From Lyngbya sp. CCAP 1446/10 (lineage in GTDB: Bacteria; Cyanobacteriota; Cyanobacteriia; Cyanobacteriales; Microcoleaceae): a stretch of DNA of 64,000 bases. The number at the start of each line of letters is the position of its first letter. Positions within the stretch are counted from its first letter, which is position 1. The stretch lies in contig NZ_JAIGNI010000001.1 of the NCBI RefSeq assembly GCF_026130175.1, positions 124,001 through 188,000 of the forward strand, written 5' to 3'. Shown piece by piece: positions 1 to 64,000 of this stretch. The translations under genes and the position numbers were made by a program. The notes below the pieces were generated by a model. That model ran no database searches. It saw only the letters and a program-made list of their open reading frames with translations, and was not told the origin of the DNA.

Positions 1-120
1 GCCTTGTTTGTAAATAACTACTACTCTAGCAACAGAAGTTCTAGTCCCCGCAATCATTGGACGACTGCTAATCTCGGCAGAACGAGTTACTAATGTACCG
101 ATGTCAGTTGCAGTTGGCAT
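1..120 (-). CDS. DUF433 domain protein, N-terminal fragment
   Basis: The reverse strand reads from an ATG at 120 off the left edge of the window, so only about 40 residues are visible. They contain the segment RPMIAGTRTSVARVVVIY, which matches the start of the DUF433 family: small winged-helix-like proteins often found as antitoxin-type partners of PIN/DUF5615 toxins. The C-terminus and any partner gene lie outside the window. The call rests on one motif, so the family is likely but the role as antitoxin is inference. Confidence 0.6.
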   Translation of the reverse strand, partial: MPTATDIGTLVTRSAEISSRPMIAGTRTSVARVVVIYKQG

Positions 121-221
121 AATTTGCAAAGTCCTCAGCTATAGTTCAGTCGTTTCTAGTTTATCATTTTATTTTTCGGATCAACTGGGTTTTTGGGATT
201 ATTCGCGATCGATTAAATTCC

Positions 222-809
222 TCAAGCCAACAATTCACTAACTGCCATACTAAAACCTGCAAGTATAGTTTGAGTGTTAACTACTTCATCGGCATTAAAC
301 AAACGCCAGCCTTGACCTGCATTCACAAATACTAATCTCGCTTCAGGAAATAGCAGCCAGATTTCCTGACAGCCAGATTCCAAATATTCCTGAGCTTTAG
401 CAAACAATTCCTCGGCGCTATCTTCAGGCGAAGCAACTTCGGCAATTAGGGGAAAACTTTGGGAAAATGCTGTAAAATTGCCTGATGGTGGCAGCAGTTC
501 GGGAGTGATGTAAGCGACATCGGGACGGCGGCCCTGTTTAGCTGTTCGGCACAGTATTTCGGTAAGAACTTCTCCTCCCTGTCCGCTGGAGTCTTTGTAA
601 TTGCCCCAGTAACGGGCTAATTTAGATTGAGCCAGACTGTGTTTAAATGTCATGCCTGTTTTCTCCACTAAGTTACCGTCAACCCACTCCATTCTCTCCG
701 GCGGCTTGACGAGAAATTCTTCCAAAGATATAATATTTTGGGGTTGTGTTTCAGTAAAATTTTCGGAGTTTTTTTGAGACATTTTTGATAAAATTAAAGT
801 AGTTGTCAT
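222..809 (-). CDS. Uma2 family (DUF820) putative endonuclease
   Basis: This 195-residue protein has the features of the Uma2/DUF820 family, a PD-(D/E)XK nuclease-fold group greatly expanded in cyanobacteria. Visible are the N-terminal segment ISLEEFLVKPPERMEWVDG, a central RRPDVAYI strand with the conserved Asp, and the following P-LIAEVASPED segment carrying the acidic E-V-x-S-P-x-D motif, then the usual E-L-x-x-K-x-x-E-Y helix. Substrate and role are unknown for nearly all members; many copies per genome suggest mobile or conflict-related functions. It is transcribed away from the HD gene that starts just beyond it. Confidence 0.85.
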   Translation of the reverse strand: MTTTLILSKMSQKNSENFTETQPQNIISLEEFLVKPPERMEWVDGNLVEKTGMTFKHSLAQSKLARYWGNYKDSSGQGGEVLTEILCRTAKQGRRPDVAYITPELLPPSGNFTAFSQSFPLIAEVASPEDSAEELFAKAQEYLESGCQEIWLLFPEARLVFVNAGQGWRLFNADEVVNTQTILAGFSMAVSELLA

Positions 810-874
810 CGTGATTGCCTCGCTTTAGTCAAACATTCAAATCAATACTTTTACTCAACACATACTCTATTGCA

Positions 875-1450
875 ATGATACTCTCAAACCGTTTTTCTGA
901 AGCCCTTATCTATGCAGCCGAATTGCACGCAACTCAAATCCGCAAAGGTTCCGGCGTTCCGTATATTGCTCATTTGTTAGGTACTGCTAGTATAGCTTTA
1001 GAGTATGGGGCTTCGGAAGATGAGGCGATCGCAGCTTTGCTTCACGATGCGATCGAAGATCAGGGCGGGCCCACCACTCGCGAAGCCATCCGCCGTCGGT
1101 TTGGCGATACCGTCACAGCGATTGTAGACGGCTGTACCGACAGCGACGAGACACCGAAACCCCCTTGGCGCGATCGCAAACAAGCTTATATCGATCGCCT
1201 TCTCACAGCTTCAGGTTCGGTCAGATTAGTCTCGGCGGCTGATAAACTTTATAATGTGCGATCGATCCTCAAAGATTCCCGTCAATTGGGCGACTCGGTT
1301 TGGGAACGCTTTAAAGGCGGCAAAGACGGTTCTCTCTGGTACTATCGTTCTTTGGTACAAGCATTCCGCAAAGCTGAATCAACGCCTCTAGTTGAAGAAT
1401 TAGACCGCACAGTTTTAGAATTAGAACAGTTTTCTGAAGGCAGAAGGTAA
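875..1450 (+). CDS. HD-domain phosphohydrolase of the SpoT/MESH1 type
   Basis: The protein is an HD-superfamily metal-dependent hydrolase resembling the (p)ppGpp hydrolase half of RelA/SpoT. Visible are the opening helix with ALIYAAELHATQIRK, the segment GVPYIAHLLG carrying a metal-binding His, and the HDAIED motif around residues 66-71. An upstream in-frame start at 815 exists, but the ATG at 875 begins exactly at the conserved helix and gives 191 residues, close to stand-alone small alarmone hydrolases, so 875 is preferred. No synthetase domain follows. It could hydrolyse ppGpp or another nucleotide; the substrate is not shown by sequence alone. Confidence 0.8.
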   Translation: MILSNRFSEALIYAAELHATQIRKGSGVPYIAHLLGTASIALEYGASEDEAIAALLHDAIEDQGGPTTREAIRRRFGDTVTAIVDGCTDSDETPKPPWRDRKQAYIDRLLTASGSVRLVSAADKLYNVRSILKDSRQLGDSVWERFKGGKDGSLWYYRSLVQAFRKAESTPLVEELDRTVLELEQFSEGRR

Positions 1451-1458
1451 AAAACACT

Positions 1459-1486
1459 AATTACCAATTACCAATTACCAATTTAC
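1459..1486. repeat. Heptamer tandem repeat AATTACC
   Basis: Three exact copies and one degenerate copy of AATTACC lie between the HD gene and the ABC ATPase gene, ending three bases before the ATPase ATG. This belongs to the heptanucleotide short tandem repeats seen in many gaps of this window. Confidence 0.8.
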
Positions 1487-1488
1487 AA

Positions 1489-2622
1489 ATGGCAAATGTT
1501 CGCTTAGAAAATATTACCAGACGCTACCAAAACGTCACCGCGATCGAAAACATCAGTTTCAAAATCCCGGATGGGGAATTTTGGGTATTAGTCGGGCCTT
1601 CCGGCTGCGGAAAGTCTACAATTATGCGGACAATTGCAGGTTTGGAAACCGCAACTTCTGGTAATCTTTATATTGGAGATCATTTAGTTAACAACATTCC
1701 GGCGAGACAGCGGGATGTGGCAATGGTGTTTCAAAATTACGCGCTTTATCCGCACATGACTGTCGCAGAAAATTTGGCTTTTGGATTGCGGATGCGGAAT
1801 GTTGACTCGACTAAAATTCAAGAACGAGTTGAAACTGTAGCCCGATCGCTCTCGATCGACCACCTGCTCAAACGTAAGCCCAAACAGCTATCAGGCGGAC
1901 AACAGCAGCGGGTAGCACTCGGAAGGGCGATCGCCCGCGAACCCAAAGTTTTCCTACTAGATGAACCACTTTCCAACCTCGATGCTCAACTGCGAGACGA
2001 CACTAGGGCCGAACTAAAACAACTGCATCAACGACTAGGAATTACCACAGTTTATGTCACCCACGATCAAGTGGAAGCGATGACTTTAGCTGATAAGATT
2101 GTTGTCTTAAATGGGGGGAAAATTCAGCAAATTGGAGACCCGCAAAGCATTTATGCTAAACCTGCTAACCGGATGGTTGCGACTTTTTTAGGCAATCCGG
2201 CTATGAACATTTTGCCCGCCATTTATGCTAACGAATCTTTTCAGGTAGGAAGTCAATCTTTATCCTGTCCGCCATCGCTTCAAAAAAGATTGCAACCCAG
2301 CGAAGGACAAGCATTTGATTTGGGCATTCGTCCAGAAAATATAGAAATTTTTACGTCTCAAACAGCAGCAGATGATGATTTTAAAACTGATGTTTGGGCG
2401 TTAGAAAAAGTGCCTCTTGATGTGGAGGTAAAGGTAGTGGAACCTCTGGGGAGAGAAATTTTAATCCGGGCGAGTTTGCCTGCGTTGAGCGCTGAAACTA
2501 CTGTACAGTTACAAGTACCGGCGGGTGTTCGTTTGCGTCCGGGCGATCGACTGACGGTACAGCTTGACTTCGATCGGCTATTTATATTTGACCCATCCAC
2601 CGGAGAGGTGCTGTATCCTTAA
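1489..2622 (+). CDS. ABC transporter ATPase, MalK/UgpC type
   Basis: This 377-residue nucleotide-binding subunit belongs to the carbohydrate-uptake (CUT1) ABC ATPases that energise import of sugars or glycerol-3-phosphate. The Walker A GPSGCGKST is near residues 37-45, followed by the Q-loop (MVFQNYALYPHM), signature LSGGQQQR, Walker B VFLLDEPLSNLDA and switch His (VTHDQ). About 130 C-terminal residues form the TOBE/OB regulatory domain typical of MalK. No permease or binding-protein gene is adjacent, so it probably serves as a shared ATPase for permeases encoded elsewhere, as is common in cyanobacteria. Its substrate cannot be named from this window. Confidence 0.88.
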   Translation: MANVRLENITRRYQNVTAIENISFKIPDGEFWVLVGPSGCGKSTIMRTIAGLETATSGNLYIGDHLVNNIPARQRDVAMVFQNYALYPHMTVAENLAFGLRMRNVDSTKIQERVETVARSLSIDHLLKRKPKQLSGGQQQRVALGRAIAREPKVFLLDEPLSNLDAQLRDDTRAELKQLHQRLGITTVYVTHDQVEAMTLADKIVVLNGGKIQQIGDPQSIYAKPANRMVATFLGNPAMNILPAIYANESFQVGSQSLSCPPSLQKRLQPSEGQAFDLGIRPENIEIFTSQTAADDDFKTDVWALEKVPLDVEVKVVEPLGREILIRASLPALSAETTVQLQVPAGVRLRPGDRLTVQLDFDRLFIFDPSTGEVLYP

Positions 2623-2664
2623 TTTGAAGCCCCCAGATCGATCGCTCGTTACAAAACTTTACAC

Positions 2665-2693
2665 TTGACATTTCTCAATTCGCGAAGTAATGA
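2665..2693 (+). promoter_or_regulatory. Possible sigma70-type promoter
   Basis: TTGACA (2665-2670) is followed 17 bases later by TAATGA (2688-2693), a plausible -35/-10 pair. It would read toward the coding region starting at 2866, leaving a leader of roughly 165 bases. The call is pattern-based only. Confidence 0.35.
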
Positions 2694-2865
2694 TACAATA
2701 AGCATTGCTCGAAAAAAAAGCATCCCCCGAAAGGCTGATTTTTCTGGAAGCGGGGCGATCGCGATCGACAACTTCGCATCTTCACGCCCAGAAGTGGCAA
2801 GCCCGCCAGCTCTTGGCAACTCGCGAACCAAAAACTCCGAAAAACGTTCTAGCGGCATTTTTTAG

Positions 2866-3273
2866 ATGAATCCCGACAACCTGCCTCAAATGCTGCAAAC
2901 AGGATTTCACCTAACTTTAGGTGCAACTTCCTTTTTAATTGAGACATTGCAAGATCCCGTGAAGCGAGAAGCAAATCTGGACAAACTTCGACAGCCAGAT
3001 TTGAGTCTACTCGCGGATGAGTTGCTGGAAAAAGGAGAAATGACCGATCGAGAAGCGCGGAATTTTGTCGATACAATTTTCTCTCAACCGGGCGTGAGGG
3101 AGAATGCAGACAGCGACGCATCCGTCTCGCATCGGCAATCGGATACAGCAACTGACACTCCTCCCGACTCGGTTGTACAACCAGACGTAAAAGATATTCA
3201 AGAATTAACTGCACAGATGGCAGCGCTGAGGGCCGAATTGGAAAATTTGCGCTCCGAAAATTCCCAGGATTAA
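2866..3273 (+). CDS. Small conserved cyanobacterial protein, phasin-like
   Basis: This 135-residue protein has no catalytic motif. The N-terminus is an amphipathic region (LGATSFLIETLQDP), the middle is charged and helical (LADELLEKGEMTDREARNFVD), a low-complexity Ser/Thr/Asp linker follows, and the last 30 residues form a short coiled coil (LTAQMAALRAELENLRSE). This layout resembles the poly(3-hydroxybutyrate) granule regulator/phasin-like proteins annotated in cyanobacteria, but the assignment is tentative. It starts at an ATG immediately after an in-frame stop and stands alone between the ABC ATPase gene and the convergent DUF4327 gene. Confidence 0.65.
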   Translation: MNPDNLPQMLQTGFHLTLGATSFLIETLQDPVKREANLDKLRQPDLSLLADELLEKGEMTDREARNFVDTIFSQPGVRENADSDASVSHRQSDTATDTPPDSVVQPDVKDIQELTAQMAALRAELENLRSENSQD

Positions 3274-3346
3274 AGAGTAGATCATCTTTAATACAGCCGG
3301 AGTTTAGTTGCAACTTACTTGCAAAATTATTTAACAGAACAAAACT

Positions 3347-3580
3347 TTAGTCATTGTCCCAGTTTTCAGAACCGATCAGGTCGGCGATGCGATCGCGCAG
3401 CAAGAAGTCACATTTTTCGAGTTCTCCCTCGACACAAGCCCATTCTCGAGGCGGGATGAACTGACACAAGGTGTAGATAGGCTGTTGTCGGCTCAGGATG
3501 CCCTCATGTACGAGGTGGCGTGCTTCATCTTGAATCACATCTAAAGAGTAGCGAAGTTTGTGAATAGTGGAGTGAATCAT
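3347..3580 (-). CDS. DUF4327 family protein
   Basis: This is a 77-residue cyanobacterial protein. The segments VIQDEARHLVHEGILSRQQP and the ending with WACVEGELEKCDFLLRDRI fit the DUF4327 pattern (an N-terminal helix, a short loop, then a W-x-x-v-E-x-E-L-E-x-x-x-F-x-x-x-D signature). Function is unknown. It is transcribed convergently with the gene ending at 3273. Confidence 0.65.
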   Translation of the reverse strand: MIHSTIHKLRYSLDVIQDEARHLVHEGILSRQQPIYTLCQFIPPREWACVEGELEKCDFLLRDRIADLIGSENWDND

Positions 3581-3936
3581 AATGCGCCCTCAAGGTTTTA
3601 CTAAAAAAAATTATGGCCCTGTTAATAATATAATCCAAACTTCTCAATATGTAAGTTATTTTTTTCTGTATACAGAGATACTATTTACTGGTCAATTTTA
3701 AAAAAGTTATAAGAATGATGAGTAAGCGATCGTATCTTTCTTTAGATGTTGAGACGCGGTACATTTTTTAGGCTAACAGGCTGAGCTGCTGCAAAGCTCT
3801 ATTCAGGACTTAGGAGTCCGCGCCCGATTTCCGGTTTCTGGATGCTGCGCAGCTCAAAGCCAAATTTCTGGCGAGAAACCAGGTTGATCAATTTAAGTCC
3901 TGACTAAGCAAAGGAAAGATTCAGGAGTCCAAAAGC
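3581..3936. other. Intergenic region with a 10-bp inverted repeat
   Basis: No convincing gene is present. The region upstream of the DUF4327 gene is AT-rich (3600-3720). Further along, TCAGGACTTA (3803-3812) and its exact inverse TAAGTCCTGA (3894-3903) bracket about 80 bases of GC-richer DNA, resembling a small palindromic element or a decayed miniature repeat next to the 3' end of the GH3 gene. Confidence 0.5.
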
Positions 3937-5559
3937 TCAAGCATTGCCCGTTTCGTTAATGCCGAACAGCAATTCTAAAGCGAGAGATTGCGCTATCGGC
4001 ATCTGCCCGAAACAAAATACATAAGGAATACTCGGAGGCAAGTGCGGCAAAAATTGCTCTAAAACGTAGGGACTGCCGTAAATTAACACAGCTTGCAGTT
4101 CTCCCGTCCTTAATAATTTCTTAAACCAATCTTGGGCTGCTTCGGTCAAACCAGCACTGCCTCGAAAGCAATTACCGCGAATGAAAATTTGCAGCAGTGT
4201 CGGAGAAAAATGCTCTGCACCTGTATTATCAACGATCGCGCCTGTGCGATCGTCAATTAGTTGCAATTCGTAACCAAACTGTTCCGGCAGGGCGATCGCC
4301 GGAGTGTGTTTGCCCAAAAACTCGCAACCCAAAACATCATCTACAATAATCAAATTCCGCAAAACCTGGTTTTCTGAGGGCTTTTTCGCGACTAAAGGTA
4401 GATTTCCCCCAAATTTCAAAGAATCTCGCAAAATATCGACAGCCGTTGCCCTTGCTTCTGGATTTGCTAGCAAACTTAAGTCGATCGAGTCGATCGACAT
4501 TGAATCTGCTGCTTTTTCCTTTTCCTTGATTAACAAACCGACTTTAGCTTTAGCTTCCCAGATTCGTTTGACAGATTCCTTGATTTGTGATATGGGAATC
4601 CGCCCTTGAGTCACAGCTTCGCAGACAGCCAGAATCGCCGCTTCCGGGTCAAGTGGCATCAGCAAAACATCAGCCCCAGCCTCAGCAGCCAAAACAGCAG
4701 CTTCATTAACACCATACTTATTGGCGATCGCACCCATCACCAAAGCATCCGTCACGATCAAACCATCAAACCCCAACTCTTCCCGCAGCTTCCCAATCAA
4801 AATTTTGCGAGAAAGAGTAGCAGGAAACTCGGCATCCCAAGCCGGAATCAGTAAGTGGGCGCTCATCACAGCATCGACCCCAGCGGCGATCGCCTCAACA
4901 AAAGGCGGCAACTCAACAGCAGCCAATCTCGCTGGCGAATGCGGCAAAACCGGCAATTCCAAGTGAGAATCAACCGCCGTATCTCCATGACCGGGAAAAT
5001 GCTTAGCTGTAGTCAAAACCGGGTGCCCAAGAGCGCCGCGAATAAAAGCACTTGCCAATTTGCCGACAATTTCCGATGTCTCGCCAAAAGCGCGGACGTT
5101 AATCACGGGATTGTCGGGATTGTTGTTAACATCGACGACTGGTGCGAGAATCCAATTTAGACCGATCGCCCTAGCTTCGATCGCAGTCACAGATCCCATT
5201 TGTTCAGCATATCGATCGGCTTTACCTGCATCATGCGTCGCAATTTCAGCCATAGCCATCGGTGGCCCGAACCAAGTCGCCCCGGCGAACCGCTGGCCGA
5301 CACCTTCCTCAATATCAGCCGCCAGCAGTAGCGGAAATTTGGCCCAAGACTGCAATTGGTGCGATCGCACCGCCAACTCAGCAGCACTTCCTCCCACCAA
5401 AATCACACCGCCCACGCCCAACTTTTCCAGATAATAGCGGAGTTTGTCGGCCGTTGGTTCCCAGGCCCGATAGCGAATTTGGTGGTCGAACAAGTAGCCT
5501 GAAGCGCGCACTACAAACATCTGGGCTACCAGTTCGGGTAAGGAAAGATTGTCAATCAT
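3937..5559 (-). CDS. nagZ: Glycoside hydrolase family 3, beta-N-acetylhexosaminidase (NagZ-like)
   Basis: A 540-residue GH3 enzyme expected to release N-acetylglucosamine from peptidoglycan-derived muropeptides. The NagZ signature KHFPGHGDTAVDSH lies at residues 186-199, with the H191/D193 pair that serves as general acid/base in NagZ, and the nucleophile Asp271 in IVTDALVMGAI. The protein is longer than minimal NagZ (about 340 residues): residues 370-540 form an additional C-terminal domain as seen in many cyanobacterial and Gram-positive homologues. No signal peptide is visible. It follows rbfA on the same strand after a 75-bp gap holding heptamer repeats, so co-transcription is possible. 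Confidence 0.88.
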   Translation of the reverse strand: MIDNLSLPELVAQMFVVRASGYLFDHQIRYRAWEPTADKLRYYLEKLGVGGVILVGGSAAELAVRSHQLQSWAKFPLLLAADIEEGVGQRFAGATWFGPPMAMAEIATHDAGKADRYAEQMGSVTAIEARAIGLNWILAPVVDVNNNPDNPVINVRAFGETSEIVGKLASAFIRGALGHPVLTTAKHFPGHGDTAVDSHLELPVLPHSPARLAAVELPPFVEAIAAGVDAVMSAHLLIPAWDAEFPATLSRKILIGKLREELGFDGLIVTDALVMGAIANKYGVNEAAVLAAEAGADVLLMPLDPEAAILAVCEAVTQGRIPISQIKESVKRIWEAKAKVGLLIKEKEKAADSMSIDSIDLSLLANPEARATAVDILRDSLKFGGNLPLVAKKPSENQVLRNLIIVDDVLGCEFLGKHTPAIALPEQFGYELQLIDDRTGAIVDNTGAEHFSPTLLQIFIRGNCFRGSAGLTEAAQDWFKKLLRTGELQAVLIYGSPYVLEQFLPHLPPSIPYVFCFGQMPIAQSLALELLFGINETGNA

Positions 5560-5571
5560 GGGTAAGTGGGA

Positions 5572-5615
5572 ATTGTTGACTGTTGACTGTTGACTGTTGA
5601 CTGTTGACTGTTGAT
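5572..5615. repeat. Heptamer tandem repeat GTTGACT
   Basis: About six head-to-tail copies of the heptamer GTTGACT fill the gap between rbfA and the GH3 gene. The same unit, or its GTTGACA variant, reappears near 6440 and 36370-36440. Confidence 0.85.
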
Positions 5616-5634
5616 TGCCTTCAGATGCTAATTA

Positions 5635-6075
5635 TTAATCCTCGTCTGCTTCATCATCATCATCATTGGTCAATTTTTCGCCATCACCCGTCAATTCTTC
5701 GTCATCAAACATACCTGGTTTGCGATCGATAGAAAGCTGATTTAACAGTGTCAGCATTTTATCACCGCGTTCCAAAGAACGGTCTTCGAGAAATATCACT
5801 TCCGGCGTGCGGCGCAGTTGCACCCGTTGGCCCAACTGGTTACGGACATAGCTAGTTGCTGATTTCAAACCCTCCATAGTCTCGGCTTTCGCCTCATCAG
5901 TACCGTAGATACTGACAAAAACCTTTGTATGCTGAAGGTCTCCCGAAACAATTACATCGGTAACGCTAACCATACCCGCACCTACGCGATCGTCCTTGAT
6001 TCCATTCAGCAACATCAGGCTGACTTCCCGCTTAATCATTGAAGCTACACGCTCAATGCGACGATTTGTAGCCAT
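5635..6075 (-). CDS. rbfA: 30S ribosome-binding factor A
   Basis: RbfA is a KH-fold maturation factor that binds the 5' region of 16S rRNA in late 30S assembly and cold adaptation. The 146-residue product has the hallmark N-terminus [15 protein letters not shown], the [19 protein letters not shown] core, and [17 protein letters not shown] near the end of the KH fold. The last 30 residues are an acidic Asp/Glu-rich tail longer than in E. coli RbfA but common in cyanobacteria. The start at 6075 begins at the family N-terminus. It lies upstream of the GH3 gene and is divergent from the sipA-like gene, with about 150 bp of shared promoter space. Confidence 0.95.
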
Positions 6076-6222
6076 ATCAACTATCCCCTACTTTCAGATC
6101 AGCCATTTTCTATCAATTATTAGTGTGACACAAAGCTGTAGGGGGAAGTTCTGCCAAAGTGCGCCACAATGAATTTTGGCGACGCTAGCCGTGCCACGAT
6201 CGCCAATAAAAGCATAAAAACT

Positions 6223-6447
6223 ATGGAAAAAGAATTTACAATCGGTCAAAAAGTCCGAGTTGTGGCGATGCCGCCTTTCGTCAAAACTGCCGAACCGATG
6301 CCGATGCTGCGGCCTGCGAATGTAATTGCGATCGGCGCTGAGGGTATTGTACTCGATCGGCGTCCCGGCAATTATTGGGGCATTCGCTTTGAAAAAGGTG
6401 CTTTTCTCTTAGACAGTCAGTACATCGAAGCTGCTATTGACAGTTGA
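6223..6447 (+). CDS. sipA: SipA-like regulatory protein (DUF3148)
   Basis: SipA is a small SH3-like cyanobacterial protein that interacts with the sensor kinase NblS (Hik33) and modulates high-light and stress signalling. The 74-residue product shows the family pattern: FTIGQKVRVVAMPPFVKTAEP, then PMLRPANVI, GAEGIVLDRRPGNYWGIRFE and LLDSQYIE. An upstream start at 6169 would add 18 residues with no family similarity; the ATG at 6223 directly precedes the conserved core and is chosen. It is divergent from rbfA. Heptamer repeats begin immediately at its stop codon. Confidence 0.82.
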   Translation: MEKEFTIGQKVRVVAMPPFVKTAEPMPMLRPANVIAIGAEGIVLDRRPGNYWGIRFEKGAFLLDSQYIEAAIDS

Positions 6448-6612
6448 CAGTTGACAGTTGACAGTTGACAGTTGGCAGTTGGCAGTTGTTAGTTGTTAGT
6501 TGGCAGTTGGGCAATTCTCCCTCTTCCCTCTTCCTTCTTCCTTCTTCCTTCTTCCCTCTTCCCTCTTCCTTCTTCCTTCTTCCTTCTTCCCTCTTCCTTC
6601 GGTCAACTGTCA
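6439..6612. repeat. Two heptamer repeat arrays (GTTGACA and TTCCTTC/TTCCCTC)
   Basis: The first array (about 6439-6505) consists of GTTGACA units drifting into GTTGGCA and GTTGTTA. The second (about 6519-6600) is an uninterrupted pyrimidine-only array of TTCCCTC and TTCCTTC heptamers, so one strand is pure purine. They separate the sipA-like gene from the 3' end of the c-di-GMP gene. Confidence 0.88.
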
Positions 6613-6617
6613 ACTCT

Positions 6618-9600
6618 TCAACAAGCTAACTTGCCCTTAAAAGCCAAAGAATCAACCGAAAATTCTCCCAAAACTTCCTCTGCAATAGGAGAGCATAAAT
6701 TACAACGTTGAGGCTTTCCCAAAAAATAACCTTGAGCGTAATCTACCCCAAGCTCCTTAAGTTTATCCATAACTGCTTGACTTTCTACATACTCGGCAAT
6801 AGTTTTAATTCCCATGACGTGAGCAATTTTAGTTATAGCTTCCACCATGACAATATCAATAGGATTCTCTGCCAGATGCTTAATAAAATTGCCATCTATT
6901 TTGATATAATCAACAGGCAAGTTTTTCAAGTAAGCAAAAGAAGACATCCCGCTGCCGAAGTCGTCCAAGGCAAACTGGCAGCCGAGTTCCTTGAGTTTCC
7001 AAATTAAGCTGGCTGCTTTGCTGAGATTCGCGATCGCCACGGTTTCGGTAATTTCAAAACAAATTATTTCCGGCGGTATTTGATAGATAGAAAACTGCTC
7101 TTGAATAAAGTCGATGAATTTTTCTTCGTTAATGCTATCCCCAGAAAGGTTGATTGAATAAAGGCTGCGATATTTGTCAAATGAAGATTGTGAATTAGAC
7201 AAGGAGCAGCAAGTAGGCAAGGTTACTATTTTATCGCTTTCTTCTCCGGGGTTTTGGACTAAGAGATTTGCCGTGAAAGTTTGAGATAAATTGCTAAATA
7301 AAGTGCGAATTACCCAGCGATCGATCGCGTGCATCAAGTTGTAGCGTTCAGCCGCGGGGATAAATGCCATCGGCGACACCAACTGACCGTTTGCAAGCTG
7401 GAGGCGGAGCAGGATTTCGCCGTGGGTGCCGGTGGTGGGAGAGTTGAGCAAATGTACGATCGGCTGAAAATACAAACGAAAGCGATTCTCTTCTAAAGCT
7501 TGATTAATTTGTACTACCCACTGAGTTTCGTCGCGCTGTTTGATTAATTCTCGATCGCCCGCTTGATAAACCTGCACCCGATTGCGGCCTTTATTTTTAG
7601 CAGCATAGCAGGCAATATCGGCCGCGCTCAACACCCCAGATGTCGATGCTGTTTTGGGATTAATTGCCACCAAACCGATACTAACGCCGATCGAAAAAGT
7701 TTTGTCCTGCCACCCAAACCGGAATTCCTGAATGCTTTCTAGCAGCAATTTTGCAACCTCTAAGCCCTTTTCAGGTAGACACTGGTACAGGAGTACGGCA
7801 AATTCATCACCGCCCAGACGCGCTAAAATATCGGTTTTGCGGATATTGCTTTTAAATAGCAGGCTGACTTGGCGCAGCAGTTCGTCCCCTGCAATGTGAC
7901 CGTTCGTGTCGTTAACTATTTTGAAGCGATCGAGATCCAGGTAAAGTAAAACGTGTTCTTGGCCGTAACCTTGAGCGCTGTGTAGGGCGTGTTCTAGCTG
8001 GTACTCAAATTCACGGCGGTTGACCAATTGCGTCAGGGGGTCGTGAGTTGCCTGCCAGGTGAGTTGCCGAGCTTGAGTTCGCACTTGGGTGACATCTCGG
8101 AACACAACGACTGCCCCGACAATTGTGCCGTTGCTGGCGTGGATGGGGGCAACGCAGTGGTCGATCGCAAATTCGCGATTGTGGCGGGCAATCAGTAAAC
8201 TGTTGTGTCCTTGGTCAACAATTCGACCTTCGTACAAAGCGATTTGGGCGATATTTTCGATCGGTATCCGGGTAGTTTCGTCAACTATTCTCAGCACACT
8301 GGCGAGGGGCAAACCTTTAGCTTCCGAGGTTGACCAACCCGTGAGTTTTTCGGCAACTGGATTGAGGGTAGAAATACAGCCGTCGCTGTCAGTAGTGATG
8401 ACTGCATCGCCGATCGATTGTAGAGTAACCTGAGCGAGTTCTTTTTCATCAAAAAAGGCTTGTTCCATGCGCTTGCGATCGCTAATATCCCGCTGCACAG
8501 ACACCCAGTGCGTGAGGTTCCCGAACTCGTCAGCAACAGGGACGCTGTTGAGTTCCACCCAATAAGTTGAACCGTCTTTGCGGTAGTTGATCAATTCCAG
8601 GCGCAAGGGTGTTCGGCGAGAGAAAGCGCGGCGAATTTTGGCAACTTGAGCCGCGTTGCTTTCCGGGCCGCGCAAGCAACTGGGGGTTTGTCCGATGATT
8701 TCTGCGGGTAGGTAGCCCGTCATTTGGGTAAAAGCTTCGTTGGCGTAGATGATGCTGGGATCAGAGATCTCGCTGTCTCCGGCATCCATAATTACGATCG
8801 CATCGTTAGCATTAACTACGGCAGATTCTAATAGTTGCAGCCGCACCTCTGCCTGCTTGCGGGTAGCGATTTCGCTTTCTAGTCTGGCGTTAGTCAAGCT
8901 GAGGGTTGCGATCGCTTTTTGCAATTCGCTAGTCTGTTCTTGAACATTTGCGTGTAAAATGTCGATCGCCCCGGACATTTCCATCGGGTCAAGTACGCGC
9001 AGCAAACTGCTTTGAGTAACTATTCCCAACAGTTCTCCGCGTTCCCCGGTTACTACCAACCTGCGGACTAAACGCTGCTGCATTTCCTGATGAGCTACCC
9101 ACAGCGAGTCTTCTGGCTTGAGACTAAATAAGGGGCTACTCATCACAGTTTGGGCGATCGTCTGCGACAAATCTATATCTAAAGCTTGAAATTCCACAAT
9201 ATCCCGTTCTGTGACTATACCTACTGGAATTGGGAACGGCAAATTCATCGATAATTCTGTTGATGCTGTAATTACGACGCAGCTAACGCGGTGCTGCGCC
9301 ATCAACTCAGCTAAACTCAGAACAGACGCTGAGCGAGGCGCTTGAATGACTTCTGCGGTCATTACTTCTTTGACGCTGTGCATTTTTAAGATATTTGCCG
9401 GTTGCACCATTGCTAGGCGAATGCTTTCCGGGGTAATTACTCCTAGGAGTTGACCGCTGCGATCCAATACTGGCAGGTGGTGAATTCTGTGTTGGCTGAG
9501 CAGAATTAGGGCGCTAAAAATGTCTCTATCTTCACCATTTGTCAGCGTTGCCGTCGGCTGTCGCATAACTTCTGCGATCGTAACATTTTTTAATTTTTTG

Positions 9601-9944
9601 CCCGATGCAATCAAATCGACGAGATCCCTCTCGGTGAAAATTCCTTGCAATTGAGAATTTTGAGCAGATTGCGGGTCTGATTTTTCGATAGATGATTCCA
9701 CAACAAAGACGCAGATACCTCTAGCATCTCTAACTGGGCTTGAGGTTACCGGATTTGCGATTTCTGTTAGTTGTTGGTAGATATCGGTTGGTGAAATGTC
9801 TGGGTTGAGAGGGCAACTTCCGCGCCGTTGGCCCATCAGGGTAATTACTTCTGCTAGTGGGGTATCGGGCGCAACTGTCAAGGGGGAGCAATCAATTACT
9901 TGATCTAAAGTCGGCAGATACTTGGAGGAATCATTTTTGAGCAT
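6618..9944 (-). CDS. CBS-PAS-GGDEF-EAL c-di-GMP signalling protein
   Basis: A multidomain protein of about 1108 residues. Two tandem CBS pairs (four CBS motifs, roughly residues 10-330) are followed by a coiled coil, two PAS domains with a PAC segment (YWVELNSVPV), a GGDEF domain and an EAL domain. GGDEF is intact (ARLGGDEFAV). The EAL motif reads EIL with the Glu kept, DDFGSG and the E-Y-V-E-S segment are present, so both diguanylate cyclase and phosphodiesterase activities are plausible. CBS pairs commonly bind adenosine nucleotides, so energy state may set c-di-GMP level. No membrane segment is seen. An in-frame start at 10010 would add 22 residues; the ATG at 9944 is preferred because conserved sequence starts soon after it. 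Confidence 0.9.
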   Translation of the reverse strand: MLKNDSSKYLPTLDQVIDCSPLTVAPDTPLAEVITLMGQRRGSCPLNPDISPTDIYQQLTEIANPVTSSPVRDARGICVFVVESSIEKSDPQSAQNSQLQGIFTERDLVDLIASGKKLKNVTIAEVMRQPTATLTNGEDRDIFSALILLSQHRIHHLPVLDRSGQLLGVITPESIRLAMVQPANILKMHSVKEVMTAEVIQAPRSASVLSLAELMAQHRVSCVVITASTELSMNLPFPIPVGIVTERDIVEFQALDIDLSQTIAQTVMSSPLFSLKPEDSLWVAHQEMQQRLVRRLVVTGERGELLGIVTQSSLLRVLDPMEMSGAIDILHANVQEQTSELQKAIATLSLTNARLESEIATRKQAEVRLQLLESAVVNANDAIVIMDAGDSEISDPSIIYANEAFTQMTGYLPAEIIGQTPSCLRGPESNAAQVAKIRRAFSRRTPLRLELINYRKDGSTYWVELNSVPVADEFGNLTHWVSVQRDISDRKRMEQAFFDEKELAQVTLQSIGDAVITTDSDGCISTLNPVAEKLTGWSTSEAKGLPLASVLRIVDETTRIPIENIAQIALYEGRIVDQGHNSLLIARHNREFAIDHCVAPIHASNGTIVGAVVVFRDVTQVRTQARQLTWQATHDPLTQLVNRREFEYQLEHALHSAQGYGQEHVLLYLDLDRFKIVNDTNGHIAGDELLRQVSLLFKSNIRKTDILARLGGDEFAVLLYQCLPEKGLEVAKLLLESIQEFRFGWQDKTFSIGVSIGLVAINPKTASTSGVLSAADIACYAAKNKGRNRVQVYQAGDRELIKQRDETQWVVQINQALEENRFRLYFQPIVHLLNSPTTGTHGEILLRLQLANGQLVSPMAFIPAAERYNLMHAIDRWVIRTLFSNLSQTFTANLLVQNPGEESDKIVTLPTCCSLSNSQSSFDKYRSLYSINLSGDSINEEKFIDFIQEQFSIYQIPPEIICFEITETVAIANLSKAASLIWKLKELGCQFALDDFGSGMSSFAYLKNLPVDYIKIDGNFIKHLAENPIDIVMVEAITKIAHVMGIKTIAEYVESQAVMDKLKELGVDYAQGYFLGKPQRCNLCSPIAEEVLGEFSVDSLAFKGKLAC

Positions 9945-10513
9945 ATTGAATTGATTTTTGCGATCGCGCTGACTCTGCGAAATTCCCAAAAAGCGCTGCT
10001 TTCCAAGCAATATGTGGATTTTTACAGCGCTGCTGAGACATAATTAAAATTTATTGTTAAAAATGCACCCGATCTTTGGTTGGGGATCTGGCCAGTGACG
10101 GCTCTCGCTCTACCTATAAAGTTATAAGCCGATCTTTATTTTAAGTTAAATTTTCGGTCTCGTGACACTTTTATTAAAAATAGTGTATTCGTTTTGAATT
10201 TTTTGCGATCGAGCTACCTGCTAAAACTATCGATCGCGTTGTCAATTAGATCCTTCTTTAGAAAGACACATCGGCGGGCAATTTTAGCTAATATAGAAGA
10301 TGTTACTACAAAAAAGCACTGTCTTAAACTTTGGCATTGTTAAGTTTTGCGACATTAAATTTTGCGAGCTTTTGGAAACCATCTGTGCGCTGTCAGGGGC
10401 AATCGATATCACAGTAGATATGTGATATCGATTGCAAGCTAGGAAAACAACCGTGGTAAAATTGTAGATATAAACAGTAGAACTTAAACACATAATAGGC
10501 AGAGGAAAAAAAT
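9945..10513. other. Divergent intergenic region with a long palindrome
   Basis: The promoters of the c-di-GMP gene (left) and the pentapeptide gene (right) must both lie here. No credible gene is present. The middle (10130-10200) is AT-rich. The one strong feature is the inverted repeat at 10399-10435, listed separately. Confidence 0.6.
10399..10435. promoter_or_regulatory. Perfect 15-bp inverted repeat, operator candidate
   Basis: GCAATCGATATCACA (10399-10413) is followed after 7 bases by its exact reverse complement (10421-10435). It lies 78 bp before the pentapeptide gene ATG, a suitable place for a dimeric regulator. There is no T-run, so a terminator is less likely. Which protein might bind is unknown. 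Confidence 0.5.
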
Positions 10514-10954
10514 ATGAAACGCCATCTATTAACAGCTACTCTTTTAATTGCTCCTTTACTGTTCGCAGGCCCGGCTCGTGCCGAAAATCCGGCTCAAGTC
10601 AAGCAGTTACTCTCAACCGGGCAATGTTTTCAGTGCGACTTGTCTGGAGCAGATTTGACCGGGGCTCATTTAATTGGTGCAGATTTGAGAGAAGCAAATT
10701 TGAAAGGTGCCAACCTCTATCGCGCTAACCTCGAAGGTGCTGACTTGACGGGGGCTAACTTGACTGGTGCTAACTTAACGGCAGTTTTCCTGACTAACGC
10801 CAGTTTAAATGACGCAGACCTCGATCGGGCAAATCTGACCGCAGCCATCATCAACACGGCCGACGTATCCGGCGCATCAATGGAAGATATGACTATTACT
10901 GATGCCAAAATCTACAATACCAAAATCGGTGTCGGCGGCAGCTACGACCAGTAA
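10514..10954 (+). CDS. Secreted pentapeptide-repeat protein
   Basis: The 146-residue product starts with a Sec signal peptide (KRHLLTATLLIAPLLFAGPARA, cleavage expected near residue 23) and continues into about 15 pentapeptide repeats of the A(D/N)LxG type from residue 43 to 125, which fold as a right-handed quadrilateral beta-helix. A C-Q-C pair-type motif (GQCFQCDLSG) precedes the helix, common in cyanobacterial lumenal or periplasmic members. It would be exported to the thylakoid lumen or periplasm; the function is unknown. The ATG at 10514 has an AGAGGA ribosome site and is followed by a strong terminator. Confidence 0.85.
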   Translation: MKRHLLTATLLIAPLLFAGPARAENPAQVKQLLSTGQCFQCDLSGADLTGAHLIGADLREANLKGANLYRANLEGADLTGANLTGANLTAVFLTNASLNDADLDRANLTAAIINTADVSGASMEDMTITDAKIYNTKIGVGGSYDQ

Positions 10955-10992
10955 ACTCTTTTTAAAGAATGCAAAACACCCTTTTTCAGTTA

Positions 10993-11026
10993 AAAAACCC
11001 GGTTTCTCCCCAGAAACCGGGTTTTT
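10993..11026. terminator. Hairpin terminator after the pentapeptide gene
   Basis: Perfect 15-bp stem, AAAAACCCGGTTTCT (10993-11007), with a 4-base C loop and exact complement ending in five Ts (11012-11026). It starts 38 bases after the stop codon. The arm sequence belongs to a family recurring elsewhere in the window (for example 61936-61999). Confidence 0.85.
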
Positions 11027-11117
11027 AGTTGATACTTCGTATTTGAACCCAGGTGCTAAATTAAAATTAGTATTGCTTTAATTCTCATAATATTAATTCA
11101 AGTTGTACAATACAGCC

Positions 11118-11381
11118 ATGTCCAAACGACTCACCATTGCCCAAGCACAGCAGCAGCTTCCCAACCTACTTCAAGAACTTACCGATCAGCCGATCGTGAT
11201 CACTCAAGACGGTGTTCCCGTTATGGCGGCAATCAGCTACAACTATTTGACTGAACTCCTCGAAACCTTGGATATTCTCACCGATATTGAATTCGTTACC
11301 AAACTTCGCCAAAGCATCACCCAATCAGACGAAGGCAAAACTATTTCCTGGGAAAATGCTAAGGCAAAACTGGGACTATGA
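11118..11381 (+). CDS. Phd/YefM-family antitoxin
   Basis: An 87-residue antitoxin. The N-terminal DNA-binding segment SKRLTIAQAQQQLPNLLQEL and the following PIVITQDGVPVMAAISYNYL are the classical Phd/YefM arrangement; the C-terminal third is the acidic, flexible toxin-neutralising tail (TDIEFVTKLRQSI). The ATG at 11103 would add five residues without family similarity, so 11118 is chosen. Its stop overlaps the toxin ATG by four bases (ATGA), the usual translational coupling. In an intact module it would autoregulate the operon with the toxin as co-repressor. Confidence 0.85.
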   Translation: MSKRLTIAQAQQQLPNLLQELTDQPIVITQDGVPVMAAISYNYLTELLETLDILTDIEFVTKLRQSITQSDEGKTISWENAKAKLGL

Positions 11382-11781
11382 AAGGCGAAGCAAATTCAAT
11401 CGAATACGAAATCCAACTTACGCCGTTGGCGCTGGAAATGTTGGCGGAAGTCAAAGATAGACGAGAACAGGAGAAACTGCGCGATCGCATCGATAAACTC
11501 AAAATTGAACCAGAGAAGCAAGGCAAAGCGCTTGTTGACAACTTATGGAGAAACTGCGCGATCGCATCGATAAACTCAAAATTGAACCAGAGAAGCAAGG
11601 CAAAGCGCTTGTTGACAACTTATCTGGATTTCGCAGTATCCGAGCCGTTGGACAGCGCTATCGCATTGTTTACAAAGTCGAGCAAGAGCGAGTTATGGTT
11701 GTTGTTGTAGGACTAGGGAGACGTAAAGATGGTGACAAAAAAGACATTTACTCTATCCGAGAAAAACTGTCAGATATTTGA
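11378..11781 (+). pseudogene. RelE/ParE-family toxin disrupted by a 77-bp tandem duplication
   Basis: The reading frame starts at 11378, four bases inside the antitoxin gene, and encodes a RelE/ParE-type N-terminus (YEIQLTPLALEMLAEV). Bases 11470-11546 are repeated exactly at 11547-11623. Because 77 is not a multiple of three, the first frame runs into unrelated residues and stops at 11710, while the proper C-terminus (SGFRSIRAVGQRYRIVYKV...VVGLGRRKDGDKKDIY) is found in another frame ending at 11781. Removing one copy restores a continuous 108-residue toxin. An internal ATG at 11545 could make a 78-residue C-terminal fragment. The damage looks recent because the copies are identical; an assembly error is the alternative. 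Confidence 0.85.
11470..11623. repeat. Exact 77-bp direct tandem duplication
   Basis: Copy 1 spans 11470-11546 and copy 2 spans 11547-11623, identical throughout by eye. It lies inside the toxin gene and shifts its frame by two. Confidence 0.9.
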
Positions 11782-11847
11782 CAGAATTACCTCCCAATCC
11801 ATAAGTCCTGAGTTAGAAATGGGGCAACCTGTGTTGCCACATTCCTC

Positions 11848-13392
11848 CTAGAACCCTAAATCCACAGCAATTCGGTGCGCGCACGCAAAGCCAGAAAACG
11901 CCACCGCATTTAAACCTTGTCCCGGAAACGTACTATCGCCCACACAATACAAACCAGGCATAGAAGTTCGATTAAACGGCATTCCCAACAAACCCATTAA
12001 CTTTTGTCGCGGAATCGGCCCGTAAGTTCCGTCTTCGCGGCCCAAAAAGCGGCGGTGAGAACGCGCAGTCCCCACTTCCATATAATCCAAACCAGCATCT
12101 AAACCGGGGAAAATTGTTTCTAATCTGTCAATAATTCTCCCTGCAGCCTCTTCTTTTTTCTCCTCGTATTCCTGCGCCGAAAGTCCTTCCCACTCATCCA
12201 TCCAACTCGAAGTAAAAGCGTGAACGATGTGATATCCTGTCGGAGCTAAATCCGGGTCTAGCACGGTCGGAATTGAGACTAAAATAGTTCCCTCCGGCGC
12301 TTCCATTTTGTCCCAAGCTTCTAATAAAATATGGTGACAGGCAGTACCAGCAGGGATTACGCTTGCTTCCACTCCCAAATGTAAACTCAGGAAACTGGGT
12401 GCTTTTTGATAGCGCTGCTGCCATTTCTTCTCGCTAGCTGGCATCTCTGCTGCGGGCAGTAATTTTTCAAAAGTATCCCAGCGCGTGGCGTTAGAAACTA
12501 TTCGCTTAGCGCGGTAAACTTCGCCGGTTGTCAGTTCGACTCCGACAGCGCGGCCGTTTTCTGTGATAATTTTTTTTGCTTTAGCTTTGTATTGAATTTT
12601 CCCGCCACATTTTTCTAATCCTTCGACTAATTTTTGGGCAATTTGACCGACTCCGCCTTTGGGATAATTTATGCCACCGTAATGTCTGTCGGAAAATACC
12701 ATTCCGGCGTTAATCATCGGTGTTAAGTCTGCGGGTACTACAGACCAGTAGTAGCATTCCATGTCGATAAATTTCAGTAAAGTCGGGTCTTTTATGTAGC
12801 GCCGCGCAATGTCGCCAGTATTTTGAGGTAAATATTTTACTAATCCCAAACAAGCTAAAGGATTTTGAAAGAATACTCGCACCAGATATCCGGGTTCTTC
12901 TAGGGATAGCAATTCCATGCCGTTGAGGCAATTGAAGACGTTCCAGCATTCGCCGTAAAATTTCTGGATTCCTTGACGTTCGTGGGGGAATCTGTCGGTT
13001 AATTCTTGCAAGTATTTGTCATAAGGCTGGGGAACTTCCAAATCCAAGCCGTCGGGTAGGTGATAGTGAAGCTGTACGGGGTCGGGAATTGTTTCTAGGG
13101 TGACGTTGACTGCTTTGAGGGCGCGGGTGAGGAGGTTTGTGGTGCCGCGCTGTCCGAATCCAAATATCATGGAGGCTCCGACATCAAATCTGTAGCCTTC
13201 TCGATCGAAATATCCAGCGCTACCGCCGGGAATTGTGTAGCTTTCGAGCACTAAAACTTTGACTTTCTTGGCTGCTAGCTGGGTTGCTGTCACGAGTCCG
13301 CCAATGCCGGAACCGATGACTATCACATCAAACTCTTGCTCTGTAGGGCCGGAGTTAGGAGAAAATAACTGGGATTGGGTAGGAGCTGACAT
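11848..13392 (-). CDS. crtH: Carotene cis-trans isomerase
   Basis: CrtH (CrtISO) isomerises 7,9,9',7'-tetra-cis-lycopene (prolycopene) to all-trans-lycopene in the plant/cyanobacterial carotenoid pathway, using FAD. The 514-residue protein has the N-terminal dinucleotide-binding motif VIVIGSGIGGLVTATQLA, the downstream VLESYTIPGGSAG segment, and a C-terminal FAD signature GLYCVGDSTFPGQGLNAVAFSG. Length and motifs match CrtISO better than bacterial CrtI desaturases. It is monocistronic in appearance, reading toward the toxin-antitoxin locus, and its upstream side is a heptamer array. Confidence 0.92.
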   Translation of the reverse strand: MSAPTQSQLFSPNSGPTEQEFDVIVIGSGIGGLVTATQLAAKKVKVLVLESYTIPGGSAGYFDREGYRFDVGASMIFGFGQRGTTNLLTRALKAVNVTLETIPDPVQLHYHLPDGLDLEVPQPYDKYLQELTDRFPHERQGIQKFYGECWNVFNCLNGMELLSLEEPGYLVRVFFQNPLACLGLVKYLPQNTGDIARRYIKDPTLLKFIDMECYYWSVVPADLTPMINAGMVFSDRHYGGINYPKGGVGQIAQKLVEGLEKCGGKIQYKAKAKKIITENGRAVGVELTTGEVYRAKRIVSNATRWDTFEKLLPAAEMPASEKKWQQRYQKAPSFLSLHLGVEASVIPAGTACHHILLEAWDKMEAPEGTILVSIPTVLDPDLAPTGYHIVHAFTSSWMDEWEGLSAQEYEEKKEEAAGRIIDRLETIFPGLDAGLDYMEVGTARSHRRFLGREDGTYGPIPRQKLMGLLGMPFNRTSMPGLYCVGDSTFPGQGLNAVAFSGFACAHRIAVDLGF

Positions 13393-13833
13393 TAGGTTAA
13401 AAATCTTAATATTTTTATAATATTACAGTCGATCGCCCTTCCTGAACTCTTGCCTCTGTCATTTTCCTTCTGCCTCTGGTGCGTCAGCCTGTTCTAAATT
13501 CTTCCTTCGGATGCCTTCTTCCCTCTTCCTTCTTCCTTCTTCCCTCTTCCTTCTTCCTTCTTCCCTCTTCCCTCTTCCTTCTTCCTTCTTCCCTCTTCCC
13601 TCTTCCTTCTTCCTTCTTCCCTCTTCCCTCTTCCTTCTTCCTTCTTCCTTCTTCCTTCGGAAAGCTTCTGGCTTCAAAAAAAATGCGAGAGCAGTCTACC
13701 ATTGCCGACTGCCCCCGTCTGCCGATCCTTTGAGAGGAGAACACTAAAATGAATATAGCCTTGTTGCCAACTAATGTCAATACTATTGGCAAAGAATTTC
13801 AATAAGCTGGTCTTGAGGTTGGCAAACCAAGGT
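13393..13833. repeat. Intergenic region with a long TTCCTTC/TTCCCTC heptamer array
   Basis: From about 13511 to 13658 there are roughly 20 consecutive pyrimidine heptamers of two forms, TTCCCTC and TTCCTTC, the longest array in the window and of the same type as at 6519-6600. Apparent open frames through it on both strands are repeat artefacts (poly LPSSFFL or KEEGRRK). The strand asymmetry (pure purine/pyrimidine) could allow triplex or slipped structures. Confidence 0.88.
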
Positions 13834-13883
13834 AGTGATACCATTTGGGATTTTAGATTTTCGATTAAAGATTGTGATAAGTT

Positions 13884-13948
13884 GCACAGAGCGATCGTTA
13901 GCGAATCCCGCCCCTAGGGGGGCTACAACAAAAACGATCGCTCTGTGC
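13884..13948. promoter_or_regulatory. 15-bp inverted repeat just upstream of upp
   Basis: GCACAGAGCGATCGT (13884-13898) pairs exactly with ACGATCGCTCTGTGC (13934-13948) around a 35-base loop that itself holds the palindrome CCCCTAGGGG. The element ends 39 bases before the upp ATG. It could be a leader attenuator hairpin or a mobile palindromic repeat. Confidence 0.5.
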
Positions 13949-13987
13949 ATCAAATCCCTCAAACCTAGCAATCTCGGCAATTTCCTC

Positions 13988-14638
13988 ATGTCCCTGCAAC
14001 TGCGCGTTTACGTTCCTCCACATCCGTTAATTAAACACTGGCTGGCTGTCGCCCGCGACGTTAGCACCCCATCGGTACTTTTTCGTTCTGCGATGACAGA
14101 ATTGGGAAGGTGGCTGGCCTACGAGGCAATTCGAGAGTGGCTCCCGACTGTGGAGACAACGGTACAGACACCTTTGGCCCAATGTCCGGCGACGTTTATC
14201 AACCCCGAAGCTCCGTTAGTTGTGGTACCGATTTTGCGGGCGGGTTTGTCGCTGCTGGAAGGAATTCAGACTGTGGTGCCGCTGGCTTCGATTTACCATC
14301 TGGGGATGGTGAGGAATGAGGAGACGCTGAAACCGAGTTGTTATCTGAATAAATTGCCGGCGCAGTTTAACCCGGAAACGCGGGTGATAATTAGCGAGCC
14401 AATGCTGGCGACTGGTGGGACGATTGTGGCGACTATGCAGGAGTTGACTTCGCGGGGAATTGATCCGAGTTTGATTCGGATTATTTCTGTGGTGGTTGCT
14501 CCTCCAGCTTTGAAGATGCTGAGTGCAGAGTACCCGAGTTTGATTATTTACACGGCGACGATCGACGAAACAGTCAACGAACAGGGTTTTATTGTACCTG
14601 GTTTGGGTGATGCGGGCGATCGTACTTACGGCACTTAA
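13988..14638 (+). CDS. upp: Uracil phosphoribosyltransferase
   Basis: UPRTase salvages uracil: uracil + PRPP gives UMP + PPi. The 216-residue product from the ATG at 13988 begins with the family N-terminus (LRVYVPPHPLIKHWLAVARD). The PRPP-binding loop EPMLATGGT lies near residue 138, and the uracil-binding end GLGDAGDRTYGT closes the protein. The open frame extends upstream to 13835 but those 51 residues span the inverted repeat and show no similarity, so 13988 is taken. The sequence before the PRPP loop (ISEPMLATGG rather than the more usual DPMLATGG) is a conservative Asp-to-Glu change. Confidence 0.93.
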   Translation: MSLQLRVYVPPHPLIKHWLAVARDVSTPSVLFRSAMTELGRWLAYEAIREWLPTVETTVQTPLAQCPATFINPEAPLVVVPILRAGLSLLEGIQTVVPLASIYHLGMVRNEETLKPSCYLNKLPAQFNPETRVIISEPMLATGGTIVATMQELTSRGIDPSLIRIISVVVAPPALKMLSAEYPSLIIYTATIDETVNEQGFIVPGLGDAGDRTYGT

Positions 14639-14984
14639 TACAATTTTAGATTTTGGATTGAAGATTTTGGATTAAAGATTTTGGATTGAAGATTGAAAAA
14701 TTGATTCCACAGATAAATCTCGCGGTTGTACCATTTTTCCCAAATCGTACAACTGTAGGGAAGTGTCAAACTCATATCCAGTGAATCATCCCCAATCTAA
14801 AATCTAAAATCTAAAATCTAAAATTGTCTGGTTCGATTTGTCAGTATTTGGGCGCGGTGAGTGGTTTCGGGAATCAGTTTCTGGAAACTCCGGTAAAAAA
14901 GATTACCAGGTCGCAAGTAAAATCAGGCACAGAGAAAGTTAAGATTAAAACTAGAAGTCAAAAATAAATAGCGTTTAGCACTCA
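14639..14984. repeat. Intergenic region with opposed short repeats
   Basis: After upp, the motif TTTTGGATTGAAGA repeats two to three times (14645-14700). Roughly 90 bases on, CTAAAAT units repeat four to five times (14790-14825) in the opposite sense, so the two tracts could pair into a long imperfect hairpin. No gene is seen. The right end is the promoter region of the GDT1-type gene. Confidence 0.6.
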
Positions 14985-15458
14985 TTGCCCGTGAAACTTG
15001 ATTCTTTACCGCCAAGCTTGTCTGCTTCTGACTCACCAACCCCCAATTCCGATTTGCCGCAACACATACAAACACAAATAATAGAGGCTTCTAAGAGTTG
15101 TGCTGCTTTAACCCCGGAGCAGGTTGAACTCTCAGTGAGTACAAATGCCGATATTTGTCAGGAAGAAAAAGAACTGAAGCCTAAGCACTGGGCAATTTTT
15201 GCTTCGACGTTTGTAACTATTTTTTTGGCGGAAATTGGAGACAAAACTCAGCTCGCGATTTTGCTAATGACGGCTGAATCTCGGAATCCTTGGATTGTGT
15301 TTGCGGGTGCGGGTTCAGCTTTGATAGCAACCAGTTTGCTGGGGGTTGTGCTGGGAAGGTGGATGGCTAGTCGGATTGCTCCGAAAACTTTGGAGAGAGG
15401 TGCAGGGGTGATTTTGCTGGCGATTGCGGCGGCTTTGCTGTGGGAAGTGCTGCGCTAA
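14985..15458 (+). CDS. GDT1/TMEM165 (UPF0016) half-size Mn2+ exporter, first subunit
   Basis: The UPF0016 family contains cation/H+ antiporters; cyanobacterial members (Mnx) export manganese and protect from Mn toxicity. This 157-residue protein has one copy of the diagnostic motif, E-I-G-D-K-T-Q, in the first of three transmembrane helices of the C-terminal half. About 65 N-terminal residues are soluble, Ser/Pro-rich and unlike the family. No ATG fits; the start is a TTG at 14985 or a GTG two codons later at 14991. A second half-size gene begins 298 bases downstream on the same strand. The two likely form a heterodimer replacing the usual two-repeat protein. Confidence 0.85.
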   Translation: MPVKLDSLPPSLSASDSPTPNSDLPQHIQTQIIEASKSCAALTPEQVELSVSTNADICQEEKELKPKHWAIFASTFVTIFLAEIGDKTQLAILLMTAESRNPWIVFAGAGSALIATSLLGVVLGRWMASRIAPKTLERGAGVILLAIAAALLWEVLR

Positions 15459-15462
15459 ACGA

Positions 15463-15502
15463 TTGAAGAATTGAAGAATTGAAGAATTGAAGAATTGAAG
15501 AG
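15463..15502. repeat. Octamer tandem repeat AATTGAAG
   Basis: About four to five head-to-tail AATTGAAG units follow the first GDT1 gene. Most arrays in the window have a 7-base period, this one has 8. Confidence 0.75.
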
Positions 15503-15543
15503 TTGGTAATTATATGATGTCAGGTCGATTACCACAACAAAAA

Positions 15544-15606
15544 TGGTTCGTAGTGCGGACTTTAGTCCGCAATCCGGGAGCGGACACCAGGACGCGCTAC
15601 GAACCA
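15544..15606. repeat. Nested palindromic repeat between the GDT1 genes
   Basis: TGGTTCGTAG (15544-15553) and CTACGAACCA (15597-15606) form outer arms. Inside the left part, TGCGGACTTTAGTCCGCA (15554-15571) is a perfect small hairpin. It is related to the elements at 23435-23483 and 34953-35004. Confidence 0.75.
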
Positions 15607-15756
15607 ATATTATTGTTGTCAATTTACCGGAAACGATATGACTGATGACGTGGGGGTAAGTCGAAAGAAACCGGGTTTCTGGGAGCCTGTGGGTAAGCCT
15701 ACAAATTCAACCGGTGCGCGTTGTGCGCCCTACAAATTTATAACTAAAAAATAAAC

Positions 15757-16050
15757 ATGGATTGGCAACTTTTAGGAATAACTTTTATGACGGTGTTTTT
15801 GTCAGAATTGGGTGACAAAAGTCAATTAGCTGCGATCGCCCTTGGTAGCAGTTCTAACTCGCCCAGGGCTGTATTTTTTGGCACTGCGTCGGCGCTGTTG
15901 TTAGCTAGCTTAATTGGCGTTTTGGTTGGACAAGGCACGGCGGAGGTGTTACCAGAGCGATTGGTAAAGACGATCGCGGCGATCGGATTTGCGGTGATGG
16001 GCTTGCGGTTGCTGTGGCCAAAATCTGATGAGGCTGAAGCTTCCGAGTAG
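15757..16050 (+). CDS. GDT1/TMEM165 (UPF0016) half-size Mn2+ exporter, second subunit
   Basis: A 97-residue, three-helix membrane protein with the family motif E-L-G-D-K-S-Q near residue 17-23. It is a minimal single-repeat UPF0016 protein without the soluble N-terminal extension of its upstream partner. Family knowledge says two such repeats arranged in opposite membrane orientation build the antiporter, so this and the gene ending at 15458 probably function together. The ATG at 15757 begins right at the first membrane helix (DWQLLGITFMTVFLSELGDK). Confidence 0.87.
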   Translation: MDWQLLGITFMTVFLSELGDKSQLAAIALGSSSNSPRAVFFGTASALLLASLIGVLVGQGTAEVLPERLVKTIAAIGFAVMGLRLLWPKSDEAEASE

Positions 16051-16089
16051 GATTGACTGAAATATATCAAGATGGCTAAAATTCCCAAA

Positions 16090-16130
16090 AATTAACGGCG
16101 AGTGTGAATTCACGCCCGCCGCTAATTTTT
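16090..16130. terminator. Imperfect hairpin between convergent genes
   Basis: The segment from AATTAACGGCG to CGCCGCTAATTTTT folds into a long imperfect hairpin around the palindrome GTGAATTCAC-like core and runs into T-rich sequence. It lies between the GDT1 gene (ends 16050) and the convergent membrane-protein gene (ends 16169), a natural place for a bidirectional terminator. Confidence 0.6.
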
Positions 16131-16168
16131 GAGTTTTTTCTCAACTCAACCTCTGAGAATTGTGTCGA

Positions 16169-16672
16169 TTAAACTTGGTTTTGGTAGCACCAGCCGAGGA
16201 GGGTAGCGCCTACAGCCAACTTGATGGCTTCTAAGACAAAATATCCTTGGTGGAGTAAATTCATCCCGGCGGGAACTTCTGCTGCGGAGTCGAACAGATT
16301 TAGCTGCATTCCCAGGGCGCTCATTTGAGGTGTGAGGTTGTAGGTGTCAATCAGGGCGATCGCCAGAAGTACCAATGATAATATGATTGCTGTGCGGCTG
16401 CGCTTGCCGAAATCGCCGAATAAATTGCTCAAAACCATTAAACCGGTTGCTATCACGCCCGAACAAATTAATTCAACGCGGTTGAATCCCCAAAACATTA
16501 AGTTTCCGGCTGTGACAAATTCGGGAGATGTCATCATCCCCGATACAAACAGGCTAGGCATAATTACTAGGTCGATAATCAGGCTACCGCTGAGCCAAAA
16601 AATTAAGGCTACCATGACAATTGCTTGCCAGCGAGGTCTGATTGATTCCACTCTTGATGTAATAGCTGTCAT
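16169..16672 (-). CDS. Four-helix membrane protein of unknown function
   Basis: The 167-residue protein has four hydrophobic stretches (around residues 17-45, 63-82, 93-107 and 143-162), with one short loop containing NLTPQMSALG between the third and fourth. The pattern resembles the TMEM205/DUF4149-type membrane proteins, but no diagnostic motif is certain and I would leave it unnamed. It is convergent with the GDT1 genes and divergent from the MFS gene. Confidence 0.7.
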   Translation of the reverse strand: MTAITSRVESIRPRWQAIVMVALIFWLSGSLIIDLVIMPSLFVSGMMTSPEFVTAGNLMFWGFNRVELICSGVIATGLMVLSNLFGDFGKRSRTAIILSLVLLAIALIDTYNLTPQMSALGMQLNLFDSAAEVPAGMNLLHQGYFVLEAIKLAVGATLLGWCYQNQV

Positions 16673-17063
16673 ATAATTAAACCCACTAAATTTTTTTCTG
16701 CCTTTCCTAGAGCTTAACTAACTTTTTCCGAAAATCGTGTTAAGTATTTTTAAATTAATGGTAACTTTTGTGTAACTGACTGAGAAGTATTGTTAAGCTG
16801 GCTGGCGATCGCACGATCGAACAGTTTAAAAGTTCTGGCGATCGCATTATTTATGTCATTGCGAGGAACTAAACAACCGCAAAGTCTATTTTTTATTAGT
16901 TCTATAAAATTGTAAGGTGCGTCAGCAGCGAATTGTGCGATCGATAATTAACGGCTAAAAGCTGACGCACCCTACCAACTTAATTCTTAAGTCTGCGGAG
17001 GCAGACATCGTTTGTCTAGGCGCGGTTTCAACCGCCGACTATTCCTGACTCTTATAAATAATA
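16673..17063. other. Divergent intergenic region with an 11-bp inverted repeat
   Basis: No gene is seen. GGTGCGTCAGC (16916-16926) and GCTGACGCACC (16961-16971) flank 34 bases and lie within the phrase GGGTGCGTCAGC, a recurring palindromic repeat in cyanobacterial genomes. Promoters of the membrane-protein gene and the MFS gene should lie here. Confidence 0.55.
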
Positions 17064-18344
17064 ATGCCTAAATTTCAACTATCCTCTTGGCTTCCCCGTC
17101 TCCCCACTCAAGTCTGGATTCTCGCCGCAGGCAGATTCCTCTCGCAAAGCGGCACCGGTTTTACTTTATTTTACGCGCCGATCTTTTTTGTCGATCGCGT
17201 CGGTTTATCTGCAACTGCTGTTGGTATCGGTTTGGGTATCGGTTCAATTGCGGGAATATTCGGCCGCGTTTTGGGCGGTTCTTTTTGCGATTCTAAATTT
17301 TGGGGAAGGCGGCGAACTTTATTGCTGGCGACAATGATTGCGGCTGTCGCTTCTTTTGTGCTGGCGGCAACTAATGATTTTGCAGGTTTAGTTGCAGGAA
17401 ATGTACTGATGGGTTTTGGCGTAGGTTTGTATTGGCCTCCAACCGAGACAATGGTGGCGGATTTAACGGAGGGCGATCGGCGACAAGAGGCTTTTGCTTT
17501 GACGCGGCTTGCTGATAATTTGGGTTTACAAGTTGGGATTATTTTTGGCGGTGTTTTGATTGCGGTGACGGGAAATTATCGATCGCTCTTTATTATCGAC
17601 GGTATCTCGTTTATAGTGTTGTTTGCGGTGGTTTGGAGCGCAATTTCAGAAACCTACAAACCTTCTACTGCAACAGATGCAAGTCCAAAAAATCTGAAAA
17701 ATGGCTGGATGGTGGCGTTGAACGATCGCACTTTGCTAGTATATGCCTCGGTAAATATTTTGTTCACTCTCTACATTTCCCAAATTCAAACCACGATGCC
17801 GCTGTATTTTAGTAAGTTTGTGCCGGTGGGGACATCGGAAATGGGCTTTTCTACGGGTACAATTACCGTTTTGTTTGCTTTTAGCACATTTTTAACTGTG
17901 GCTTTGCAAATGCCGATTGTTAAGGCTTTGAGGCGGTTTTCCCATCCGAAAGCTTTGATGATTTCGGCGCTGCTGTGGGGAATCGGATTTATCGCGATCG
18001 GCTTGACGGGAATGGCAGCAACTGGCAATCTATTTTTAGCTGTTTTAGGCTTGAGCTTTTTGTCCTTAGCGACAGTTGCTTATACGCCTTTTGCTTCGGC
18101 TTTGGTGGTAGATTTAGCGCCGGATTCTTTGCGGGGGGTGTATTTGGCGCTTAATTCTCAGTGTTGGGCGATCGGCTATTTAATCGGGCCGCCGCTGGGC
18201 GGTTTCGCCTTGGATCAGGGTAAATTGGGGGCGGATAATTTTTGGTTGGGTTTGGCTGTTAGCGTGATAGTGGCGATCGCAATTTTGCAAAAGCTCGATC
18301 CAATGTTGAAAGCAAAAATTATTGCAAAGAAACAACTTTTGTGA
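17064..18344 (+). CDS. MFS family transporter
   Basis: A 426-residue major facilitator protein with about 12 predicted membrane helices. Motif A of the family is visible between helices 2 and 3 (GRVLGGSFCDSKFWGRRR), and a weaker copy occurs in the second half. The central cytoplasmic loop (ISETYKPSTATDASPKN) splits two six-helix bundles. It resembles drug/H+ antiporter-like exporters; no substrate can be assigned. A 19-bp hairpin 26 bases after the stop probably ends the transcript, so it looks monocistronic. Confidence 0.85.
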   Translation: MPKFQLSSWLPRLPTQVWILAAGRFLSQSGTGFTLFYAPIFFVDRVGLSATAVGIGLGIGSIAGIFGRVLGGSFCDSKFWGRRRTLLLATMIAAVASFVLAATNDFAGLVAGNVLMGFGVGLYWPPTETMVADLTEGDRRQEAFALTRLADNLGLQVGIIFGGVLIAVTGNYRSLFIIDGISFIVLFAVVWSAISETYKPSTATDASPKNLKNGWMVALNDRTLLVYASVNILFTLYISQIQTTMPLYFSKFVPVGTSEMGFSTGTITVLFAFSTFLTVALQMPIVKALRRFSHPKALMISALLWGIGFIAIGLTGMAATGNLFLAVLGLSFLSLATVAYTPFASALVVDLAPDSLRGVYLALNSQCWAIGYLIGPPLGGFALDQGKLGADNFWLGLAVSVIVAIAILQKLDPMLKAKIIAKKQLL

Positions 18345-18370
18345 TATGTAAACTAGACAAATAAAGAAAT

Positions 18371-18417
18371 TGCCAAAAATGCCGATCGCCCTAAAACTGC
18401 GATCGGCATTTTTGGCA
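18371..18417. terminator. Perfect 19-bp hairpin after the MFS gene
   Basis: TGCCAAAAATGCCGATCGC (18371-18389), a 9-base loop, then the exact complement (18399-18417). It is 26 bases downstream of the MFS stop. The stem contains a run of T on its 3' arm but no U-tail follows, so termination efficiency is uncertain. Confidence 0.75.
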
Positions 18418-18766
18418 CACATACCCGAACCAAAAAACCGGATTTTGGAACCAAAATAGAAAGTTTTAAGCAAATATTGTGCCGAAAAACCCGGTAGAGC
18501 GATCGTCGCCCCTGCCTCCGCAAACTAAGGCAATTATTTTATACAAAGTCGCCTCCGTACACAGTCTATCTGTATGGTACTTCGGCGCACCTGACACCTA
18601 CCAAGAACACAGCGACACCATTTTTGCGTCATCTCTTACAGAGCTTATTAAAGATATAAAAAATCCAAAAGTTATGAACTTAAAAATTGTGATTTTGGCT
18701 GCCGAATAGATTTACAATCGCTAGAAAGCTACTAGCAATTTTAGAATTTCTTTGTGAGGAGTCGCA
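18418..18766 (+). other. Porin upstream region with one doubtful small frame
   Basis: A 76-codon frame from a GTG at 18479 to 18709 exists but has no recognisable domain or clear ribosome site. I do not call it a gene. The porin promoter should lie in 18700-18755; a GAGGAG ribosome site at 18756-18761 precedes the porin GTG start. Confidence 0.4.
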
Positions 18767-20923
18767 GTGAAAACACATTTACTATTTAGTGCCGGCGGAG
18801 CAGGTTTACTGTATCTACTTGTCGCTTCTTTACCATTGGCAGCCATGCCACCGGTTGCAGATCAAGAAACATTAAGCACTCAAGACTTAAAAGAGTCAGA
18901 TGATAAAATTAGCCTGAATACAACTGTTGAAAATCCGCTCAAAATCCCTGAAACATCAGAATTCAAACAAATCGAGGAGCCACCAGTTGATAGTACCACC
19001 TCAACAGACGATCGCCTCGCCAACCTCAATCAGCCCGAAACAGCAGCATTAACCGCAGAAAATCCCCCAAAAAACTCATTAAACTCAGCCGAAAAACCAG
19101 CCAACCAAGCCCCAGCCGAAATCGCAGACACAACATCTGCGATTCCAGCCGAAAACCCGCAGACACCAGCCGAAGTCACAGAAACCACATCTGAGATTCC
19201 CGCCCCAAACCCGGCACCAGCCGAAATCGCAGAAACAACATCGGCGATTCCCGCCCCAAGCCCGGCACCAGCCATTGCTCAAACACAAACACCTACTTTA
19301 GAAAAGTTAGCTGAAATCGAAAACAGCGCTTCCTTAGAGCCCGCACCAACCAACAGCCAAACTCCCGAATCTACCGAACTCGAACAAGTAACATCTGTCT
19401 CACAACTCTCCGACGTGCGCCCGACAGATTGGGCATTTCAAGCCTTACAATCTCTCGTAGAAAGATACGGCTGCATAGCGGGATATCCAGACGGCACATT
19501 CCGAGGCAATCGGGCAATGACTCGCTACGAATTCGCCGCCGGTTTAAACGCTTGCTTGGATAAGGTAACAGAGCTAATTAAAGCAGGTACTGGAAATTTA
19601 GCGACAAAAGAAGACTTAACTACATTGCAAAGATTGCAAGAAGAATTTGCGGCAGAATTAGCAACTTTGCGCGGTAGAGTCGATGCTTTAGAATCCCGCA
19701 CCGCCGAATTAGAAGCAAATCAATTTTCGACAACAACTAAACTCAGCGGCGAAGCCATTTTTAGTGTGGCTGACACTACCAAAAACAATAACAGCGATAC
19801 TCAGACAGTCTTCAATTACCGAGTGCGCTTGAATCTGCTTACCAGTTTCACCGGCAAAGACACATTAATCACAGGCTTGCAAGCTTACAACATTCGCAGC
19901 TTTGGGCCAGATTTGGGTTTGTCAACGGGAGCATTTAGCGGTTTATCTGACAGTCAAGCAAGGCTGAGTTTTGAGCCGCAATTTCCCGGAATCAACCCTC
20001 AGAATTTATCTAGCGTTGGCGCTAACACAGTTGAACTTTATAAACTGCTTTACGTCTTTCCAGTTTCTAACAGCATTACTTTATTTGCTGGCCCGAAGGC
20101 GGAAACTTCCGATGCTTTTCAAGCAATCACTCCTTTTGCAGGAGAAGGGCAAGAAGCTATTTCTAGGTTTGGAGGTTACAACCCTGTAGTGCGCGTATCC
20201 GGCGGCACTTCTGGCAGCGGTTTGGCATCGGCAGGCGGGTTTATCTGGAACGTTTCTAAAAAGCTCAATCTTACGGCTTTGTACGGCAGTGTAAATGCTG
20301 CTTTGCCTAACGATTTAGGCTTTCCAGCTACTCCGTTGGGGGCTGGTTTATTTGAGGGAAGTACAATTGCTGCGGCGCAGTTAACGATTAAACCAACTAG
20401 CAGTATTGACATTGGTTTGAATTACGCTTACAGCCGCCACCAATTGAATATTCTGGCTACAGGATTATCTGATGCGGATTTGGGCTCGATTTTGGGAAGA
20501 GATAGAGAACCTGTTAACGGTGGCGTGAGGATGAATTCCTTTGGCGGTACTGCAACCTGGCGGCTTTCTCCGAAAGTTGCTGTTTCTACCTATGGAGCTT
20601 GGATAATTGCTGATGCTGAAAGAAGCAATGCTTCTACAACTTTCAACAGTTGGATGTTTGGTTTACATTTCCGAGATTTGTTCAAATCAGGAAATAATGC
20701 AGGTATTCTGTTTGGACAGCCTTTGGATCGCGATTCGGTAAGTGGCGGTGCTCGTTTCCAGGCTAACAAAGCAACTCCTTACCATTTGGAGGCTTATTAT
20801 CGTTTCAAAGTTAACGATAATATCAGCATTACACCGGGGGCTTTTGTGTTGTTCAATCCTGAAGGTACTAAGGATAATGACACTGTAGGGGTGGGTGTTC
20901 TTCGCACTACTTTTACTTTCTAA
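18767..20923 (+). CDS. SLH-domain iron-uptake-type porin (OprB family)
   Basis: This 718-residue outer-membrane porin belongs to the major cyanobacterial class that links peptidoglycan-bound polysaccharide and outer membrane and passes ions, including iron, by passive diffusion. In order: signal peptide (residues 1-26), a long Pro/Ala/Glu/Thr-rich linker (40-205) with repeats of AEI-TTSAIPA, one SLH domain (212-268, with DVRPTDWAFQAL and YPDGTFRGNRAMTRYEFAAG), a coiled coil (280-318), then a beta-barrel OprB-like domain to the C-terminal Phe (TTFTF). The start is GTG at 18767, supported by GAGGAG five bases upstream. The linker is unusually long for this family. Confidence 0.92.
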   Translation: MKTHLLFSAGGAGLLYLLVASLPLAAMPPVADQETLSTQDLKESDDKISLNTTVENPLKIPETSEFKQIEEPPVDSTTSTDDRLANLNQPETAALTAENPPKNSLNSAEKPANQAPAEIADTTSAIPAENPQTPAEVTETTSEIPAPNPAPAEIAETTSAIPAPSPAPAIAQTQTPTLEKLAEIENSASLEPAPTNSQTPESTELEQVTSVSQLSDVRPTDWAFQALQSLVERYGCIAGYPDGTFRGNRAMTRYEFAAGLNACLDKVTELIKAGTGNLATKEDLTTLQRLQEEFAAELATLRGRVDALESRTAELEANQFSTTTKLSGEAIFSVADTTKNNNSDTQTVFNYRVRLNLLTSFTGKDTLITGLQAYNIRSFGPDLGLSTGAFSGLSDSQARLSFEPQFPGINPQNLSSVGANTVELYKLLYVFPVSNSITLFAGPKAETSDAFQAITPFAGEGQEAISRFGGYNPVVRVSGGTSGSGLASAGGFIWNVSKKLNLTALYGSVNAALPNDLGFPATPLGAGLFEGSTIAAAQLTIKPTSSIDIGLNYAYSRHQLNILATGLSDADLGSILGRDREPVNGGVRMNSFGGTATWRLSPKVAVSTYGAWIIADAERSNASTTFNSWMFGLHFRDLFKSGNNAGILFGQPLDRDSVSGGARFQANKATPYHLEAYYRFKVNDNISITPGAFVLFNPEGTKDNDTVGVGVLRTTFTF

Positions 20924-20952
20924 TAAGTGGCGATAATATAGCCTTTGCGTGG

Positions 20953-21017
20953 GGCGGGGGCGGGTTTGTTCAGCTTATTTGTGAGTGGCAAATATGGTTG
21001 ATGAACCCGCCCCTACC
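20953..21017. repeat. Imperfect inverted repeat GGGGCGGGTT
   Basis: GGGGCGGGTTTGTTCA near 20957 and GATGAACCCGCCCC near 21001 form an imperfect hairpin after the porin stop. It could end porin transcription or be a dispersed palindrome. A phrase of the ATCTGCGTTTATCTGTGTTTATCTGC type follows near 21087. Confidence 0.5.
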
Positions 21018-21149
21018 AACCACTTTTCGGTGTTCGATCGCATATTAGACTTGCAGAGCATTAAATCGCTCTCAATTCTGGAAAATATCTGCGTTTATCT
21101 GTGTTTATCTGCCTCAAATCTGCGGTTTAAGTATCGATTTAATTGTCCA

Positions 21150-21800
21150 TTATTTTCTGCGATCGCCCAATTTGCGATAAACTTCTCTCAAATCAACTTG
21201 ATGGTGAGCCAAAGCAACCAAAGCGTGATAAAATAAATCCGCAACTTCCCCAGCAATCCCGTCTTTGTCGTCATCTTTGCAAGCCATCACAACTTCCGCC
21301 GACTCTTCGCCAATTTTCTTGAGAATCTTGTTGTCGCCTCCTTCAAACAACTTACAAGTATAAGAAGTTTCGTTAGGATTGTCTCTGCGATCGCAAATCA
21401 CGTCAAATAATTGAGATAACATATCCCCCGGCGGCGGTGAAATTTCCCCATCAACTTGGTGAAAACAACTTCTTTCTCCCGTGTGACAAGCAATATCTCC
21501 AACTTGTTCCACTGTCACTAGCAAAGCATCGCTATCGCAGTCGTAACGCAGCCCTTTGACATTTTGAATGTGTCCCGAAGTCGCTCCTTTTGGCCACAAC
21601 TCGGCGCGCGATCGACTCCAGAACCAAGTTTGACCCGTTGCGAGGGTTTTTTGCAGGGACTCGCGATTCATCCACGCCATCATCAACACTGTGCCGTCTA
21701 GGTAATCTTGGACGATCGCCGGTACTAAACCGCGATCGTCGTAATGAATCTTTTCAATGGGAATCGATCGGCTCAAACTAGACACATCATTAACAGACAT
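21150..21800 (-). CDS. hisIE: Bifunctional phosphoribosyl-AMP cyclohydrolase / phosphoribosyl-ATP pyrophosphatase
   Basis: The fusion enzyme performs steps 2 and 3 of histidine synthesis. The N-terminal HisI domain (residues 15-115) shows the Zn/Mg-binding core with the strings [27 protein letters not shown] and the Cys-containing CHTGERSCF. The C-terminal HisE domain (about 125-210) has the helical [18 protein letters not shown] and [13 protein letters not shown] motifs with metal-binding Glu/Asp residues. The 216-residue length is normal for HisIE. The gene is monocistronic in appearance and other his genes are absent, as is typical for cyanobacteria with scattered his loci. Confidence 0.95.
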
Positions 21801-22127
21801 AATTTTATTGCAGCTTTTCAGATAAATTAACGCTTTCGTGTCGGATATTTTTTTTTAATTAACCGCAGAGAGCGCAGAGGACACAGAGAGAAGAGAGGAG
21901 ATTGGGCAAGTGATGGGCAAATTGTCAAGAACTATTTTACAAAAAATTACACTTTAGGGCGATCGCTGGCGGTGCTGTCAAAGCGTGAAAAATTTCACCC
22001 ATATTGCTAGTCATTGGTTTGTATCATAGAATCTACTACTATAGTTTCTTTAATCGGCCTACCCTTTAACCTGAAGTCGATATATTAAGTATCCTATCAA
22101 CAACAGACGTTCACTAAGGAGACAACT
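21801..22127. other. Divergent region hisIE/hemL
   Basis: No gene. A phrase AACCGCAGAGAGCGCAGAGGACACAGAG near 21859 is a dispersed-repeat type common in filamentous cyanobacteria. The AAGGAG at 22116-22121 sits six bases ahead of the hemL TTG and decides that start. Confidence 0.55.
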
Positions 22128-23429
22128 TTGGTTTCTACAACACACTTGAAAACCACCAAATCAGAAGAAATCTTTGCCGCAGCTCAGAAATTGATGCCCG
22201 GTGGCGTCAGTTCCCCCGTGCGCGCCTTCAAATCCGTAGGCGGAGGGCCAATAGTCTTTGACAGGGTAAAAGGAGCCTACATTTGGGATGTTGACAGCAA
22301 CCAATACATTGACTACGTAGGCTCTTGGGGCCCAGCCATCTGCGGCCACGCCCACCCAGAAGTCATCAAAGCCCTTCACGAATCTTTAGAAAAAGGTACA
22401 AGTTTCGGCGCACCCTCGCTGTTGGAAAACGTGCTCGCCGAAATGGTCATTGATGCCGTTCCCAGCATTGAAATGGTGCGATTTGTCAATTCCGGCACCG
22501 AAGCCTGCATGGCCGTTTTGCGGCTGATGCGAGCCTTCACCGGACGCGATAAATTGATTAAATTTGAAGGCTGCTATCACGGGCACGCCGATATGTTTTT
22601 GGTAAAAGCAGGTTCCGGTGTCGCAACTCTCGGCCTTCCCGACTCGCCTGGGGTGCCAAAATCCACTACCGCCAACACCCTCAACGCTCCTTACAATGAC
22701 TTAGAAGCAGTCAAAGCTTTATTTGCCGAATATCCGGGCGAAATCGCAGGCGTAATTCTCGAACCAGTTGTAGGAAATGCCGGATTTATTGTACCGGATG
22801 CGGGTTTCCTCGAAGGTTTGCGGGAAATTACCAAAGATAACGGCGCTTTGTTAGTTTTTGATGAAGTAATGACCGGTTTCCGCATCGCCTACGGTGGAGC
22901 TCAGCAAAAATTCGGTGTCACCCCAGATTTGACAACTTTGGGTAAAGTTATCGGCGGCGGTTTGCCGGTGGGAGCTTACGGCGGAAGGCGCGATATTATG
23001 GGGATGGTGGCTCCAGCGGGCCCGGTGTATCAAGCTGGTACGCTTTCGGGAAATCCTTTGGCGATGACTGCTGGGATTAAAACTTTGGAATTGCTACAAA
23101 AACCTGGCACTTACGAACAGTTGGATAGGATTACGAAAAAACTGTCCGACGGATTGCTGAAAATTGCTAAGGAAGCGGGACACGCGGTTTGTGGCGGGCA
23201 AATTAGCGGGATGTTTGGCTTGTTTTTTGCGGCGGGCCCGGTTCACAATTACGATGATGCGAAAAAGTCTGATGTAGCAAAGTTTGGCCGCTTTCATCGC
23301 GGAATGTTGGAGCACGGTATTTATCTGGCTCCTTCGCAGTTTGAGGCTGGATTTACTTCTTTGGCTCATACTGATGAGGATGTCGATCGCACTTTGGCCG
23401 CAGCGCGCGAAGTGATGGCTAGTATTTAA
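22128..23429 (+). CDS. hemL: Glutamate-1-semialdehyde 2,1-aminomutase
   Basis: HemL converts glutamate-1-semialdehyde to 5-aminolevulinate, the committed precursor of haem and chlorophyll, using PLP. The 433-residue protein has the typical N-terminus [20 protein letters not shown], the [18 protein letters not shown] substrate region, [10 protein letters not shown] with the PLP-ring Asp, and the PLP lysine in [16 protein letters not shown]. The start codon is TTG at 22128, chosen for the AAGGAG site six bases upstream and agreement with family length. A hairpin repeat six bases after the stop may act as terminator. Confidence 0.97.
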
Positions 23430-23434
23430 AGTTT

Positions 23435-23483
23435 GTAGTGAGGACTTTAGTCCTTGATGAATGCGGACTGAAGTCCTCACTAC
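23435..23483. repeat. Hairpin repeat after hemL
   Basis: GTAGTGAGGACTTTAGTCC (23435-23453) and GGACTGAAGTCCTCACTAC (23465-23483) pair at 18 of 19 positions around an 11-base loop. Related copies lie at 15544-15606 and 34953-35004. It may double as a terminator for hemL. Confidence 0.8.
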
Positions 23484-23535
23484 GAACCAATTTTATGAAT
23501 GTGATTGGAGCAGACAGCTTGTGATTCTGACTAAT

Positions 23536-24576
23536 TCACTCGTTGAGAAATTCACCTTCACAGATAATCGAGTCTCTGCTATCCAAATCTTCTTGATTCC
23601 AAATCGAGTTTAATGCTGCCGAACTTAGAGAAGTTGACATTGTATTTAATGTTGTGTTGTAGTATTCCACAGCATTATTCTGTTCCATCTGCGGCGCTTC
23701 CTTGAAGTAGGAATTAATATCCGGCGTGCAGCGCTGGGCTTGATAGTATAAATAAGCTTCAGCATTAATGCACATGACGTGGTAAAAATCCTTGTTTGCT
23801 GCTGCGATATCTCCGAGTTTGTACAGCGCTAAACCTCGGTTGAGATAAGCTTTGACATAATTCGGATCGAGTTCCACTGCTTTGTCAAAGTCTTCGATCG
23901 CCAACTGCATTTGTTTTAATTTATAGCGCACACATCCTCTGTTGTAATACGCATAAACATTGTTTGGATCGATGCCTAGTGCAGTGTTGTAATCGGCGAT
24001 CGCCTGCGTATTGTCTTTTAATTGGTGGTAACAGAGGCCGCGATTGATGTAAGCTTTGATATATCTAGGATTCAACCGCAGCGTTTCGTTGAAATTCTCT
24101 ATTGCGGCCTCTTTTTCTCCCAAAAGGTAGTAAGCGCGCCCCCGGTTGTAATAGGTTTTATAATTTTGGGAATTGATAGAGAGAGCTTGATTGTAGTCTT
24201 CTATTGCTTCTTCGTAATGCCCTAAATTAGCAAGTACGAGTCCCCGGTTGTTGTAAATAGCGTGACTGTCAGGTTTGTTTGCTAAAGCGCAGTTGAGATC
24301 CTCAATAGCTTTGTCGTTTTCTCCGAGATGCCGCCAAGCATTACCTCGATTCAGATAAGCCTCGAACAAATTAGGATTGATATCTAGTGCTTGGCTGAGG
24401 TCTTCGATCGCCTTTTGGTAGTCTTTCATATAATAGTAGACTAAGCCGCGATTGTTATATGCTTTGGCGTCGGCGGGATTTTCCTGCAATATCTGATCAA
24501 AGTCTTCGATCGCCGCTTCGTAGTTTCCTTTTTTGGCGCTATACAAACCGCGCTTGTAAAATTGTTTGAGGTTCAT
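23536..24576 (-). CDS. TPR-repeat protein
   Basis: The 346-residue protein consists of seven to eight consecutive 34-residue tetratricopeptide repeats from residue 1 to about 270 (for example AYNNRGLVYYYMKDYQKAIED), followed by 75 residues without repeats that contain a Ser/Asn-rich segment. There is no signal peptide or membrane helix, so it is presumably a cytosolic protein-protein interaction scaffold. Its partners are unknown. It stands alone, with heptamer repeats (TTTTAGA) just upstream of its ATG. Confidence 0.88.
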   Translation of the reverse strand: MNLKQFYKRGLYSAKKGNYEAAIEDFDQILQENPADAKAYNNRGLVYYYMKDYQKAIEDLSQALDINPNLFEAYLNRGNAWRHLGENDKAIEDLNCALANKPDSHAIYNNRGLVLANLGHYEEAIEDYNQALSINSQNYKTYYNRGRAYYLLGEKEAAIENFNETLRLNPRYIKAYINRGLCYHQLKDNTQAIADYNTALGIDPNNVYAYYNRGCVRYKLKQMQLAIEDFDKAVELDPNYVKAYLNRGLALYKLGDIAAANKDFYHVMCINAEAYLYYQAQRCTPDINSYFKEAPQMEQNNAVEYYNTTLNTMSTSLSSAALNSIWNQEDLDSRDSIICEGEFLNE

Positions 24577-25308
24577 AGGTGAGTAGATTTTAGATTTTAG
24601 ATTTTAGATTTTAGATTGACTTCCTGCTGGGTGAATCACCGGAGTTTGAACAAGCGTCTAAAGTGTTGGGAACTTCACATTTATAATATACCTCTTGCAA
24701 AAATCCGAAAATACCCTGAAACCATCTGCGTCAATCGGTGTTTATCTGCTCGATATCTGCGATTGCTCTATGACTCGAAGATTTCTGCAAGAGGTATATT
24801 GTCGGCGGCACGTTATCGGTTCTTGGGTGCGGTCAACTTTCAGGATGGCTTGATTGTGGGGGGTGATTCCTTTGTACTCTGTGTTGAGTTCGACAGGCGT
24901 TAATCTGTTGAAACATCATCCGTTTACACCCAGAGTAACTCTTGAGTTATTCCAGGAAATCTACCCAAAACAGGATTTAGGTCGATCTTAACAGCAGTTA
25001 AATCATGTTGAAAGAGCCTGCTCCTCGGCCGGATTTAATTTATGAGTTCGATTGTTTACCCGATGGCTTAGGCCCCGCTACGCTACGACTGTCGCTCAAC
25101 ATCCTAGTTGGCGCTGGCGCTCTGTGTCTCTCGATGCAGGTGCGATCGGCACGGGTAGCCAAATTAAGCTTGACGCGCCCCATCGGTATAAATTGGTGCA
25201 CGCATTTCTCTTGAGTAAAATTTATATCCTGTTTAGCAACTTCATCTCAGTATTTCTAGCAGCAAGTATTGACAAAATTTTGCTGGCTAATTACATACAA
25301 ATTACCGA
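24577..25308. other. Long intergenic region with a 15-bp terminal inverted repeat element
   Basis: TTTTAGA heptamers occur at 24585-24616. AATATACCTCTTGCA (24685-24699) and its exact inverse (24786-24800) bracket a 116-bp element containing the dispersed phrase CTGCGTCAATCGGTGTTTATCTGC. The remainder includes a frame of 69 codons (25005-25214) without recognisable similarity. No gene is supported. Confidence 0.6.
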
Positions 25309-26088
25309 TTACCGCTCGACTTCCTCTTCCACATAAACTCTCAATTTCTCCAAATCTGGAAGTTCGATCAATTCTTTTTCCTTTTGCTCAACAGAGATTG
25401 GCATCATCACAGGTTTGCGGTGTTCTATCCAGCAACTCGCCAGCGGCAAAGTTTGTTCCAAATCTTCCAAAGGCCTCGGAATTACCATCACCGCGTTCAA
25501 CTCGCCAATGCGTTCAGCTTCGTACATCCCCGCTTCCACCGCTACTGCGACATCTGCGACTGCACCGCGAATAATTGCCGTACACAAACCGGCGCCAATT
25601 TTCTCGTAGGCGGCCAAGTGTACGTCTGCGGATTTGAGCATAGCATCGCAAGCACCGACCATTGCCGGAAATCCCCGCGTTTCGAGCAAACCGATCGCCT
25701 GATTGCTCAGCCGCGAATAACTGCCACTTTCGGAGAGTTCAGTCAGCCGAAAGCCGATCGGCAAAACCACTTCCAAATTAGCCAAAGGTCTAGCAATCAC
25801 CAACTTAGAAACAAACTGTCCGAACTGTTCTGCTGTCTGAGCTCCGGCTTCCACAGCCAAGCGCACGTCCGAAATTCTGCCCCGGACGATCGCCGTACAG
25901 TGACCGGAACCAATTTTTTCGTATCCTACTAAAATCACCCCCGCCGACTTCAGCATCATGTCAGCAGTCCCGACAATTGCCGGAAAACTTTTGGTAGATA
26001 CCAAACCCAAAGCAGTGTCTTTGAAATATTCCTGGCGCTGCGAGCGATCGGGGTCACTTTTACGATCTATTTGTCCGTCCATCTTCAA
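25309..26088 (-). CDS. ccmO: Carboxysome shell protein CcmO (tandem BMC domains)
   Basis: CcmO is a tandem-domain trimeric shell component of the beta-carboxysome, needed for shell closure around the Rubisco-CcmM core. The 259-residue protein contains two bacterial microcompartment domains, at about 26-112 (ALGLVSTKSFPAIVGTADMM, GYEKIGSGHCTAIVRG) and 131-216 (AIGLLETRGFPAMVGACDAM, YEKIGAGLCTAIIRG), with an N-terminal polar leader and a charged C-terminal tail. It is the last gene of the leftward ccm cluster, 198 bp after ccmN. In several cyanobacteria ccmO is elsewhere in the genome, here it is linked. Confidence 0.93.
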   Translation of the reverse strand: MKMDGQIDRKSDPDRSQRQEYFKDTALGLVSTKSFPAIVGTADMMLKSAGVILVGYEKIGSGHCTAIVRGRISDVRLAVEAGAQTAEQFGQFVSKLVIARPLANLEVVLPIGFRLTELSESGSYSRLSNQAIGLLETRGFPAMVGACDAMLKSADVHLAAYEKIGAGLCTAIIRGAVADVAVAVEAGMYEAERIGELNAVMVIPRPLEDLEQTLPLASCWIEHRKPVMMPISVEQKEKELIELPDLEKLRVYVEEEVER

Positions 26089-26286
26089 TTACCTTTAGAA
26101 ACTTCTCAAAATAAAAATTTGTTGATAGTTTTAGTTTGTCAGATGAGAAGACAGATTACACGAGCTCTAAGACACACATTTCTGCTGCAAAGCCTTAAAA
26201 ATTGTTGAGCTACCAATAATATCAGATTACCTATTTATATTTTTTGATTCTGCCTTCAGCATAACTGCCTTTTGCCGAAATGAGGG

Positions 26287-26952
26287 CTATCCAGAACCGC
26301 CCGATAAAGTTTGACCGTTTTCTTGCGATCGATTAAAAGCTTGCCGGTGCGGAAACAGCGTTCCCAGCAACTGATTGATGTGAGCTTGACCGTAGAGAAT
26401 AGTTGGTGTATTTGCTGGTTGGGGCTGCTCTGAGGCCGCGTCTGACGGCTGTTCTGGGGCTGTCTCCGGCGGTGTTTGAGGCGGTGTTGGGGCGGGTTTT
26501 GGCTCAATCGGGCGATCGACTGGCGGTTCAACTGGTGGCGTACTGGCTTCGGGAGTTTCCGGTGCTGCTGTCGCTGCTGCGGTTGCTTCTGCTGCAACTT
26601 GGCGGCTGGTATCTCCGATCAGAGAACCTGCTGCTAAAATTTGCATTTGGTCGATACAAGGATTAATCAGCGTCGTCCCCGCGCCAATACAGGCATTTGC
26701 GCCGATCGTCCCCGCACCTACAACCAACACTCCTGCACCCAGAATCACGCCCGCTGCGATTTCGAGAGTACCTTCGCGGGCGTGAAGGATTACTCCCATG
26801 CCGATACAGGTACCGGCGGCGATCGAGATCCGGCTACCCGGATCTGCTTGCAGGATTACTCCTGGGGCGATCGCCGCACCCTCATTCACAACTACATCGC
26901 CACTCATCAAAATCTGAGAGTTGCTACTTAATTGCAGTGGCGATAAATACAT
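26287..26952 (-). CDS. ccmN: Carboxysome assembly protein CcmN
   Basis: CcmN bridges the CcmM-Rubisco core to the shell. The 221-residue product has a left-handed beta-helix of hexapeptide repeats (residues about 15-110, e.g. GAAIAPGVILQAD, AAGVILGAGVLVVGAG), then a Pro/Ala/Glu-rich flexible linker (120-182), then the amphipathic encapsulation peptide around residues 186-205 (LYGQAHINQLLGTLFPHRQA), which binds CcmK2. Sixteen further polar residues follow that peptide. It sits between ccmM and ccmO on the same strand. Confidence 0.93.
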   Translation of the reverse strand: MYLSPLQLSSNSQILMSGDVVVNEGAAIAPGVILQADPGSRISIAAGTCIGMGVILHAREGTLEIAAGVILGAGVLVVGAGTIGANACIGAGTTLINPCIDQMQILAAGSLIGDTSRQVAAEATAAATAAPETPEASTPPVEPPVDRPIEPKPAPTPPQTPPETAPEQPSDAASEQPQPANTPTILYGQAHINQLLGTLFPHRQAFNRSQENGQTLSGGSG

Positions 26953-27340
26953 TCAACTTTACCATGAAAGGAGCTATTTTTTTAGATAAAAGGACTTTAA
27001 TTTATGGGTTTTATTGACCAAAGAAAATTTAACCTTATCCATCAAACAAGCGAGAATTTACTCATACTGAAAAGCTCGATCGAGACTGAATCTAAACCTA
27101 ATTACGCAGGATTAACACTGCGTACCTTACCCATATAAGTAACGCATCAAACCTTTTTTGCCTAAGTTTTGTTCGGGCTTTAAGATTTTCTATAAAGTTT
27201 GAGAAAATCCTAAAGTTTGCCCAAAAATTCTCAATCGAGTTGTCTAACTCTCTCAAACCAAACTTGAATCCCAGGGCTGGTTCTCCCATTAGCCCAACGC
27301 GAGCACTTAACGGGAGAAACAAGCTAATTACCAGGCATTC
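26953..27340. other. ccmM-ccmN intergenic region
   Basis: The 388-bp gap is long for genes of one operon. It includes a 74-codon leftward frame (27098-27322) with no recognisable domain and a GC-rich stretch at 27260-27315 resembling a dispersed repeat. A separate promoter or processing site for ccmNO is possible. I see no supported gene. Confidence 0.4.
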
Positions 27341-28990
27341 TTAAGGGCGCTGGATGATTTCTTCGAGTACGCGGCGCTTGGCCTTGGAGTCGATACCGAG
27401 CAAGCGGACGTAATCGCCGCTGTGTTCTGTCATACAGCTTTCGAGAGCCGAAATTACTTCGGATTCGCGGTTGGAGTCGATCGGCGCGCAACTGCTCCAG
27501 GAACCGGTGCGGAAACGGCGCGGGTCGGCGTGTTCTGTGCCAATTTTGTAGCCTTGGGAGAGCAGGTTGCGGATTTGGTCGATCGTCTTGCCGGTCAAGA
27601 TGCCGCTGCTGGCGACCGCACCTGTGTAAGCTTCTTTAAATTTCCCTGGTTTGAATCCCGATGTTGCAGCCGACTTAGCCGATTGAGCAACCGGGCCATC
27701 GGGACGCTGAATAATTTCTTCAACTATGCGGCGCTTAGCTTTCGGATCAATTCCGATCAAGCGCACATACTCGCCCGTATATTCCTTCATCACAGCTTCC
27801 AAAGCAGCGATCGCCTGAGATTCGTTTTTGACTTGCAGCGAAGCCCCACTTTGCCAAGAACCAGTACGGAAGCGACGCGCGTCGGCGTGTTCCGTCCCCA
27901 CTTTATAGCCTTGAGCTAGCAAGCCGCGAACTTGAGCCACTGTTGCGTCGCTCAATTTGCCACTTGACGCAGAAGCTTGTGCAACTTTACCGCTACCGTT
28001 AGATTGGTAAGTTTTCGCACCGCTAGAACCGTTAGAACCATTAGAGCCATTGTCTCCGGGTCTTTGGACGATTTCTTCTAGTACGCGGCGCTTGGCTTTG
28101 GTGTCAATCCCGATCAAGCGGACGTATTCTCCTTGGTGGTCAGCCATGCAAGCTGACAAAGCCGCGACTACTTCAGATTCGCGGGTTGAGGAAATTGGGC
28201 CGCAAGTGCGCCAAGAACCGGTGCGGAAGCGGCGCGCGTCGGCGTGTTCGGCTCCCACGCTGTATCCTTGCGCTAGTAAATTGCGGATGCTATCGGCTAG
28301 AGAAGAACTCAATTGGGTGCCGGTTTGGGTAGAATAATTCATTTGAGTGATATTTGAGTTTTTAGCTTGCTCGTTGCGAATTGGTGCTAGACAAGCGATG
28401 TTGTCAGCGCAGCGATAACCCGTTCTCAAAGCGTCATTGATGCCAATGACGTGGGTCGCAAATTTAACATCTGAATCAAGAACATCTGGCAGGCGATCGG
28501 CTTGCTGCTGATTAGTGATGATGGCTCCCGAAGGTATATATTTACCTGGGGGAATCTCCACATCTTGAATTAATACGTGCATCATGACAATGCAGCCGTT
28601 GCCGACTCTGGCATTGAACACCGTAGAGCGAAAGCCGATAAAGCAATCCTCGCCCACGTAGGCTGGGCCATGAATTAAACTCATGTGGGTGAGGGAAGTA
28701 TTTTTCCCCACCCATACGGAATAGGATTTGTCATCGTCTCCTGTGACTCGGCCTTGTTCTAGGCCGTGAATCACTACTCCGTCTTGAATGTTGCTTCCTT
28801 CTCCGATATAAAACGGAGTGCCTTCATCGGCGCGGATAGATGTCCCGGGGGCAATCATCACATTTGAACCGATATGTACATCCCCAATAATGTTAGAAAA
28901 GGAATGTACGTAGGCGGTGTCGTGAATTTTCGGCTCAGCCAAGTTTTTCGACCAAGGCGTCGGGGGAGCCGCAACGCTGCGGACTGCCAT
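27341..28990 (-). CDS. ccmM: Carboxysome scaffold/carbonic anhydrase CcmM
   Basis: CcmM organises Rubisco inside the beta-carboxysome. Residues 1-205 form a gamma-carbonic anhydrase domain with candidate Zn ligands H75, H102 and H107, and the Cys194/Cys200 pair that forms the activating disulfide in oxidised carboxysomes. Three Rubisco-small-subunit-like (SSUL) modules follow, about 228-310, 346-430 and 465-549, joined by Ser/Gly/Asn linkers. SSUL1 (C263/C281) and SSUL3 (C501/C519) carry a Cys pair, SSUL2 carries none. An in-frame ATG at codon 217 (28342) could start the short, SSUL-only isoform known in this family. The full length suits M58-type CcmM. Confidence 0.96.
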
Positions 28991-29029
28991 AAATTAAGTT
29001 CTCCTAAACTGAAAAAAAATTGTCAGTTG

Positions 29030-29140
29030 TTCTTTGTTAGTTGTTAGTTGTTAGTTGTTAGTTGTTCACTGTCAACTGTTCACTGTTAGCTATTAGCTGT
29101 TCACTGTTCACTGCCAACTGTCAACGGTCAACGGTCAACT
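29030..29140. repeat. Heptamer repeats between ccmL and ccmM
   Basis: TTAGTTG units (29035-29065) degrade into GTTCACTGTCAACTG-like copies up to about 29145. The array fills the gap between two operon genes. Confidence 0.75.
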
Positions 29141-29145
29141 GTCAA

Positions 29146-29451
29146 CTAGCGGTATGGGTCGTCTTTTTTACTGTAAATGAGGCGATTTTCTACATTGACA
29201 GTATCTATAATGCCTACTACTAGAGCATCGATCGGACGATTTTCGCTGCCTGGGGCTATCCTGGCTGCGCTGCCGCGGGTCACTAAAACCCATTCATCGA
29301 TACCAGCGCCCACACAGTCAGCGGCTACCTCATATCCGGGAACTGGCGAACCTTCTTGATCGATGAATTGCAGCAGTAGAAATTTCGATCCTCTCAGCGT
29401 CGGCTCTTTTTGGGTACTGACAACTGTGCCGAGAACTTTGGCCATTTGCAT
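29146..29451 (-). CDS. ccmL: Carboxysome vertex pentamer CcmL
   Basis: CcmL is the EutN/CcmL-family pentamer that caps the icosahedral vertices of the carboxysome. The 101-residue protein begins with the conserved MAKVLGTVVSTQKEPTL segment (from the internal Met at residue 3) and shows VAADCVGAGIDEWVLVTRGSAAR and the PIDALVVGIID strand of the OB-like fold. The start may be the ATG at 29451 or two codons later. It lies between ccmK1 and ccmM on the same strand. Confidence 0.94.
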   Translation of the reverse strand: MQMAKVLGTVVSTQKEPTLRGSKFLLLQFIDQEGSPVPGYEVAADCVGAGIDEWVLVTRGSAARIAPGSENRPIDALVVGIIDTVNVENRLIYSKKDDPYR

Positions 29452-29735
29452 TTTAGGTAATAGGTAATTGGTAATTGGTAATTGTCATTCTTTTGCCGTC
29501 ACTTGTCTTTTTTCAATTAGCTTTATTCAGTCTCATGTCTTCATTTTAGAGTTTTTCGTCTAGTAACTAATGACTAATGACTAATGACTAATGACTCGTG
29601 ACTTATGACTAATAACCAATATCTCATGCCCACCTCAATTAAAAATTAAAAATGCTAAATCAAAAATATCGCGATTTTTAATTTGTGATTTTTAATTTTT
29701 AATTACCAAACGCCCCTAACAGCCTCGTGCCTATC
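29452..29735. repeat. ccmK1-ccmL spacer with heptamer repeats
   Basis: AATTGGT units (29459-29485) and ACTAATG units (29567-29612) occur, together with AT-rich inverted AATTAAAAATTAAAAAT / ATTTTTAATTTTTAATT tracts at 29637-29703 that could fold into a hairpin. No gene. Confidence 0.65.
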
Positions 29736-30077
29736 TTAAGATCTGTTGAGGGGGCGAATGCCGCTCACGCCTTCGCGGAACTGTTCTACAGCTTCGGTGT
29801 AGCGAATGGGTAGCACGTACTCCAAGTTTTCGTGAGGGCGGGCGATAATGTGGGTGGACATCACTTGTCCGCCGTTAACGCGCTTCACTGACTCTACTCC
29901 AGCGGCGACGGAAGCTTGCACTTCCGAGACATCTCCTCTGACAATGACTGTAACGCGAGCGCTACCGATTTTTTCGTAGCCGACCAAGGTGACGCGGGCT
30001 GCTTTGACCATCGCGTCAGCAGCTTCTACCACTGCGGGGAAGCCTAAAGTTTCGATCATGCCAACTGCAATTGCCAT
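29736..30077 (-). CDS. ccmK1: Carboxysome shell hexamer CcmK1
   Basis: CcmK proteins form the hexameric facets of the carboxysome shell, and their central pores are thought to pass bicarbonate and RuBP. This single BMC-domain protein (113 residues from the ATG at 30077) begins [20 protein letters not shown] and carries the pore segment [11 protein letters not shown]. It is about ten residues longer at the C-terminus ([14 protein letters not shown]) than its neighbour, the same difference as between CcmK1 and CcmK2 in Synechocystis. The frame is open upstream to 30164, but those residues are spacer. Second gene of the ccm operon. Confidence 0.93.
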
Positions 30078-30188
30078 TGGTTTTACTCCTGATTGAATAT
30101 TTGGGTAACTAAACTGTAAATTTTTGACGATCATCGCACTGCTTTTCGTCCAACTTTTGGTCAAACGAAATTTCAGCGCGCTAAGAAA

Positions 30189-30500
30189 TTAGTAGCCTCG
30201 GAACTGCTCTACTGCTTCTGTATAACGAATGGGTAGAACGTATTCTAGGTTTTCGTGGGGGCGAGCGATGATGTGGGTAGAGACGACTTCTCCGCCGTTC
30301 ACCCGCTTGACGGATTCCACTCCTGCTGCCACTGAGGCTTGGACTTCCGACACGTTGCCGCGCACAATTACGGTGACGCGGGCGCTGCCGATTTTTTCAT
30401 AGCCCACGAGGGTAACGCGAGCAGCTTTGACCATAGCGTCGGCAGCTTCCACAACAGCGGGAAAACCTTTTGTCTCAATCATTCCCACGGCAATTGACAT
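30189..30500 (-). CDS. ccmK2: Carboxysome shell hexamer CcmK2
   Basis: First gene of the leftward ccm operon. The 103-residue BMC protein starts at the ATG at 30500 ([20 protein letters not shown]) and is nearly identical to the downstream CcmK1 except for its C-terminus (EQFRGY). Length equals Synechocystis CcmK2, the main shell protein and the partner of the CcmN encapsulation peptide. The open frame extends to 30584 without family similarity. A 111-bp spacer separates it from ccmK1. Confidence 0.94.
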
Positions 30501-31125
30501 TTTTGAATCTCCAAGTTGAGGATTAGTGGCATTACCGTTACAAATCTTTGAGAAATCTAAAAATTTGGACGGGGAGGCCCACATTATTTAGGAATGCAGT
30601 GTAAAGCTTCCTATCCTTATAGAATAGGGGAATCTGTCCACCTTGACAATATAAACTAACATCATAATGTTTAATAACAAAAATTAAAATTTTTTATGTT
30701 ACTTAAAATAATTTAATATTTATTTAATAATCTTAATATATGCCGGAGTAGATGCGGGCGGCCAGCTTGCAGTCAAGTGAGTACAAATACCTGTAAGGTA
30801 GAGTTCGGTAAGTGAAGGCGAGACCGATCAGTGTCGATGAAATTGGGGATTTCCCATGAGGGATCACCAATAAATAGGCAAAAAAGACAGTCTGGGCCAA
30901 TCGGCGGGCATTTTTTCTGTGAGTGCTGATTCTGAGAAGCTTGTAATTTTGTAGGGAGAAAATTCTCAGTTTTGATGCTTTCATGTATAGTGAATTTTAG
31001 GTGCAAATTATTTTGCCAGAACTATTAAGATCTGGTTTAGTCAAATTTTTACGGTGTGGCGCGATCGCCCGGAACTGCCTTTGGATCGAGGCAGCGAGTA
31101 ATTTAAAATTTCAAGGATCAATTAA
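30501..31125. promoter_or_regulatory. Shared control region of ccmK2 and ndhF4
   Basis: The 625-bp divergent region must drive both the carboxysome operon and the CO2-uptake operon. Bases 30650-30740 are strongly AT-rich with several TTA-N-TAA spacings, and TTCCTATCC/GAATAGGGGAA near 30608-30634 forms an imperfect palindrome. LysR-type regulators (CcmR/NdhR, CmpR) control such genes in other cyanobacteria, but no operator can be fixed by eye. Leftward frames of 77-83 codons at 30733-31006 look like chance. Confidence 0.55.
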
Positions 31126-33000
31126 ATGACCGAATTTCTCCTCCAAGCCTGTTGGTGGGTGCCTTTATATGGCTTAATTGGCGCAATTTTAACATTGCCG
31201 TGGTCTACAGGAACCGTTCGCACCACAGGGCCGAGACCCGCAGCTTACTTCAATTTGCTGATGACTGTGTTGGCTTTCATCCACGGATCGGTTATTTTTC
31301 GAGCAACTTGGGATCGACCCCCCCAACAGTTGCTCGTACACTGGGTGCAAGCAGCAGACTTAAATTTGTCTTTTGCCATCGAAATCTCCACCATCAGCGT
31401 CGGAGCAATGGAGTTAGTTACAGTTCTGAGTTTGCTAGCACAAATTTACGCGATCGGCTACATGGAAAAAGACTGGGCGCTAGCTCGATTTTTTGGGCTG
31501 CTCGGTTTTTTTGAAGGAGCAATTAGTGGCATTGCCATTAGCGACTCGCTGCTGCTAACTTACGCTTTGTTGGAAGTGCTGACGCTTTCAACTTATTTGC
31601 TAGTCGGGTTTTGGTACGCTCAACCGCTGGTAGTAACGGCGGCTAGAGATGCGTTTTTAACAAAGCGTGTAGGAGACGTACCGCTGCTGATGGGAGTAGT
31701 GACGCTTTCTACTTTAGCGGGAAGTTTGAATTTTTCCGATTTAGAAAAATGGGCGGAAACTGCCACTTTGTCTCCTTTGGTAGCGACTCTTTTAGGTTTG
31801 GCTTTAATCGCTGCACCTACAGCCAAGTGCGCTCAATTTCCGTTCCATTTGTGGCTGGACGAGGCGATGGAAGGGCCAAACCCGGCTTCGATTATGCGGA
31901 ATACGGTTGTTGTAGGTGCTGGCGCTTATATTTTGATTAAACTTCAGCCTGTTTTAGCGCTGTCGCCGGTGACTGGTGTGGTGTTGGTCGTTTTGGGTGC
32001 GGTGACGGCTGTTGGCGCTTCCTTGGTGGCGATCGCCCAAATCGACATCAAAAGAGCCTTATCGCATTCTACCAGCGCTTCTATGGGTTTAGTGTTTATC
32101 GCGGTGGGACTCAATGAAGTAGACATTGCTTTGCTGTTGCTGTTCGCGCACTCGATCTCCAAAGCACTATTATTCATGAGCGTAGGGTCAATTATTCTCA
32201 CAACCAACACTCAAGATTTAACAGAAATGGGAGGGTTGTGGTCAAAGATGCCTGCCACGACAATGGCTTATTTAGTAGGCGCTGCGGGGATGGTAGCACT
32301 ATTACCGATGGGTAACTTTTGGGCGATGCGGCGCTGGCTCAACGGTTTTTGGACAGTGCCCTTGTGGTTGGTAGTTGTATTGCTTTTGGTTAACTGTTTA
32401 ACAGCGCTAAATTTAACTCGCGTATTCGGTTTAGTGTTTGCGGGAAAACCGCAGCCGAAAACTCGCAGAGCTCCAGAAGTCGGTTGGACTATGGCATTAC
32501 CGATGGTAACTTTGACCGTAATCGGGCTGTTAGTGCCTTGGATTTTGCAACGGTGGCAACTGTTAATTAGTTGGACTGGGCCTTGGGCGAAAACCTGGGA
32601 TTTTGATACTTTAAATTTGCTGTTGAAGACTCTAAATGTTCCGCTTTTAATGCTATCTGGCTTGATTGGCGTTGGGATTGGGGTGGCGATTTATTGGTAC
32701 GGGGTTTTACCTAGACCGGTACGGCTGCCGCTGCCGGCGGTGCAGGATTTGTTGGCTTACGACTTTTATATCGATCGAGTTTACGGCTTGACTGTGGTTT
32801 GGGCCGTGGCTTCTATTGCTAAACTCAGCGCTTGGACTGACAAGTACGTGGTAGATGGGGCGGTAAATTTGTTCGGTTTTGCCACAATTTTCAGCGGCGA
32901 AGGGTTGAAGTACAGTGGCACCGGTCAGTCACAGTTTTATGTGTTGACTATTGTGGCGGGGATTACTGCGTTGTTGGGGCTGATTGTTTGGCAGTTTTGA
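31126..33000 (+). CDS. ndhF4: NDH-1 subunit F of the CO2-uptake complex (NdhF4 type)
   Basis: A 624-residue proton-pumping antiporter-like subunit of the NDH-1 complex, thylakoid-membrane bound. Visible are the proton-channel helices with FLTKRVGDVPLLMG, CAQFPFHLWLDEAMEGPNPASI and IAQIDIKRALSHSTSASMG, all typical of NuoL/NdhF, with Lys and His residues in the expected places. Order ndhF-ndhD-cup identifies an NDH-1MS-type module rather than respiratory NdhF1. The linkage to the ccm operon and the short Cup protein favour the constitutive low-affinity system (F4/D4/CupB) over the inducible F3/D3/CupA. First gene of its operon. Confidence 0.87.
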   Translation: MTEFLLQACWWVPLYGLIGAILTLPWSTGTVRTTGPRPAAYFNLLMTVLAFIHGSVIFRATWDRPPQQLLVHWVQAADLNLSFAIEISTISVGAMELVTVLSLLAQIYAIGYMEKDWALARFFGLLGFFEGAISGIAISDSLLLTYALLEVLTLSTYLLVGFWYAQPLVVTAARDAFLTKRVGDVPLLMGVVTLSTLAGSLNFSDLEKWAETATLSPLVATLLGLALIAAPTAKCAQFPFHLWLDEAMEGPNPASIMRNTVVVGAGAYILIKLQPVLALSPVTGVVLVVLGAVTAVGASLVAIAQIDIKRALSHSTSASMGLVFIAVGLNEVDIALLLLFAHSISKALLFMSVGSIILTTNTQDLTEMGGLWSKMPATTMAYLVGAAGMVALLPMGNFWAMRRWLNGFWTVPLWLVVVLLLVNCLTALNLTRVFGLVFAGKPQPKTRRAPEVGWTMALPMVTLTVIGLLVPWILQRWQLLISWTGPWAKTWDFDTLNLLLKTLNVPLLMLSGLIGVGIGVAIYWYGVLPRPVRLPLPAVQDLLAYDFYIDRVYGLTVVWAVASIAKLSAWTDKYVVDGAVNLFGFATIFSGEGLKYSGTGQSQFYVLTIVAGITALLGLIVWQF

Positions 33001-33421
33001 ACCGCAGATGTCGGCAGATGAACGGGGATAAACGCAGATGAATTGTTTTGAGTTTGTCTGCTTCTTTTCTAGTTTTATTTAATGTCAATCGGTCACAATT
33101 GTGCAACCGGAATTTTCCCACCGGGTAAAATTTCGGGTAGTGAAATTGTGTCGTAGTGCGATCGTCCTCGCTCGCGAGTATTATACACCTCGCTCTTCGG
33201 GGACGATCGCACTCCCAGAAAAAATATTTTTTGCATAAATGAGATGCTCCCATTTAATTGGAAAATCTTATCGATCGCTAATACTTAAGGTTATAGGACG
33301 ATTACCGAGACATTGGCATCTATCTTAACAAGAAAATTGACCGATCGCTTTTTTATGCAGTTGCTTTGCGTTAATGTTAAATATAGTTATCAAAGCTGCG
33401 TAACAAGGGAAGTTTTAATTG
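33001..33421. other. ndhF4-ndhD4 spacer with palindromic repeats
   Basis: The spacer carries a phrase of the CCGCAGATGTCGGCAGATGAACGGGGATAAACGCAGATG type (33002-33040) and a 12-bp inverted repeat, GTGCGATCGTCC (33156-33167) with GGACGATCGCAC (33201-33212). GAGATGCTCCCA at 33241-33252 matches the ends of the element after ndhD4 (35011-35134). A 61-codon frame at 33313 has no support. Confidence 0.6.
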
Positions 33422-34936
33422 ATGCTCAGTGCTTTAATCTGGATACCAATGTTGACCGCTGCTCTAATTGGGTTCTGGCCCAGTGCGGTAAGTTCTAAAG
33501 TAGTTCGGAATGCCTCTCTCGTCATGTCGGGCGTGACTTTTATTCTCTCGGTGATTGTAGCTGCTCAATTTGATATCAGTACGAGTCAGTTGCAGTTTTC
33601 GGAATTTGTTCCTTGGCTCGATGCTTTGGGATTGAATTACAATCTAGGCGTTGATGGTTTGTCTCTGCCTTTGGTGATTTTAAATACTCTACTGACAGGG
33701 GTCGCTATTTACGCTACGGATGACTCTATCCGCAGACCTCGACTTTATTATTCTTTGATGCTGTTAATTAGTGGTGGAGTCACGGGGGCTTTTTTATCTC
33801 AAAATTTGCTGCTATTTTTCCTGTTTTTTGAGGTAGAATTGATTCCGCTTTACTTGTTAATTGCGATTTGGGGCGGCGAGCGCCGGGGTTATGCTGCTAC
33901 TAAGTTTTTAATCTATACTGCATTTTCTGGCATGGTGTTGCTGGCTTCTTTCTTGGGGGTAGTTTGGCTCAGCGGTGCTTCTAGTTTCGATATGGTTGGT
34001 GCAGCGGGTGCATCGCATTTACAAGGTGGATTGCCTTTACCTTTGGTGAGGCAACTTGTGTTGCTGGCTGGGGTGTTGTTGGCTTTTGGAATTAAGATTC
34101 CTTTGGTACCTTTTCATACTTGGCTGCCGGATGCTCACGTAGAAGCTTCGACTCCTGTTTCTGTGCTGTTAGCGGGGGTTCTGTTGAAGTTGGGAACCTA
34201 CGGGATGCTGCGCTTTGGTTTGGGTTTGTTCCCCGATGCGTGGGCGGTGGCTGCACCTTGGTTGGCGAGTTGGGCGGTGGTGAGTGTGCTTTACGGGGCT
34301 AGTTGCGCGATCGCCCAAAAAGATATGAAAAAAATTGTAGCTTATAGTTCGATCGCCCACATGGGCTACATTTTGTTGGCCAGCGCCGCAGCTACTCCAA
34401 TTAGTATGCTGGGAACTGTGTTGCAAATGGTTAGCCACGGTTTAATCTCGGCGCTGCTATTTTTGAGTGTCGGGATTGTTTACAAAAAATCCGGCAGTCG
34501 CAACATCGATGTGCTCAAAGGTTTGTTCAATCCCGATCGCGGTTTGCCGATGATTGGCAGTTTAATGATCCTTGGCGTGATGGCGAGTGCCGGCATTCCG
34601 GGGTTGGCGGGATTTATTGCTGAATTTTTGATATTTCGGGGCAGTTTACCAGTGTTTCCCGTGCAAACTTTGCTCTGCATGATCGGCACTGGTTTAACTT
34701 CAGTCTACTATTTAATTATGGTCAACCGCGCCTTTTTCGGCCGCCTTTCCGATTTGGTGGTGAATTTGCCACAAGTGCGGTGGCGCGATCGTATTCCTTC
34801 GCTGGTTTTAGCAGTAATTATCGCCATCATGGGAGTGCAGCCTGGTGTTTTAGTGGCTTTGAGCGAGAAAACTGCGATCGGCTTAGTATCGGCTGTGCCC
34901 GCGCAAGTTCAACAAGTTGCTCACAACTTGGAGTGA
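33422..34936 (+). CDS. ndhD4: NDH-1 subunit D of the CO2-uptake complex (NdhD4 type)
   Basis: A 504-residue Mrp/NuoM-type membrane subunit. It starts at the ATG at 33422 (a TTG one codon upstream is in frame). The family signatures are present: the helix with LLFFLFFEVELIPLYLLI containing the key Glu, GIKIPLVPFHTWLPDAHVEASTPVSVLLAG, and IAQKDMKKIVAYSSIAHMG. It pairs with the upstream NdhF4 and the downstream Cup protein to form the distal arm of an NDH-1MS CO2-hydrating complex. The 421-bp gap after ndhF4 is wide for one operon and may hold an extra promoter. Confidence 0.88.
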   Translation: MLSALIWIPMLTAALIGFWPSAVSSKVVRNASLVMSGVTFILSVIVAAQFDISTSQLQFSEFVPWLDALGLNYNLGVDGLSLPLVILNTLLTGVAIYATDDSIRRPRLYYSLMLLISGGVTGAFLSQNLLLFFLFFEVELIPLYLLIAIWGGERRGYAATKFLIYTAFSGMVLLASFLGVVWLSGASSFDMVGAAGASHLQGGLPLPLVRQLVLLAGVLLAFGIKIPLVPFHTWLPDAHVEASTPVSVLLAGVLLKLGTYGMLRFGLGLFPDAWAVAAPWLASWAVVSVLYGASCAIAQKDMKKIVAYSSIAHMGYILLASAAATPISMLGTVLQMVSHGLISALLFLSVGIVYKKSGSRNIDVLKGLFNPDRGLPMIGSLMILGVMASAGIPGLAGFIAEFLIFRGSLPVFPVQTLLCMIGTGLTSVYYLIMVNRAFFGRLSDLVVNLPQVRWRDRIPSLVLAVIIAIMGVQPGVLVALSEKTAIGLVSAVPAQVQQVAHNLE

Positions 34937-34952
34937 AATCTTCCATAGGTTC

Positions 34953-35004
34953 GTAGTGAGGACTTCCGTCTTTATAAACTTCTGAGGACTCAAGTCCTCA
35001 CTAC
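34953..35004. repeat. Hairpin repeat after ndhD4
   Basis: GTAGTGAGGACTT (34953-34965) and AAGTCCTCACTAC (34992-35004) are exact inverse copies. The element begins 16 bases after the ndhD4 stop and is a member of the same family as 23435-23483. Confidence 0.8.
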
Positions 35005-35010
35005 AAACAT

Positions 35011-35134
35011 TTGGGAGCATCTCCGGCATTGCAAAAAGCATTTATTTTACAGTGCGAGCGTCCCCGATCGCGTGCATTTACTGCCGCTATCGAGCGGGGA
35101 CAGCACTCTTAATGCAAAACACAGATGCTCCCAA
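35011..35134. repeat. 124-bp element with 12-bp terminal inverted repeats
   Basis: TTGGGAGCATCT (35011-35022) and AGATGCTCCCAA (35123-35134) are exact terminal inverted repeats. Subterminal GCAAAAAGCATT and AATGCAAAA tracts mirror each other. The size and structure are those of a miniature palindromic element; a partial relative ends at 33252. Confidence 0.7.
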
Positions 35135-35197
35135 ACATTCTTTTGAATTCTGATTTGGTTGATAGGAAAACAGTTATTCAATTAAGGTTCAAATCAA

Positions 35198-36364
35198 ATG
35201 ACAAGTACCGTATTAAAACCCTCTGCCCATCCTCTATCCGCCTACATTGACATCTTGGAGTCAGGCAAAGCTTTGCTTCCAGAATCAACGGACAATGTAG
35301 TAGAAGTAGTCGGCATTCTCAAAAGTTACGGTGTGGTTCTAGATGCCTACTCCCTCAATCTTAACTACATCGCTGAAGAACAATTTTTAGTGCTTTTCCC
35401 GTTTTTTAAATATTTCAACGGAGAAGTGAATCGACCGAAATTAATCCGCTATTTGTGGCACGACCGCATTAATTTTGAGTATGCTGAGTATGTGATGAGA
35501 ACCATGCTTTGGCACGGCGGTGGGGGTTTGGACACTTATTTGGATTCCCCGGAATTTAGCAGTTTGGTCGAAAAGGCGATCGCAGCTAAGTTAAAAGGCA
35601 ATTTTTTCATGCAGGGACTGCACAAAGTTTTCCCTAATTTTTTGCCGGAACAAGTGCGGATGCTGGCTTACTACACCGGGCTTGGTCAGTTTTGGCGGGT
35701 AATGAGCGATTTATTTATTGATATGTCCGATCGCTACGAAGCCGGGGAAATTAAGTCGATCGCTGACGTAGTTGATTTTACCTTAGCAGGTTTGGTGGGT
35801 GCCGCCAGTCTACCAATCACCTACAGCGTCAAGATTGGCGATCGAGACTACGATATCATTCCAGCCTCGGCGGGCTTGACATTTTTAGCAGATGTAGCAG
35901 TGCCTTATGTAGAGGCAATTTTCTTTCGTGGAACAGCATTTTTTGGAGTAGTTTCATACAACGCCCAAGCGCACCAAATCCCCGAAGAACAAAAAGATTT
36001 TGGCTACGGGGCTTTATTTGCTGACCCTTTGCCGATCGGAGGTGCAGGGATTCCGCCGACTCAATTGATGCAAGATATGCGGCATTTTCTGCCGGATTAT
36101 TTGCAAGAAGTTTACCGCACTAGCTGTCGCGGCGAAGATGATGTGCGCGTGCAAATTTGCCAAAGTTTTCAGAAGTCGATGTTTTGCGTGACGACAGCGA
36201 CTATTTTTGGTTTAGCACCTCATCCGATGAACACCTCAGATCCAGAGGAAAAAAAGGCTAATCGAGCTTATTTGGAAGCTTGGATGGATCGATTTCCAAA
36301 TTCTCGCTTGGATTGGGCAAATCAGCCAACTATCAGGGCTTGTCAGTTGTTCCCGGAACGGTAG
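35198..36364 (+). CDS. cupB: CO2 hydration protein CupB (ChpX type)
   Basis: Cup proteins sit on the NDH-1MS distal arm and convert CO2 to bicarbonate, coupled to electron transport, acting like a vectorial carbonic anhydrase. The 388-residue protein is soluble and carries the conserved LWHDRINFEYAEYVMRTMLWHGGGG region (His88 is the likely Zn ligand), plus FNGEVNRPKLIRYLW and the C-terminal CRACQLFPER-like end (TIRACQLFPER). Length is near Synechocystis CupB (about 380) and shorter than CupA (about 435), hence the name. It follows ndhD4 and completes the operon. Confidence 0.82.
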   Translation: MTSTVLKPSAHPLSAYIDILESGKALLPESTDNVVEVVGILKSYGVVLDAYSLNLNYIAEEQFLVLFPFFKYFNGEVNRPKLIRYLWHDRINFEYAEYVMRTMLWHGGGGLDTYLDSPEFSSLVEKAIAAKLKGNFFMQGLHKVFPNFLPEQVRMLAYYTGLGQFWRVMSDLFIDMSDRYEAGEIKSIADVVDFTLAGLVGAASLPITYSVKIGDRDYDIIPASAGLTFLADVAVPYVEAIFFRGTAFFGVVSYNAQAHQIPEEQKDFGYGALFADPLPIGGAGIPPTQLMQDMRHFLPDYLQEVYRTSCRGEDDVRVQICQSFQKSMFCVTTATIFGLAPHPMNTSDPEEKKANRAYLEAWMDRFPNSRLDWANQPTIRACQLFPER

Positions 36365-36545
36365 TCAGTTGTCAGTTGATAGTTGACAGTTGTCAGTTGT
36401 CAGTTGTCAGTTGTCAGTTGACAGTTGACAGTTGACAGTTGACAGTTGAGATTTGTCATTCCAATTCCCAATTCCCAATTCCCAATTCCCAATTCCCAAT
36501 TCCCAATTCCCAATTCCCAATTCCCAATTCCCAATTCCCGAATTA
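36364..36545. repeat. Two adjacent heptamer arrays
   Basis: AGTTGTC and AGTTGAC units fill 36364-36448, then AATTCCC units (about 11 copies) fill 36459-36540. They lie between cupB and the convergent PHP gene. Confidence 0.88.
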
Positions 36546-36546
36546 T

Positions 36547-37272
36547 CTAGATTCGGACTAAAAGACTCAGGCCATGAGAATCAGTTCCGCAAGTTCCCAA
36601 CAAACCATAAGTTTCAGCTAAATCTTTGACTAAAGCAGTTTGTTTGGGACTCGGTTTCCAAGGATTGGGATTAGCATAAGCATAGTAAATTTCTACACCG
36701 TCAATGCCAAGACGGGCTGCTTCTGGGATTAGTTGATCTGCTGTGGATCGATACCGGCAAGGATGTGCTAGAACTGCTAAACCTCCTGCTTCCTGAATCG
36801 CTTCAATTACCCTGGCTGCGGCATAAGAGGCGTGGCCTTCAGTACCTTTACCTCGCAAGTAAGGTTTGAGGCTGGAATGTTCCGGATCGAAAGCGTAAGC
36901 GAGAATGTGTACATCGTTGTTGAGCAATGCCGCATTAATTTCAGCGCCTGTCCAAAAACTAGGTGCTGCGGTAGTGCTGTCGGGATGGTTTAGTTTCCAA
37001 TTATCCAGCCAAATTTGAGCTTGAACGTAGCCTTTGGCGCTGTGGTGGTCAGTGATAGCAAAGCCTTTCAAACCACCTGCGATCGCAAGTTCCATCAATT
37101 TCTCAGGCTGCAATCGCCCGTCTGAGTAAACTGTGTGCATATGGAAGTTATAGGAACCCGGACAGCTATCGGCATCAATTGTCTGCAAGACTTGTTTGAG
37201 TGCCCAGATATTCTGGGCTTCTGGTTTGAGGCTAGAACTGGTGGAGGGAGCGAGATTGACCGCCATAAGCAT
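36547..37272 (-). CDS. PHP-domain phosphoesterase
   Basis: A 241-residue member of the polymerase-and-histidinol-phosphatase superfamily. The metal-binding signatures are visible: [11 protein letters not shown] near residue 43 (HxH-type motif), GFAITDHHS near 72, an internal Glu in [15 protein letters not shown] near 175 and the terminal GTDSHG. That is the complete set of trinuclear metal ligands, as in small bacterial PHP nucleases/phosphatases (YciV-like nucleoside bisphosphate or RNA 5'-exonuclease). Exact substrate is unknown. The start may be at 37272 or the next Met two codons on (37266). Confidence 0.85.
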
Positions 37273-37357
37273 TATTATAAAAAAAACTAGCTTTGTTCAC
37301 TATATCTAATTTTTTGTTTAAATGTTGGGGGCTGATACCCACAGGCACTGCAAAGCG

Positions 37358-39760
37358 TTAGTCGCATTTTAAGCCTGCGGCTGCGGCTGTGGGAAATTCG
37401 ATCGGCACAAAGGTAAGACCAAATTGTTCTCTAGAACACAGAACAATATGCGCCACTCGTTTCGGAGGGTTTTTGCGATTTCCAGTCGTCGAGTCAAACT
37501 CAATTATACCCGTGGCTCCGTCAGCTTTGAAATCAGGAGAGGCTAAGGTTTTTTGCATTCCTTCGCGGCTGGGTTCTGGCTGCATTTCGAGGGCTTTTAT
37601 CAGCGTCTTGGCTGCATCGTAGGTTAAAGCCGATCGAGTATTGACCGGGCCTCCCCACAATTTTTCAGCGTTGACTGGAAACTTTTTGTCAAAACTAATT
37701 GTCGGATGCCAAAACACGGATATGCCCAGTTTTTCAATGGATTTTAGCTGTTTTGCTACTTTTAGCGTTCTCGGCTCGTACAGCGTCCAGGGCCCGACAA
37801 TCCAATTGCGATCGCCGTTAGCTTTAATCATTTCTAGCGCATTTTCTACAGCCTTAGTAACTTGACCGTCGGGAATGACCAATATCGCCGTTTTTCCGGT
37901 TTTCTCAACTTCTTTGATTGCTGATTTAGCGTTGAAATCATTTTTAGATAAGTCGTAATAATTACTGAGTCTAAAAGTCGAACCTCCTTGGGCTTCAAAT
38001 TGCTTTTTGAATTCTTCCCACAAAGAAGCGCTGAACGGACTGTTGGGATTGTAAAAAACTGCAACTTTTTTCTGACCTACTGAGAGCAGTTGATTTACTA
38101 AACCTTCAGCTTCTATGCTAGTTGTCGGAGCCGTCCGAAAGAAAAATTTACGAGGTTTGCGTGTTAGTTCTTCTGTTGTGCTTCCCGAAGAAAGGGCGAC
38201 CAGTTTATTTTGATTGTAAATATCTACTGTTGCCACGGTCATGTCGCTGGTGTAGTGTCCTATGACTGCTAGAATATCTGGCTGAGCGACTAGGTAATTT
38301 GCCCTTTGAACTGCGTAGGATTTGATATTGCCATCATCCGCAATGATGACTTTGAGACCTTTTCCTTTGATAGCTTTTGGTTCGAGAAATCCTTGACCTG
38401 GAAAATCTTTATTGCTGTCATTTGCAGCGAGGAGACCTAAATTTACTTCGGTTTGAGCTTGAGCAATGCCGCGCAGCAGTTCTTCTGCTAAATTGGCGTT
38501 AAGAATGCTGCCGTCATCCTTTCTGCGGATGGGAACAACAATTGCGATCGTGTAATAGTCTGCCTTGATTGTCTTTAGCAGAGCATTGTTGATGTAAATT
38601 AAAGTTTCTGGGTCTCTGCGGTCTTCTCGCCAGGACTGTTTGAGCAATTTTAAAGCTTCTGAATAATTAGAGTCTGCAAATTCATTAATTCCCCTTTGTT
38701 TTGGCCAAATGGCGAAGGTTTGTACTAGGAGTTTTTCACCGGAACTTACACCATCAGCGGAGGGTGTAGGCTGCGTTGGTGGCGGGGAAATTCTGGGGAT
38801 TAGCGGGGAAATTCTGGGGATTAAAAGTACGATCGCCAATCCGACGCAAATTCCCGCAACGCCTAACAGCGGCCAGCGAAAGCGCACAGGTTTGGGTGAC
38901 TTGGGCTGTTTGTCGATCGCCTCCAAGTCTTGCAAAACTTCAGAAACAGATTGGTAGCGCTCTTGAAAGTGGAAGCGCACCATCCGGGTTAATATATTTT
39001 TGAAACGGTCGCTCACTTGTACCGCAGGGCGATCGGACGTGGAGTAATCCCAGACTATTTCACAAGTCTGGGGGTCTTGCGGGAGATTTGTGGGAACCTT
39101 CCCGGTAAGAGCTTGAATCACGATGATTCCTAGGGCGTAAATATCGTTATATGGTTGCGGGACAGACCGGGGATTGTATTGTTCGGCAGGCATATAACCG
39201 CTTGTGCCGATCGCCTGCGATGTTATTTCACCTGTAGAGTCAGTGGTAAAAGTGCTGATTTCTTTGACAGCCCCAAAATCAATTAAAATAATTTGTTTAT
39301 CTGTTTTTCGCCGAATTAAGTTAGAAGGTGTAACATCGCGGTGAATAATATTTTCTTTATGGACTAATTTTAAAATTTCCAGAATTGCTCGCAACAAGGC
39401 GATCGCTTTCTCCTCCGTCCACTGTTTGCCTGAAGTGAGTTCTTCCTTAAGCTGATGTCCTTGAATATATTCTTGAACTAAGTAAAAATGATCGTTTTTT
39501 TCAAAGTCAGCGGATAATTTGGGAATGCACGAGTGATTGTCGAGACTGTACAAAGCGCTAGCTTCCCTTTCAAATTGCCGCCTTGCCATTCTTAAAACGC
39601 GCGGATCGTTCGATGACGGAAAAGGAATTTCCTTGACAACGCACACATTTCCGGGTCTGCTTAGATCGTTAGCCGTGTAGGTTCTAGCAAACCCTCCCCG
39701 TCCTAATTGAGCAATAATTCTGTAGCGTTCAGCCAGTATATCTCCGGGATTGAGACACAT
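37358..39760 (-). CDS. Transmembrane Ser/Thr kinase fused to a periplasmic ligand-binding domain
   Basis: The 800-residue protein joins two modules. Residues 12-280 are a Hanks-type kinase: glycine loop LGRGGFARTY (19-28), ATP lysine K43, catalytic HRDVTPSN (140-147), DFGAVKE (161-167) and a PAEQYNPRS activation segment. A membrane helix follows at about 297-314. Residues 345-800 resemble the type I periplasmic binding fold of branched-chain amino-acid receptors (ALSSGSTTEELTRK, VAVFYNPNSPFSASLWEEF, AALTYDAAKTLIKAL-like end). The kinase would be cytosolic and the sensor periplasmic. Ligand and targets are unknown. Active-site residues look intact. Confidence 0.88.
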   Translation of the reverse strand: MCLNPGDILAERYRIIAQLGRGGFARTYTANDLSRPGNVCVVKEIPFPSSNDPRVLRMARRQFEREASALYSLDNHSCIPKLSADFEKNDHFYLVQEYIQGHQLKEELTSGKQWTEEKAIALLRAILEILKLVHKENIIHRDVTPSNLIRRKTDKQIILIDFGAVKEISTFTTDSTGEITSQAIGTSGYMPAEQYNPRSVPQPYNDIYALGIIVIQALTGKVPTNLPQDPQTCEIVWDYSTSDRPAVQVSDRFKNILTRMVRFHFQERYQSVSEVLQDLEAIDKQPKSPKPVRFRWPLLGVAGICVGLAIVLLIPRISPLIPRISPPPTQPTPSADGVSSGEKLLVQTFAIWPKQRGINEFADSNYSEALKLLKQSWREDRRDPETLIYINNALLKTIKADYYTIAIVVPIRRKDDGSILNANLAEELLRGIAQAQTEVNLGLLAANDSNKDFPGQGFLEPKAIKGKGLKVIIADDGNIKSYAVQRANYLVAQPDILAVIGHYTSDMTVATVDIYNQNKLVALSSGSTTEELTRKPRKFFFRTAPTTSIEAEGLVNQLLSVGQKKVAVFYNPNSPFSASLWEEFKKQFEAQGGSTFRLSNYYDLSKNDFNAKSAIKEVEKTGKTAILVIPDGQVTKAVENALEMIKANGDRNWIVGPWTLYEPRTLKVAKQLKSIEKLGISVFWHPTISFDKKFPVNAEKLWGGPVNTRSALTYDAAKTLIKALEMQPEPSREGMQKTLASPDFKADGATGIIEFDSTTGNRKNPPKRVAHIVLCSREQFGLTFVPIEFPTAAAAGLKCD

Positions 39761-40167
39761 AAATTTTATAGTTTCTCTTGGGGCGCGATCGTTGATGCTA
39801 ATTATAATACAAAACCTGGGTTCACTACTTCATTTATGGGACTTTGTGGTTGAAACTCATACGTTTCAACCTTCTCAACAAGAGGCTCTCCGGCCCGTTC
39901 CACAAGAACATTGAATTTTTGTGGAACGGGCCAGAAAGCCCGTTCCTACTCTAAAAAAAAATTCCCATGGATTACCTGGGAATCATAAATATTAAGAAAA
40001 ATTAGTGCTGTTTTAATATATTTAATTAGCTCAAAATCTATCATAATCTAGCATCCCCATTTGGAGATTTGAGAGCGGACGACGGGGCGGGCATTCCGGT
40101 TCCGGTGCCACACCCGATCGCATTTTCCAAACTCAAGAAAACAGTTGCGTTCATGTTGGATCACCCA
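39761..40167. other. Intergenic region with two strong hairpins
   Basis: GGTTGAAAC (39848-39856) / GTTTCAACC (39863-39871), loop of 6. GGCCCGTTCCACAA (39892-39905) / TTGTGGAACGGGCC (39919-39932), loop of 13, with a further CCCGTTCC copy at 39939. These lie between the kinase start and the HetZ-family stop. The rest holds no gene; rightward frames at 40069 and beyond are shadows of the HetZ-family gene. Confidence 0.6.
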
Positions 40168-41403
40168 TTAAGCTTGGCTGCTGTTGCGAGTCTGGCTTGC
40201 CAGATCCAACAGTTGTGCCCAGCGTTTTTGAACTTGTTTGGGAGTGCAGTTGAGCGCAGTGGCGATCGCCTTGTCGCATTCTTGATTCCGCTTCATTTCT
40301 AACAGTTGCTGCATTTCTGGCGACAGTTGAGCACGAAATGCTTCCCATTTGTCCGAAGTCATTCCCAGCTTTTGATCGACATCAGCACCCAGCCATTCGT
40401 GAACCAGTTTCCAGTTTTGAGTACGGGAAAATTTTTCGACGTGGTACTTAAACCGTTGTTGCAAGTAGTCGCGCTGGCGGGAAGATAAACCGAGAACGCG
40501 ATCGATTTCCGAAGCCGAAAGGTCTTGCAATTTCAACATTAAGTAACTCACACATTCGGGCTGATTTTGGGCTTCCAGATAAGCGATCAATTCAGCGACA
40601 ACTCGATCGCGCAACACAGCATCAGCCGGATCAACAGTTTCCGAAACCATTTGTTCGCGGACTTGTTGCAGCGCCGGAGAACGGCTGTACATTTCCGCAT
40701 CTTCTCCCTTGCCGGATTCTACTGCCATTTCAATGTCGATCGCAGTTTCTGGAGGTTGGCCCTTAGCAAATCCTTGAGCGCGGAGCACAATCAGGCGTTG
40801 GCGATTGCGGCCGGGTAAACCGATTTGACGTTTGGCGTATTGTTCGGTGAAAGCCATGTACTCAGCCAATTCTAGCTGCGTGTGGGGAGTGTAGTTGAGA
40901 TCCAGTTGGTGTTCGCGGCGGAAAGCGCGCAAAGCTTCGATGTAAAAGCCTTGCAAAAAGTCTTCAATCATGTTGTAGCGAGCTTGGAAATTCAAGTTCG
41001 AGCGAAAAGAAGCAACATGACGGTAAATCATCGCCGCGAGGTGAGAGTGCAGTTCGACGCGGCCTTGTTTGGAACCGAGGCGATAGAATTGTAGAGTTTT
41101 TTGCAACCGGTGTTCAGCCAAGGTGATTTGCCAAGCTTCAACTTCGCCGGAAACTTGGATGCGATCGCTTTTTTGGCAAATCCGTTCGACTTCCTTAGCA
41201 ATCCGCATCGCCACTGCTTGAGCGCTGCGGCTGGATTTTTTCATTTCCGCTTGCAATTCTTTGAGGGCGAATTCAGCCAAAGCCAGAACATCAATGCTCG
41301 ACACTGTATTGATTTCGGCGGTTTGTTCGGAGGTGGCCGGAATGAAGTTGAGGTTAGAAGCGGTGTTGCAGTTGACGGTGTTGGTGGCAGTTTTGACAGT
41401 CAT
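40168..41403 (-). CDS. HetZ-family regulatory protein
   Basis: The 411-residue protein matches the HetZ/HetZ-like family, DNA-binding regulators of early heterocyst differentiation in Nostoc/Anabaena that also occur in non-heterocystous filamentous cyanobacteria. Family-like segments include RVELHSHLAAMIYRHV, MIEDFLQGFYIEALRAFRRE, ELAEYMAFTEQYAKRQI, LSSRQRDYLQQRFKYHVEKF and the ending KAIATALNCTPKQVQKRW, the last two reading like helix-turn-helix segments. No patU or hetP neighbour is present. The assignment is from recalled family sequence and could be to a HetZ paralogue rather than the orthologue. Confidence 0.68.
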   Translation of the reverse strand: MTVKTATNTVNCNTASNLNFIPATSEQTAEINTVSSIDVLALAEFALKELQAEMKKSSRSAQAVAMRIAKEVERICQKSDRIQVSGEVEAWQITLAEHRLQKTLQFYRLGSKQGRVELHSHLAAMIYRHVASFRSNLNFQARYNMIEDFLQGFYIEALRAFRREHQLDLNYTPHTQLELAEYMAFTEQYAKRQIGLPGRNRQRLIVLRAQGFAKGQPPETAIDIEMAVESGKGEDAEMYSRSPALQQVREQMVSETVDPADAVLRDRVVAELIAYLEAQNQPECVSYLMLKLQDLSASEIDRVLGLSSRQRDYLQQRFKYHVEKFSRTQNWKLVHEWLGADVDQKLGMTSDKWEAFRAQLSPEMQQLLEMKRNQECDKAIATALNCTPKQVQKRWAQLLDLASQTRNSSQA

Positions 41404-42173
41404 GGCGTTTATCCGGTAGTAGCGTAAGCGGGCAGGGAGTGAGGCGACAGTTGCTCGCGGTTTCGCTTGCTGTGCTGATTCAACTCTCTATGTATTGAAT
41501 ATAGGGAAATACAGATAGGCACAGTGATGCCAGTGTTCCACTCTCTCATGCAACAGTTTTTGGATACTGAATTTGATTCTAAGCGCTGGCTGTGGGAGAT
41601 ATATTTTATTACCCTTAAATCCTTACTGTACAAGCATTCTGAGCTGTAATTATGGTACGGCGATCGCGACAAAGATGGACGGTGTTCCGGGGCCGCTGAG
41701 TGGACAATTTACCAACTGGTCTTTTGAGGGGGTTTTCGGCGTTGGAGATTGCGGAATTGAGAGTCGGCAGAGTGTAGCGAACTGCACTATCTTCAGAACC
41801 TACGCCGCAGCAGTTGGGAAACCCGGTTAATCTGCAAATTTGTTTTTATGGCAGAAGGAAGAAGGAAGAAGCACAGTATTGTGTAGGGCGTGCACCGCCA
41901 CCGATATCAACCTTTCAATCACCTCATGGGGAAACTGACGGAGTATTTCGCGTTTCCCCATGTCAATAATGTGCTGCGAGATGTGTACGGTATGGAACCG
42001 AAAGTGCTGTCGGCTGTTGGGGGAAGATGCGATCGCACTCGCCCCAATCAAAGCTACGGCCCGCGAGTGCCAACAACACTGCTGGCTGAATTTCGCACTT
42101 GAGCGCAAGTCAAGTTAACCTAAAGTTAACAGCCGTTTTGTGCAGATGTCGGCTCAATCACCCACTGCAAATC
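41404..42173. other. Long gene-poor region upstream of the HetZ-family gene
   Basis: 770 bp lacking a supported gene. It probably includes the HetZ-family promoter. Frames of 70-93 codons on both strands between 41827 and 42108 (one with a GTG at 41890) overlap each other and resemble no family, so they may be remnants. The short TTCCTTC/AGAAGGA run near 41851-41871 is a heptamer fragment. Confidence 0.4.
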
Positions 42174-42536
42174 ATGAAAGAAGACACCATCGAAATTGTT
42201 GATTTTCACGCCCATATTTACTTCGACACTGATAGCCGCGATGCTGCGGCCCGCGTGCGTGAAGGATTGAGTCGGTTTGAGGTACAGCTCGGGCGCTGGC
42301 ATGACAAACCCATTGGCCCCCACCCCCAAGCGATGTATCAAGTTGCATTTTTACCGCAGCAGTTTGGCAAAGTCGTTCCCTGGTTAATGCTTCATCGCGA
42401 GGAACTAGATATTCTCGTTCATCCCGAAACAGGCGACGATGTTGAAGACCACACGACACATTCTTTGTGGCTGGGAAAGAAACTACAGTTGAATGTCGAA
42501 TTTCTGCGACCTAAAACCACCAGTGCGAGTTTATAG
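42174..42536 (+). CDS. DOPA 4,5-dioxygenase family protein
   Basis: A 120-residue protein of the small DOPA-4,5-dioxygenase family (Pfam Dopa_diox type), extradiol dioxygenases that in plants and fungi open DOPA to betalamic or muscaflavin precursors and in bacteria have unknown substrates. Metal-ligand candidates are the two His of DFHAHIYFD near the N-terminus and the cluster ILVHPETGDDVEDHTTHSLWLG near the end. The frame is open from 42099, but the ATG at 42174 immediately precedes the conserved IEIVDFHAH strand. It is a single gene facing the caspase-STAND gene (convergent). Confidence 0.87.
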   Translation: MKEDTIEIVDFHAHIYFDTDSRDAAARVREGLSRFEVQLGRWHDKPIGPHPQAMYQVAFLPQQFGKVVPWLMLHREELDILVHPETGDDVEDHTTHSLWLGKKLQLNVEFLRPKTTSASL

Positions 42537-42619
42537 TCATCGCTCTCTAATTGCTATATGTAGATAAAATACTACTTGCTGGGTGCGGAGCTACCGAAGA
42601 AACCAGAGCGGTTGGGAAC

Positions 42620-45600
42620 TCAAGTGCGATCGGCATCAATTGAAGATAGATCGCGACTCGGACTCTCTCCCACTAAGGAAATAAACTGCTGGTCATTCCG
42701 CAAGGAGTCAAAGTCGGGGTTCGATCGAGCTTCCCGACAACAACGGCGCGGAGCGATCTGGATTGCTTGTTGAAGCGCAGCAATAGCTTGCTCGGTGTCA
42801 CCTTGTCGGGCATAGCAACAGGCTTTTCCGTAGTAACCTTCCTCATTTTCTGGATGTTCGCGAATCACTCGATCGAACAATTTCATAGCTTGTGAGTATT
42901 CGCCTGCACGGGAGAGAACGATTCCTTTATTAACGAGTAATGGAGGTTTATTTCCTCCTAACTGAATTGCGCGATCGCAACTCTTTATCGCGGCTGGATA
43001 ATCCCCCATTAGGCTTAAAGTCAAACCTTTGTTATGATACAACCCATAAATTTGAGGAGCTATTTTAATAGCTTGTTCACAACTAATAAGGGCGTCGTTA
43101 TAGCGTTTTAACAAGGCTAGACAACAACTTTTATCCGAGTAATAATTAGGATTTACTGGGTCTATTTCAATAGCTTTGTTGATACTGACTAGGGCTTCTT
43201 CATAGCGTTCTAAATAATTCAATATTTCACTCTTTCTAGCGTAATAAGGAGACTTTTCTGATTCGGTTTCAATAGATATGTCGATACTAATTAATGCTGG
43301 TTCGTCTAAATCTATTGAATGAAAAGCTAAGGACAAATAAAAGTAAATGTCACCTAGAAAATGAGTATTATCGAAATTTTTAAGTGTCTCAATTTCTGCA
43401 TGAGTTTGATTTAAAAGACTTAAAGCTCGCGTGTAGTCGTAATCACTCCGCAGACTGTAACTTATTAGAGCCAGACACTTTGCTAAACCTGTTAAATTCT
43501 GAATTTCACGGAAGCAAACATTTAGTCCCGACTCAATTTTGGACTTAATTTGACTCGAATCTTCTTCTCCCTGGATGTCAAGGCTATAGTTTTTTCGAGG
43601 AATGACGTACCATCCAAATACGATAGTTTTCTCTATGCTGTCTAGAAACTTCTGAATATCTTCCCGTAATAGTTTGTTTTCTTTTAGTTCGGCTTCTGAG
43701 GCAATTGCCAAAAATGCACTTCTTGCAATTAATGGTTTCTGAAAATAAGCCCCTTCAAAAAAACAAGTTAATAGTTGACGTTTTCCTTCAGTTTTATTGG
43801 CAAATAGTCTGTGATAAATGACTTCTATCATCAGCTCCTGCCATTCCGAATTTTCATATTTATCCAGGGGAGAGCGATCGGGTGATACTTCTCGCTCGGC
43901 AAGCTGCTCAAAATAATCGGCTATCCAATTGTGGATTTGAAAAAATTCTTGTTTATCTTCTTGATGCTGGGTTTTCCGAATCTCACTTCTGGCAACATCA
44001 TCAATCCGATATCGATCGTCACAAATTGCAAAATCACGCTCTGTCAGCCACTTAAACCAATCGATATTGTTACCATTTTTGCAATCATTCAGAATGTCCG
44101 ATACTTCAAATTTTTGAAGCAAATTGCGAATCAACGGTCGATCGAACCAACGACAGTGAGCTGCCAATTTTACCACTCGTTGTTCAGTTTCATTTAACCC
44201 CTCTAGCAGTAAGTCTACCATGCTAGATTGCCCACCAGACAAGGTGATTTTTCCGCTCTCTTCCTTTTGTTTTTTTAGCAAATTTAAGTAATAGGGATAT
44301 CCTTGAGTTGCTCTCCAAATTCGCCTCACAAAACCCTTATCTGTCACTCCAATATCTGCTAGATATTTTTGAGTTTCTTGTTCGTCAAATTGAATCAGTG
44401 CATATTCACGAATCAGCGGATTCTCCCCCTCTTTAAACTTCCCCTGATAACGTCCATGACTCAGCTTGTAGCGTCCTGCCATCGCAATTCGGACTGGAAA
44501 ATCTTGCAATGGCGTATCTTTGAGTAATTCATTACCCAAAAATTCATTAAAATCTTTCTGTGCTTTTTCATAGGTATCCAGCCATAACACGATCGGCATA
44601 TCTTGCGACAACTGAATCAAGGTTTCTGCAAAAGCCTGAGTGAGCTTTAGCTGTGGATCGAGCATGATATCTCGCAAGCTCATCTTTTCCTGTGTAGATC
44701 CTTGCGTAGCTGGATGTTGCCTCAAAAGTTTCTCAAAGCGCTCTCTTGTTGAAAGCGGATTAAACGTGGATTCATCCTCGGTGACGATCGAACTTCGCGC
44801 CACTCCCATATATTCCCGAACCAAACTACTCTGCTCAGCGCTCACTTTTTGAGTTTCTTCCGCAGGCTCATTTTCCAGGCGTTGCAGCGTTTCTTCGTAG
44901 TGTTGATACCGAACTGTGAAGAGATCTGCCTCTGGCTGATGAATTGACAATTGCTGGTGTAAGTGTTTCATCAGTTTGATGGGTGTACTCAATCGGCTGT
45001 TGTTAAAATCAGCCTCCAGAAATTTCACCTTTCCGTGGTGCAGGCTTTTTAACTCATCTAGTAAGGTAGATTTGCCAATTCCCCCAATTCCATGAGCATA
45101 AAACATCAACGGTGCGGAGTCGGGTTGCTGAATCGCCTTAGCAAAATCATCCAGAAATCGTTTGGTCGAACTGCGAGAAACGAACAAACCTTTGCGGCCG
45201 GGTTTTGAGGCTTTTTCCCGACCTAAATTTGCTGAACTGGACTGTACTAAAGCAGTTGAGTTCGGCGATCGCGCTTTCGGGTTTTTGATGAAGGTTTGGG
45301 GATTTGCGCTATCGATATTGCTCAACGTCGCTTTTTGAGCGGAAGCCTTGGAGCGGAAATATTCGTTAATCTTATCCCTCAGTTTAGAAAGCTCTAAAAA
45401 TTCGTCATTATCCTCCCAATCAGAATTTTTCAGTACGCTTACTAAAGCATCCACAAAATCACCATCACCTGCTTCTGTATCTGAATCTGTCGAACACAGA
45501 ACGCAAAATCCCGATGGCTTGCGGGTACTCGATCCAGAAGTCAAGCTCTGAATAATCCCATTCGCACCCGCGGCTGCATAACAAACGTCCAGAATCAGTA

Positions 45601-46006
45601 AGACATTTTGAGGATAGTGATTATTTCCCTCAAATAGCAATCGAACGAGCTGTTGAGTTTCAATCGCTTTGGTACTTAAGATCTCGGGTCGAGAATTGAA
45701 TGTGTAGAGATAGTGGGAACCTAGATTGCCATCGTCGCCTGCGTGTCCGGCATAATACAGGATAACGATATCGTCCTGACTTCTTTCCGAACTGCCAAAC
45801 CATTTGGACAGGGCATTTTTGATGTCTTCAGCCTCTGCGTCGATCGAAATCTGATCGGATAAAACTCTGGTGTACCCCTGCTGTGTTCCTTTAAACAAAT
45901 CCACGACTCGATCGACATCACTCTTGACTCTAGCTAAGTCTGCTAGTTCCATTTTAGGACACGATGCAGAGCCGATCGCAATCAAAAACCGTTTAGATTC
46001 AGTCAT
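42620..46006 (-). CDS. Caspase-like / STAND NTPase / TPR protein
   Basis: This 1128-residue protein has three modules. Residues 1-240 form a caspase-fold (peptidase C14) domain with the catalytic His88 in YYAGHAG and Cys142 in LILDVCYAAAG. Residues about 280-700 form a STAND/NACHT-like ATPase: Walker A GIGGIGKST (306-314), Walker B IVLWLDTYE (472-480), then a helical winged-helix-like segment. The C-terminal 200 residues are four to five TPR repeats (about 920-1105), the probable sensor arm. Such caspase-STAND proteins are enriched in multicellular bacteria, thought to act in programmed cell death or anti-phage defence. The upstream hydrolase gene is 29 bp away on the same strand. Confidence 0.9.
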   Translation of the reverse strand: MTESKRFLIAIGSASCPKMELADLARVKSDVDRVVDLFKGTQQGYTRVLSDQISIDAEAEDIKNALSKWFGSSERSQDDIVILYYAGHAGDDGNLGSHYLYTFNSRPEILSTKAIETQQLVRLLFEGNNHYPQNVLLILDVCYAAAGANGIIQSLTSGSSTRKPSGFCVLCSTDSDTEAGDGDFVDALVSVLKNSDWEDNDEFLELSKLRDKINEYFRSKASAQKATLSNIDSANPQTFIKNPKARSPNSTALVQSSSANLGREKASKPGRKGLFVSRSSTKRFLDDFAKAIQQPDSAPLMFYAHGIGGIGKSTLLDELKSLHHGKVKFLEADFNNSRLSTPIKLMKHLHQQLSIHQPEADLFTVRYQHYEETLQRLENEPAEETQKVSAEQSSLVREYMGVARSSIVTEDESTFNPLSTRERFEKLLRQHPATQGSTQEKMSLRDIMLDPQLKLTQAFAETLIQLSQDMPIVLWLDTYEKAQKDFNEFLGNELLKDTPLQDFPVRIAMAGRYKLSHGRYQGKFKEGENPLIREYALIQFDEQETQKYLADIGVTDKGFVRRIWRATQGYPYYLNLLKKQKEESGKITLSGGQSSMVDLLLEGLNETEQRVVKLAAHCRWFDRPLIRNLLQKFEVSDILNDCKNGNNIDWFKWLTERDFAICDDRYRIDDVARSEIRKTQHQEDKQEFFQIHNWIADYFEQLAEREVSPDRSPLDKYENSEWQELMIEVIYHRLFANKTEGKRQLLTCFFEGAYFQKPLIARSAFLAIASEAELKENKLLREDIQKFLDSIEKTIVFGWYVIPRKNYSLDIQGEEDSSQIKSKIESGLNVCFREIQNLTGLAKCLALISYSLRSDYDYTRALSLLNQTHAEIETLKNFDNTHFLGDIYFYLSLAFHSIDLDEPALISIDISIETESEKSPYYARKSEILNYLERYEEALVSINKAIEIDPVNPNYYSDKSCCLALLKRYNDALISCEQAIKIAPQIYGLYHNKGLTLSLMGDYPAAIKSCDRAIQLGGNKPPLLVNKGIVLSRAGEYSQAMKLFDRVIREHPENEEGYYGKACCYARQGDTEQAIAALQQAIQIAPRRCCREARSNPDFDSLRNDQQFISLVGESPSRDLSSIDADRT

Positions 46007-46035
46007 TGTCAGCCGAAATTATTTTGAACAGCACG

Positions 46036-46938
46036 TTAAACTATCAAGCCTGTGGCAACAGCAGCACCCGTTTCCTTTGCTGTTAAATACCTTTCCACCG
46101 AATGAGACTCCCATCCGTTATAAACAAGCCGATCAACAATTTTGCGATCGTCTCCATCTCCAAAGTATGGGGCTAAGGATTTCTGAAGTGCCACAATATC
46201 ACCGCTATCAGCAATGTTAAACCATTGCTTGATATTCGGCCATGCACCTTTACGATTCTCCGGCGGAGGTGTCAGTTTATCGAAAATCAAATTAGGGATT
46301 CCCAAAGGAGAACCCAGCGTTACCAGCGTCTGTACATTCCATTCTGGATGAGCGCACAAAGCTTCATAGGCAACGACGGAACCCAAGGAATGGGCGATCA
46401 CTACTTTTGTCTCTGTTGGCGAGACTTTGGCTTCTACCCGTTTCAACACTGCTTGTTTTATATCCGAATCGTGGAGAAATAAACCAACTTGCTTCAAGGC
46501 AAAAATTAATGTTTTTTCCGGGCCCAAGTTTCGGAAGAAGCGTGACTTAGACAACTGCCTTAATGCACGCTGCACAATCTCGGGAGTTCGTCCCCGACCT
46601 TGAAACTCCGGTTCTTGAATGCCGGGATCTTCGCCTAATGGGTCGCCAGCGCTACGATTCGCGATCGATAACTCTGCCGCTGCACGCCACCACTCAACGA
46701 GTAAGGCTTGCTCCCATTCCGTTTCAACATCCCGCGCTGTCAACTTGGGGACTCCGGCAGAACGCATTCCCGATGGGCGAAATAAGTCGCCATAAAAAAC
46801 CATCCCAAATTCCGATCGTGTCAAGCGGGGCTGTTCGCTCAATTCTAGGCTTCCTTGTAGTGCAGGCAACCAAGCATTTTCAAGCTGTGGACTGCCCAAA
46901 AAGTCTTGGGCGATTCCATGAATACCAACTACTTTCAT
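46036..46938 (-). CDS. Alpha/beta-hydrolase paired with the caspase-STAND gene
   Basis: A 300-residue alpha/beta-hydrolase. The N-terminal MKVVGIHGIAQDF supplies the HG oxyanion strand, the nucleophile elbow reads VVIAHSLGSVVAYEAL (A-H-S-L-G with the canonical first Gly replaced by Ala), an Asp lies in ADSGDIVAL and the catalytic His probably in GWESHSVERYL. It is likely a lipase, esterase or thioesterase; no signal peptide. It is the first gene of a two-gene unit with the caspase-STAND gene 29 bp downstream, so it may be an effector, substrate or regulator of that system. Function inferred from context only. Confidence 0.8.
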   Translation of the reverse strand: MKVVGIHGIAQDFLGSPQLENAWLPALQGSLELSEQPRLTRSEFGMVFYGDLFRPSGMRSAGVPKLTARDVETEWEQALLVEWWRAAAELSIANRSAGDPLGEDPGIQEPEFQGRGRTPEIVQRALRQLSKSRFFRNLGPEKTLIFALKQVGLFLHDSDIKQAVLKRVEAKVSPTETKVVIAHSLGSVVAYEALCAHPEWNVQTLVTLGSPLGIPNLIFDKLTPPPENRKGAWPNIKQWFNIADSGDIVALQKSLAPYFGDGDDRKIVDRLVYNGWESHSVERYLTAKETGAAVATGLIV

Positions 46939-47487
46939 TTAAATTCTTCCCCATTACATTCTGTGATTTTAAGAGTTTTGACCTAATCTCACATCCTATT
47001 TTGTACCTGTGGCGCTCAAATCATAACACATAAACTCGCCTCTGGGCAACGATTTCATGTGTTATGAATTCATCCAATCGCTTGTTATTATTGCGTAACT
47101 ACTCAGGCTTAAAAAAAATTGTATAAGCGGTTGAAACCGCCGAATTATAAAAATGGTAGTTAACTTGGATTTGGTATTACACATCAATATTAGACCTCTT
47201 GCCTCAGTCTTTTCAATCAAATTTTTAGACGGGCGGGACGCCCATCCCACAAATTTTTTTTGTGTGGGATGGGCGGGACGCCCGTCCTAGGTATTTTTGC
47301 AAGATGTCTACTAAAGAAACCGAGTTTTTCACCAGTATTAAATGCAAATATACAGGGATTGTGCAAAAATCTGGTTTCTGCACAATCCCTATATCTCAAA
47401 GAAACCGGGTTTTTCCCAGTATTAAAAGGCTGAATGCAATATTTAGCCACAAACCAGGTTTCTGTACAATTTGCGAATTTTCAAGCT
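46939..47487. other. Intergenic region rich in hairpin repeats
   Basis: A 60-bp palindromic element at 47228-47287 has two copies of GGGCGGGACGCCC facing inverted CATCCCACA/TGTGGGATG arms around a T-run. Several AGAAACC(G/A)GGTTT-type units follow (near 47318, 47380, 47400, 47450), and GGGATTGTGCA (near 47357) and TGCACAATCCC (near 47379) form another short stem. No gene is supported. Confidence 0.6.
47228..47287. repeat. Palindromic element with GGGCGGGACGCCC units
   Basis: The two halves are inverse copies except for a five-base centre in each (GGACG against TCCCG). Each half holds GGGCG-GGA-CGCCC, itself palindromic. The loop is an eight-base T-run. It could act as a terminator for the hydrolase-side or CobW-side transcripts. 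Confidence 0.7.
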
Positions 47488-48642
47488 TTAGTTTTTCCCA
47501 AAACCTTTGCCGCGATTGGGCGCAGGCATACAGAGACAGTTTTCGATTTGCGATCGCAAAGTCTCAGTATCCAAGCCCTGACCGATCATCACAAGTTGAT
47601 TTTTTGGCTCACCTTTCCACTCGTCATCGTCCATCGAAAATCTCTTGCCGCTCAAGTGAAAAATATGCCGTTTGGGACTTTCTTCAAACCACATAATCCC
47701 TTTCGCGCGAAACACGTTGGTTGGTAGTTGATTGTCTAAGAAATATTGAAATTTTCTTAGAGAAAACGGCTTGTCACTCTGGAAAGAAATTGAGGTAAAT
47801 CCGTCATTTTCTAAATGGTCGGAGTGGTCATGATGGCTATGGTCGTGAGCGCTATGGTCGTGATGTTCGTGTCCGTGAGCGCTATGGTCGTGAGCGCTAT
47901 GGTCGTGATGTTCGTGTCCGTGAGCGCTATGGTCGTGAGCGCTATGATCGTGATGTTCGTGACTGCTCGGAGTTTCCTCAGAGAAATATTTCCCTGATTC
48001 AAACAATCCTATACTGAGGATGAGCGGTAGGGGAACTTCCGATTTTACTGCTCGGAGAATTCGAGCACCTTGTTTGACATCGCGAATCTTAACTTCCAAC
48101 AAATCTAAATCTGCTTCTTCAACCAAATCTGTTTTGTTGAGGACAATAATATCGCCGTAAGCTATTTGACTGTGAGCTGCTTCTGAGTTGAACAAATCTA
48201 AGCTATAGTTGGCTGCGTCTACGACTGTAACTATCGAATCGAGACGAGTCATGTCTCGCAATTCTGTGCCTAAAAAAGTTAGAGCTACTGGTAGCGGATC
48301 GGCGAGTCCGGTGGTTTCTACTACTAGATAATCGAGCTTTTCTTGACGTTCTAAAACTTTGTAAACTGCATTCACCAAATCTTCGTTAATTGTGCAGCAG
48401 ATGCAGCCGTTGTTCAGCTCAACCATGTTGTCGTCGCTGGTGACAATTAGTTCGTTGTCAATGCCGATTTCGCCAAATTCATTGACCAAAACTGCTGTTT
48501 TCAAACCTTGCTGGTTGCTCAGGATGTGGTTGAGCAGGGTTGTTTTGCCGCTGCCGAGAAATCCTGTAATGATGGTAACGGGTAAGCCGTGTTTGGGAGC
48601 GTCCATCGCCGGTGCTGTCTCGGACTGAGTTGTAGATTGCAT
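47488..48642 (-). CDS. CobW/COG0523 GTPase with His-rich metal-binding region
   Basis: A G3E-family GTPase and metal chaperone, 384 residues from the ATG at 48642. The Walker A FLGSGKTTLL, the metal motif CICC (in NNGCICCTI), and the NKTDLV base-specificity motif are visible. The family feature of note is a His/Asp-rich stretch of about 50 residues made of tandem 15-residue units (HEHHDHSAHDHSAHG), coded by a 45-bp direct repeat at 47830-47955. Zn or Ni/Co handling is suggested; Zn-type COG0523 proteins share these His-rich loops. A C-terminal CobW_C domain follows. The alternative start 48690 adds 16 residues without similarity. Confidence 0.92.
   Translation of the reverse strand: MQSTTQSETAPAMDAPKHGLPVTIITGFLGSGKTTLLNHILSNQQGLKTAVLVNEFGEIGIDNELIVTSDDNMVELNNGCICCTINEDLVNAVYKVLERQEKLDYLVVETTGLADPLPVALTFLGTELRDMTRLDSIVTVVDAANYSLDLFNSEAAHSQIAYGDIIVLNKTDLVEEADLDLLEVKIRDVKQGARILRAVKSEVPLPLILSIGLFESGKYFSEETPSSHEHHDHSAHDHSAHGHEHHDHSAHDHSAHGHEHHDHSAHDHSHHDHSDHLENDGFTSISFQSDKPFSLRKFQYFLDNQLPTNVFRAKGIMWFEESPKRHIFHLSGKRFSMDDDEWKGEPKNQLVMIGQGLDTETLRSQIENCLCMPAPNRGKGFGKN
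47830..47955. repeat. 45-bp in-frame tandem repeat coding for His-rich units
   Basis: Two full and one partial copies of a 45-bp unit encode HEHHDHSAHDHSAHG. Nearly identical nucleotide sequence suggests recent slippage expansion. Confidence 0.8.
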
Positions 48643-49134
48643 AGCTTGATTGTCAAATAATGTCGATCGCACTTTCCTTGTGCTTCTCATTGTATCTTAT
48701 TTAAGCCCAGCCCCCATCAACCCGGTTTCTGGGATAAATTTTGGGTTTGGAAGCATGGCATCTACCCATGAACCACAAATGGGCCCCAGAGTACGAAGGT
48801 GATTGGCTTACAGCCTGTTTTCTGGGTAAATCCAGCAGTGACAATTTTGGGGCAGACAATCGCTTCGTGCGATCGACCAATTTCCCCTGCTGTATCATAG
48901 TTTTAAAATAATTTTAATTATCTAGCGGGGTAAAATATTTATTTTTCAACCAAGTAAATACACTCAATTAAAAGTAAAATACGGAACCCTAAAAAACGGG
49001 CCGTATATATTTTCTGCCTTCTGCCTTCTGCCTTCTGCCTTCTGCCTTCTACCTTCTACTTATCAATTAAAACAGGGCGGTGGCTAACAATAGCCACCGC
49101 CCTCAAGATAGTATTGCACTATCTAAATCTGTGC
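48643..49134. other. Intergenic region with TTCTGCC heptamers
   Basis: A leftward 65-codon frame at 48701-48898 overlaps an ACCCGGTTTCTGGGA repeat and is not supported as a gene. Bases 48900-48990 are AT-rich. Five exact TTCTGCC heptamers plus two variants lie at 49012-49060. The terminator of the fasciclin gene is at 49075-49102. Confidence 0.6.
49075..49102 (-). terminator. Rho-independent terminator of the fasciclin gene
   Basis: GGGCGGTGGCTA (49075-49086), loop of 4, then the exact complement (49091-49102). On the minus strand it is followed by TGTTTTAATT, giving a U-rich tail. It is 32 bases beyond the fasciclin stop codon. Confidence 0.88.
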
Positions 49135-49545
49135 TTACGCAGGAAGCAAGACTGTATCGATGATGTGGATGACACCATTATCAGCAGCAACATCGGCTGT
49201 GGTAACGGTAGAATCATTGATTTTGACGCCATTGGAAGCATCAATTTTCACTTCTGAACCTTCAACTGTCTTGGCAGATTTCAGCTTGACTACATCAGCA
49301 GCCATAACTTTGCCGGAAACGACATGATAAGTCAAGATTTTTGTGAGCTTAGGAATGTCCTTAAGCAGTGCTTCTACAGTACCTGCGGGAAGCTTAGCAA
49401 AAGCTTCGTCTGTAGGTGCGAAAACTGTGAAGGGCCCAGCGCCTTTGAGAGTGTCTACTAAACCAGCGGCTGTAACGGCAGCAACTAGGGTTGTGAATGA
49501 ACCAGCCGCAACGGCGGTATCAACAATATCAGCCAAGTGAGTCAC
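49135..49545 (-). CDS. Fasciclin (FAS1) domain protein
   Basis: A single FAS1 domain of 136 residues. The two conserved blocks are present: [22 protein letters not shown] (H1) and the [15 protein letters not shown] segment with the central H-V/I motif, ending in [13 protein letters not shown] (H2). FAS1 proteins mediate adhesion and are often secreted, but this one has no signal peptide, as with many short cyanobacterial members. The start is GTG at 49545, the first in-frame candidate with the family N-terminus ([14 protein letters not shown]). It is followed by a strong terminator, so it is monocistronic. Confidence 0.93.
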
Positions 49546-49968
49546 CTAGGTTTTGTATTCTGTAAATCAATATAACGCTAAAAAGTTAATTTAGCTACAT
49601 AATTTTTGATCTAGGTCAGTCAGATTTTCTGATATAAACTATCAGGTTTTTTATATATAAATAATTCACACAATATCTATCTAAAGATACATGAAACTAT
49701 TCCGGTTTAATAGTATTTTATATAAAACAATGTGTTTCTAAATACATGGATCAGCCGATCGCACAATTCGCGATCGCCACTGCGGTGTTAAACGTAAATA
49801 CAGGAAAGTAAATCTAGGGCGATCGACTTTTTGATTAACTTGACAACACATTCAACATCGATCTTTGACAAGAGCGCACAACAACTTTTTTCTGCCGGGT
49901 GAGGGAATTGGTTGTCCTCAAAACTGCGTTACACTTATATAGGTATCTTTACAAAACAACATACAAAC
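49546..49968. other. Divergent region fasciclin/diiron gene
   Basis: AT-rich with one GCGATCGC-type site near 49780-49797. Promoters of both flanking genes should be here. No gene or strong repeat is seen. The in-frame extension from 49912 to 49968 is excluded from the diiron protein. Confidence 0.5.
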
Positions 49969-50874
49969 ATGACAGTTGCCTATCCCCGTAAGCTTCGCAA
50001 CGGCATGGGAGCGCGCGAGATTTTAAGTCAAGTGGTGCGCGATCGCGAAATCCACCTGATCACCCTCAACCGCTACCGCTTCAGCGAACAGCGCAGTTGC
50101 AAAGACCTCACGGACTTGATCGAACAGCTAGACGGCGAACCGGCAGAACTCGTGCGGGATCTTTCCCGGCACATTTCTGACGAAGCGCGACACGCCATGT
50201 GGCTTACCGACCTCCTGGTAGACATCGGCCAGAAGGTGGGAAAGCCGCCGGGAGTCTCCTACATTGACGAATTTGAAAGGTTGTTCGACAGCGAGCAACA
50301 AGACCCCACCAAAGACCGCGAAGATTTTGTAATTTCTTCCCTAGCCGCAATTAACGTCACCGAGAAGCGGGGATGCGAGTATTTCTCTGCCCACATCCAC
50401 GCCCTCAAAAAGGCTCCTCAAACCGACGAAAACGTCAAAATCCGCGAAACCATCGAAAAGATTTTTCCCGAAGAAGCTGGTCACGTCCGCTGGGGCAACC
50501 GCTGGCTGGGCGCAATTGCTGCCAAGAGCCCCGCACATCGCCAGAAGGTGGAACAGGCAAAACGGAAGTATGTGGCGATCGAACAAGCAGCATTTGCATC
50601 GGGAATGGATATCATGCTGGGGGCAGAACTGCGTCGCGTCACCCATCTAGTGGATATTGCTAACACCATGCCCCTGTGGGAACGTCCGCAATACCTGATG
50701 GAACGCTTGCCGGCAACCCTGCTCGCCCCCGACTTGCAAATGACGAGAGTCGATGTAGCTCAACGCGCCTGGAATCGAGACCCGCAGGCATTTGTGGAAA
50801 AATTTGTGCCGATGTTTCTCAACGGATTAAAACCCATTGAGAAGAAGCCCGCGGCCGCTAAGCCCAAGGCTTAG
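49969..50874 (+). CDS. Ferritin-like diiron protein
   Basis: The 301-residue protein carries a full set of ferritin-like diiron ligands in a four-helix bundle: E40 in the first helix (RFSEQRSCKDL), E72-x-x-H75 (DEARH), E132 (NVTEKRG) and E169-x-x-H172 (EEAGH). The last 90 residues are not bundle-like and end in a Pro/Lys/Ala tail. It resembles ferritin-like oxidases/hydroxylases; the substrate is not evident and it is not a classical ferritin or MiaE by motif. The frame is open from 49912, but the ATG at 49969 precedes the conserved region and is chosen. No operon partners are nearby. Confidence 0.82.
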   Translation: MTVAYPRKLRNGMGAREILSQVVRDREIHLITLNRYRFSEQRSCKDLTDLIEQLDGEPAELVRDLSRHISDEARHAMWLTDLLVDIGQKVGKPPGVSYIDEFERLFDSEQQDPTKDREDFVISSLAAINVTEKRGCEYFSAHIHALKKAPQTDENVKIRETIEKIFPEEAGHVRWGNRWLGAIAAKSPAHRQKVEQAKRKYVAIEQAAFASGMDIMLGAELRRVTHLVDIANTMPLWERPQYLMERLPATLLAPDLQMTRVDVAQRAWNRDPQAFVEKFVPMFLNGLKPIEKKPAAAKPKA

Positions 50875-51064
50875 ATACAGGCGAAGCAGAGCCTTAGGAC
50901 ATGGGTTCCGAGGCTCTGTCTGGGAACCAGTAATTATTTAAGTCATACCCAATTCTTTAATCTCAAATCCAAAATCCTATCAGTCCTATTTAGGTAAGTC
51001 CTAAATAGGAAGTAAACTGTATTGGTAAAGATTATTGGAATACTTTTCCGTTTAAATATTAATC

Positions 51065-51568
51065 ATGACTAACAGCGAGCCGAACCCACAAACAGCTTCC
51101 GCAGAAAGCCTATCGAGTGAAAGCGCGATCGCCTCTGAGCAGGTCGAAAAAGCCACAGCAGTCAGCTATGCAGAAGAAATTGAAACTGTGATTGCCAGCA
51201 TGGCTGTAGACCAAAAAGTGATGGTCGGTCAAAATGAAGCTGGCGGACATCTTTGGAAATTTAAGTACGGTAGTGTTGAAGTGTTCGTGCAACTCACGGG
51301 CGAAACCGAAAATGATACTTTGACTGTCTGGGCTTTTGTGCTCCAGTTGCCGGCCAAGAATGAAGCGGAATTAATGCGGAAACTTCTAGAAATGAATTGG
51401 CTGTCTACTTTGGAATCTCATTTTGCGATCGTTGACAACCAAGTTGCGGTAATATCCAATCGGGCGATCGCCGAAATCTCTGCTGGGGAAATTTCACGCG
51501 CCATTACTATTGTCGCCACCATCGCCGACGACAACGACGACTTGCTGCAAGCAGAATTTGGGCAGTAG
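51065..51568 (+). CDS. YbjN-domain protein
   Basis: A 167-residue protein. After a Ser/Glu-rich first 40 residues (low complexity), the YbjN-like fold follows: KYGSVEVFVQLTGETENDTLTVWAFVLQLP then a helix (NEAELMRKLLEMNWLSTLESHFAIVDNQVAV) and a C-terminal helix (ISAGEISRAITIVATIADDND). YbjN-like proteins resemble type III secretion chaperones in fold; in bacteria their role is in stress response or unknown. It stands alone, 191 bp after the diiron gene on the same strand. Confidence 0.8.
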   Translation: MTNSEPNPQTASAESLSSESAIASEQVEKATAVSYAEEIETVIASMAVDQKVMVGQNEAGGHLWKFKYGSVEVFVQLTGETENDTLTVWAFVLQLPAKNEAELMRKLLEMNWLSTLESHFAIVDNQVAVISNRAIAEISAGEISRAITIVATIADDNDDLLQAEFGQ

Positions 51569-51663
51569 TCATTAGTCAGTAGTCAGTAGTTAACAGTCAT
51601 TAGTCAGTAGTCAGTAGTTAACAGTCATTAGTTAACAGTTAACAGTCATTAGTTAACTGTTAA
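51569..51663. repeat. Heptamer array AGTCAGT/AGTTAAC
   Basis: Repeats of AGTCATT, AGTCAGT and AGTTAAC, drifting copies of one heptamer, fill the gap between the convergent YbjN and DUF212 genes. Confidence 0.85.
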
Positions 51664-52122
51664 CTAATATGCAGGCCCTGCGATCCAAGAAATAGCGATT
51701 CCCAGCCCCAAACCGACGAGCACTTGAAAAGGAGTGTGTCCCAGCAACTCTTTGAGGCGAGCCTCATTCAGGTTGTGGTCTTCTTCAAAAAACTCGTCGA
51801 TAATTTGGTTGAGGATGCGAGCTTGTTTGCCGGCAGCTTGGCGCACTCCAGCAGCGTCGTACATGACAATAATTGCAAAGATCGCTGCGATCGCAAATTC
51901 TGGACTTTCCCATCCCATCGTTTGTCCGACTCCCGTAGCCAAAGAGCCCACAAAAGACGAGTGAGAGCTGGGCATTCCGCCCGTTGTTACCAAATACCGC
52001 AGATTAAACTTGCGATTTTTGATTAATTCGATCGGCAATTTAATGATTTGAGCCGACAGACAAGCGATCAAAGCAACTATCAGTACATGATTGTTTAAGA
52101 TGCCGCTGCAAATTTCCTGCAT
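51664..52122 (-). CDS. Divergent PAP2-type membrane protein (DUF212)
   Basis: A 152-residue membrane protein with about four hydrophobic helices. The family signature is seen in TTGGMPSSHSSFVGSLATGVG (PAP2-type S-x-H phosphatase motif), together with VMYDAAGVRRAAGKQA-like region (VRQAAGKQARILN) and the final HTPFQVLVGLGLGIA. It could be an acid-phosphatase-like lipid phosphatase; the activity is not established. It lies 14 bp downstream of the GGPP synthase gene on the same strand and is likely co-transcribed with it, which suggests a link with prenyl phosphate metabolism. Confidence 0.87.
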   Translation of the reverse strand: MQEICSGILNNHVLIVALIACLSAQIIKLPIELIKNRKFNLRYLVTTGGMPSSHSSFVGSLATGVGQTMGWESPEFAIAAIFAIIVMYDAAGVRQAAGKQARILNQIIDEFFEEDHNLNEARLKELLGHTPFQVLVGLGLGIAISWIAGPAY

Positions 52123-52136
52123 ATTCTTTAGTATTT

Positions 52137-53066
52137 CTAGTTACTGCGGCTGGTAATAAAATCCGCGATTCCCAATAAAGGTTGGGCTTTACTCCCAAAC
52201 ACTGCCAGTTGAGCCTTAGCATCAGCAACAAGCTGTTTGGCTTGGCGCCGAGACTCCTCAATTCCCCACAAACTAGGATAAGTCACTTTCCCTGCTTGAA
52301 CATCTTTGCCAGCAGTTTTGCCCAATTCTTCTTGAGTAGCAGTAATATCCAGAATGTCATCAATTATCTGGAAAGCCAGCCCAATATTTTTAGCAAAACG
52401 AGACAACCGTTGCAAATCTGCTGCTGAGGCTCCACCCAAAATTCCCCCACAAACCACGCAGGCTTCTAACAGCGCGCCGGTTTTGTGAGCGTGAATGTAA
52501 TTCAATGTTTCCAGAGAAACATCTGTTTTTCCTTCCGATTCCAGGTCAACCACCTGACCGCCTACGAGTCCAGCAGCGCCGGATGCGCGCGCCAAATGGG
52601 CGATCGTCTGCAACACCTGTTGGGGGAGTACGTTCTGAGTTTGAGTAGCGATAAATTCAAAAGCATAGGTCAACAAACCATCGCCAGCCAAAATGGCGAT
52701 ATCCTCGCCATAGACTTTGTGGTTCGTCAGTTTACCGCGCCGATAGTCGTCATTGTCCATTGCCGGCAAATCGTCGTGAATTAGCGACATTGTATGGATC
52801 ATTTCCAAAGCGCAAGCTGTGGGAATTGCCATAGCAGCAGTGCCGCCAGCCAGTTCGCAGCTAGCCACACACAGGATTGGACGCAGGCGTTTTCCTCCCG
52901 CTAGCAGCGAGTAGCGCATTGCTTCGTAAATTTTCTCTGGGTAGATGACCGGTAGTGCACTGTCGAGAGCTACCTCGATCGCCTTTTTTTGCTCGACTAG
53001 GTAACTAGATAAGTCGAAAGCGGATTCCGGTTGGGACGAATCCATTTCTGTTGTTGCAAATACCAT
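52137..53066 (-). CDS. crtE: Geranylgeranyl diphosphate synthase
   Basis: CrtE elongates DMAPP with IPP to C20 geranylgeranyl diphosphate, precursor of carotenoids, phytol and quinones. The 309-residue protein has both Asp-rich motifs: the first in [12 protein letters not shown], the second in [11 protein letters not shown], and the opening [14 protein letters not shown] that binds IPP. The ATG at 53066 begins the family N-terminus; the frame is open up to 53168 without similarity. The gene heads a unit with the DUF212 membrane protein. It is separated from the LysR gene by 190 bp. Confidence 0.94.
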
Positions 53067-53255
53067 CCCTTGCTCTCTTGTACTGAATGTGATTGGGGAT
53101 ACTGTGAGCCGTTTGGGTCGGATCGCGCCGACTTTTACGGTAGTGGTTGCCCGAAATCCGAGCATCAATTAATTATTCTACGGGTGTTGTTGCACAGAAA
53201 ATCTTTGAGTTTTAATAACTTTGTCAAATTAGCCGTCAATCTAAAATCAGCAGTC

Positions 53256-54146
53256 TCAAATCTCAAATCCGCCACTTTGTCTGGCGACTTCCAAAAACCG
53301 CTGCACCGCCTGGGTGGGAGAGTTGCGCCAAATTAGGGCGATCGCCACCATGCAGGTTGATTCTGGCAAAGATTTGTAAACAACCCCACTGCGCTGGAAG
53401 TTTTGCATGGATGCGGGGACGATCGCCACCCCCATCTCGGCTGCTACCAAACTGATAATTGTCTGCATTTGAATTGCTTCTTGACCTGCGATCGGGCTAA
53501 AGCCTGCTTGCAGACACAGACTGACGATCGCATCGTACAGTCCCGGAGCCTGGGAACGCGGAAATAAGATGAACGTTTCGGCAGAGAGTGATCGCAATTC
53601 CACAACAGCGCGTGAATCGGCTAAATAATGCGTTTCTGGCAGCGCCACGATCAGAGGCTCTCGAAAAACGATTTCTGAATTTATGCCATCTTCCTCGATC
53701 GGAGGGCGCACGAAGCCGATATCAATTCGTCCTTCCCGTAACCGCTGCAACTGTTCGTTTGTCGTCAGTTCGTGCAATTCGAGGCAGACTGCGGGATAGC
53801 GAGTGCGAAACGCCTGCAAGATGGCTGGAACTATATTGTGTGCTGCCGAGCTCACAAAGCCTACAGTCAGTTGGCCGAGTTCCCCGCGGCTTGTCTGTTT
53901 GCCGAGTTGAATTGCCCGATCGACTTGTAGCAGAATTTTTTGCGCTTCCTCAAAAAAAACCTGTCCCGCAGCGGTTAGCTGCACCGTCCGCTTGGTGCGG
54001 CGAAACAGTTGAAAGCCCAACTCTGCCTCCAAATGCTGAATTTGTTGGCTTAGCGGAGGTTGAGCCATGTGCAATTTTTCCGCTGCGCGAGTGAAATTCA
54101 GTTCCTCTGCAACGGCAATAAAGTAACGCAAATGTCGCAGTTCCAT
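53256..54146 (-). CDS. LysR-family transcriptional regulator
   Basis: A 296-residue LTTR. The N-terminal winged helix (ELRHLRYFIAVAEELNFTRAAEKLHMAQPPLSQQI..., residues 1-62) is complete, followed by a substrate-binding domain whose opening (LTVGFVSSAAHNIVPAILQAF) and RIDIGFVRPP segment are typical of the AlsR/CbbR-like group. The ligand is unknown. It is divergent from the methyltransferase gene (333-bp gap), the classic LTTR arrangement, so control of that gene is possible. It could also control the upstream region of crtE, but orientation does not suggest it. Confidence 0.92.
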   Translation of the reverse strand: MELRHLRYFIAVAEELNFTRAAEKLHMAQPPLSQQIQHLEAELGFQLFRRTKRTVQLTAAGQVFFEEAQKILLQVDRAIQLGKQTSRGELGQLTVGFVSSAAHNIVPAILQAFRTRYPAVCLELHELTTNEQLQRLREGRIDIGFVRPPIEEDGINSEIVFREPLIVALPETHYLADSRAVVELRSLSAETFILFPRSQAPGLYDAIVSLCLQAGFSPIAGQEAIQMQTIISLVAAEMGVAIVPASMQNFQRSGVVYKSLPESTCMVAIALIWRNSPTQAVQRFLEVARQSGGFEI

Positions 54147-54479
54147 ACATCTTCAAGCATTAATACTTTAAAAGTATAAGTTATGAATTAAAAAAATATT
54201 GGACATTAATGATGGCATTTAATACAGTGATTAATAAGCGAAGTTGAGAATTAAACAATGGCTAATTTGGATATCAGCGGAGATTTTGGAAAATATTAGA
54301 TTTTGTCCTATTGAGGGGGATGCAATTGGTTTGCTTGCTGGTAAATAATTCAATAACCAATCGCGCACTTGTCTCAGCAACCCGGTTTATCGCTACACTC
54401 TTCAACCCGCGCACCATCCGGGTTTTGGTTGTATAGAAGCGGTTTCAAGCTCTGTAATTTACAAATTGAGGAATTTCAA
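54147..54479. promoter_or_regulatory. Divergent LysR/methyltransferase region
   Basis: AT-rich DNA (54160-54260) lies next to the LysR start, fitting an LTTR operator. TACTTTAAAAGTATAA at 54164-54179 is a palindrome (TACTTT/AAAGTA). The in-frame extension of the methyltransferase from 54369 is excluded. Confidence 0.5.
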
Positions 54480-55244
54480 ATGTCACAAGATTCTTGGAAT
54501 ACAGCTCTTTATGAGCAAAATCATGCTTTTGTTTGGGAGTACGGTGAATCGCTTTTGGATTTGCTCGCTCCGAAGGCTGGAGAACGGATTCTAGATTTGG
54601 GCTGCGGTACAGGACAGTTAACTGAAAAAATTGCTCAAACTGGTGCTTTTGTTCAAGGTATTGATTCCTCTTTGTCTATGATTTCCACGGCTCAAGCAAA
54701 TTATCCTCACATTAACTTTGCGGCTGCGGATGCGCAGGATTTTCAAGTGGAAGATCCGTTAGATGCGGTGTTTTCTAATGCTGTTTTGCACTGGATTAAG
54801 CAGCCGGATGCTGTGATTCATTGTGTGGAAAAAGCGCTGCGGCCGGGTGGGCGTTTTGTTGCTGAGTTTGGCGGTAAGGGGAATGTGGGAGCGATCGCCC
54901 GTGCACTTTTGAGCGTTTTGTCAGAAATTGGCTGTTCGGAGCCTGAATCGCTTAATCCTTGGTATTTTCCGAGTATCGGCGAGTATGCTCTGCTGCTGGA
55001 AAACCAGGGTTTTGAGGTGAGTTATGCGGTTTTGTTCGATCGCCCAACTCCCCTAGAAGGTGGCAGCGCTGGTATGGTAAATTGGATTGAGATGTTTGCA
55101 GGCGGGTTTTTGTCGGGTTTGTCGCAGGAAGTGCGATCGCACGTAATTCGTACAGTTGAAGAACGTTTGCGGCCCGCCCTTTACCACGACGGTAATTGGA
55201 GTGCAGACTATCGCCGAATTCGGGTTGTTGCTGTTAAGCAGTAG
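54480..55244 (+). CDS. SAM-dependent methyltransferase
   Basis: A 254-residue class I methyltransferase. Motif I is ILDLGCGTGQLTEKIA near residue 35-50, the acidic residue after strand 2 is in VQGIDSSLSM, and motif IV-like VFSNAVLHWI and post-motif LRPGGRFVAEFGG are present. This is the usual trans-aconitate/ubiquinone-type (Methyltransf_11/25) family; the substrate is unknown. The ATG at 54480 starts just upstream of the conserved region (SQDSWNTALYEQNHAFVWEYGESLL); the frame is open 37 codons further without similarity. It faces the convergent folD gene. Confidence 0.9.
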   Translation: MSQDSWNTALYEQNHAFVWEYGESLLDLLAPKAGERILDLGCGTGQLTEKIAQTGAFVQGIDSSLSMISTAQANYPHINFAAADAQDFQVEDPLDAVFSNAVLHWIKQPDAVIHCVEKALRPGGRFVAEFGGKGNVGAIARALLSVLSEIGCSEPESLNPWYFPSIGEYALLLENQGFEVSYAVLFDRPTPLEGGSAGMVNWIEMFAGGFLSGLSQEVRSHVIRTVEERLRPALYHDGNWSADYRRIRVVAVKQ

Positions 55245-55353
55245 TCGGCGTAGGCGGCAGAGTTAGCCTCTGTAGTAGCGAATTATTTCGTCCGTCATTT
55301 GTGGTTTTATTCAGCGAATTTGCTATTGAATAAACCGCAGCACCTAATTATGT

Positions 55354-55372
55354 AGGTGCGCACTGCGCACCT
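55354..55372. terminator. Palindrome between convergent genes
   Basis: AGGTGCGCA-C-TGCGCACCT, a perfect 9-bp inverted repeat around one base, lies between the methyltransferase stop (55244) and the folD stop (55389). It suits a bidirectional terminator, though the one-base centre means the actual loop uses inner stem bases. Confidence 0.5.
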
Positions 55373-55388
55373 TACCGCTATTCGCGCG

Positions 55389-56264
55389 TCAAACCATTTT
55401 TTTCGTATAACTCGAAACTGTATTTTCCAACAACATAGCAACAGTCATTGGCCCGATTCCTCCCGGCACCGGCGTAATCAATCCGGCTACTGTTTTCACA
55501 TCATCAAAATCTACATCTCCGGCCAAACGGCTAGTACCATCTGGATTGACAACACGGTTAATACCAACATCAATTACTACTGCTCCCGGTTTAACCATAT
55601 TAGCTGTAATCATTTCGGTGCGGCCGACCGCGGCTACTAAAATATCGGCTTGGCTAGTAATTGATTCTAGGTTTTGCGTCCGCGAATGAGCTACAGTAAC
55701 AGTACAATCGGCTTCTAATAACATCAACGCCATCGGTTTACCCACCAAAATACTGCGTCCCAAAACAACAGCATTTTTTCCTTTCAAATCAATCTGATAT
55801 TCCTGTAATAACCGCATCACTCCGGCGGGAGTACAACTGCGCAAACCTTGCTCCGATCGCACCAAGCGGCCTAAATTTATAGGGTGAAGTCCGTCAGCGT
55901 CTTTGTCTGGGGCAATTTGGTACAGCAGCGAAATTGCATCTAAGTTTTCTGGTAGCGGTAGTTGCACTAAAATGCCATCTACTCGATCGTCCTCGTTGAG
56001 TGCATGAATTGCAAGTTCGAGTTCCGCTTGAGTCACATTTGCTGGGTAATGCTGGCCAAAGGAAGCTATACCAACCTTAGCGCAGGCACGCTCTTTGTTA
56101 CGCACGTAAGCCGCGCTGGCTGGGTTGTCGCCCACCATCAGCACCGCAAGTCCCGGAGGACGCCCCATCTGGGGCTGTAGGGCGCGGACTTGATCGCTCA
56201 GCTCGCTTTGAATCTTGGTCGCTAAAGCTTTACCATCTAGTATTTGAGCAGTTTTGGCATCCAT
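55389..56264 (-). CDS. folD: Methylenetetrahydrofolate dehydrogenase/cyclohydrolase
   Basis: FolD oxidises 5,10-methylene-THF to 5,10-methenyl-THF with NADP+ and hydrolyses it to 10-formyl-THF. The 291-residue protein shows the catalytic Lys region ([14 protein letters not shown]), [55 protein letters not shown] and the terminal [18 protein letters not shown], all hallmark. Length is normal. It is the only gene on this strand here and faces the lipoprotein-type gene, divergently. Confidence 0.97.
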
Positions 56265-56416
56265 TGTAGACTCTGGGTTAGGGGCTGACGATTTTAGATT
56301 TTAGCTTAATCGCCGTCAAGGATTGTACTAGAGAAATTTCTGACTTGCGATCGACTCTTGGGATTCTGTTAGAGTAAGTCGTATCTCACAATCTCAAATC
56401 TCAAATCATTTGACAA

Positions 56417-56848
56417 ATGACTACTGTAATTCAGCAAGTTTGGGTTCAAAGATACTCCATAGGCTCTTTATTGCTAATACTTACCAGCGGTTTGCTCAGT
56501 TGTGGCAATTTACCCATGTCTCAACTCAATCTTGGTTTTAATGTTGCTAGTATTGGCGACATTCAACAAAAGCGGCAAGTCGATGGTGAAGTTTATCTCC
56601 GGGGAAAGGTGGAAAATCGCGCTCCGTTTGTGGGGAATGCGGCTTATCAACTTCAAGACGGTACTGGTAAGATTTGGATTTTAACTAAGCAAGCTTTGCC
56701 GAAGCTTGGCGATGAAGTATTGCTGAAGGGAGAAGTCCGTTATAAAAGTATTAAGCTGAAGGATTTGGTTGGTAAAGATTTAGGTGAAGTTTATGTTGAG
56801 GAAATGGAACAACTCAAGCGTACTCCAGTGGCTGATCAAGGAAAATAG
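56417..56848 (+). CDS. Putative lipoprotein with OB-fold domain
   Basis: A 143-residue protein with a hydrophobic N-terminus ending in a lipobox-like L-L-S-C (residues 26-29 of the chain), so it is probably a membrane-anchored lipoprotein. The remainder looks like an OB-fold (VDGEVYLRGKVENRAPFVGNAAYQLQDGTGKIWILT and GDEVLLKGEVRYKSI), the type seen in BOF/nucleic-acid-binding domains. No function is known. It is divergent from folD and upstream of the NUDIX gene on the same strand (127 bp). Confidence 0.75.
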   Translation: MTTVIQQVWVQRYSIGSLLLILTSGLLSCGNLPMSQLNLGFNVASIGDIQQKRQVDGEVYLRGKVENRAPFVGNAAYQLQDGTGKIWILTKQALPKLGDEVLLKGEVRYKSIKLKDLVGKDLGEVYVEEMEQLKRTPVADQGK

Positions 56849-56990
56849 CTACACGCTATTGTTTTTCAATCATTAAGTACGTCGATTTCATGAAAATCAA
56901 AAGTTTGTAATTCTACTTGGGCGCTGTGGGTATGTTTATTTATGCTGAAATCCGTTACATCCGTTACATAATCCGTTGCCGAACTTCTTT

Positions 56991-57413
56991 ATGACTCAAA
57001 TTCACGTTGCGATCGCAATTTTATACCAAGACGGCAAGTTTCTCTGCCAGTTGCGGGACGATGTTCCGAATATTAGGTATCCCGGACATTGGGCTTTGTT
57101 TGGTGGACACTTGGAACCCGGAGAAACTGCGGAAGTTGCTTTGCTGCGGGAATTAGTAGAGGAAATTAGCTGGGCTCCTGCAACTGTTTCTTTTTTCTGT
57201 CACGATGTCGAAGGAGATGTTCTTCGCCATGTCTTTCACTCACAACTTAGTGCGGATGTCAAGGATTTAGTTTTGCACGAGGGTTGGGATATGCAGTTGT
57301 TGACAACGGAGGATATTCGGGCTGGCAAATGCTATTCTGAAAAATCTGGAGATGTGCGACCTTTCGGCAGTGCTCACCAGCGGATTTTATTGAGTTTTAT
57401 TGATGCGATTTGA
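56991..57413 (+). CDS. NUDIX hydrolase
   Basis: A 140-residue NUDIX protein. The NUDIX box is visible: G-H-L-E-P-G-E then seven residues and R-E-L-V-E-E-I, with Ser where the final Gly of the consensus normally stands. The family cleaves nucleoside diphosphates linked to another moiety X; dNTP house-cleaning or NDP-sugar hydrolysis are both possible. A TTG/Met start up to 56976 is possible, but the ATG at 56991 begins at the domain (TQIHVAIAILYQDGKFLCQLRD). It is convergent with leuD. Confidence 0.9.
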   Translation: MTQIHVAIAILYQDGKFLCQLRDDVPNIRYPGHWALFGGHLEPGETAEVALLRELVEEISWAPATVSFFCHDVEGDVLRHVFHSQLSADVKDLVLHEGWDMQLLTTEDIRAGKCYSEKSGDVRPFGSAHQRILLSFIDAI

Positions 57414-57470
57414 GGCTCTACTGATATTTGTAAGGTGCGCCGAAGAACACCCTACATTTCAGGTTTTAGC

Positions 57471-58019
57471 TTAAGAACGAGCTGCGATCATTCCGGTTTG
57501 GCGTGCGTAGGCAAATAGCCCTCCGGCATCAATTACTGGCCCGACATCTCCTAAAGGCTTGAGGGAGTAAGTAACATTTAGAGTGTGGTTGATGATTTGA
57601 TCGCCCGCAAAGTCGATCGTCACTTCCTGGCCTGTGACAAATAAGTCGCAAAGTCGATCGACCGATTCGATTGGGTACAATTCGCCAGTAGCCGAGCAAT
57701 TGCGAAAGAAAATGCGCGCGTAAGACAAAGCCACCACCGCTTTGACACCCGCAGCCCCCAGAGCGATCGGAGCGTGTTCCCGCGAAGAACCGCAGCCAAA
57801 ATTTTCGCCGGCAATGATAATCGGATACCGGGTTTTCTGTTCGTCGGGCGCGATAAACTTGTCGTAGCGATCGGGTAAACCAATCATCGCATAACTGCCT
57901 AGTTTCTCGTACTCGTCCGGTTTCGAGGGAACCAGAGTCAGGTATTCGGCAGGGATAATTTGATCTGTATCGATGTTGTCATCTAAAACAAAAATTTGAC
58001 CGCTAATTACTTTGCCCAT
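57471..58019 (-). CDS. leuD: 3-isopropylmalate dehydratase small subunit
   Basis: LeuD with LeuC isomerises 2-isopropylmalate to 3-isopropylmalate in leucine synthesis. The 182-residue protein shows DDNIDTDQIIPAEYL at the start and GENFGCGSSREHAPIAL, the swivelling-domain signature, then ARIFFRNCSATGELYP. leuC is not in the window. The 182-residue length agrees with the archaeal/cyanobacterial-type small subunit. It is divergent from the gene at 58200. Confidence 0.95.
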   Translation of the reverse strand: MGKVISGQIFVLDDNIDTDQIIPAEYLTLVPSKPDEYEKLGSYAMIGLPDRYDKFIAPDEQKTRYPIIIAGENFGCGSSREHAPIALGAAGVKAVVALSYARIFFRNCSATGELYPIESVDRLCDLFVTGQEVTIDFAGDQIINHTLNVTYSLKPLGDVGPVIDAGGLFAYARQTGMIAARS

Positions 58020-58199
58020 AGTTTATTTCCTCTTGGCTTCTCAGATGCTGCCGTGATATTTTTATGTCGGATTGGTAATGCAAGATTTGCATTTGTCCAT
58101 TTTAACCGGGGAATGTCGGCGATAATCTGTATAGGCGAAAATCAGATCCGAGCATTTAGATTAACAGTTATACAGATTGCTAAGCATCAAGATATTTTT

Positions 58200-59072
58200 A
58201 TGGCGAATCCAGTAGATGACATTGCTCGACAAGCTCGCGAGGGATCGGTTTCCTCAATTATTCAAATTCTGAACGATGAACTGGCACAGGCAGGCGTCAG
58301 GGCTAGAGCCGTGTTTGCCGATGGGGTGCTGCAACTACTGTGCGAAGCTGCAACATCCCAACTGCTCGAACAGTCTAGTTTGGTCGATCGAGTTCGAGAA
58401 ATTTTGGAAGGCCTCTCGCCCCGCAATATTCGCCGAGTCAACATCAACAGCCGGCTGGTGCGAGAACACCAACTGCTGTGGCTCGAAGAAATTAGCCACG
58501 ATCCAGAAAATCAATTACTGTGGTCTCAAGAAATTAAACTCAAAAAGCCGAATTTGTTCAAGCGTTTGGCCGCCGCCCATCACGAACGCCAAGCTCAAGG
58601 CAAGCGGGCTTTGCCGAGAATCGCTGCACCTCGATCAATGCGGCAACCGCGACCATTTCAGCGCAGTATCGTCGGCGGCATCAGCTTGACCGTGTTGTTG
58701 CTCGCTGCGGCGGCCGCCATCTACAAAGGACTCAATTCTCAAGTGCCAAACAGCACAACAGCCACCAGCCAAGCAGTTGCCAGTGCCACTCCCTTGGCAA
58801 CGACACCTGCTGGGAAAACTTTTAAAGAAAATGCTAATTCTGCTGTTGACCCTTTTGGACAAGCAGTACGAGTGGCCCAGCAAGCAGCCACCGACGGCAA
58901 AACGGCTCAATCTCGCGAAAATTGGTTAGTAGTAGCAACTAAGTGGCAGCAAGCTTCGGATTTGATGGCTGCCGTGTCCCCGAATCATCCCCGCTATGCA
59001 ACGGCTGTCAACCGGACGGCACTTTACCGCCAAAATAGCGATAAAGCCCAACAGGAAGCACAAAATAAGTAG
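58200..59072 (+). CDS. Conserved cyanobacterial membrane protein, unknown function
   Basis: The 290-residue protein starts with an about 150-residue cytosolic region (VDDIARQAREGSVSSIIQILNDELAQ, then RVREILEGLSPRNIRRVNINSRLV), a single membrane helix at residues 157-175, and a 115-residue C-terminal part with Gln/Asn-rich low-complexity sequence that may be periplasmic. No catalytic motif is visible. The frame opens at 57996 across the leuD start, so the ATG at 58200 is chosen. I do not recognise the family beyond cyanobacterial conservation. It stands alone before a 528-bp gap. Confidence 0.72.
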   Translation: MANPVDDIARQAREGSVSSIIQILNDELAQAGVRARAVFADGVLQLLCEAATSQLLEQSSLVDRVREILEGLSPRNIRRVNINSRLVREHQLLWLEEISHDPENQLLWSQEIKLKKPNLFKRLAAAHHERQAQGKRALPRIAAPRSMRQPRPFQRSIVGGISLTVLLLAAAAAIYKGLNSQVPNSTTATSQAVASATPLATTPAGKTFKENANSAVDPFGQAVRVAQQAATDGKTAQSRENWLVVATKWQQASDLMAAVSPNHPRYATAVNRTALYRQNSDKAQQEAQNK

Positions 59073-59600
59073 GCAGGGAAGTCGGATAAATTTAACCAGA
59101 GAACTCGCCCAGCGTTTCTAGAAGTTGCGATCGATGAGTTTTTGACAGAAAACTCGAAAAATCTCAGATCTGTGATGACTAGAATTTTTTTTAGTTTAAA
59201 TTTTTGCGATCGTAGTCACTCGATCGACTGATTTATATCACAATAAAATTTTATCAGGATCACAAACTTAAATAAGAAACATCACAGAGTCAGGAGAGGG
59301 GTGTCACTAAGCGGTCTGAAGAAAAGCTTCATACTCATAATAGTCAAAATTAGTGGGAATAGAATTTATCCTCAACTGCTCAAGGATGCTAAAGCTCAAC
59401 CCGTACAGATGCAAGGCTAGAAAACAGCAAAATAGAACTTGGTCGGATCTGAGTAAGTCTTTTACAGATTTAGTTACCCGCCGACGGGCTGCGCGAACGC
59501 AGAAAGCAGGATCATAATAGTCGGTTGGAATGTTATGAACAGGTTTCTATATTTGTACCGTGATCCAGCTCAAATACTTTAAAATAAAGGCTTCGTTGCC
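59073..59600. other. Intergenic region before the sensor-kinase gene
   Basis: No gene is seen. CTGCG-CGAA-CGCAG (59489-59502) is a small stem in a GC-rich patch; AT-rich DNA with a TTTATATCACAATAAAATTTTATC stretch lies at 59230-59255. The kinase promoter should be in 59500-59590. Confidence 0.45.
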
Positions 59601-61823
59601 ATGATCGATTACCAGGGAAATCAAGACTTTACTTCGATCGACCGATCGCCGTCAGAGTCTTGCACTTTGCATCTACCACAAATCGCAGAACCAGTATCAG
59701 TCCAAAAATTTCTGGATCGTCTTATGCAGTACCAAGTCGATCCTGCCCTTCTGGGGCAGCAAATTTACCAAATTCTCGCGACCAACATCGATCGAGAAAT
59801 CCTGCTGCTACAAATAGCCAATACTTTGGGGGTTGCTTGTGGGGCAGATTTCTGTTTGGTTGCTGCTGTAGCTGACCAGAAAGTAGTAATTCCGAATGCT
59901 TGCTGGCTTCAGAGGAGCGATCGACCAAACGCTGCGGACGCAACTCAAACACCCGAATACTCCCAAAGCACAAAATTAGCATCGTCTAGCATATCGCTCG
60001 AACATCCTGTCCTGGTAAACGTGCTAGCAGACGGTGAGATAGTGGCCATCTCCGACTATCTTGAGATTTCGGCAGCTTCATCGCCCAATTCCCCTGTGAC
60101 ACCGCTGCCTTGTCGGGCAATTTTGGCAGCGCCTGCGCGATTTGGAGGGGCTGTAAATGGGATGATCGTTCTTGGTAAGTCGCAACCTCATGAGTGGTCA
60201 GCAGCCGATCGCCAGCGCCTAGAAGCAGCATTAGAGGCGATCGGCATCGCGATTGCTGACATTCAAAAAACTCAAGAAATTGCCAGTTTAAACCAACAGT
60301 TACAACGACAAGCGAAATACAAAAATCTCCTCGGCAGAGTCGCTGCCGCGATCGACACGAATTCAGAAGTCGATCAAATTTTGCAGCGAGTAATTGAAAA
60401 AACCGCCGATACCCTGGAAGTAGATAGAGGTCAAATCCTGCTGTTGAAATATACAGACCCTCTATTTAAAACTCGCTCTCCCAATCAAACGCCACAAGCC
60501 AAGGTCGAATTAGTTTGCGAATCCAGTCAGAAAAAAGACCTAAATAAACCAGCAATAGAACCAAGCAATGCGGGCAAAAAAAGCTCGACATCAAAAACCA
60601 AAACCAAGGAAAAAACAGCTAATTCCAAATCCACAACACCAAGCTCACAATCAAATCATTTCCCTGCTTTTTGGATGTCGGAGTCTAGTTTGTGCCAGGA
60701 AGCATTCAACCGGGTTCCCCAATCCCTTGCGATTGCCGACGCCCGCGAACTGCTGGCGCAACAACCAGAACACATCAGACAAATTTTGAAACTACAGGAT
60801 ATCAGTGCCCTTTTGTTGGTTCCCCTAGTAGGGACAAGCGGACAAGGCACGGTATTGGGATTCTTGGTTTTGCAGCACTCATCGTCCCGGATCTGGCAAG
60901 TTGAAGAATTAGAGGTTGTAGAATTAATCGCCGCTCAATTGAGTACGGCGATCATCCAAACTCAAACTCTCAAGCAAGTACAAACTCTTGTCGAAAACCG
61001 AACTGCTCAGTTAAAGCACAGTCTTGACGTACAGGCAATATTGTACGAACAATCTCGCAAACAAGTAGAGCAACTGCAACGGTTAAATCAGCTCAAAGAT
61101 GAATTTCTTGCTGCCGCGAGCGACCAGTTGCAACATCCTCTAACGAAGATCAAGATAGTTGTTGAACTCTTTCGGAAATGGGAATTATTATCGCCGGCGC
61201 AGATAACTCTGTATTTGGATATTCTGGATCAGGAATGTAATCAGGAAATCAATCTGATTAAGGATTTGCTGAAGCTAAAAGAATTAGATTCTCAGCAAAC
61301 GCCTATGTCTCGCATCAGGATTGACCTCAAGCCTTTAATTCAGGATTTGGCTAAAGATTTTAACAAAAAATGGGCGGATCAAGGATTAAGTCTGGTGGTG
61401 AATTTACCGGAGCGCTCGTTGTGGTCCGAAACCAATTTCGATAGCTTGAATCGAATTCTGCTGGAATTGCTGACGAATGCTGGCAATTTCTCGGATGATG
61501 GGACTGCGGTAGTTTTGGATGTGTCTGAAGCAAGCAACCTTATTTTCTTGAGCGTCTCTAATTGCGGGCGCGGTATTTCTGATGATGATTTACCACACAT
61601 CTTTGACAGGTTCCGCCGCGGCACTGGTGTGACTGACCAAAGTGGTATTCGGGGTACTGGTTTGGGTCTGGCTCTGGTAAAGAGCTTAGTACAGCACTTG
61701 AATGGTAATATTGATGTTTCTAGCAGTCCGTCAGAAAATTCTGAAACTGCTGATCAGTGGCGCACCTGTTTTACTCTGACTCTGCCCCAATTTGCAGCAG
61801 ATGTCTCTAATCGGGAAGAATAG
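59601..61823 (+). CDS. GAF-domain sensor histidine kinase with atypical H-box
   Basis: A 740-residue soluble protein: GAF-like domain 1 (about 57-222), coiled coil, GAF-like domain 2 (about 255-455, interrupted by a Ser/Lys/Thr-rich insert at 310-352), coiled coil (455-500), HisKA-like helix pair (497-565) and HATPase (about 605-732). In the H-box EFLAAASDQLQHPLTKI the usual phospho-His position (508) is Asp, and a His stands four residues later (512). The HATPase keeps N626 and the G2 box GTGLGL (685-690) but the G1 box is NCGRG instead of DxGxG. It may be a pseudokinase or use H512. No response-regulator gene is adjacent. Confidence 0.87.
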   Translation: MIDYQGNQDFTSIDRSPSESCTLHLPQIAEPVSVQKFLDRLMQYQVDPALLGQQIYQILATNIDREILLLQIANTLGVACGADFCLVAAVADQKVVIPNACWLQRSDRPNAADATQTPEYSQSTKLASSSISLEHPVLVNVLADGEIVAISDYLEISAASSPNSPVTPLPCRAILAAPARFGGAVNGMIVLGKSQPHEWSAADRQRLEAALEAIGIAIADIQKTQEIASLNQQLQRQAKYKNLLGRVAAAIDTNSEVDQILQRVIEKTADTLEVDRGQILLLKYTDPLFKTRSPNQTPQAKVELVCESSQKKDLNKPAIEPSNAGKKSSTSKTKTKEKTANSKSTTPSSQSNHFPAFWMSESSLCQEAFNRVPQSLAIADARELLAQQPEHIRQILKLQDISALLLVPLVGTSGQGTVLGFLVLQHSSSRIWQVEELEVVELIAAQLSTAIIQTQTLKQVQTLVENRTAQLKHSLDVQAILYEQSRKQVEQLQRLNQLKDEFLAAASDQLQHPLTKIKIVVELFRKWELLSPAQITLYLDILDQECNQEINLIKDLLKLKELDSQQTPMSRIRIDLKPLIQDLAKDFNKKWADQGLSLVVNLPERSLWSETNFDSLNRILLELLTNAGNFSDDGTAVVLDVSEASNLIFLSVSNCGRGISDDDLPHIFDRFRRGTGVTDQSGIRGTGLGLALVKSLVQHLNGNIDVSSSPSENSETADQWRTCFTLTLPQFAADVSNREE

Positions 61824-62121
61824 TTAAACAAAGGCGTTGGATTTTTGAGGTTTGCAGTTGCGCTTTCTTGGCCTCGTGGCGGAGACGAGGACACCTGCAA
61901 GCCAAATTCATTAGCCCTAGGCACATCAATATCAAAGAAACCGGGTTATTTGGGAATTCAAGGTTTTGATGCAGTATTGTCGTAAAAAACCCGGTTTCTG
62001 CTTCTATGGTAGTTCGCGTGTCATTTGCCGGTGTTGCTGTCGGTCTGAAGCACCGGTTCCCAATTCTGCCTTTTCCAGTTAAAATCTTTGCGGTGCACGA
62101 AAATCGATCGCGACGAATATT
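61824..62121. other. Intergenic region with a CCGGGTT inverted repeat
   Basis: AGAAACCGGGTT (61936-61947) and AACCCGGTTTCT (61988-61999) form 12-bp arms around a 40-base loop; these match the terminator arms at 10993-11026. A leftward frame of 160 codons crosses the region but is a shadow of the UbiB gene. The UbiB-family promoter probably lies near 62050-62115. Confidence 0.6.
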
Positions 62122-63801
62122 ATGCTCACAAAAGCTGCACCGAAACTCCTGCGTTGGCAACGTTCTAAATATTCGCCGCTGGCACGACAAATAGACGTTT
62201 TTGCTGCGACGGCAAAGTTTATGTTTTTTTTGTGGTGGGATGGACTGCTGCAAAATAATTCTGCTCAAACTAGAAGAATTCGCGCCCATTGGTTGGTGAA
62301 TACTTTGCTGGATTTAGGCCCGACTTTTATTAAAATCGGGCAGTCTCTCTCGACTCGCGCGGATTTGCTGCCGCTGGAGTACGTCAAGGAGTTGGAACAG
62401 TTGCAGGATCGGGTTCCTGAGTTTAGTTCCGAAGAGGCGATCGCCCTTGTAGAATCAGAGTTAGGCAAGGATATTTATGCTTTGTACCGCGATTTTGACC
62501 CGTTGCCGATCGCTGCTGCGAGTCTGGGACAGGTACACAAAGCGAGGCTGCACACCGGGGAAGATGTGATTGTCAAGGTGCAGCGCCCGGGTTTAGAAAG
62601 TTTATTTAATTTGGATGTGAAGGCGGTGCGGCAAGTGATGCGTTTTTGCGATCGCCATTTGCCTTGGACGCGCAAGTACGACCTAGAATCTATTTATCAC
62701 GAGTTTTTTAAGATTTTATATCAAGAAATCGACTATGTGCAAGAAGGGAAAAATTCCGATCGCTTTAGCCATAATTTTCAGGAATTCCCTCAAATTATTG
62801 TCCCGAAAGTTTACTGGCAATACACGACACAAAAAGTGCTGACTTTAGAATATGTTCCCGGTATTAAAGTAGATGATAGGATTAGCTTAGAGGCGATTGG
62901 AGTAGATATTACGAAGCTCAATCAACTCGGAATTTCCTGTTACTTGAAGCAGTTGTTAATTGATGGTTTTTTTCAAGCTGACCCGCATCCGGGAAATTTA
63001 GCGGTGACAGAAGATGGCAGCTTAATTTTTTATGATTTCGGGATGATGGCAGAGGTGAAGTCTTTGGCTAAAGACGAAATGGTCAAGACTTTTTTTGCTG
63101 TGCTGAGAAAGGATACCGATCAGGTACTCGATACTTTAATTACGATCGGCTTAGTTGAGCCGATGCCGGATATGATGCCGGTGCGGAGACTGATTGCTTT
63201 TCTGTTGGATAAGTTTATTGATAAGCCGATCGACTTTCAAGCTTTTAATGAAATCAAGAACGAACTGTACATCATGTTCGAGCAACAACCGTTTCGCTTG
63301 CCTGCACAAATGATGTTTATTGTCAAGTCGCTGACGACTCTGGACGGCATTGCGAGAACTCTCGATCCTAACTACAATTTCCTAGTATGCGCTCAGCCTT
63401 TTGTGAAGACCATTGCGGTAAGTAAAGGACGGAAAAATGCGATCGGAGAATTGGCTCTTCAAGCGCGAAATTTCATCACCTACAAGTTGCAGCAGCCGAG
63501 CAAATCGCAAGTTTTCCTGAAGCGTTTGGAGCAGCGGATTGAAGATGGCGAGCTGCAAATTCGCGTCCGTAACATGGAGAGCGATCGCGCCCTGAAACGG
63601 ATTAATTTAGCCTTAAAAACTCTGATTTTTGCCTGTATGACTGGTTTTGGGGTACTGACGGGTGCAGTGCTGCTGGTGGGCGGATATCAAACGGGGGCGA
63701 TCGTAGCTTTTGCTGTTGCCGGATGTGGTGGCTTGTTTGTGCTGCGTTCTTTGTTAGATTTGTTGCTGAGGGAAAAACTCGATCGAATAGCCGAAAAATA
63801 A
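62122..63801 (+). CDS. ABC1/UbiB/AarF-family kinase-like protein
   Basis: A 559-residue member of the UbiB/ABC1 (ADCK) atypical-kinase family, which supports quinone biosynthesis and, in cyanobacteria and chloroplasts, thylakoid prenylquinone homeostasis. Hallmarks are visible: KIGQSLSTRADLLPLEYVKELEQLQD (the family KxGQ motif), an Ala-rich nucleotide loop AAASLGQVHKA, the lysine in DVIVKVQRPG, the E-x-D in YQEIDYVQEG, and the catalytic ADPHPGNL with DFGMM. Two C-terminal membrane helices (about 495-545) anchor it. It is complete, and the start ATG at 62122 fits the family N-terminus. Confidence 0.93.
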   Translation: MLTKAAPKLLRWQRSKYSPLARQIDVFAATAKFMFFLWWDGLLQNNSAQTRRIRAHWLVNTLLDLGPTFIKIGQSLSTRADLLPLEYVKELEQLQDRVPEFSSEEAIALVESELGKDIYALYRDFDPLPIAAASLGQVHKARLHTGEDVIVKVQRPGLESLFNLDVKAVRQVMRFCDRHLPWTRKYDLESIYHEFFKILYQEIDYVQEGKNSDRFSHNFQEFPQIIVPKVYWQYTTQKVLTLEYVPGIKVDDRISLEAIGVDITKLNQLGISCYLKQLLIDGFFQADPHPGNLAVTEDGSLIFYDFGMMAEVKSLAKDEMVKTFFAVLRKDTDQVLDTLITIGLVEPMPDMMPVRRLIAFLLDKFIDKPIDFQAFNEIKNELYIMFEQQPFRLPAQMMFIVKSLTTLDGIARTLDPNYNFLVCAQPFVKTIAVSKGRKNAIGELALQARNFITYKLQQPSKSQVFLKRLEQRIEDGELQIRVRNMESDRALKRINLALKTLIFACMTGFGVLTGAVLLVGGYQTGAIVAFAVAGCGGLFVLRSLLDLLLREKLDRIAEK

Positions 63802-64000
63802 ATATACTTGGGCAGGGGAAATTGGGAATCAAAAATTGGCGTTTTTCCCCTTCAGCATCATCTAAAATGTGATGACATATCGCCAACAACGTGAAAGATA
63901 ACTCCAGCAAATTGAACAACGTTTCTGAGAGTTATACTAATTAGGAAAAGTGGCCCTAGATCGAGTGATAATTGGTTAAAACTTGGTCAAAGCACCGTCT
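63802..64000. other. Right edge of the window
   Basis: No supported gene is seen in the last 199 bases. TCTAAAATGTGATGACATATCGCC near 63861 contains no recognisable operator. Confidence 0.5.

Follow-up and report, generated by a model that had tools for sequence, protein, structure and literature searches.

Pseudo-histidine kinases are already known. DivL of Caulobacter (4q20) carries Tyr550 in place of the phospho-accepting His and is described as having no kinase or phosphatase activity and as binding a phosphorylated regulator (PMC4211667). CSK, a GAF sensor kinase, is described as coming from cyanobacteria and as having had its phospho-His replaced more than once, by Tyr in green algae and by Glu in plants (PMC2677595), and as retaining nucleotide binding (PMC5054060). 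A ChrS pseudokinase variant of Corynebacterium is presented as inactive and as a likely modulator of an active paralogue, which likens it to our reading of the protein studied here, although its lesion is a laboratory-evolved CA frameshift with no conserved H-box change (PMC9491836).

The protein studied here, WIN, is encoded in the window, the whole 64,000-nucleotide stretch of DNA that we analysed. Like DivL it has a HisKA-HATPase fold with the phospho-His replaced, and DivL matches the WIN family profile with an E-value of 3.5e-24 and the structure by Foldseek at TMt 0.71-0.79. Unlike DivL, which combines Tyr with PAS domains, WIN has Asp at the His position, two GAF domains and no known DivK-like partner; it thus shows neither the Tyr nor the PAS input that defines DivL. 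The WIN family resembles CSK in being a GAF sensor kinase with repeated replacement of the phospho-His, but cyanobacterial Hik2 keeps its His, whereas in the WIN family the replacement occurred within cyanobacteria and is always Asp. Hik2 and CSK are further marked by a GAF Cys that ligates a [3Fe-4S] cluster; WIN has two GAF domains and a conserved GAF Cys, Cys85. The closest solved core belongs to the WalK/YycG-type HisKA kinases (4u7n, 5c93), at 27-28% identity and, for the best chains against the AF2 model of WIN, a Foldseek TMt of 0.86-0.88. WalK/YycG-type kinases are membrane sensors, and unlike WIN, 4u7n and 5c93 have S-H-E-L-R-T-P-L and a G1 Asp. Searches of open PMC papers listed no title or start of abstract on the WIN family or on an Asp-type H-box, and repeated Asp conversion within one orthologous family was not encountered in them. 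What is striking here, next to DivL and CSK, is the convergence on Asp.

The window protein and its H-box

WIN is encoded by an uninterrupted ATG-start reading frame. Its features and those of its neighbours are as follows.

57996..59072, + strand: upstream co-directional ORF, 358 aa, without a Pfam match (19 of the 80 named loci have it upstream)
59601..61823, + strand: GAF-GAF-HisKA-HATPase_c protein, 740 aa, Asp-type (probable pseudo-histidine kinase); full-length orthologues exist
59802..60257, + strand: GAF domain 1 (aa 68-219; Pfam GAF_2), with near-invariant Cys85 at 59853-59855
60369..60953, + strand: GAF domain 2 (aa 257-451; Pfam GAF), with conserved Cys365 at 60693-60695
61095..61292, + strand: HisKA / DHp domain (aa 499-564; Pfam, AF2 helices)
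61119..61142, + strand: degenerate H-box S-D-Q-L-Q-H-P-L (aa 507-514; motif letters, 4u7n alignment)
61122..61124, + strand: Asp508 codon GAC, at the phospho-His position (codon read, 4u7n alignment)
61134..61136, + strand: His512 codon CAT, at the +4 position (4u7n alignment), described as the phosphatase Thr/Asn position (PMC3510030)
61440..61787, + strand: HATPase_c / CA domain (aa 614-729; Pfam), N-box and G2 box retained
61560..61562, + strand: Asn654 codon AAT, at the G1-box position, Asn family-wide (138 of 140 aligned rows)
62122..63801, + strand: UbiB/ABC1 atypical kinase gene (PF03109, 1.8e-82), conserved downstream co-directional neighbour (neighbour survey)

The Pfam hits to the 740-aa protein (two GAF, HisKA at 30.7 bits against a cut-off of 26.9, and HATPase_c) all exceed their cut-offs, and the domain pair of an active sensor histidine kinase, HisKA with HATPase_c, is present; among the best 25 NCBIfam models listed, none was above cut-off. 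The AF2 model (mean pLDDT 78.7) has helices at 434-525 and 532-563 and a CA fold, with only moderate confidence in the DHp part (pLDDT 60-69 over about 501-570). A promoter and terminator scan gave nothing better than shuffles.

In an alignment with 4u7n, an ATP-bound kinase, the phospho-His is matched by Asp508, Glu+1 by Gln509, Thr+4 by His512 and the G1 Asp by Asn654. The letters and this alignment agree on three substitutions that the first-pass annotation had read from the DNA: Asp508 for the phospho-His (S507-D508-Q509-L510-Q511-H512-P513-L514), His512 where Thr is usual, and Asn654 for Asp in the G1 box. Its further statement that N626 and the G2 box are retained is borne out by the motif letters, with the pocket motifs at their expected places (N626 in the N-box, N654-C-G-R-G in G1 and GTGLG from 685 in G2). 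We add two departures: Glu+1 is also gone, with Gln509 instead, and the N-box Lys is replaced by Asn629, which could weaken ATP binding by the window protein.

In HisKA proteins an acidic residue at +1 is described as needed for kinase activity and Thr or Asn at +4 for phosphatase activity (PMC3510030). WIN has Asp508 rather than a phospho-accepting His, Gln509 rather than an acidic +1, and His512 rather than the Thr or Asn at +4 that some other Asp-type lineages do have. As Glu+1 and Thr/Asn+4 are both gone, neither classical two-component activity is expected of the window protein; Asp-types with Thr or Asn at +4 could remain phosphatases. The phospho-His is thus missing while the DHp-CA fold and most of the pocket motifs are kept, as judged from sequence, the AF2 model and Foldseek, and we consider WIN to be probably a pseudo-histidine kinase with a retained ATP pocket and an output through protein contact.

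His-type and Asp-type orthologues

We refer to fetched loci by L numbers, to genomes by G numbers and to families within the order by f numbers, f33 being the heterocystous clade. A search of 59 related genomes found matches in every one, with clear orthologues within the genus, most of which have SHELRTPL as their H-box. L152, from a sister species and a different assembly, has SDQLQHPL as WIN does, in DNA that is 93% identical over 3.6 kb, and G009, of the same genus as WIN, has SDALRNPL. The identical motif in L152 rules out a sequencing error or a mutation of one strain. The first-pass annotation had looked to orthologues with a normal H-box as the sign of a strain-specific mutation: the canonical H-box was indeed found in most congeners, but the strain-specific reading did not survive, the Asp motif being common to L152 and recurring across the order.

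The Asp-type H-box pattern (D-x-F, five residues, D-x-L/F-x-x-P-L/F) was scanned over 388 genomes of the order, and the Asp form appeared in f33 (SDRLRYPL), f32 (SDQLRNPL), f13 (SDALKTPL), f11, f25, f27, f10, f18 and f28. The Asp-form proteins of these families are homologous to WIN over most of its length; those of f13 are short and align chiefly from GAF2 onward. The sole other sensor-kinase-like Asp match noticed among the matches listed was L099 (G235), a distant paralogue at 27% identity that has SDQLRTPL, with Asp at the His position and Thr+4 kept. When Asn or Tyr was sought at this position, with a similar pattern that also called for a preceding Lys, the 388 genomes yielded no member of the WIN family; they yielded six kinase-like places, which by their letters are apparently other kinases with Glu+1 and Thr+4 kept. 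Among these, G090, G108 and G124 (f4, g43), three within one genus, and G271 (f14) have Tyr at the phospho-His position (S-Y-E-L-R/K-T-P), a DivL-like replacement in an apparently unrelated kinase.

After near-copies and one short row were dropped, 167 aligned rows became 140, comprising 64 His-type and 76 Asp-type rows, a set in which Asp-types are over-represented as part of it was fetched by the Asp-specific pattern. Every His-type row reads H-E-x-x-T. The Asp-type rows have R (52), A (12), Q (6), E (4), N (1) or S (1) at +1, so that Glu+1 is missing in 72 of 76 and kept in 64 of 64 His-types, and Y (47), T (11), H (9), N (6), L (2) or C (1) at +4. N626 is retained in all 140 rows and the G2 residues G685, G687, L688, G689 and L690 in all 76 Asp-types. 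The N-box Lys is invariant among the 64 His-types and present in 63 of the 76 Asp-types; Asn, as in the window protein, takes its place in 1 of the 76. At G1, all 64 His-types and 74 of the 76 Asp-types have Asn; being common to canonical His-types, this residue is ruled out as a mark of inactivity. Of the rows with a residue at the Cys85 column of GAF1, 57 of 59 His-types and all 62 Asp-types have the Cys; for Cys365 of GAF2 the figures are 52 of 63 His-types and 57 of 75 Asp-types.

These counts bear on whether the phosphorylation site has instead shifted by one helical turn, to His512 or, in the heterocystous clade, to Tyr, leaving the protein a kinase. Nine of the 76 Asp-type rows have His at +4, and none of the 64 His-type rows does. 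It is spread over several lineages, the +4-His label changing 6 times on the kinase tree, and Thr to His requires two base changes, which makes relaxed drift an unlikely source of it. Yet some Asp-types have N, L or C at +4 and hence no such acceptor, most lack the Glu+1 on which kinase activity depends, and an independent-pairs test on +4 was not significant, with too few pairs (5; median p 0.5). We regard a moved site as very unlikely. Where the first-pass annotation offered either a pseudokinase or a site moved to H512, the pseudokinase half is thus the one strengthened, by loss of His and Glu+1 with pocket motifs under purifying selection; H512 fails as a general mechanism, +4 being Y, H, N, T, L or C, and could at most apply to the lineages with His at +4.

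Activity of a Ser/Thr type, as proposed for plant CSK, has a slim chance of applying here. In CSK the His is reported as replaced by Tyr or Glu, with Ser188 phosphorylated in Arabidopsis, and the two losses, of the His and of the response regulator, are said to be correlated (PMC2677595, PMC6949291); one study, as described, found no autophosphorylation of recombinant Arabidopsis CSK (PMC5054060). The CA motifs of the WIN family are otherwise unchanged, save for a shortened lid in the heterocystous clade. There the ATP lid (aa 677-683, window 61629-61649) is about 3 residues shorter, and a conserved R-W-x-P precedes GTGLGL.

WIN might also pair with a canonical kinase paralogue and serve as the inactive subunit of the heterodimer. 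Its DHp helices are retained in the AF2 model, and there is precedent in inactive ChrS, proposed to act with HrrS, native ChrS and HrrS being reported to heterodimerise (PMC9491836). Five genomes checked, however, have one family member each and no close His-type sister, the next matches being at most 40% identical and mostly confined to the kinase core, and this leaves the heterodimer only a slight chance of being right.

Recurrence and selection

We built trees of the 'quick' or FastTree kind. The full-length tree, with H-box columns removed, holds 102 of the 140 deduplicated rows (L080 was dropped as a near-duplicate and L048 as too short) and shows 7 H/D changes, 6 of them forced by starred branches. 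The kinase-only tree shows 7 changes (5 forced) and the N-terminal tree 8 (7 forced); both omit L032, L035, L042, L043, L044 and L049, which include four long end branches flagged in the full-length tree, and add five congeners. His would accordingly have turned into Asp about 5-7 times in cyanobacteria if His is ancestral, a direction taken from the canonical motif, with no outgroup.

One of these conversions spans the heterocystous cyanobacteria. By a hand count among the matches listed, the Asp form is present in at least 61 of 71 f33 genomes, on contigs that include Nostoc, Calothrix, Anabaena and Fischerella, and BLASTP found a family member in all 18 of the longer stretches taken from f33 genomes. 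A search of the other 10 f33 genomes with an f33 orthologue gave no intact orthologue, only paralogue-level matches apart from a remnant in G091. This remnant (L181, G091:C1:4624359-4624601) is an 81-residue piece of the family, 75% identical, in a heterocystous genome otherwise without the family. In G003:C320 (L025/L050) an in-frame stop splits the orthologue into frames of 502 and 288 aa.

In the kinase-only tree WIN and L152 fall within the genus, beside the His-types L005 and L010 (98*), which rules out acquisition of the kinase domain from a foreign Asp-type protein. The GAF and kinase parts of WIN have different nearest congeners, and recombination at the WIN locus within the genus is therefore likely, going by these sequence affinities. 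Mosaic alleles are seen within the genus: compared with L002, WIN is near in GAF1 (dS 0.32) and far in DHp (dS 1.6), and L005 gives the opposite.

The whole protein is under purifying selection. Between WIN and L152, dN/dS is 0.46 overall and the DHp protein is identical (dN = 0); the His-type pair L002-L003, at similar distance, gives 0.44, and seven heterocystous Asp-type pairs give 0.10-0.15. The CA domain of WIN and L152 taken alone gives 1.26 on very few changes (dN 0.027, dS 0.021), which does not support strong CA-domain constraint for this pair. A decaying gene, with the Asp substitution a step toward loss, might be suspected from the lack of an intact copy in 10 of the 71 f33 genomes and from the copy split by a stop in G003. 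We consider it very improbable, given the intact 740-aa ORF, the overall dN/dS below 1, the DHp protein identical in the sister species and the maintenance of the Asp state across heterocystous genera.

Why Asp should recur is a separate matter. Asp is, by arithmetic, 1 of 8 non-synonymous single-base outcomes from a His codon, so its recurrence suggests selection for that residue. Asp508 might itself be active, either as a fixed negative charge mimicking phospho-His or as an acyl-phosphate acceptor. Every replacement seen in the family is Asp: the rows fetched without the Asp pattern have only His or Asp (43 His and 4 Asp of 47; 35 His and 45 Asp of 80, the two sets overlapping in places), and the Asn/Tyr pattern found no family member in the 388 genomes, Asp, Asn and Tyr being the residues that the pattern searches covered. 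We know of no HisKA protein phosphorylated on Asp at the phospho-His position; Asp is a weak mimic of phospho-His, and loss of Glu+1 is ill-suited to retained transfer chemistry. An active Asp508 is thus unlikely in our view. Also unlikely, if slightly less so, is the broader proposal that Asp at this position is positively selected and functional in itself, as phospho-His mimic or Asp phospho-acceptor, within a phosphotransfer-free module beside quinone-type genes that arose 5-7 times in cyanobacteria.

Gene neighbours and a proposed contact-based model

The gene order around the family is conserved. Flanking sequence was available for 61 deduplicated His-type rows, all but three of them, and for 75 Asp-type rows. 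The co-directional gene that follows is UbiB/ABC1 in 48 of these His-types and 23 of these Asp-types, START/COQ10-like (PF03364) in 5 and 47, and another gene in 8 and 5. The 57996-59072 ORF is a recurrent upstream neighbour outside the heterocystous clade. The COQ8/UbiB and COQ10 classes are linked to quinone or lipid handling, and the UbiB/ABC1 or START adjacency may mark a candidate functional link, gene order alone being no proof of function. Among the recurrent neighbours read or scanned, none was recognised as an adjoining response regulator gene, which says little because orphan kinases are frequent in cyanobacteria.

The reading of WIN as a pseudo-histidine kinase draws directly on loss of His and Glu+1, on the recurrence of that loss, on the retained pocket motifs, on selection over the whole protein and on the conserved neighbours. 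Under it, a DHp domain without its His would no longer allow phosphoryl transfer from ATP onto His, and autophosphorylation would be lost. The GAF pair, with Cys85 and Cys365, is plausibly redox- or ligand-responsive and would set the conformation of the DHp-CA dimer; redox or quinone input by this route is a reasonable guess. The dimer, to judge from its kept motifs, would still bind ATP and serve as a conformational reporter, read through protein-protein contact without phosphotransfer. A candidate partner is the adjacent UbiB/ABC1 protein or, in heterocystous species, the COQ10-like START protein; a response regulator, as for DivL, or an active kinase are other candidates.

Pseudo-histidine kinases have hitherto been scattered cases; here the same His-to-Asp swap recurs in one orthologous family, with canonical sister proteins available for comparison and one conversion that spans the heterocystous cyanobacteria. 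The recurrent UbiB/ABC1 or COQ10-like START neighbour offers a concrete, testable candidate partner. The family would thereby provide a natural experiment in how a two-component sensor drops phosphotransfer yet keeps a function, and in why the replacement is Asp.
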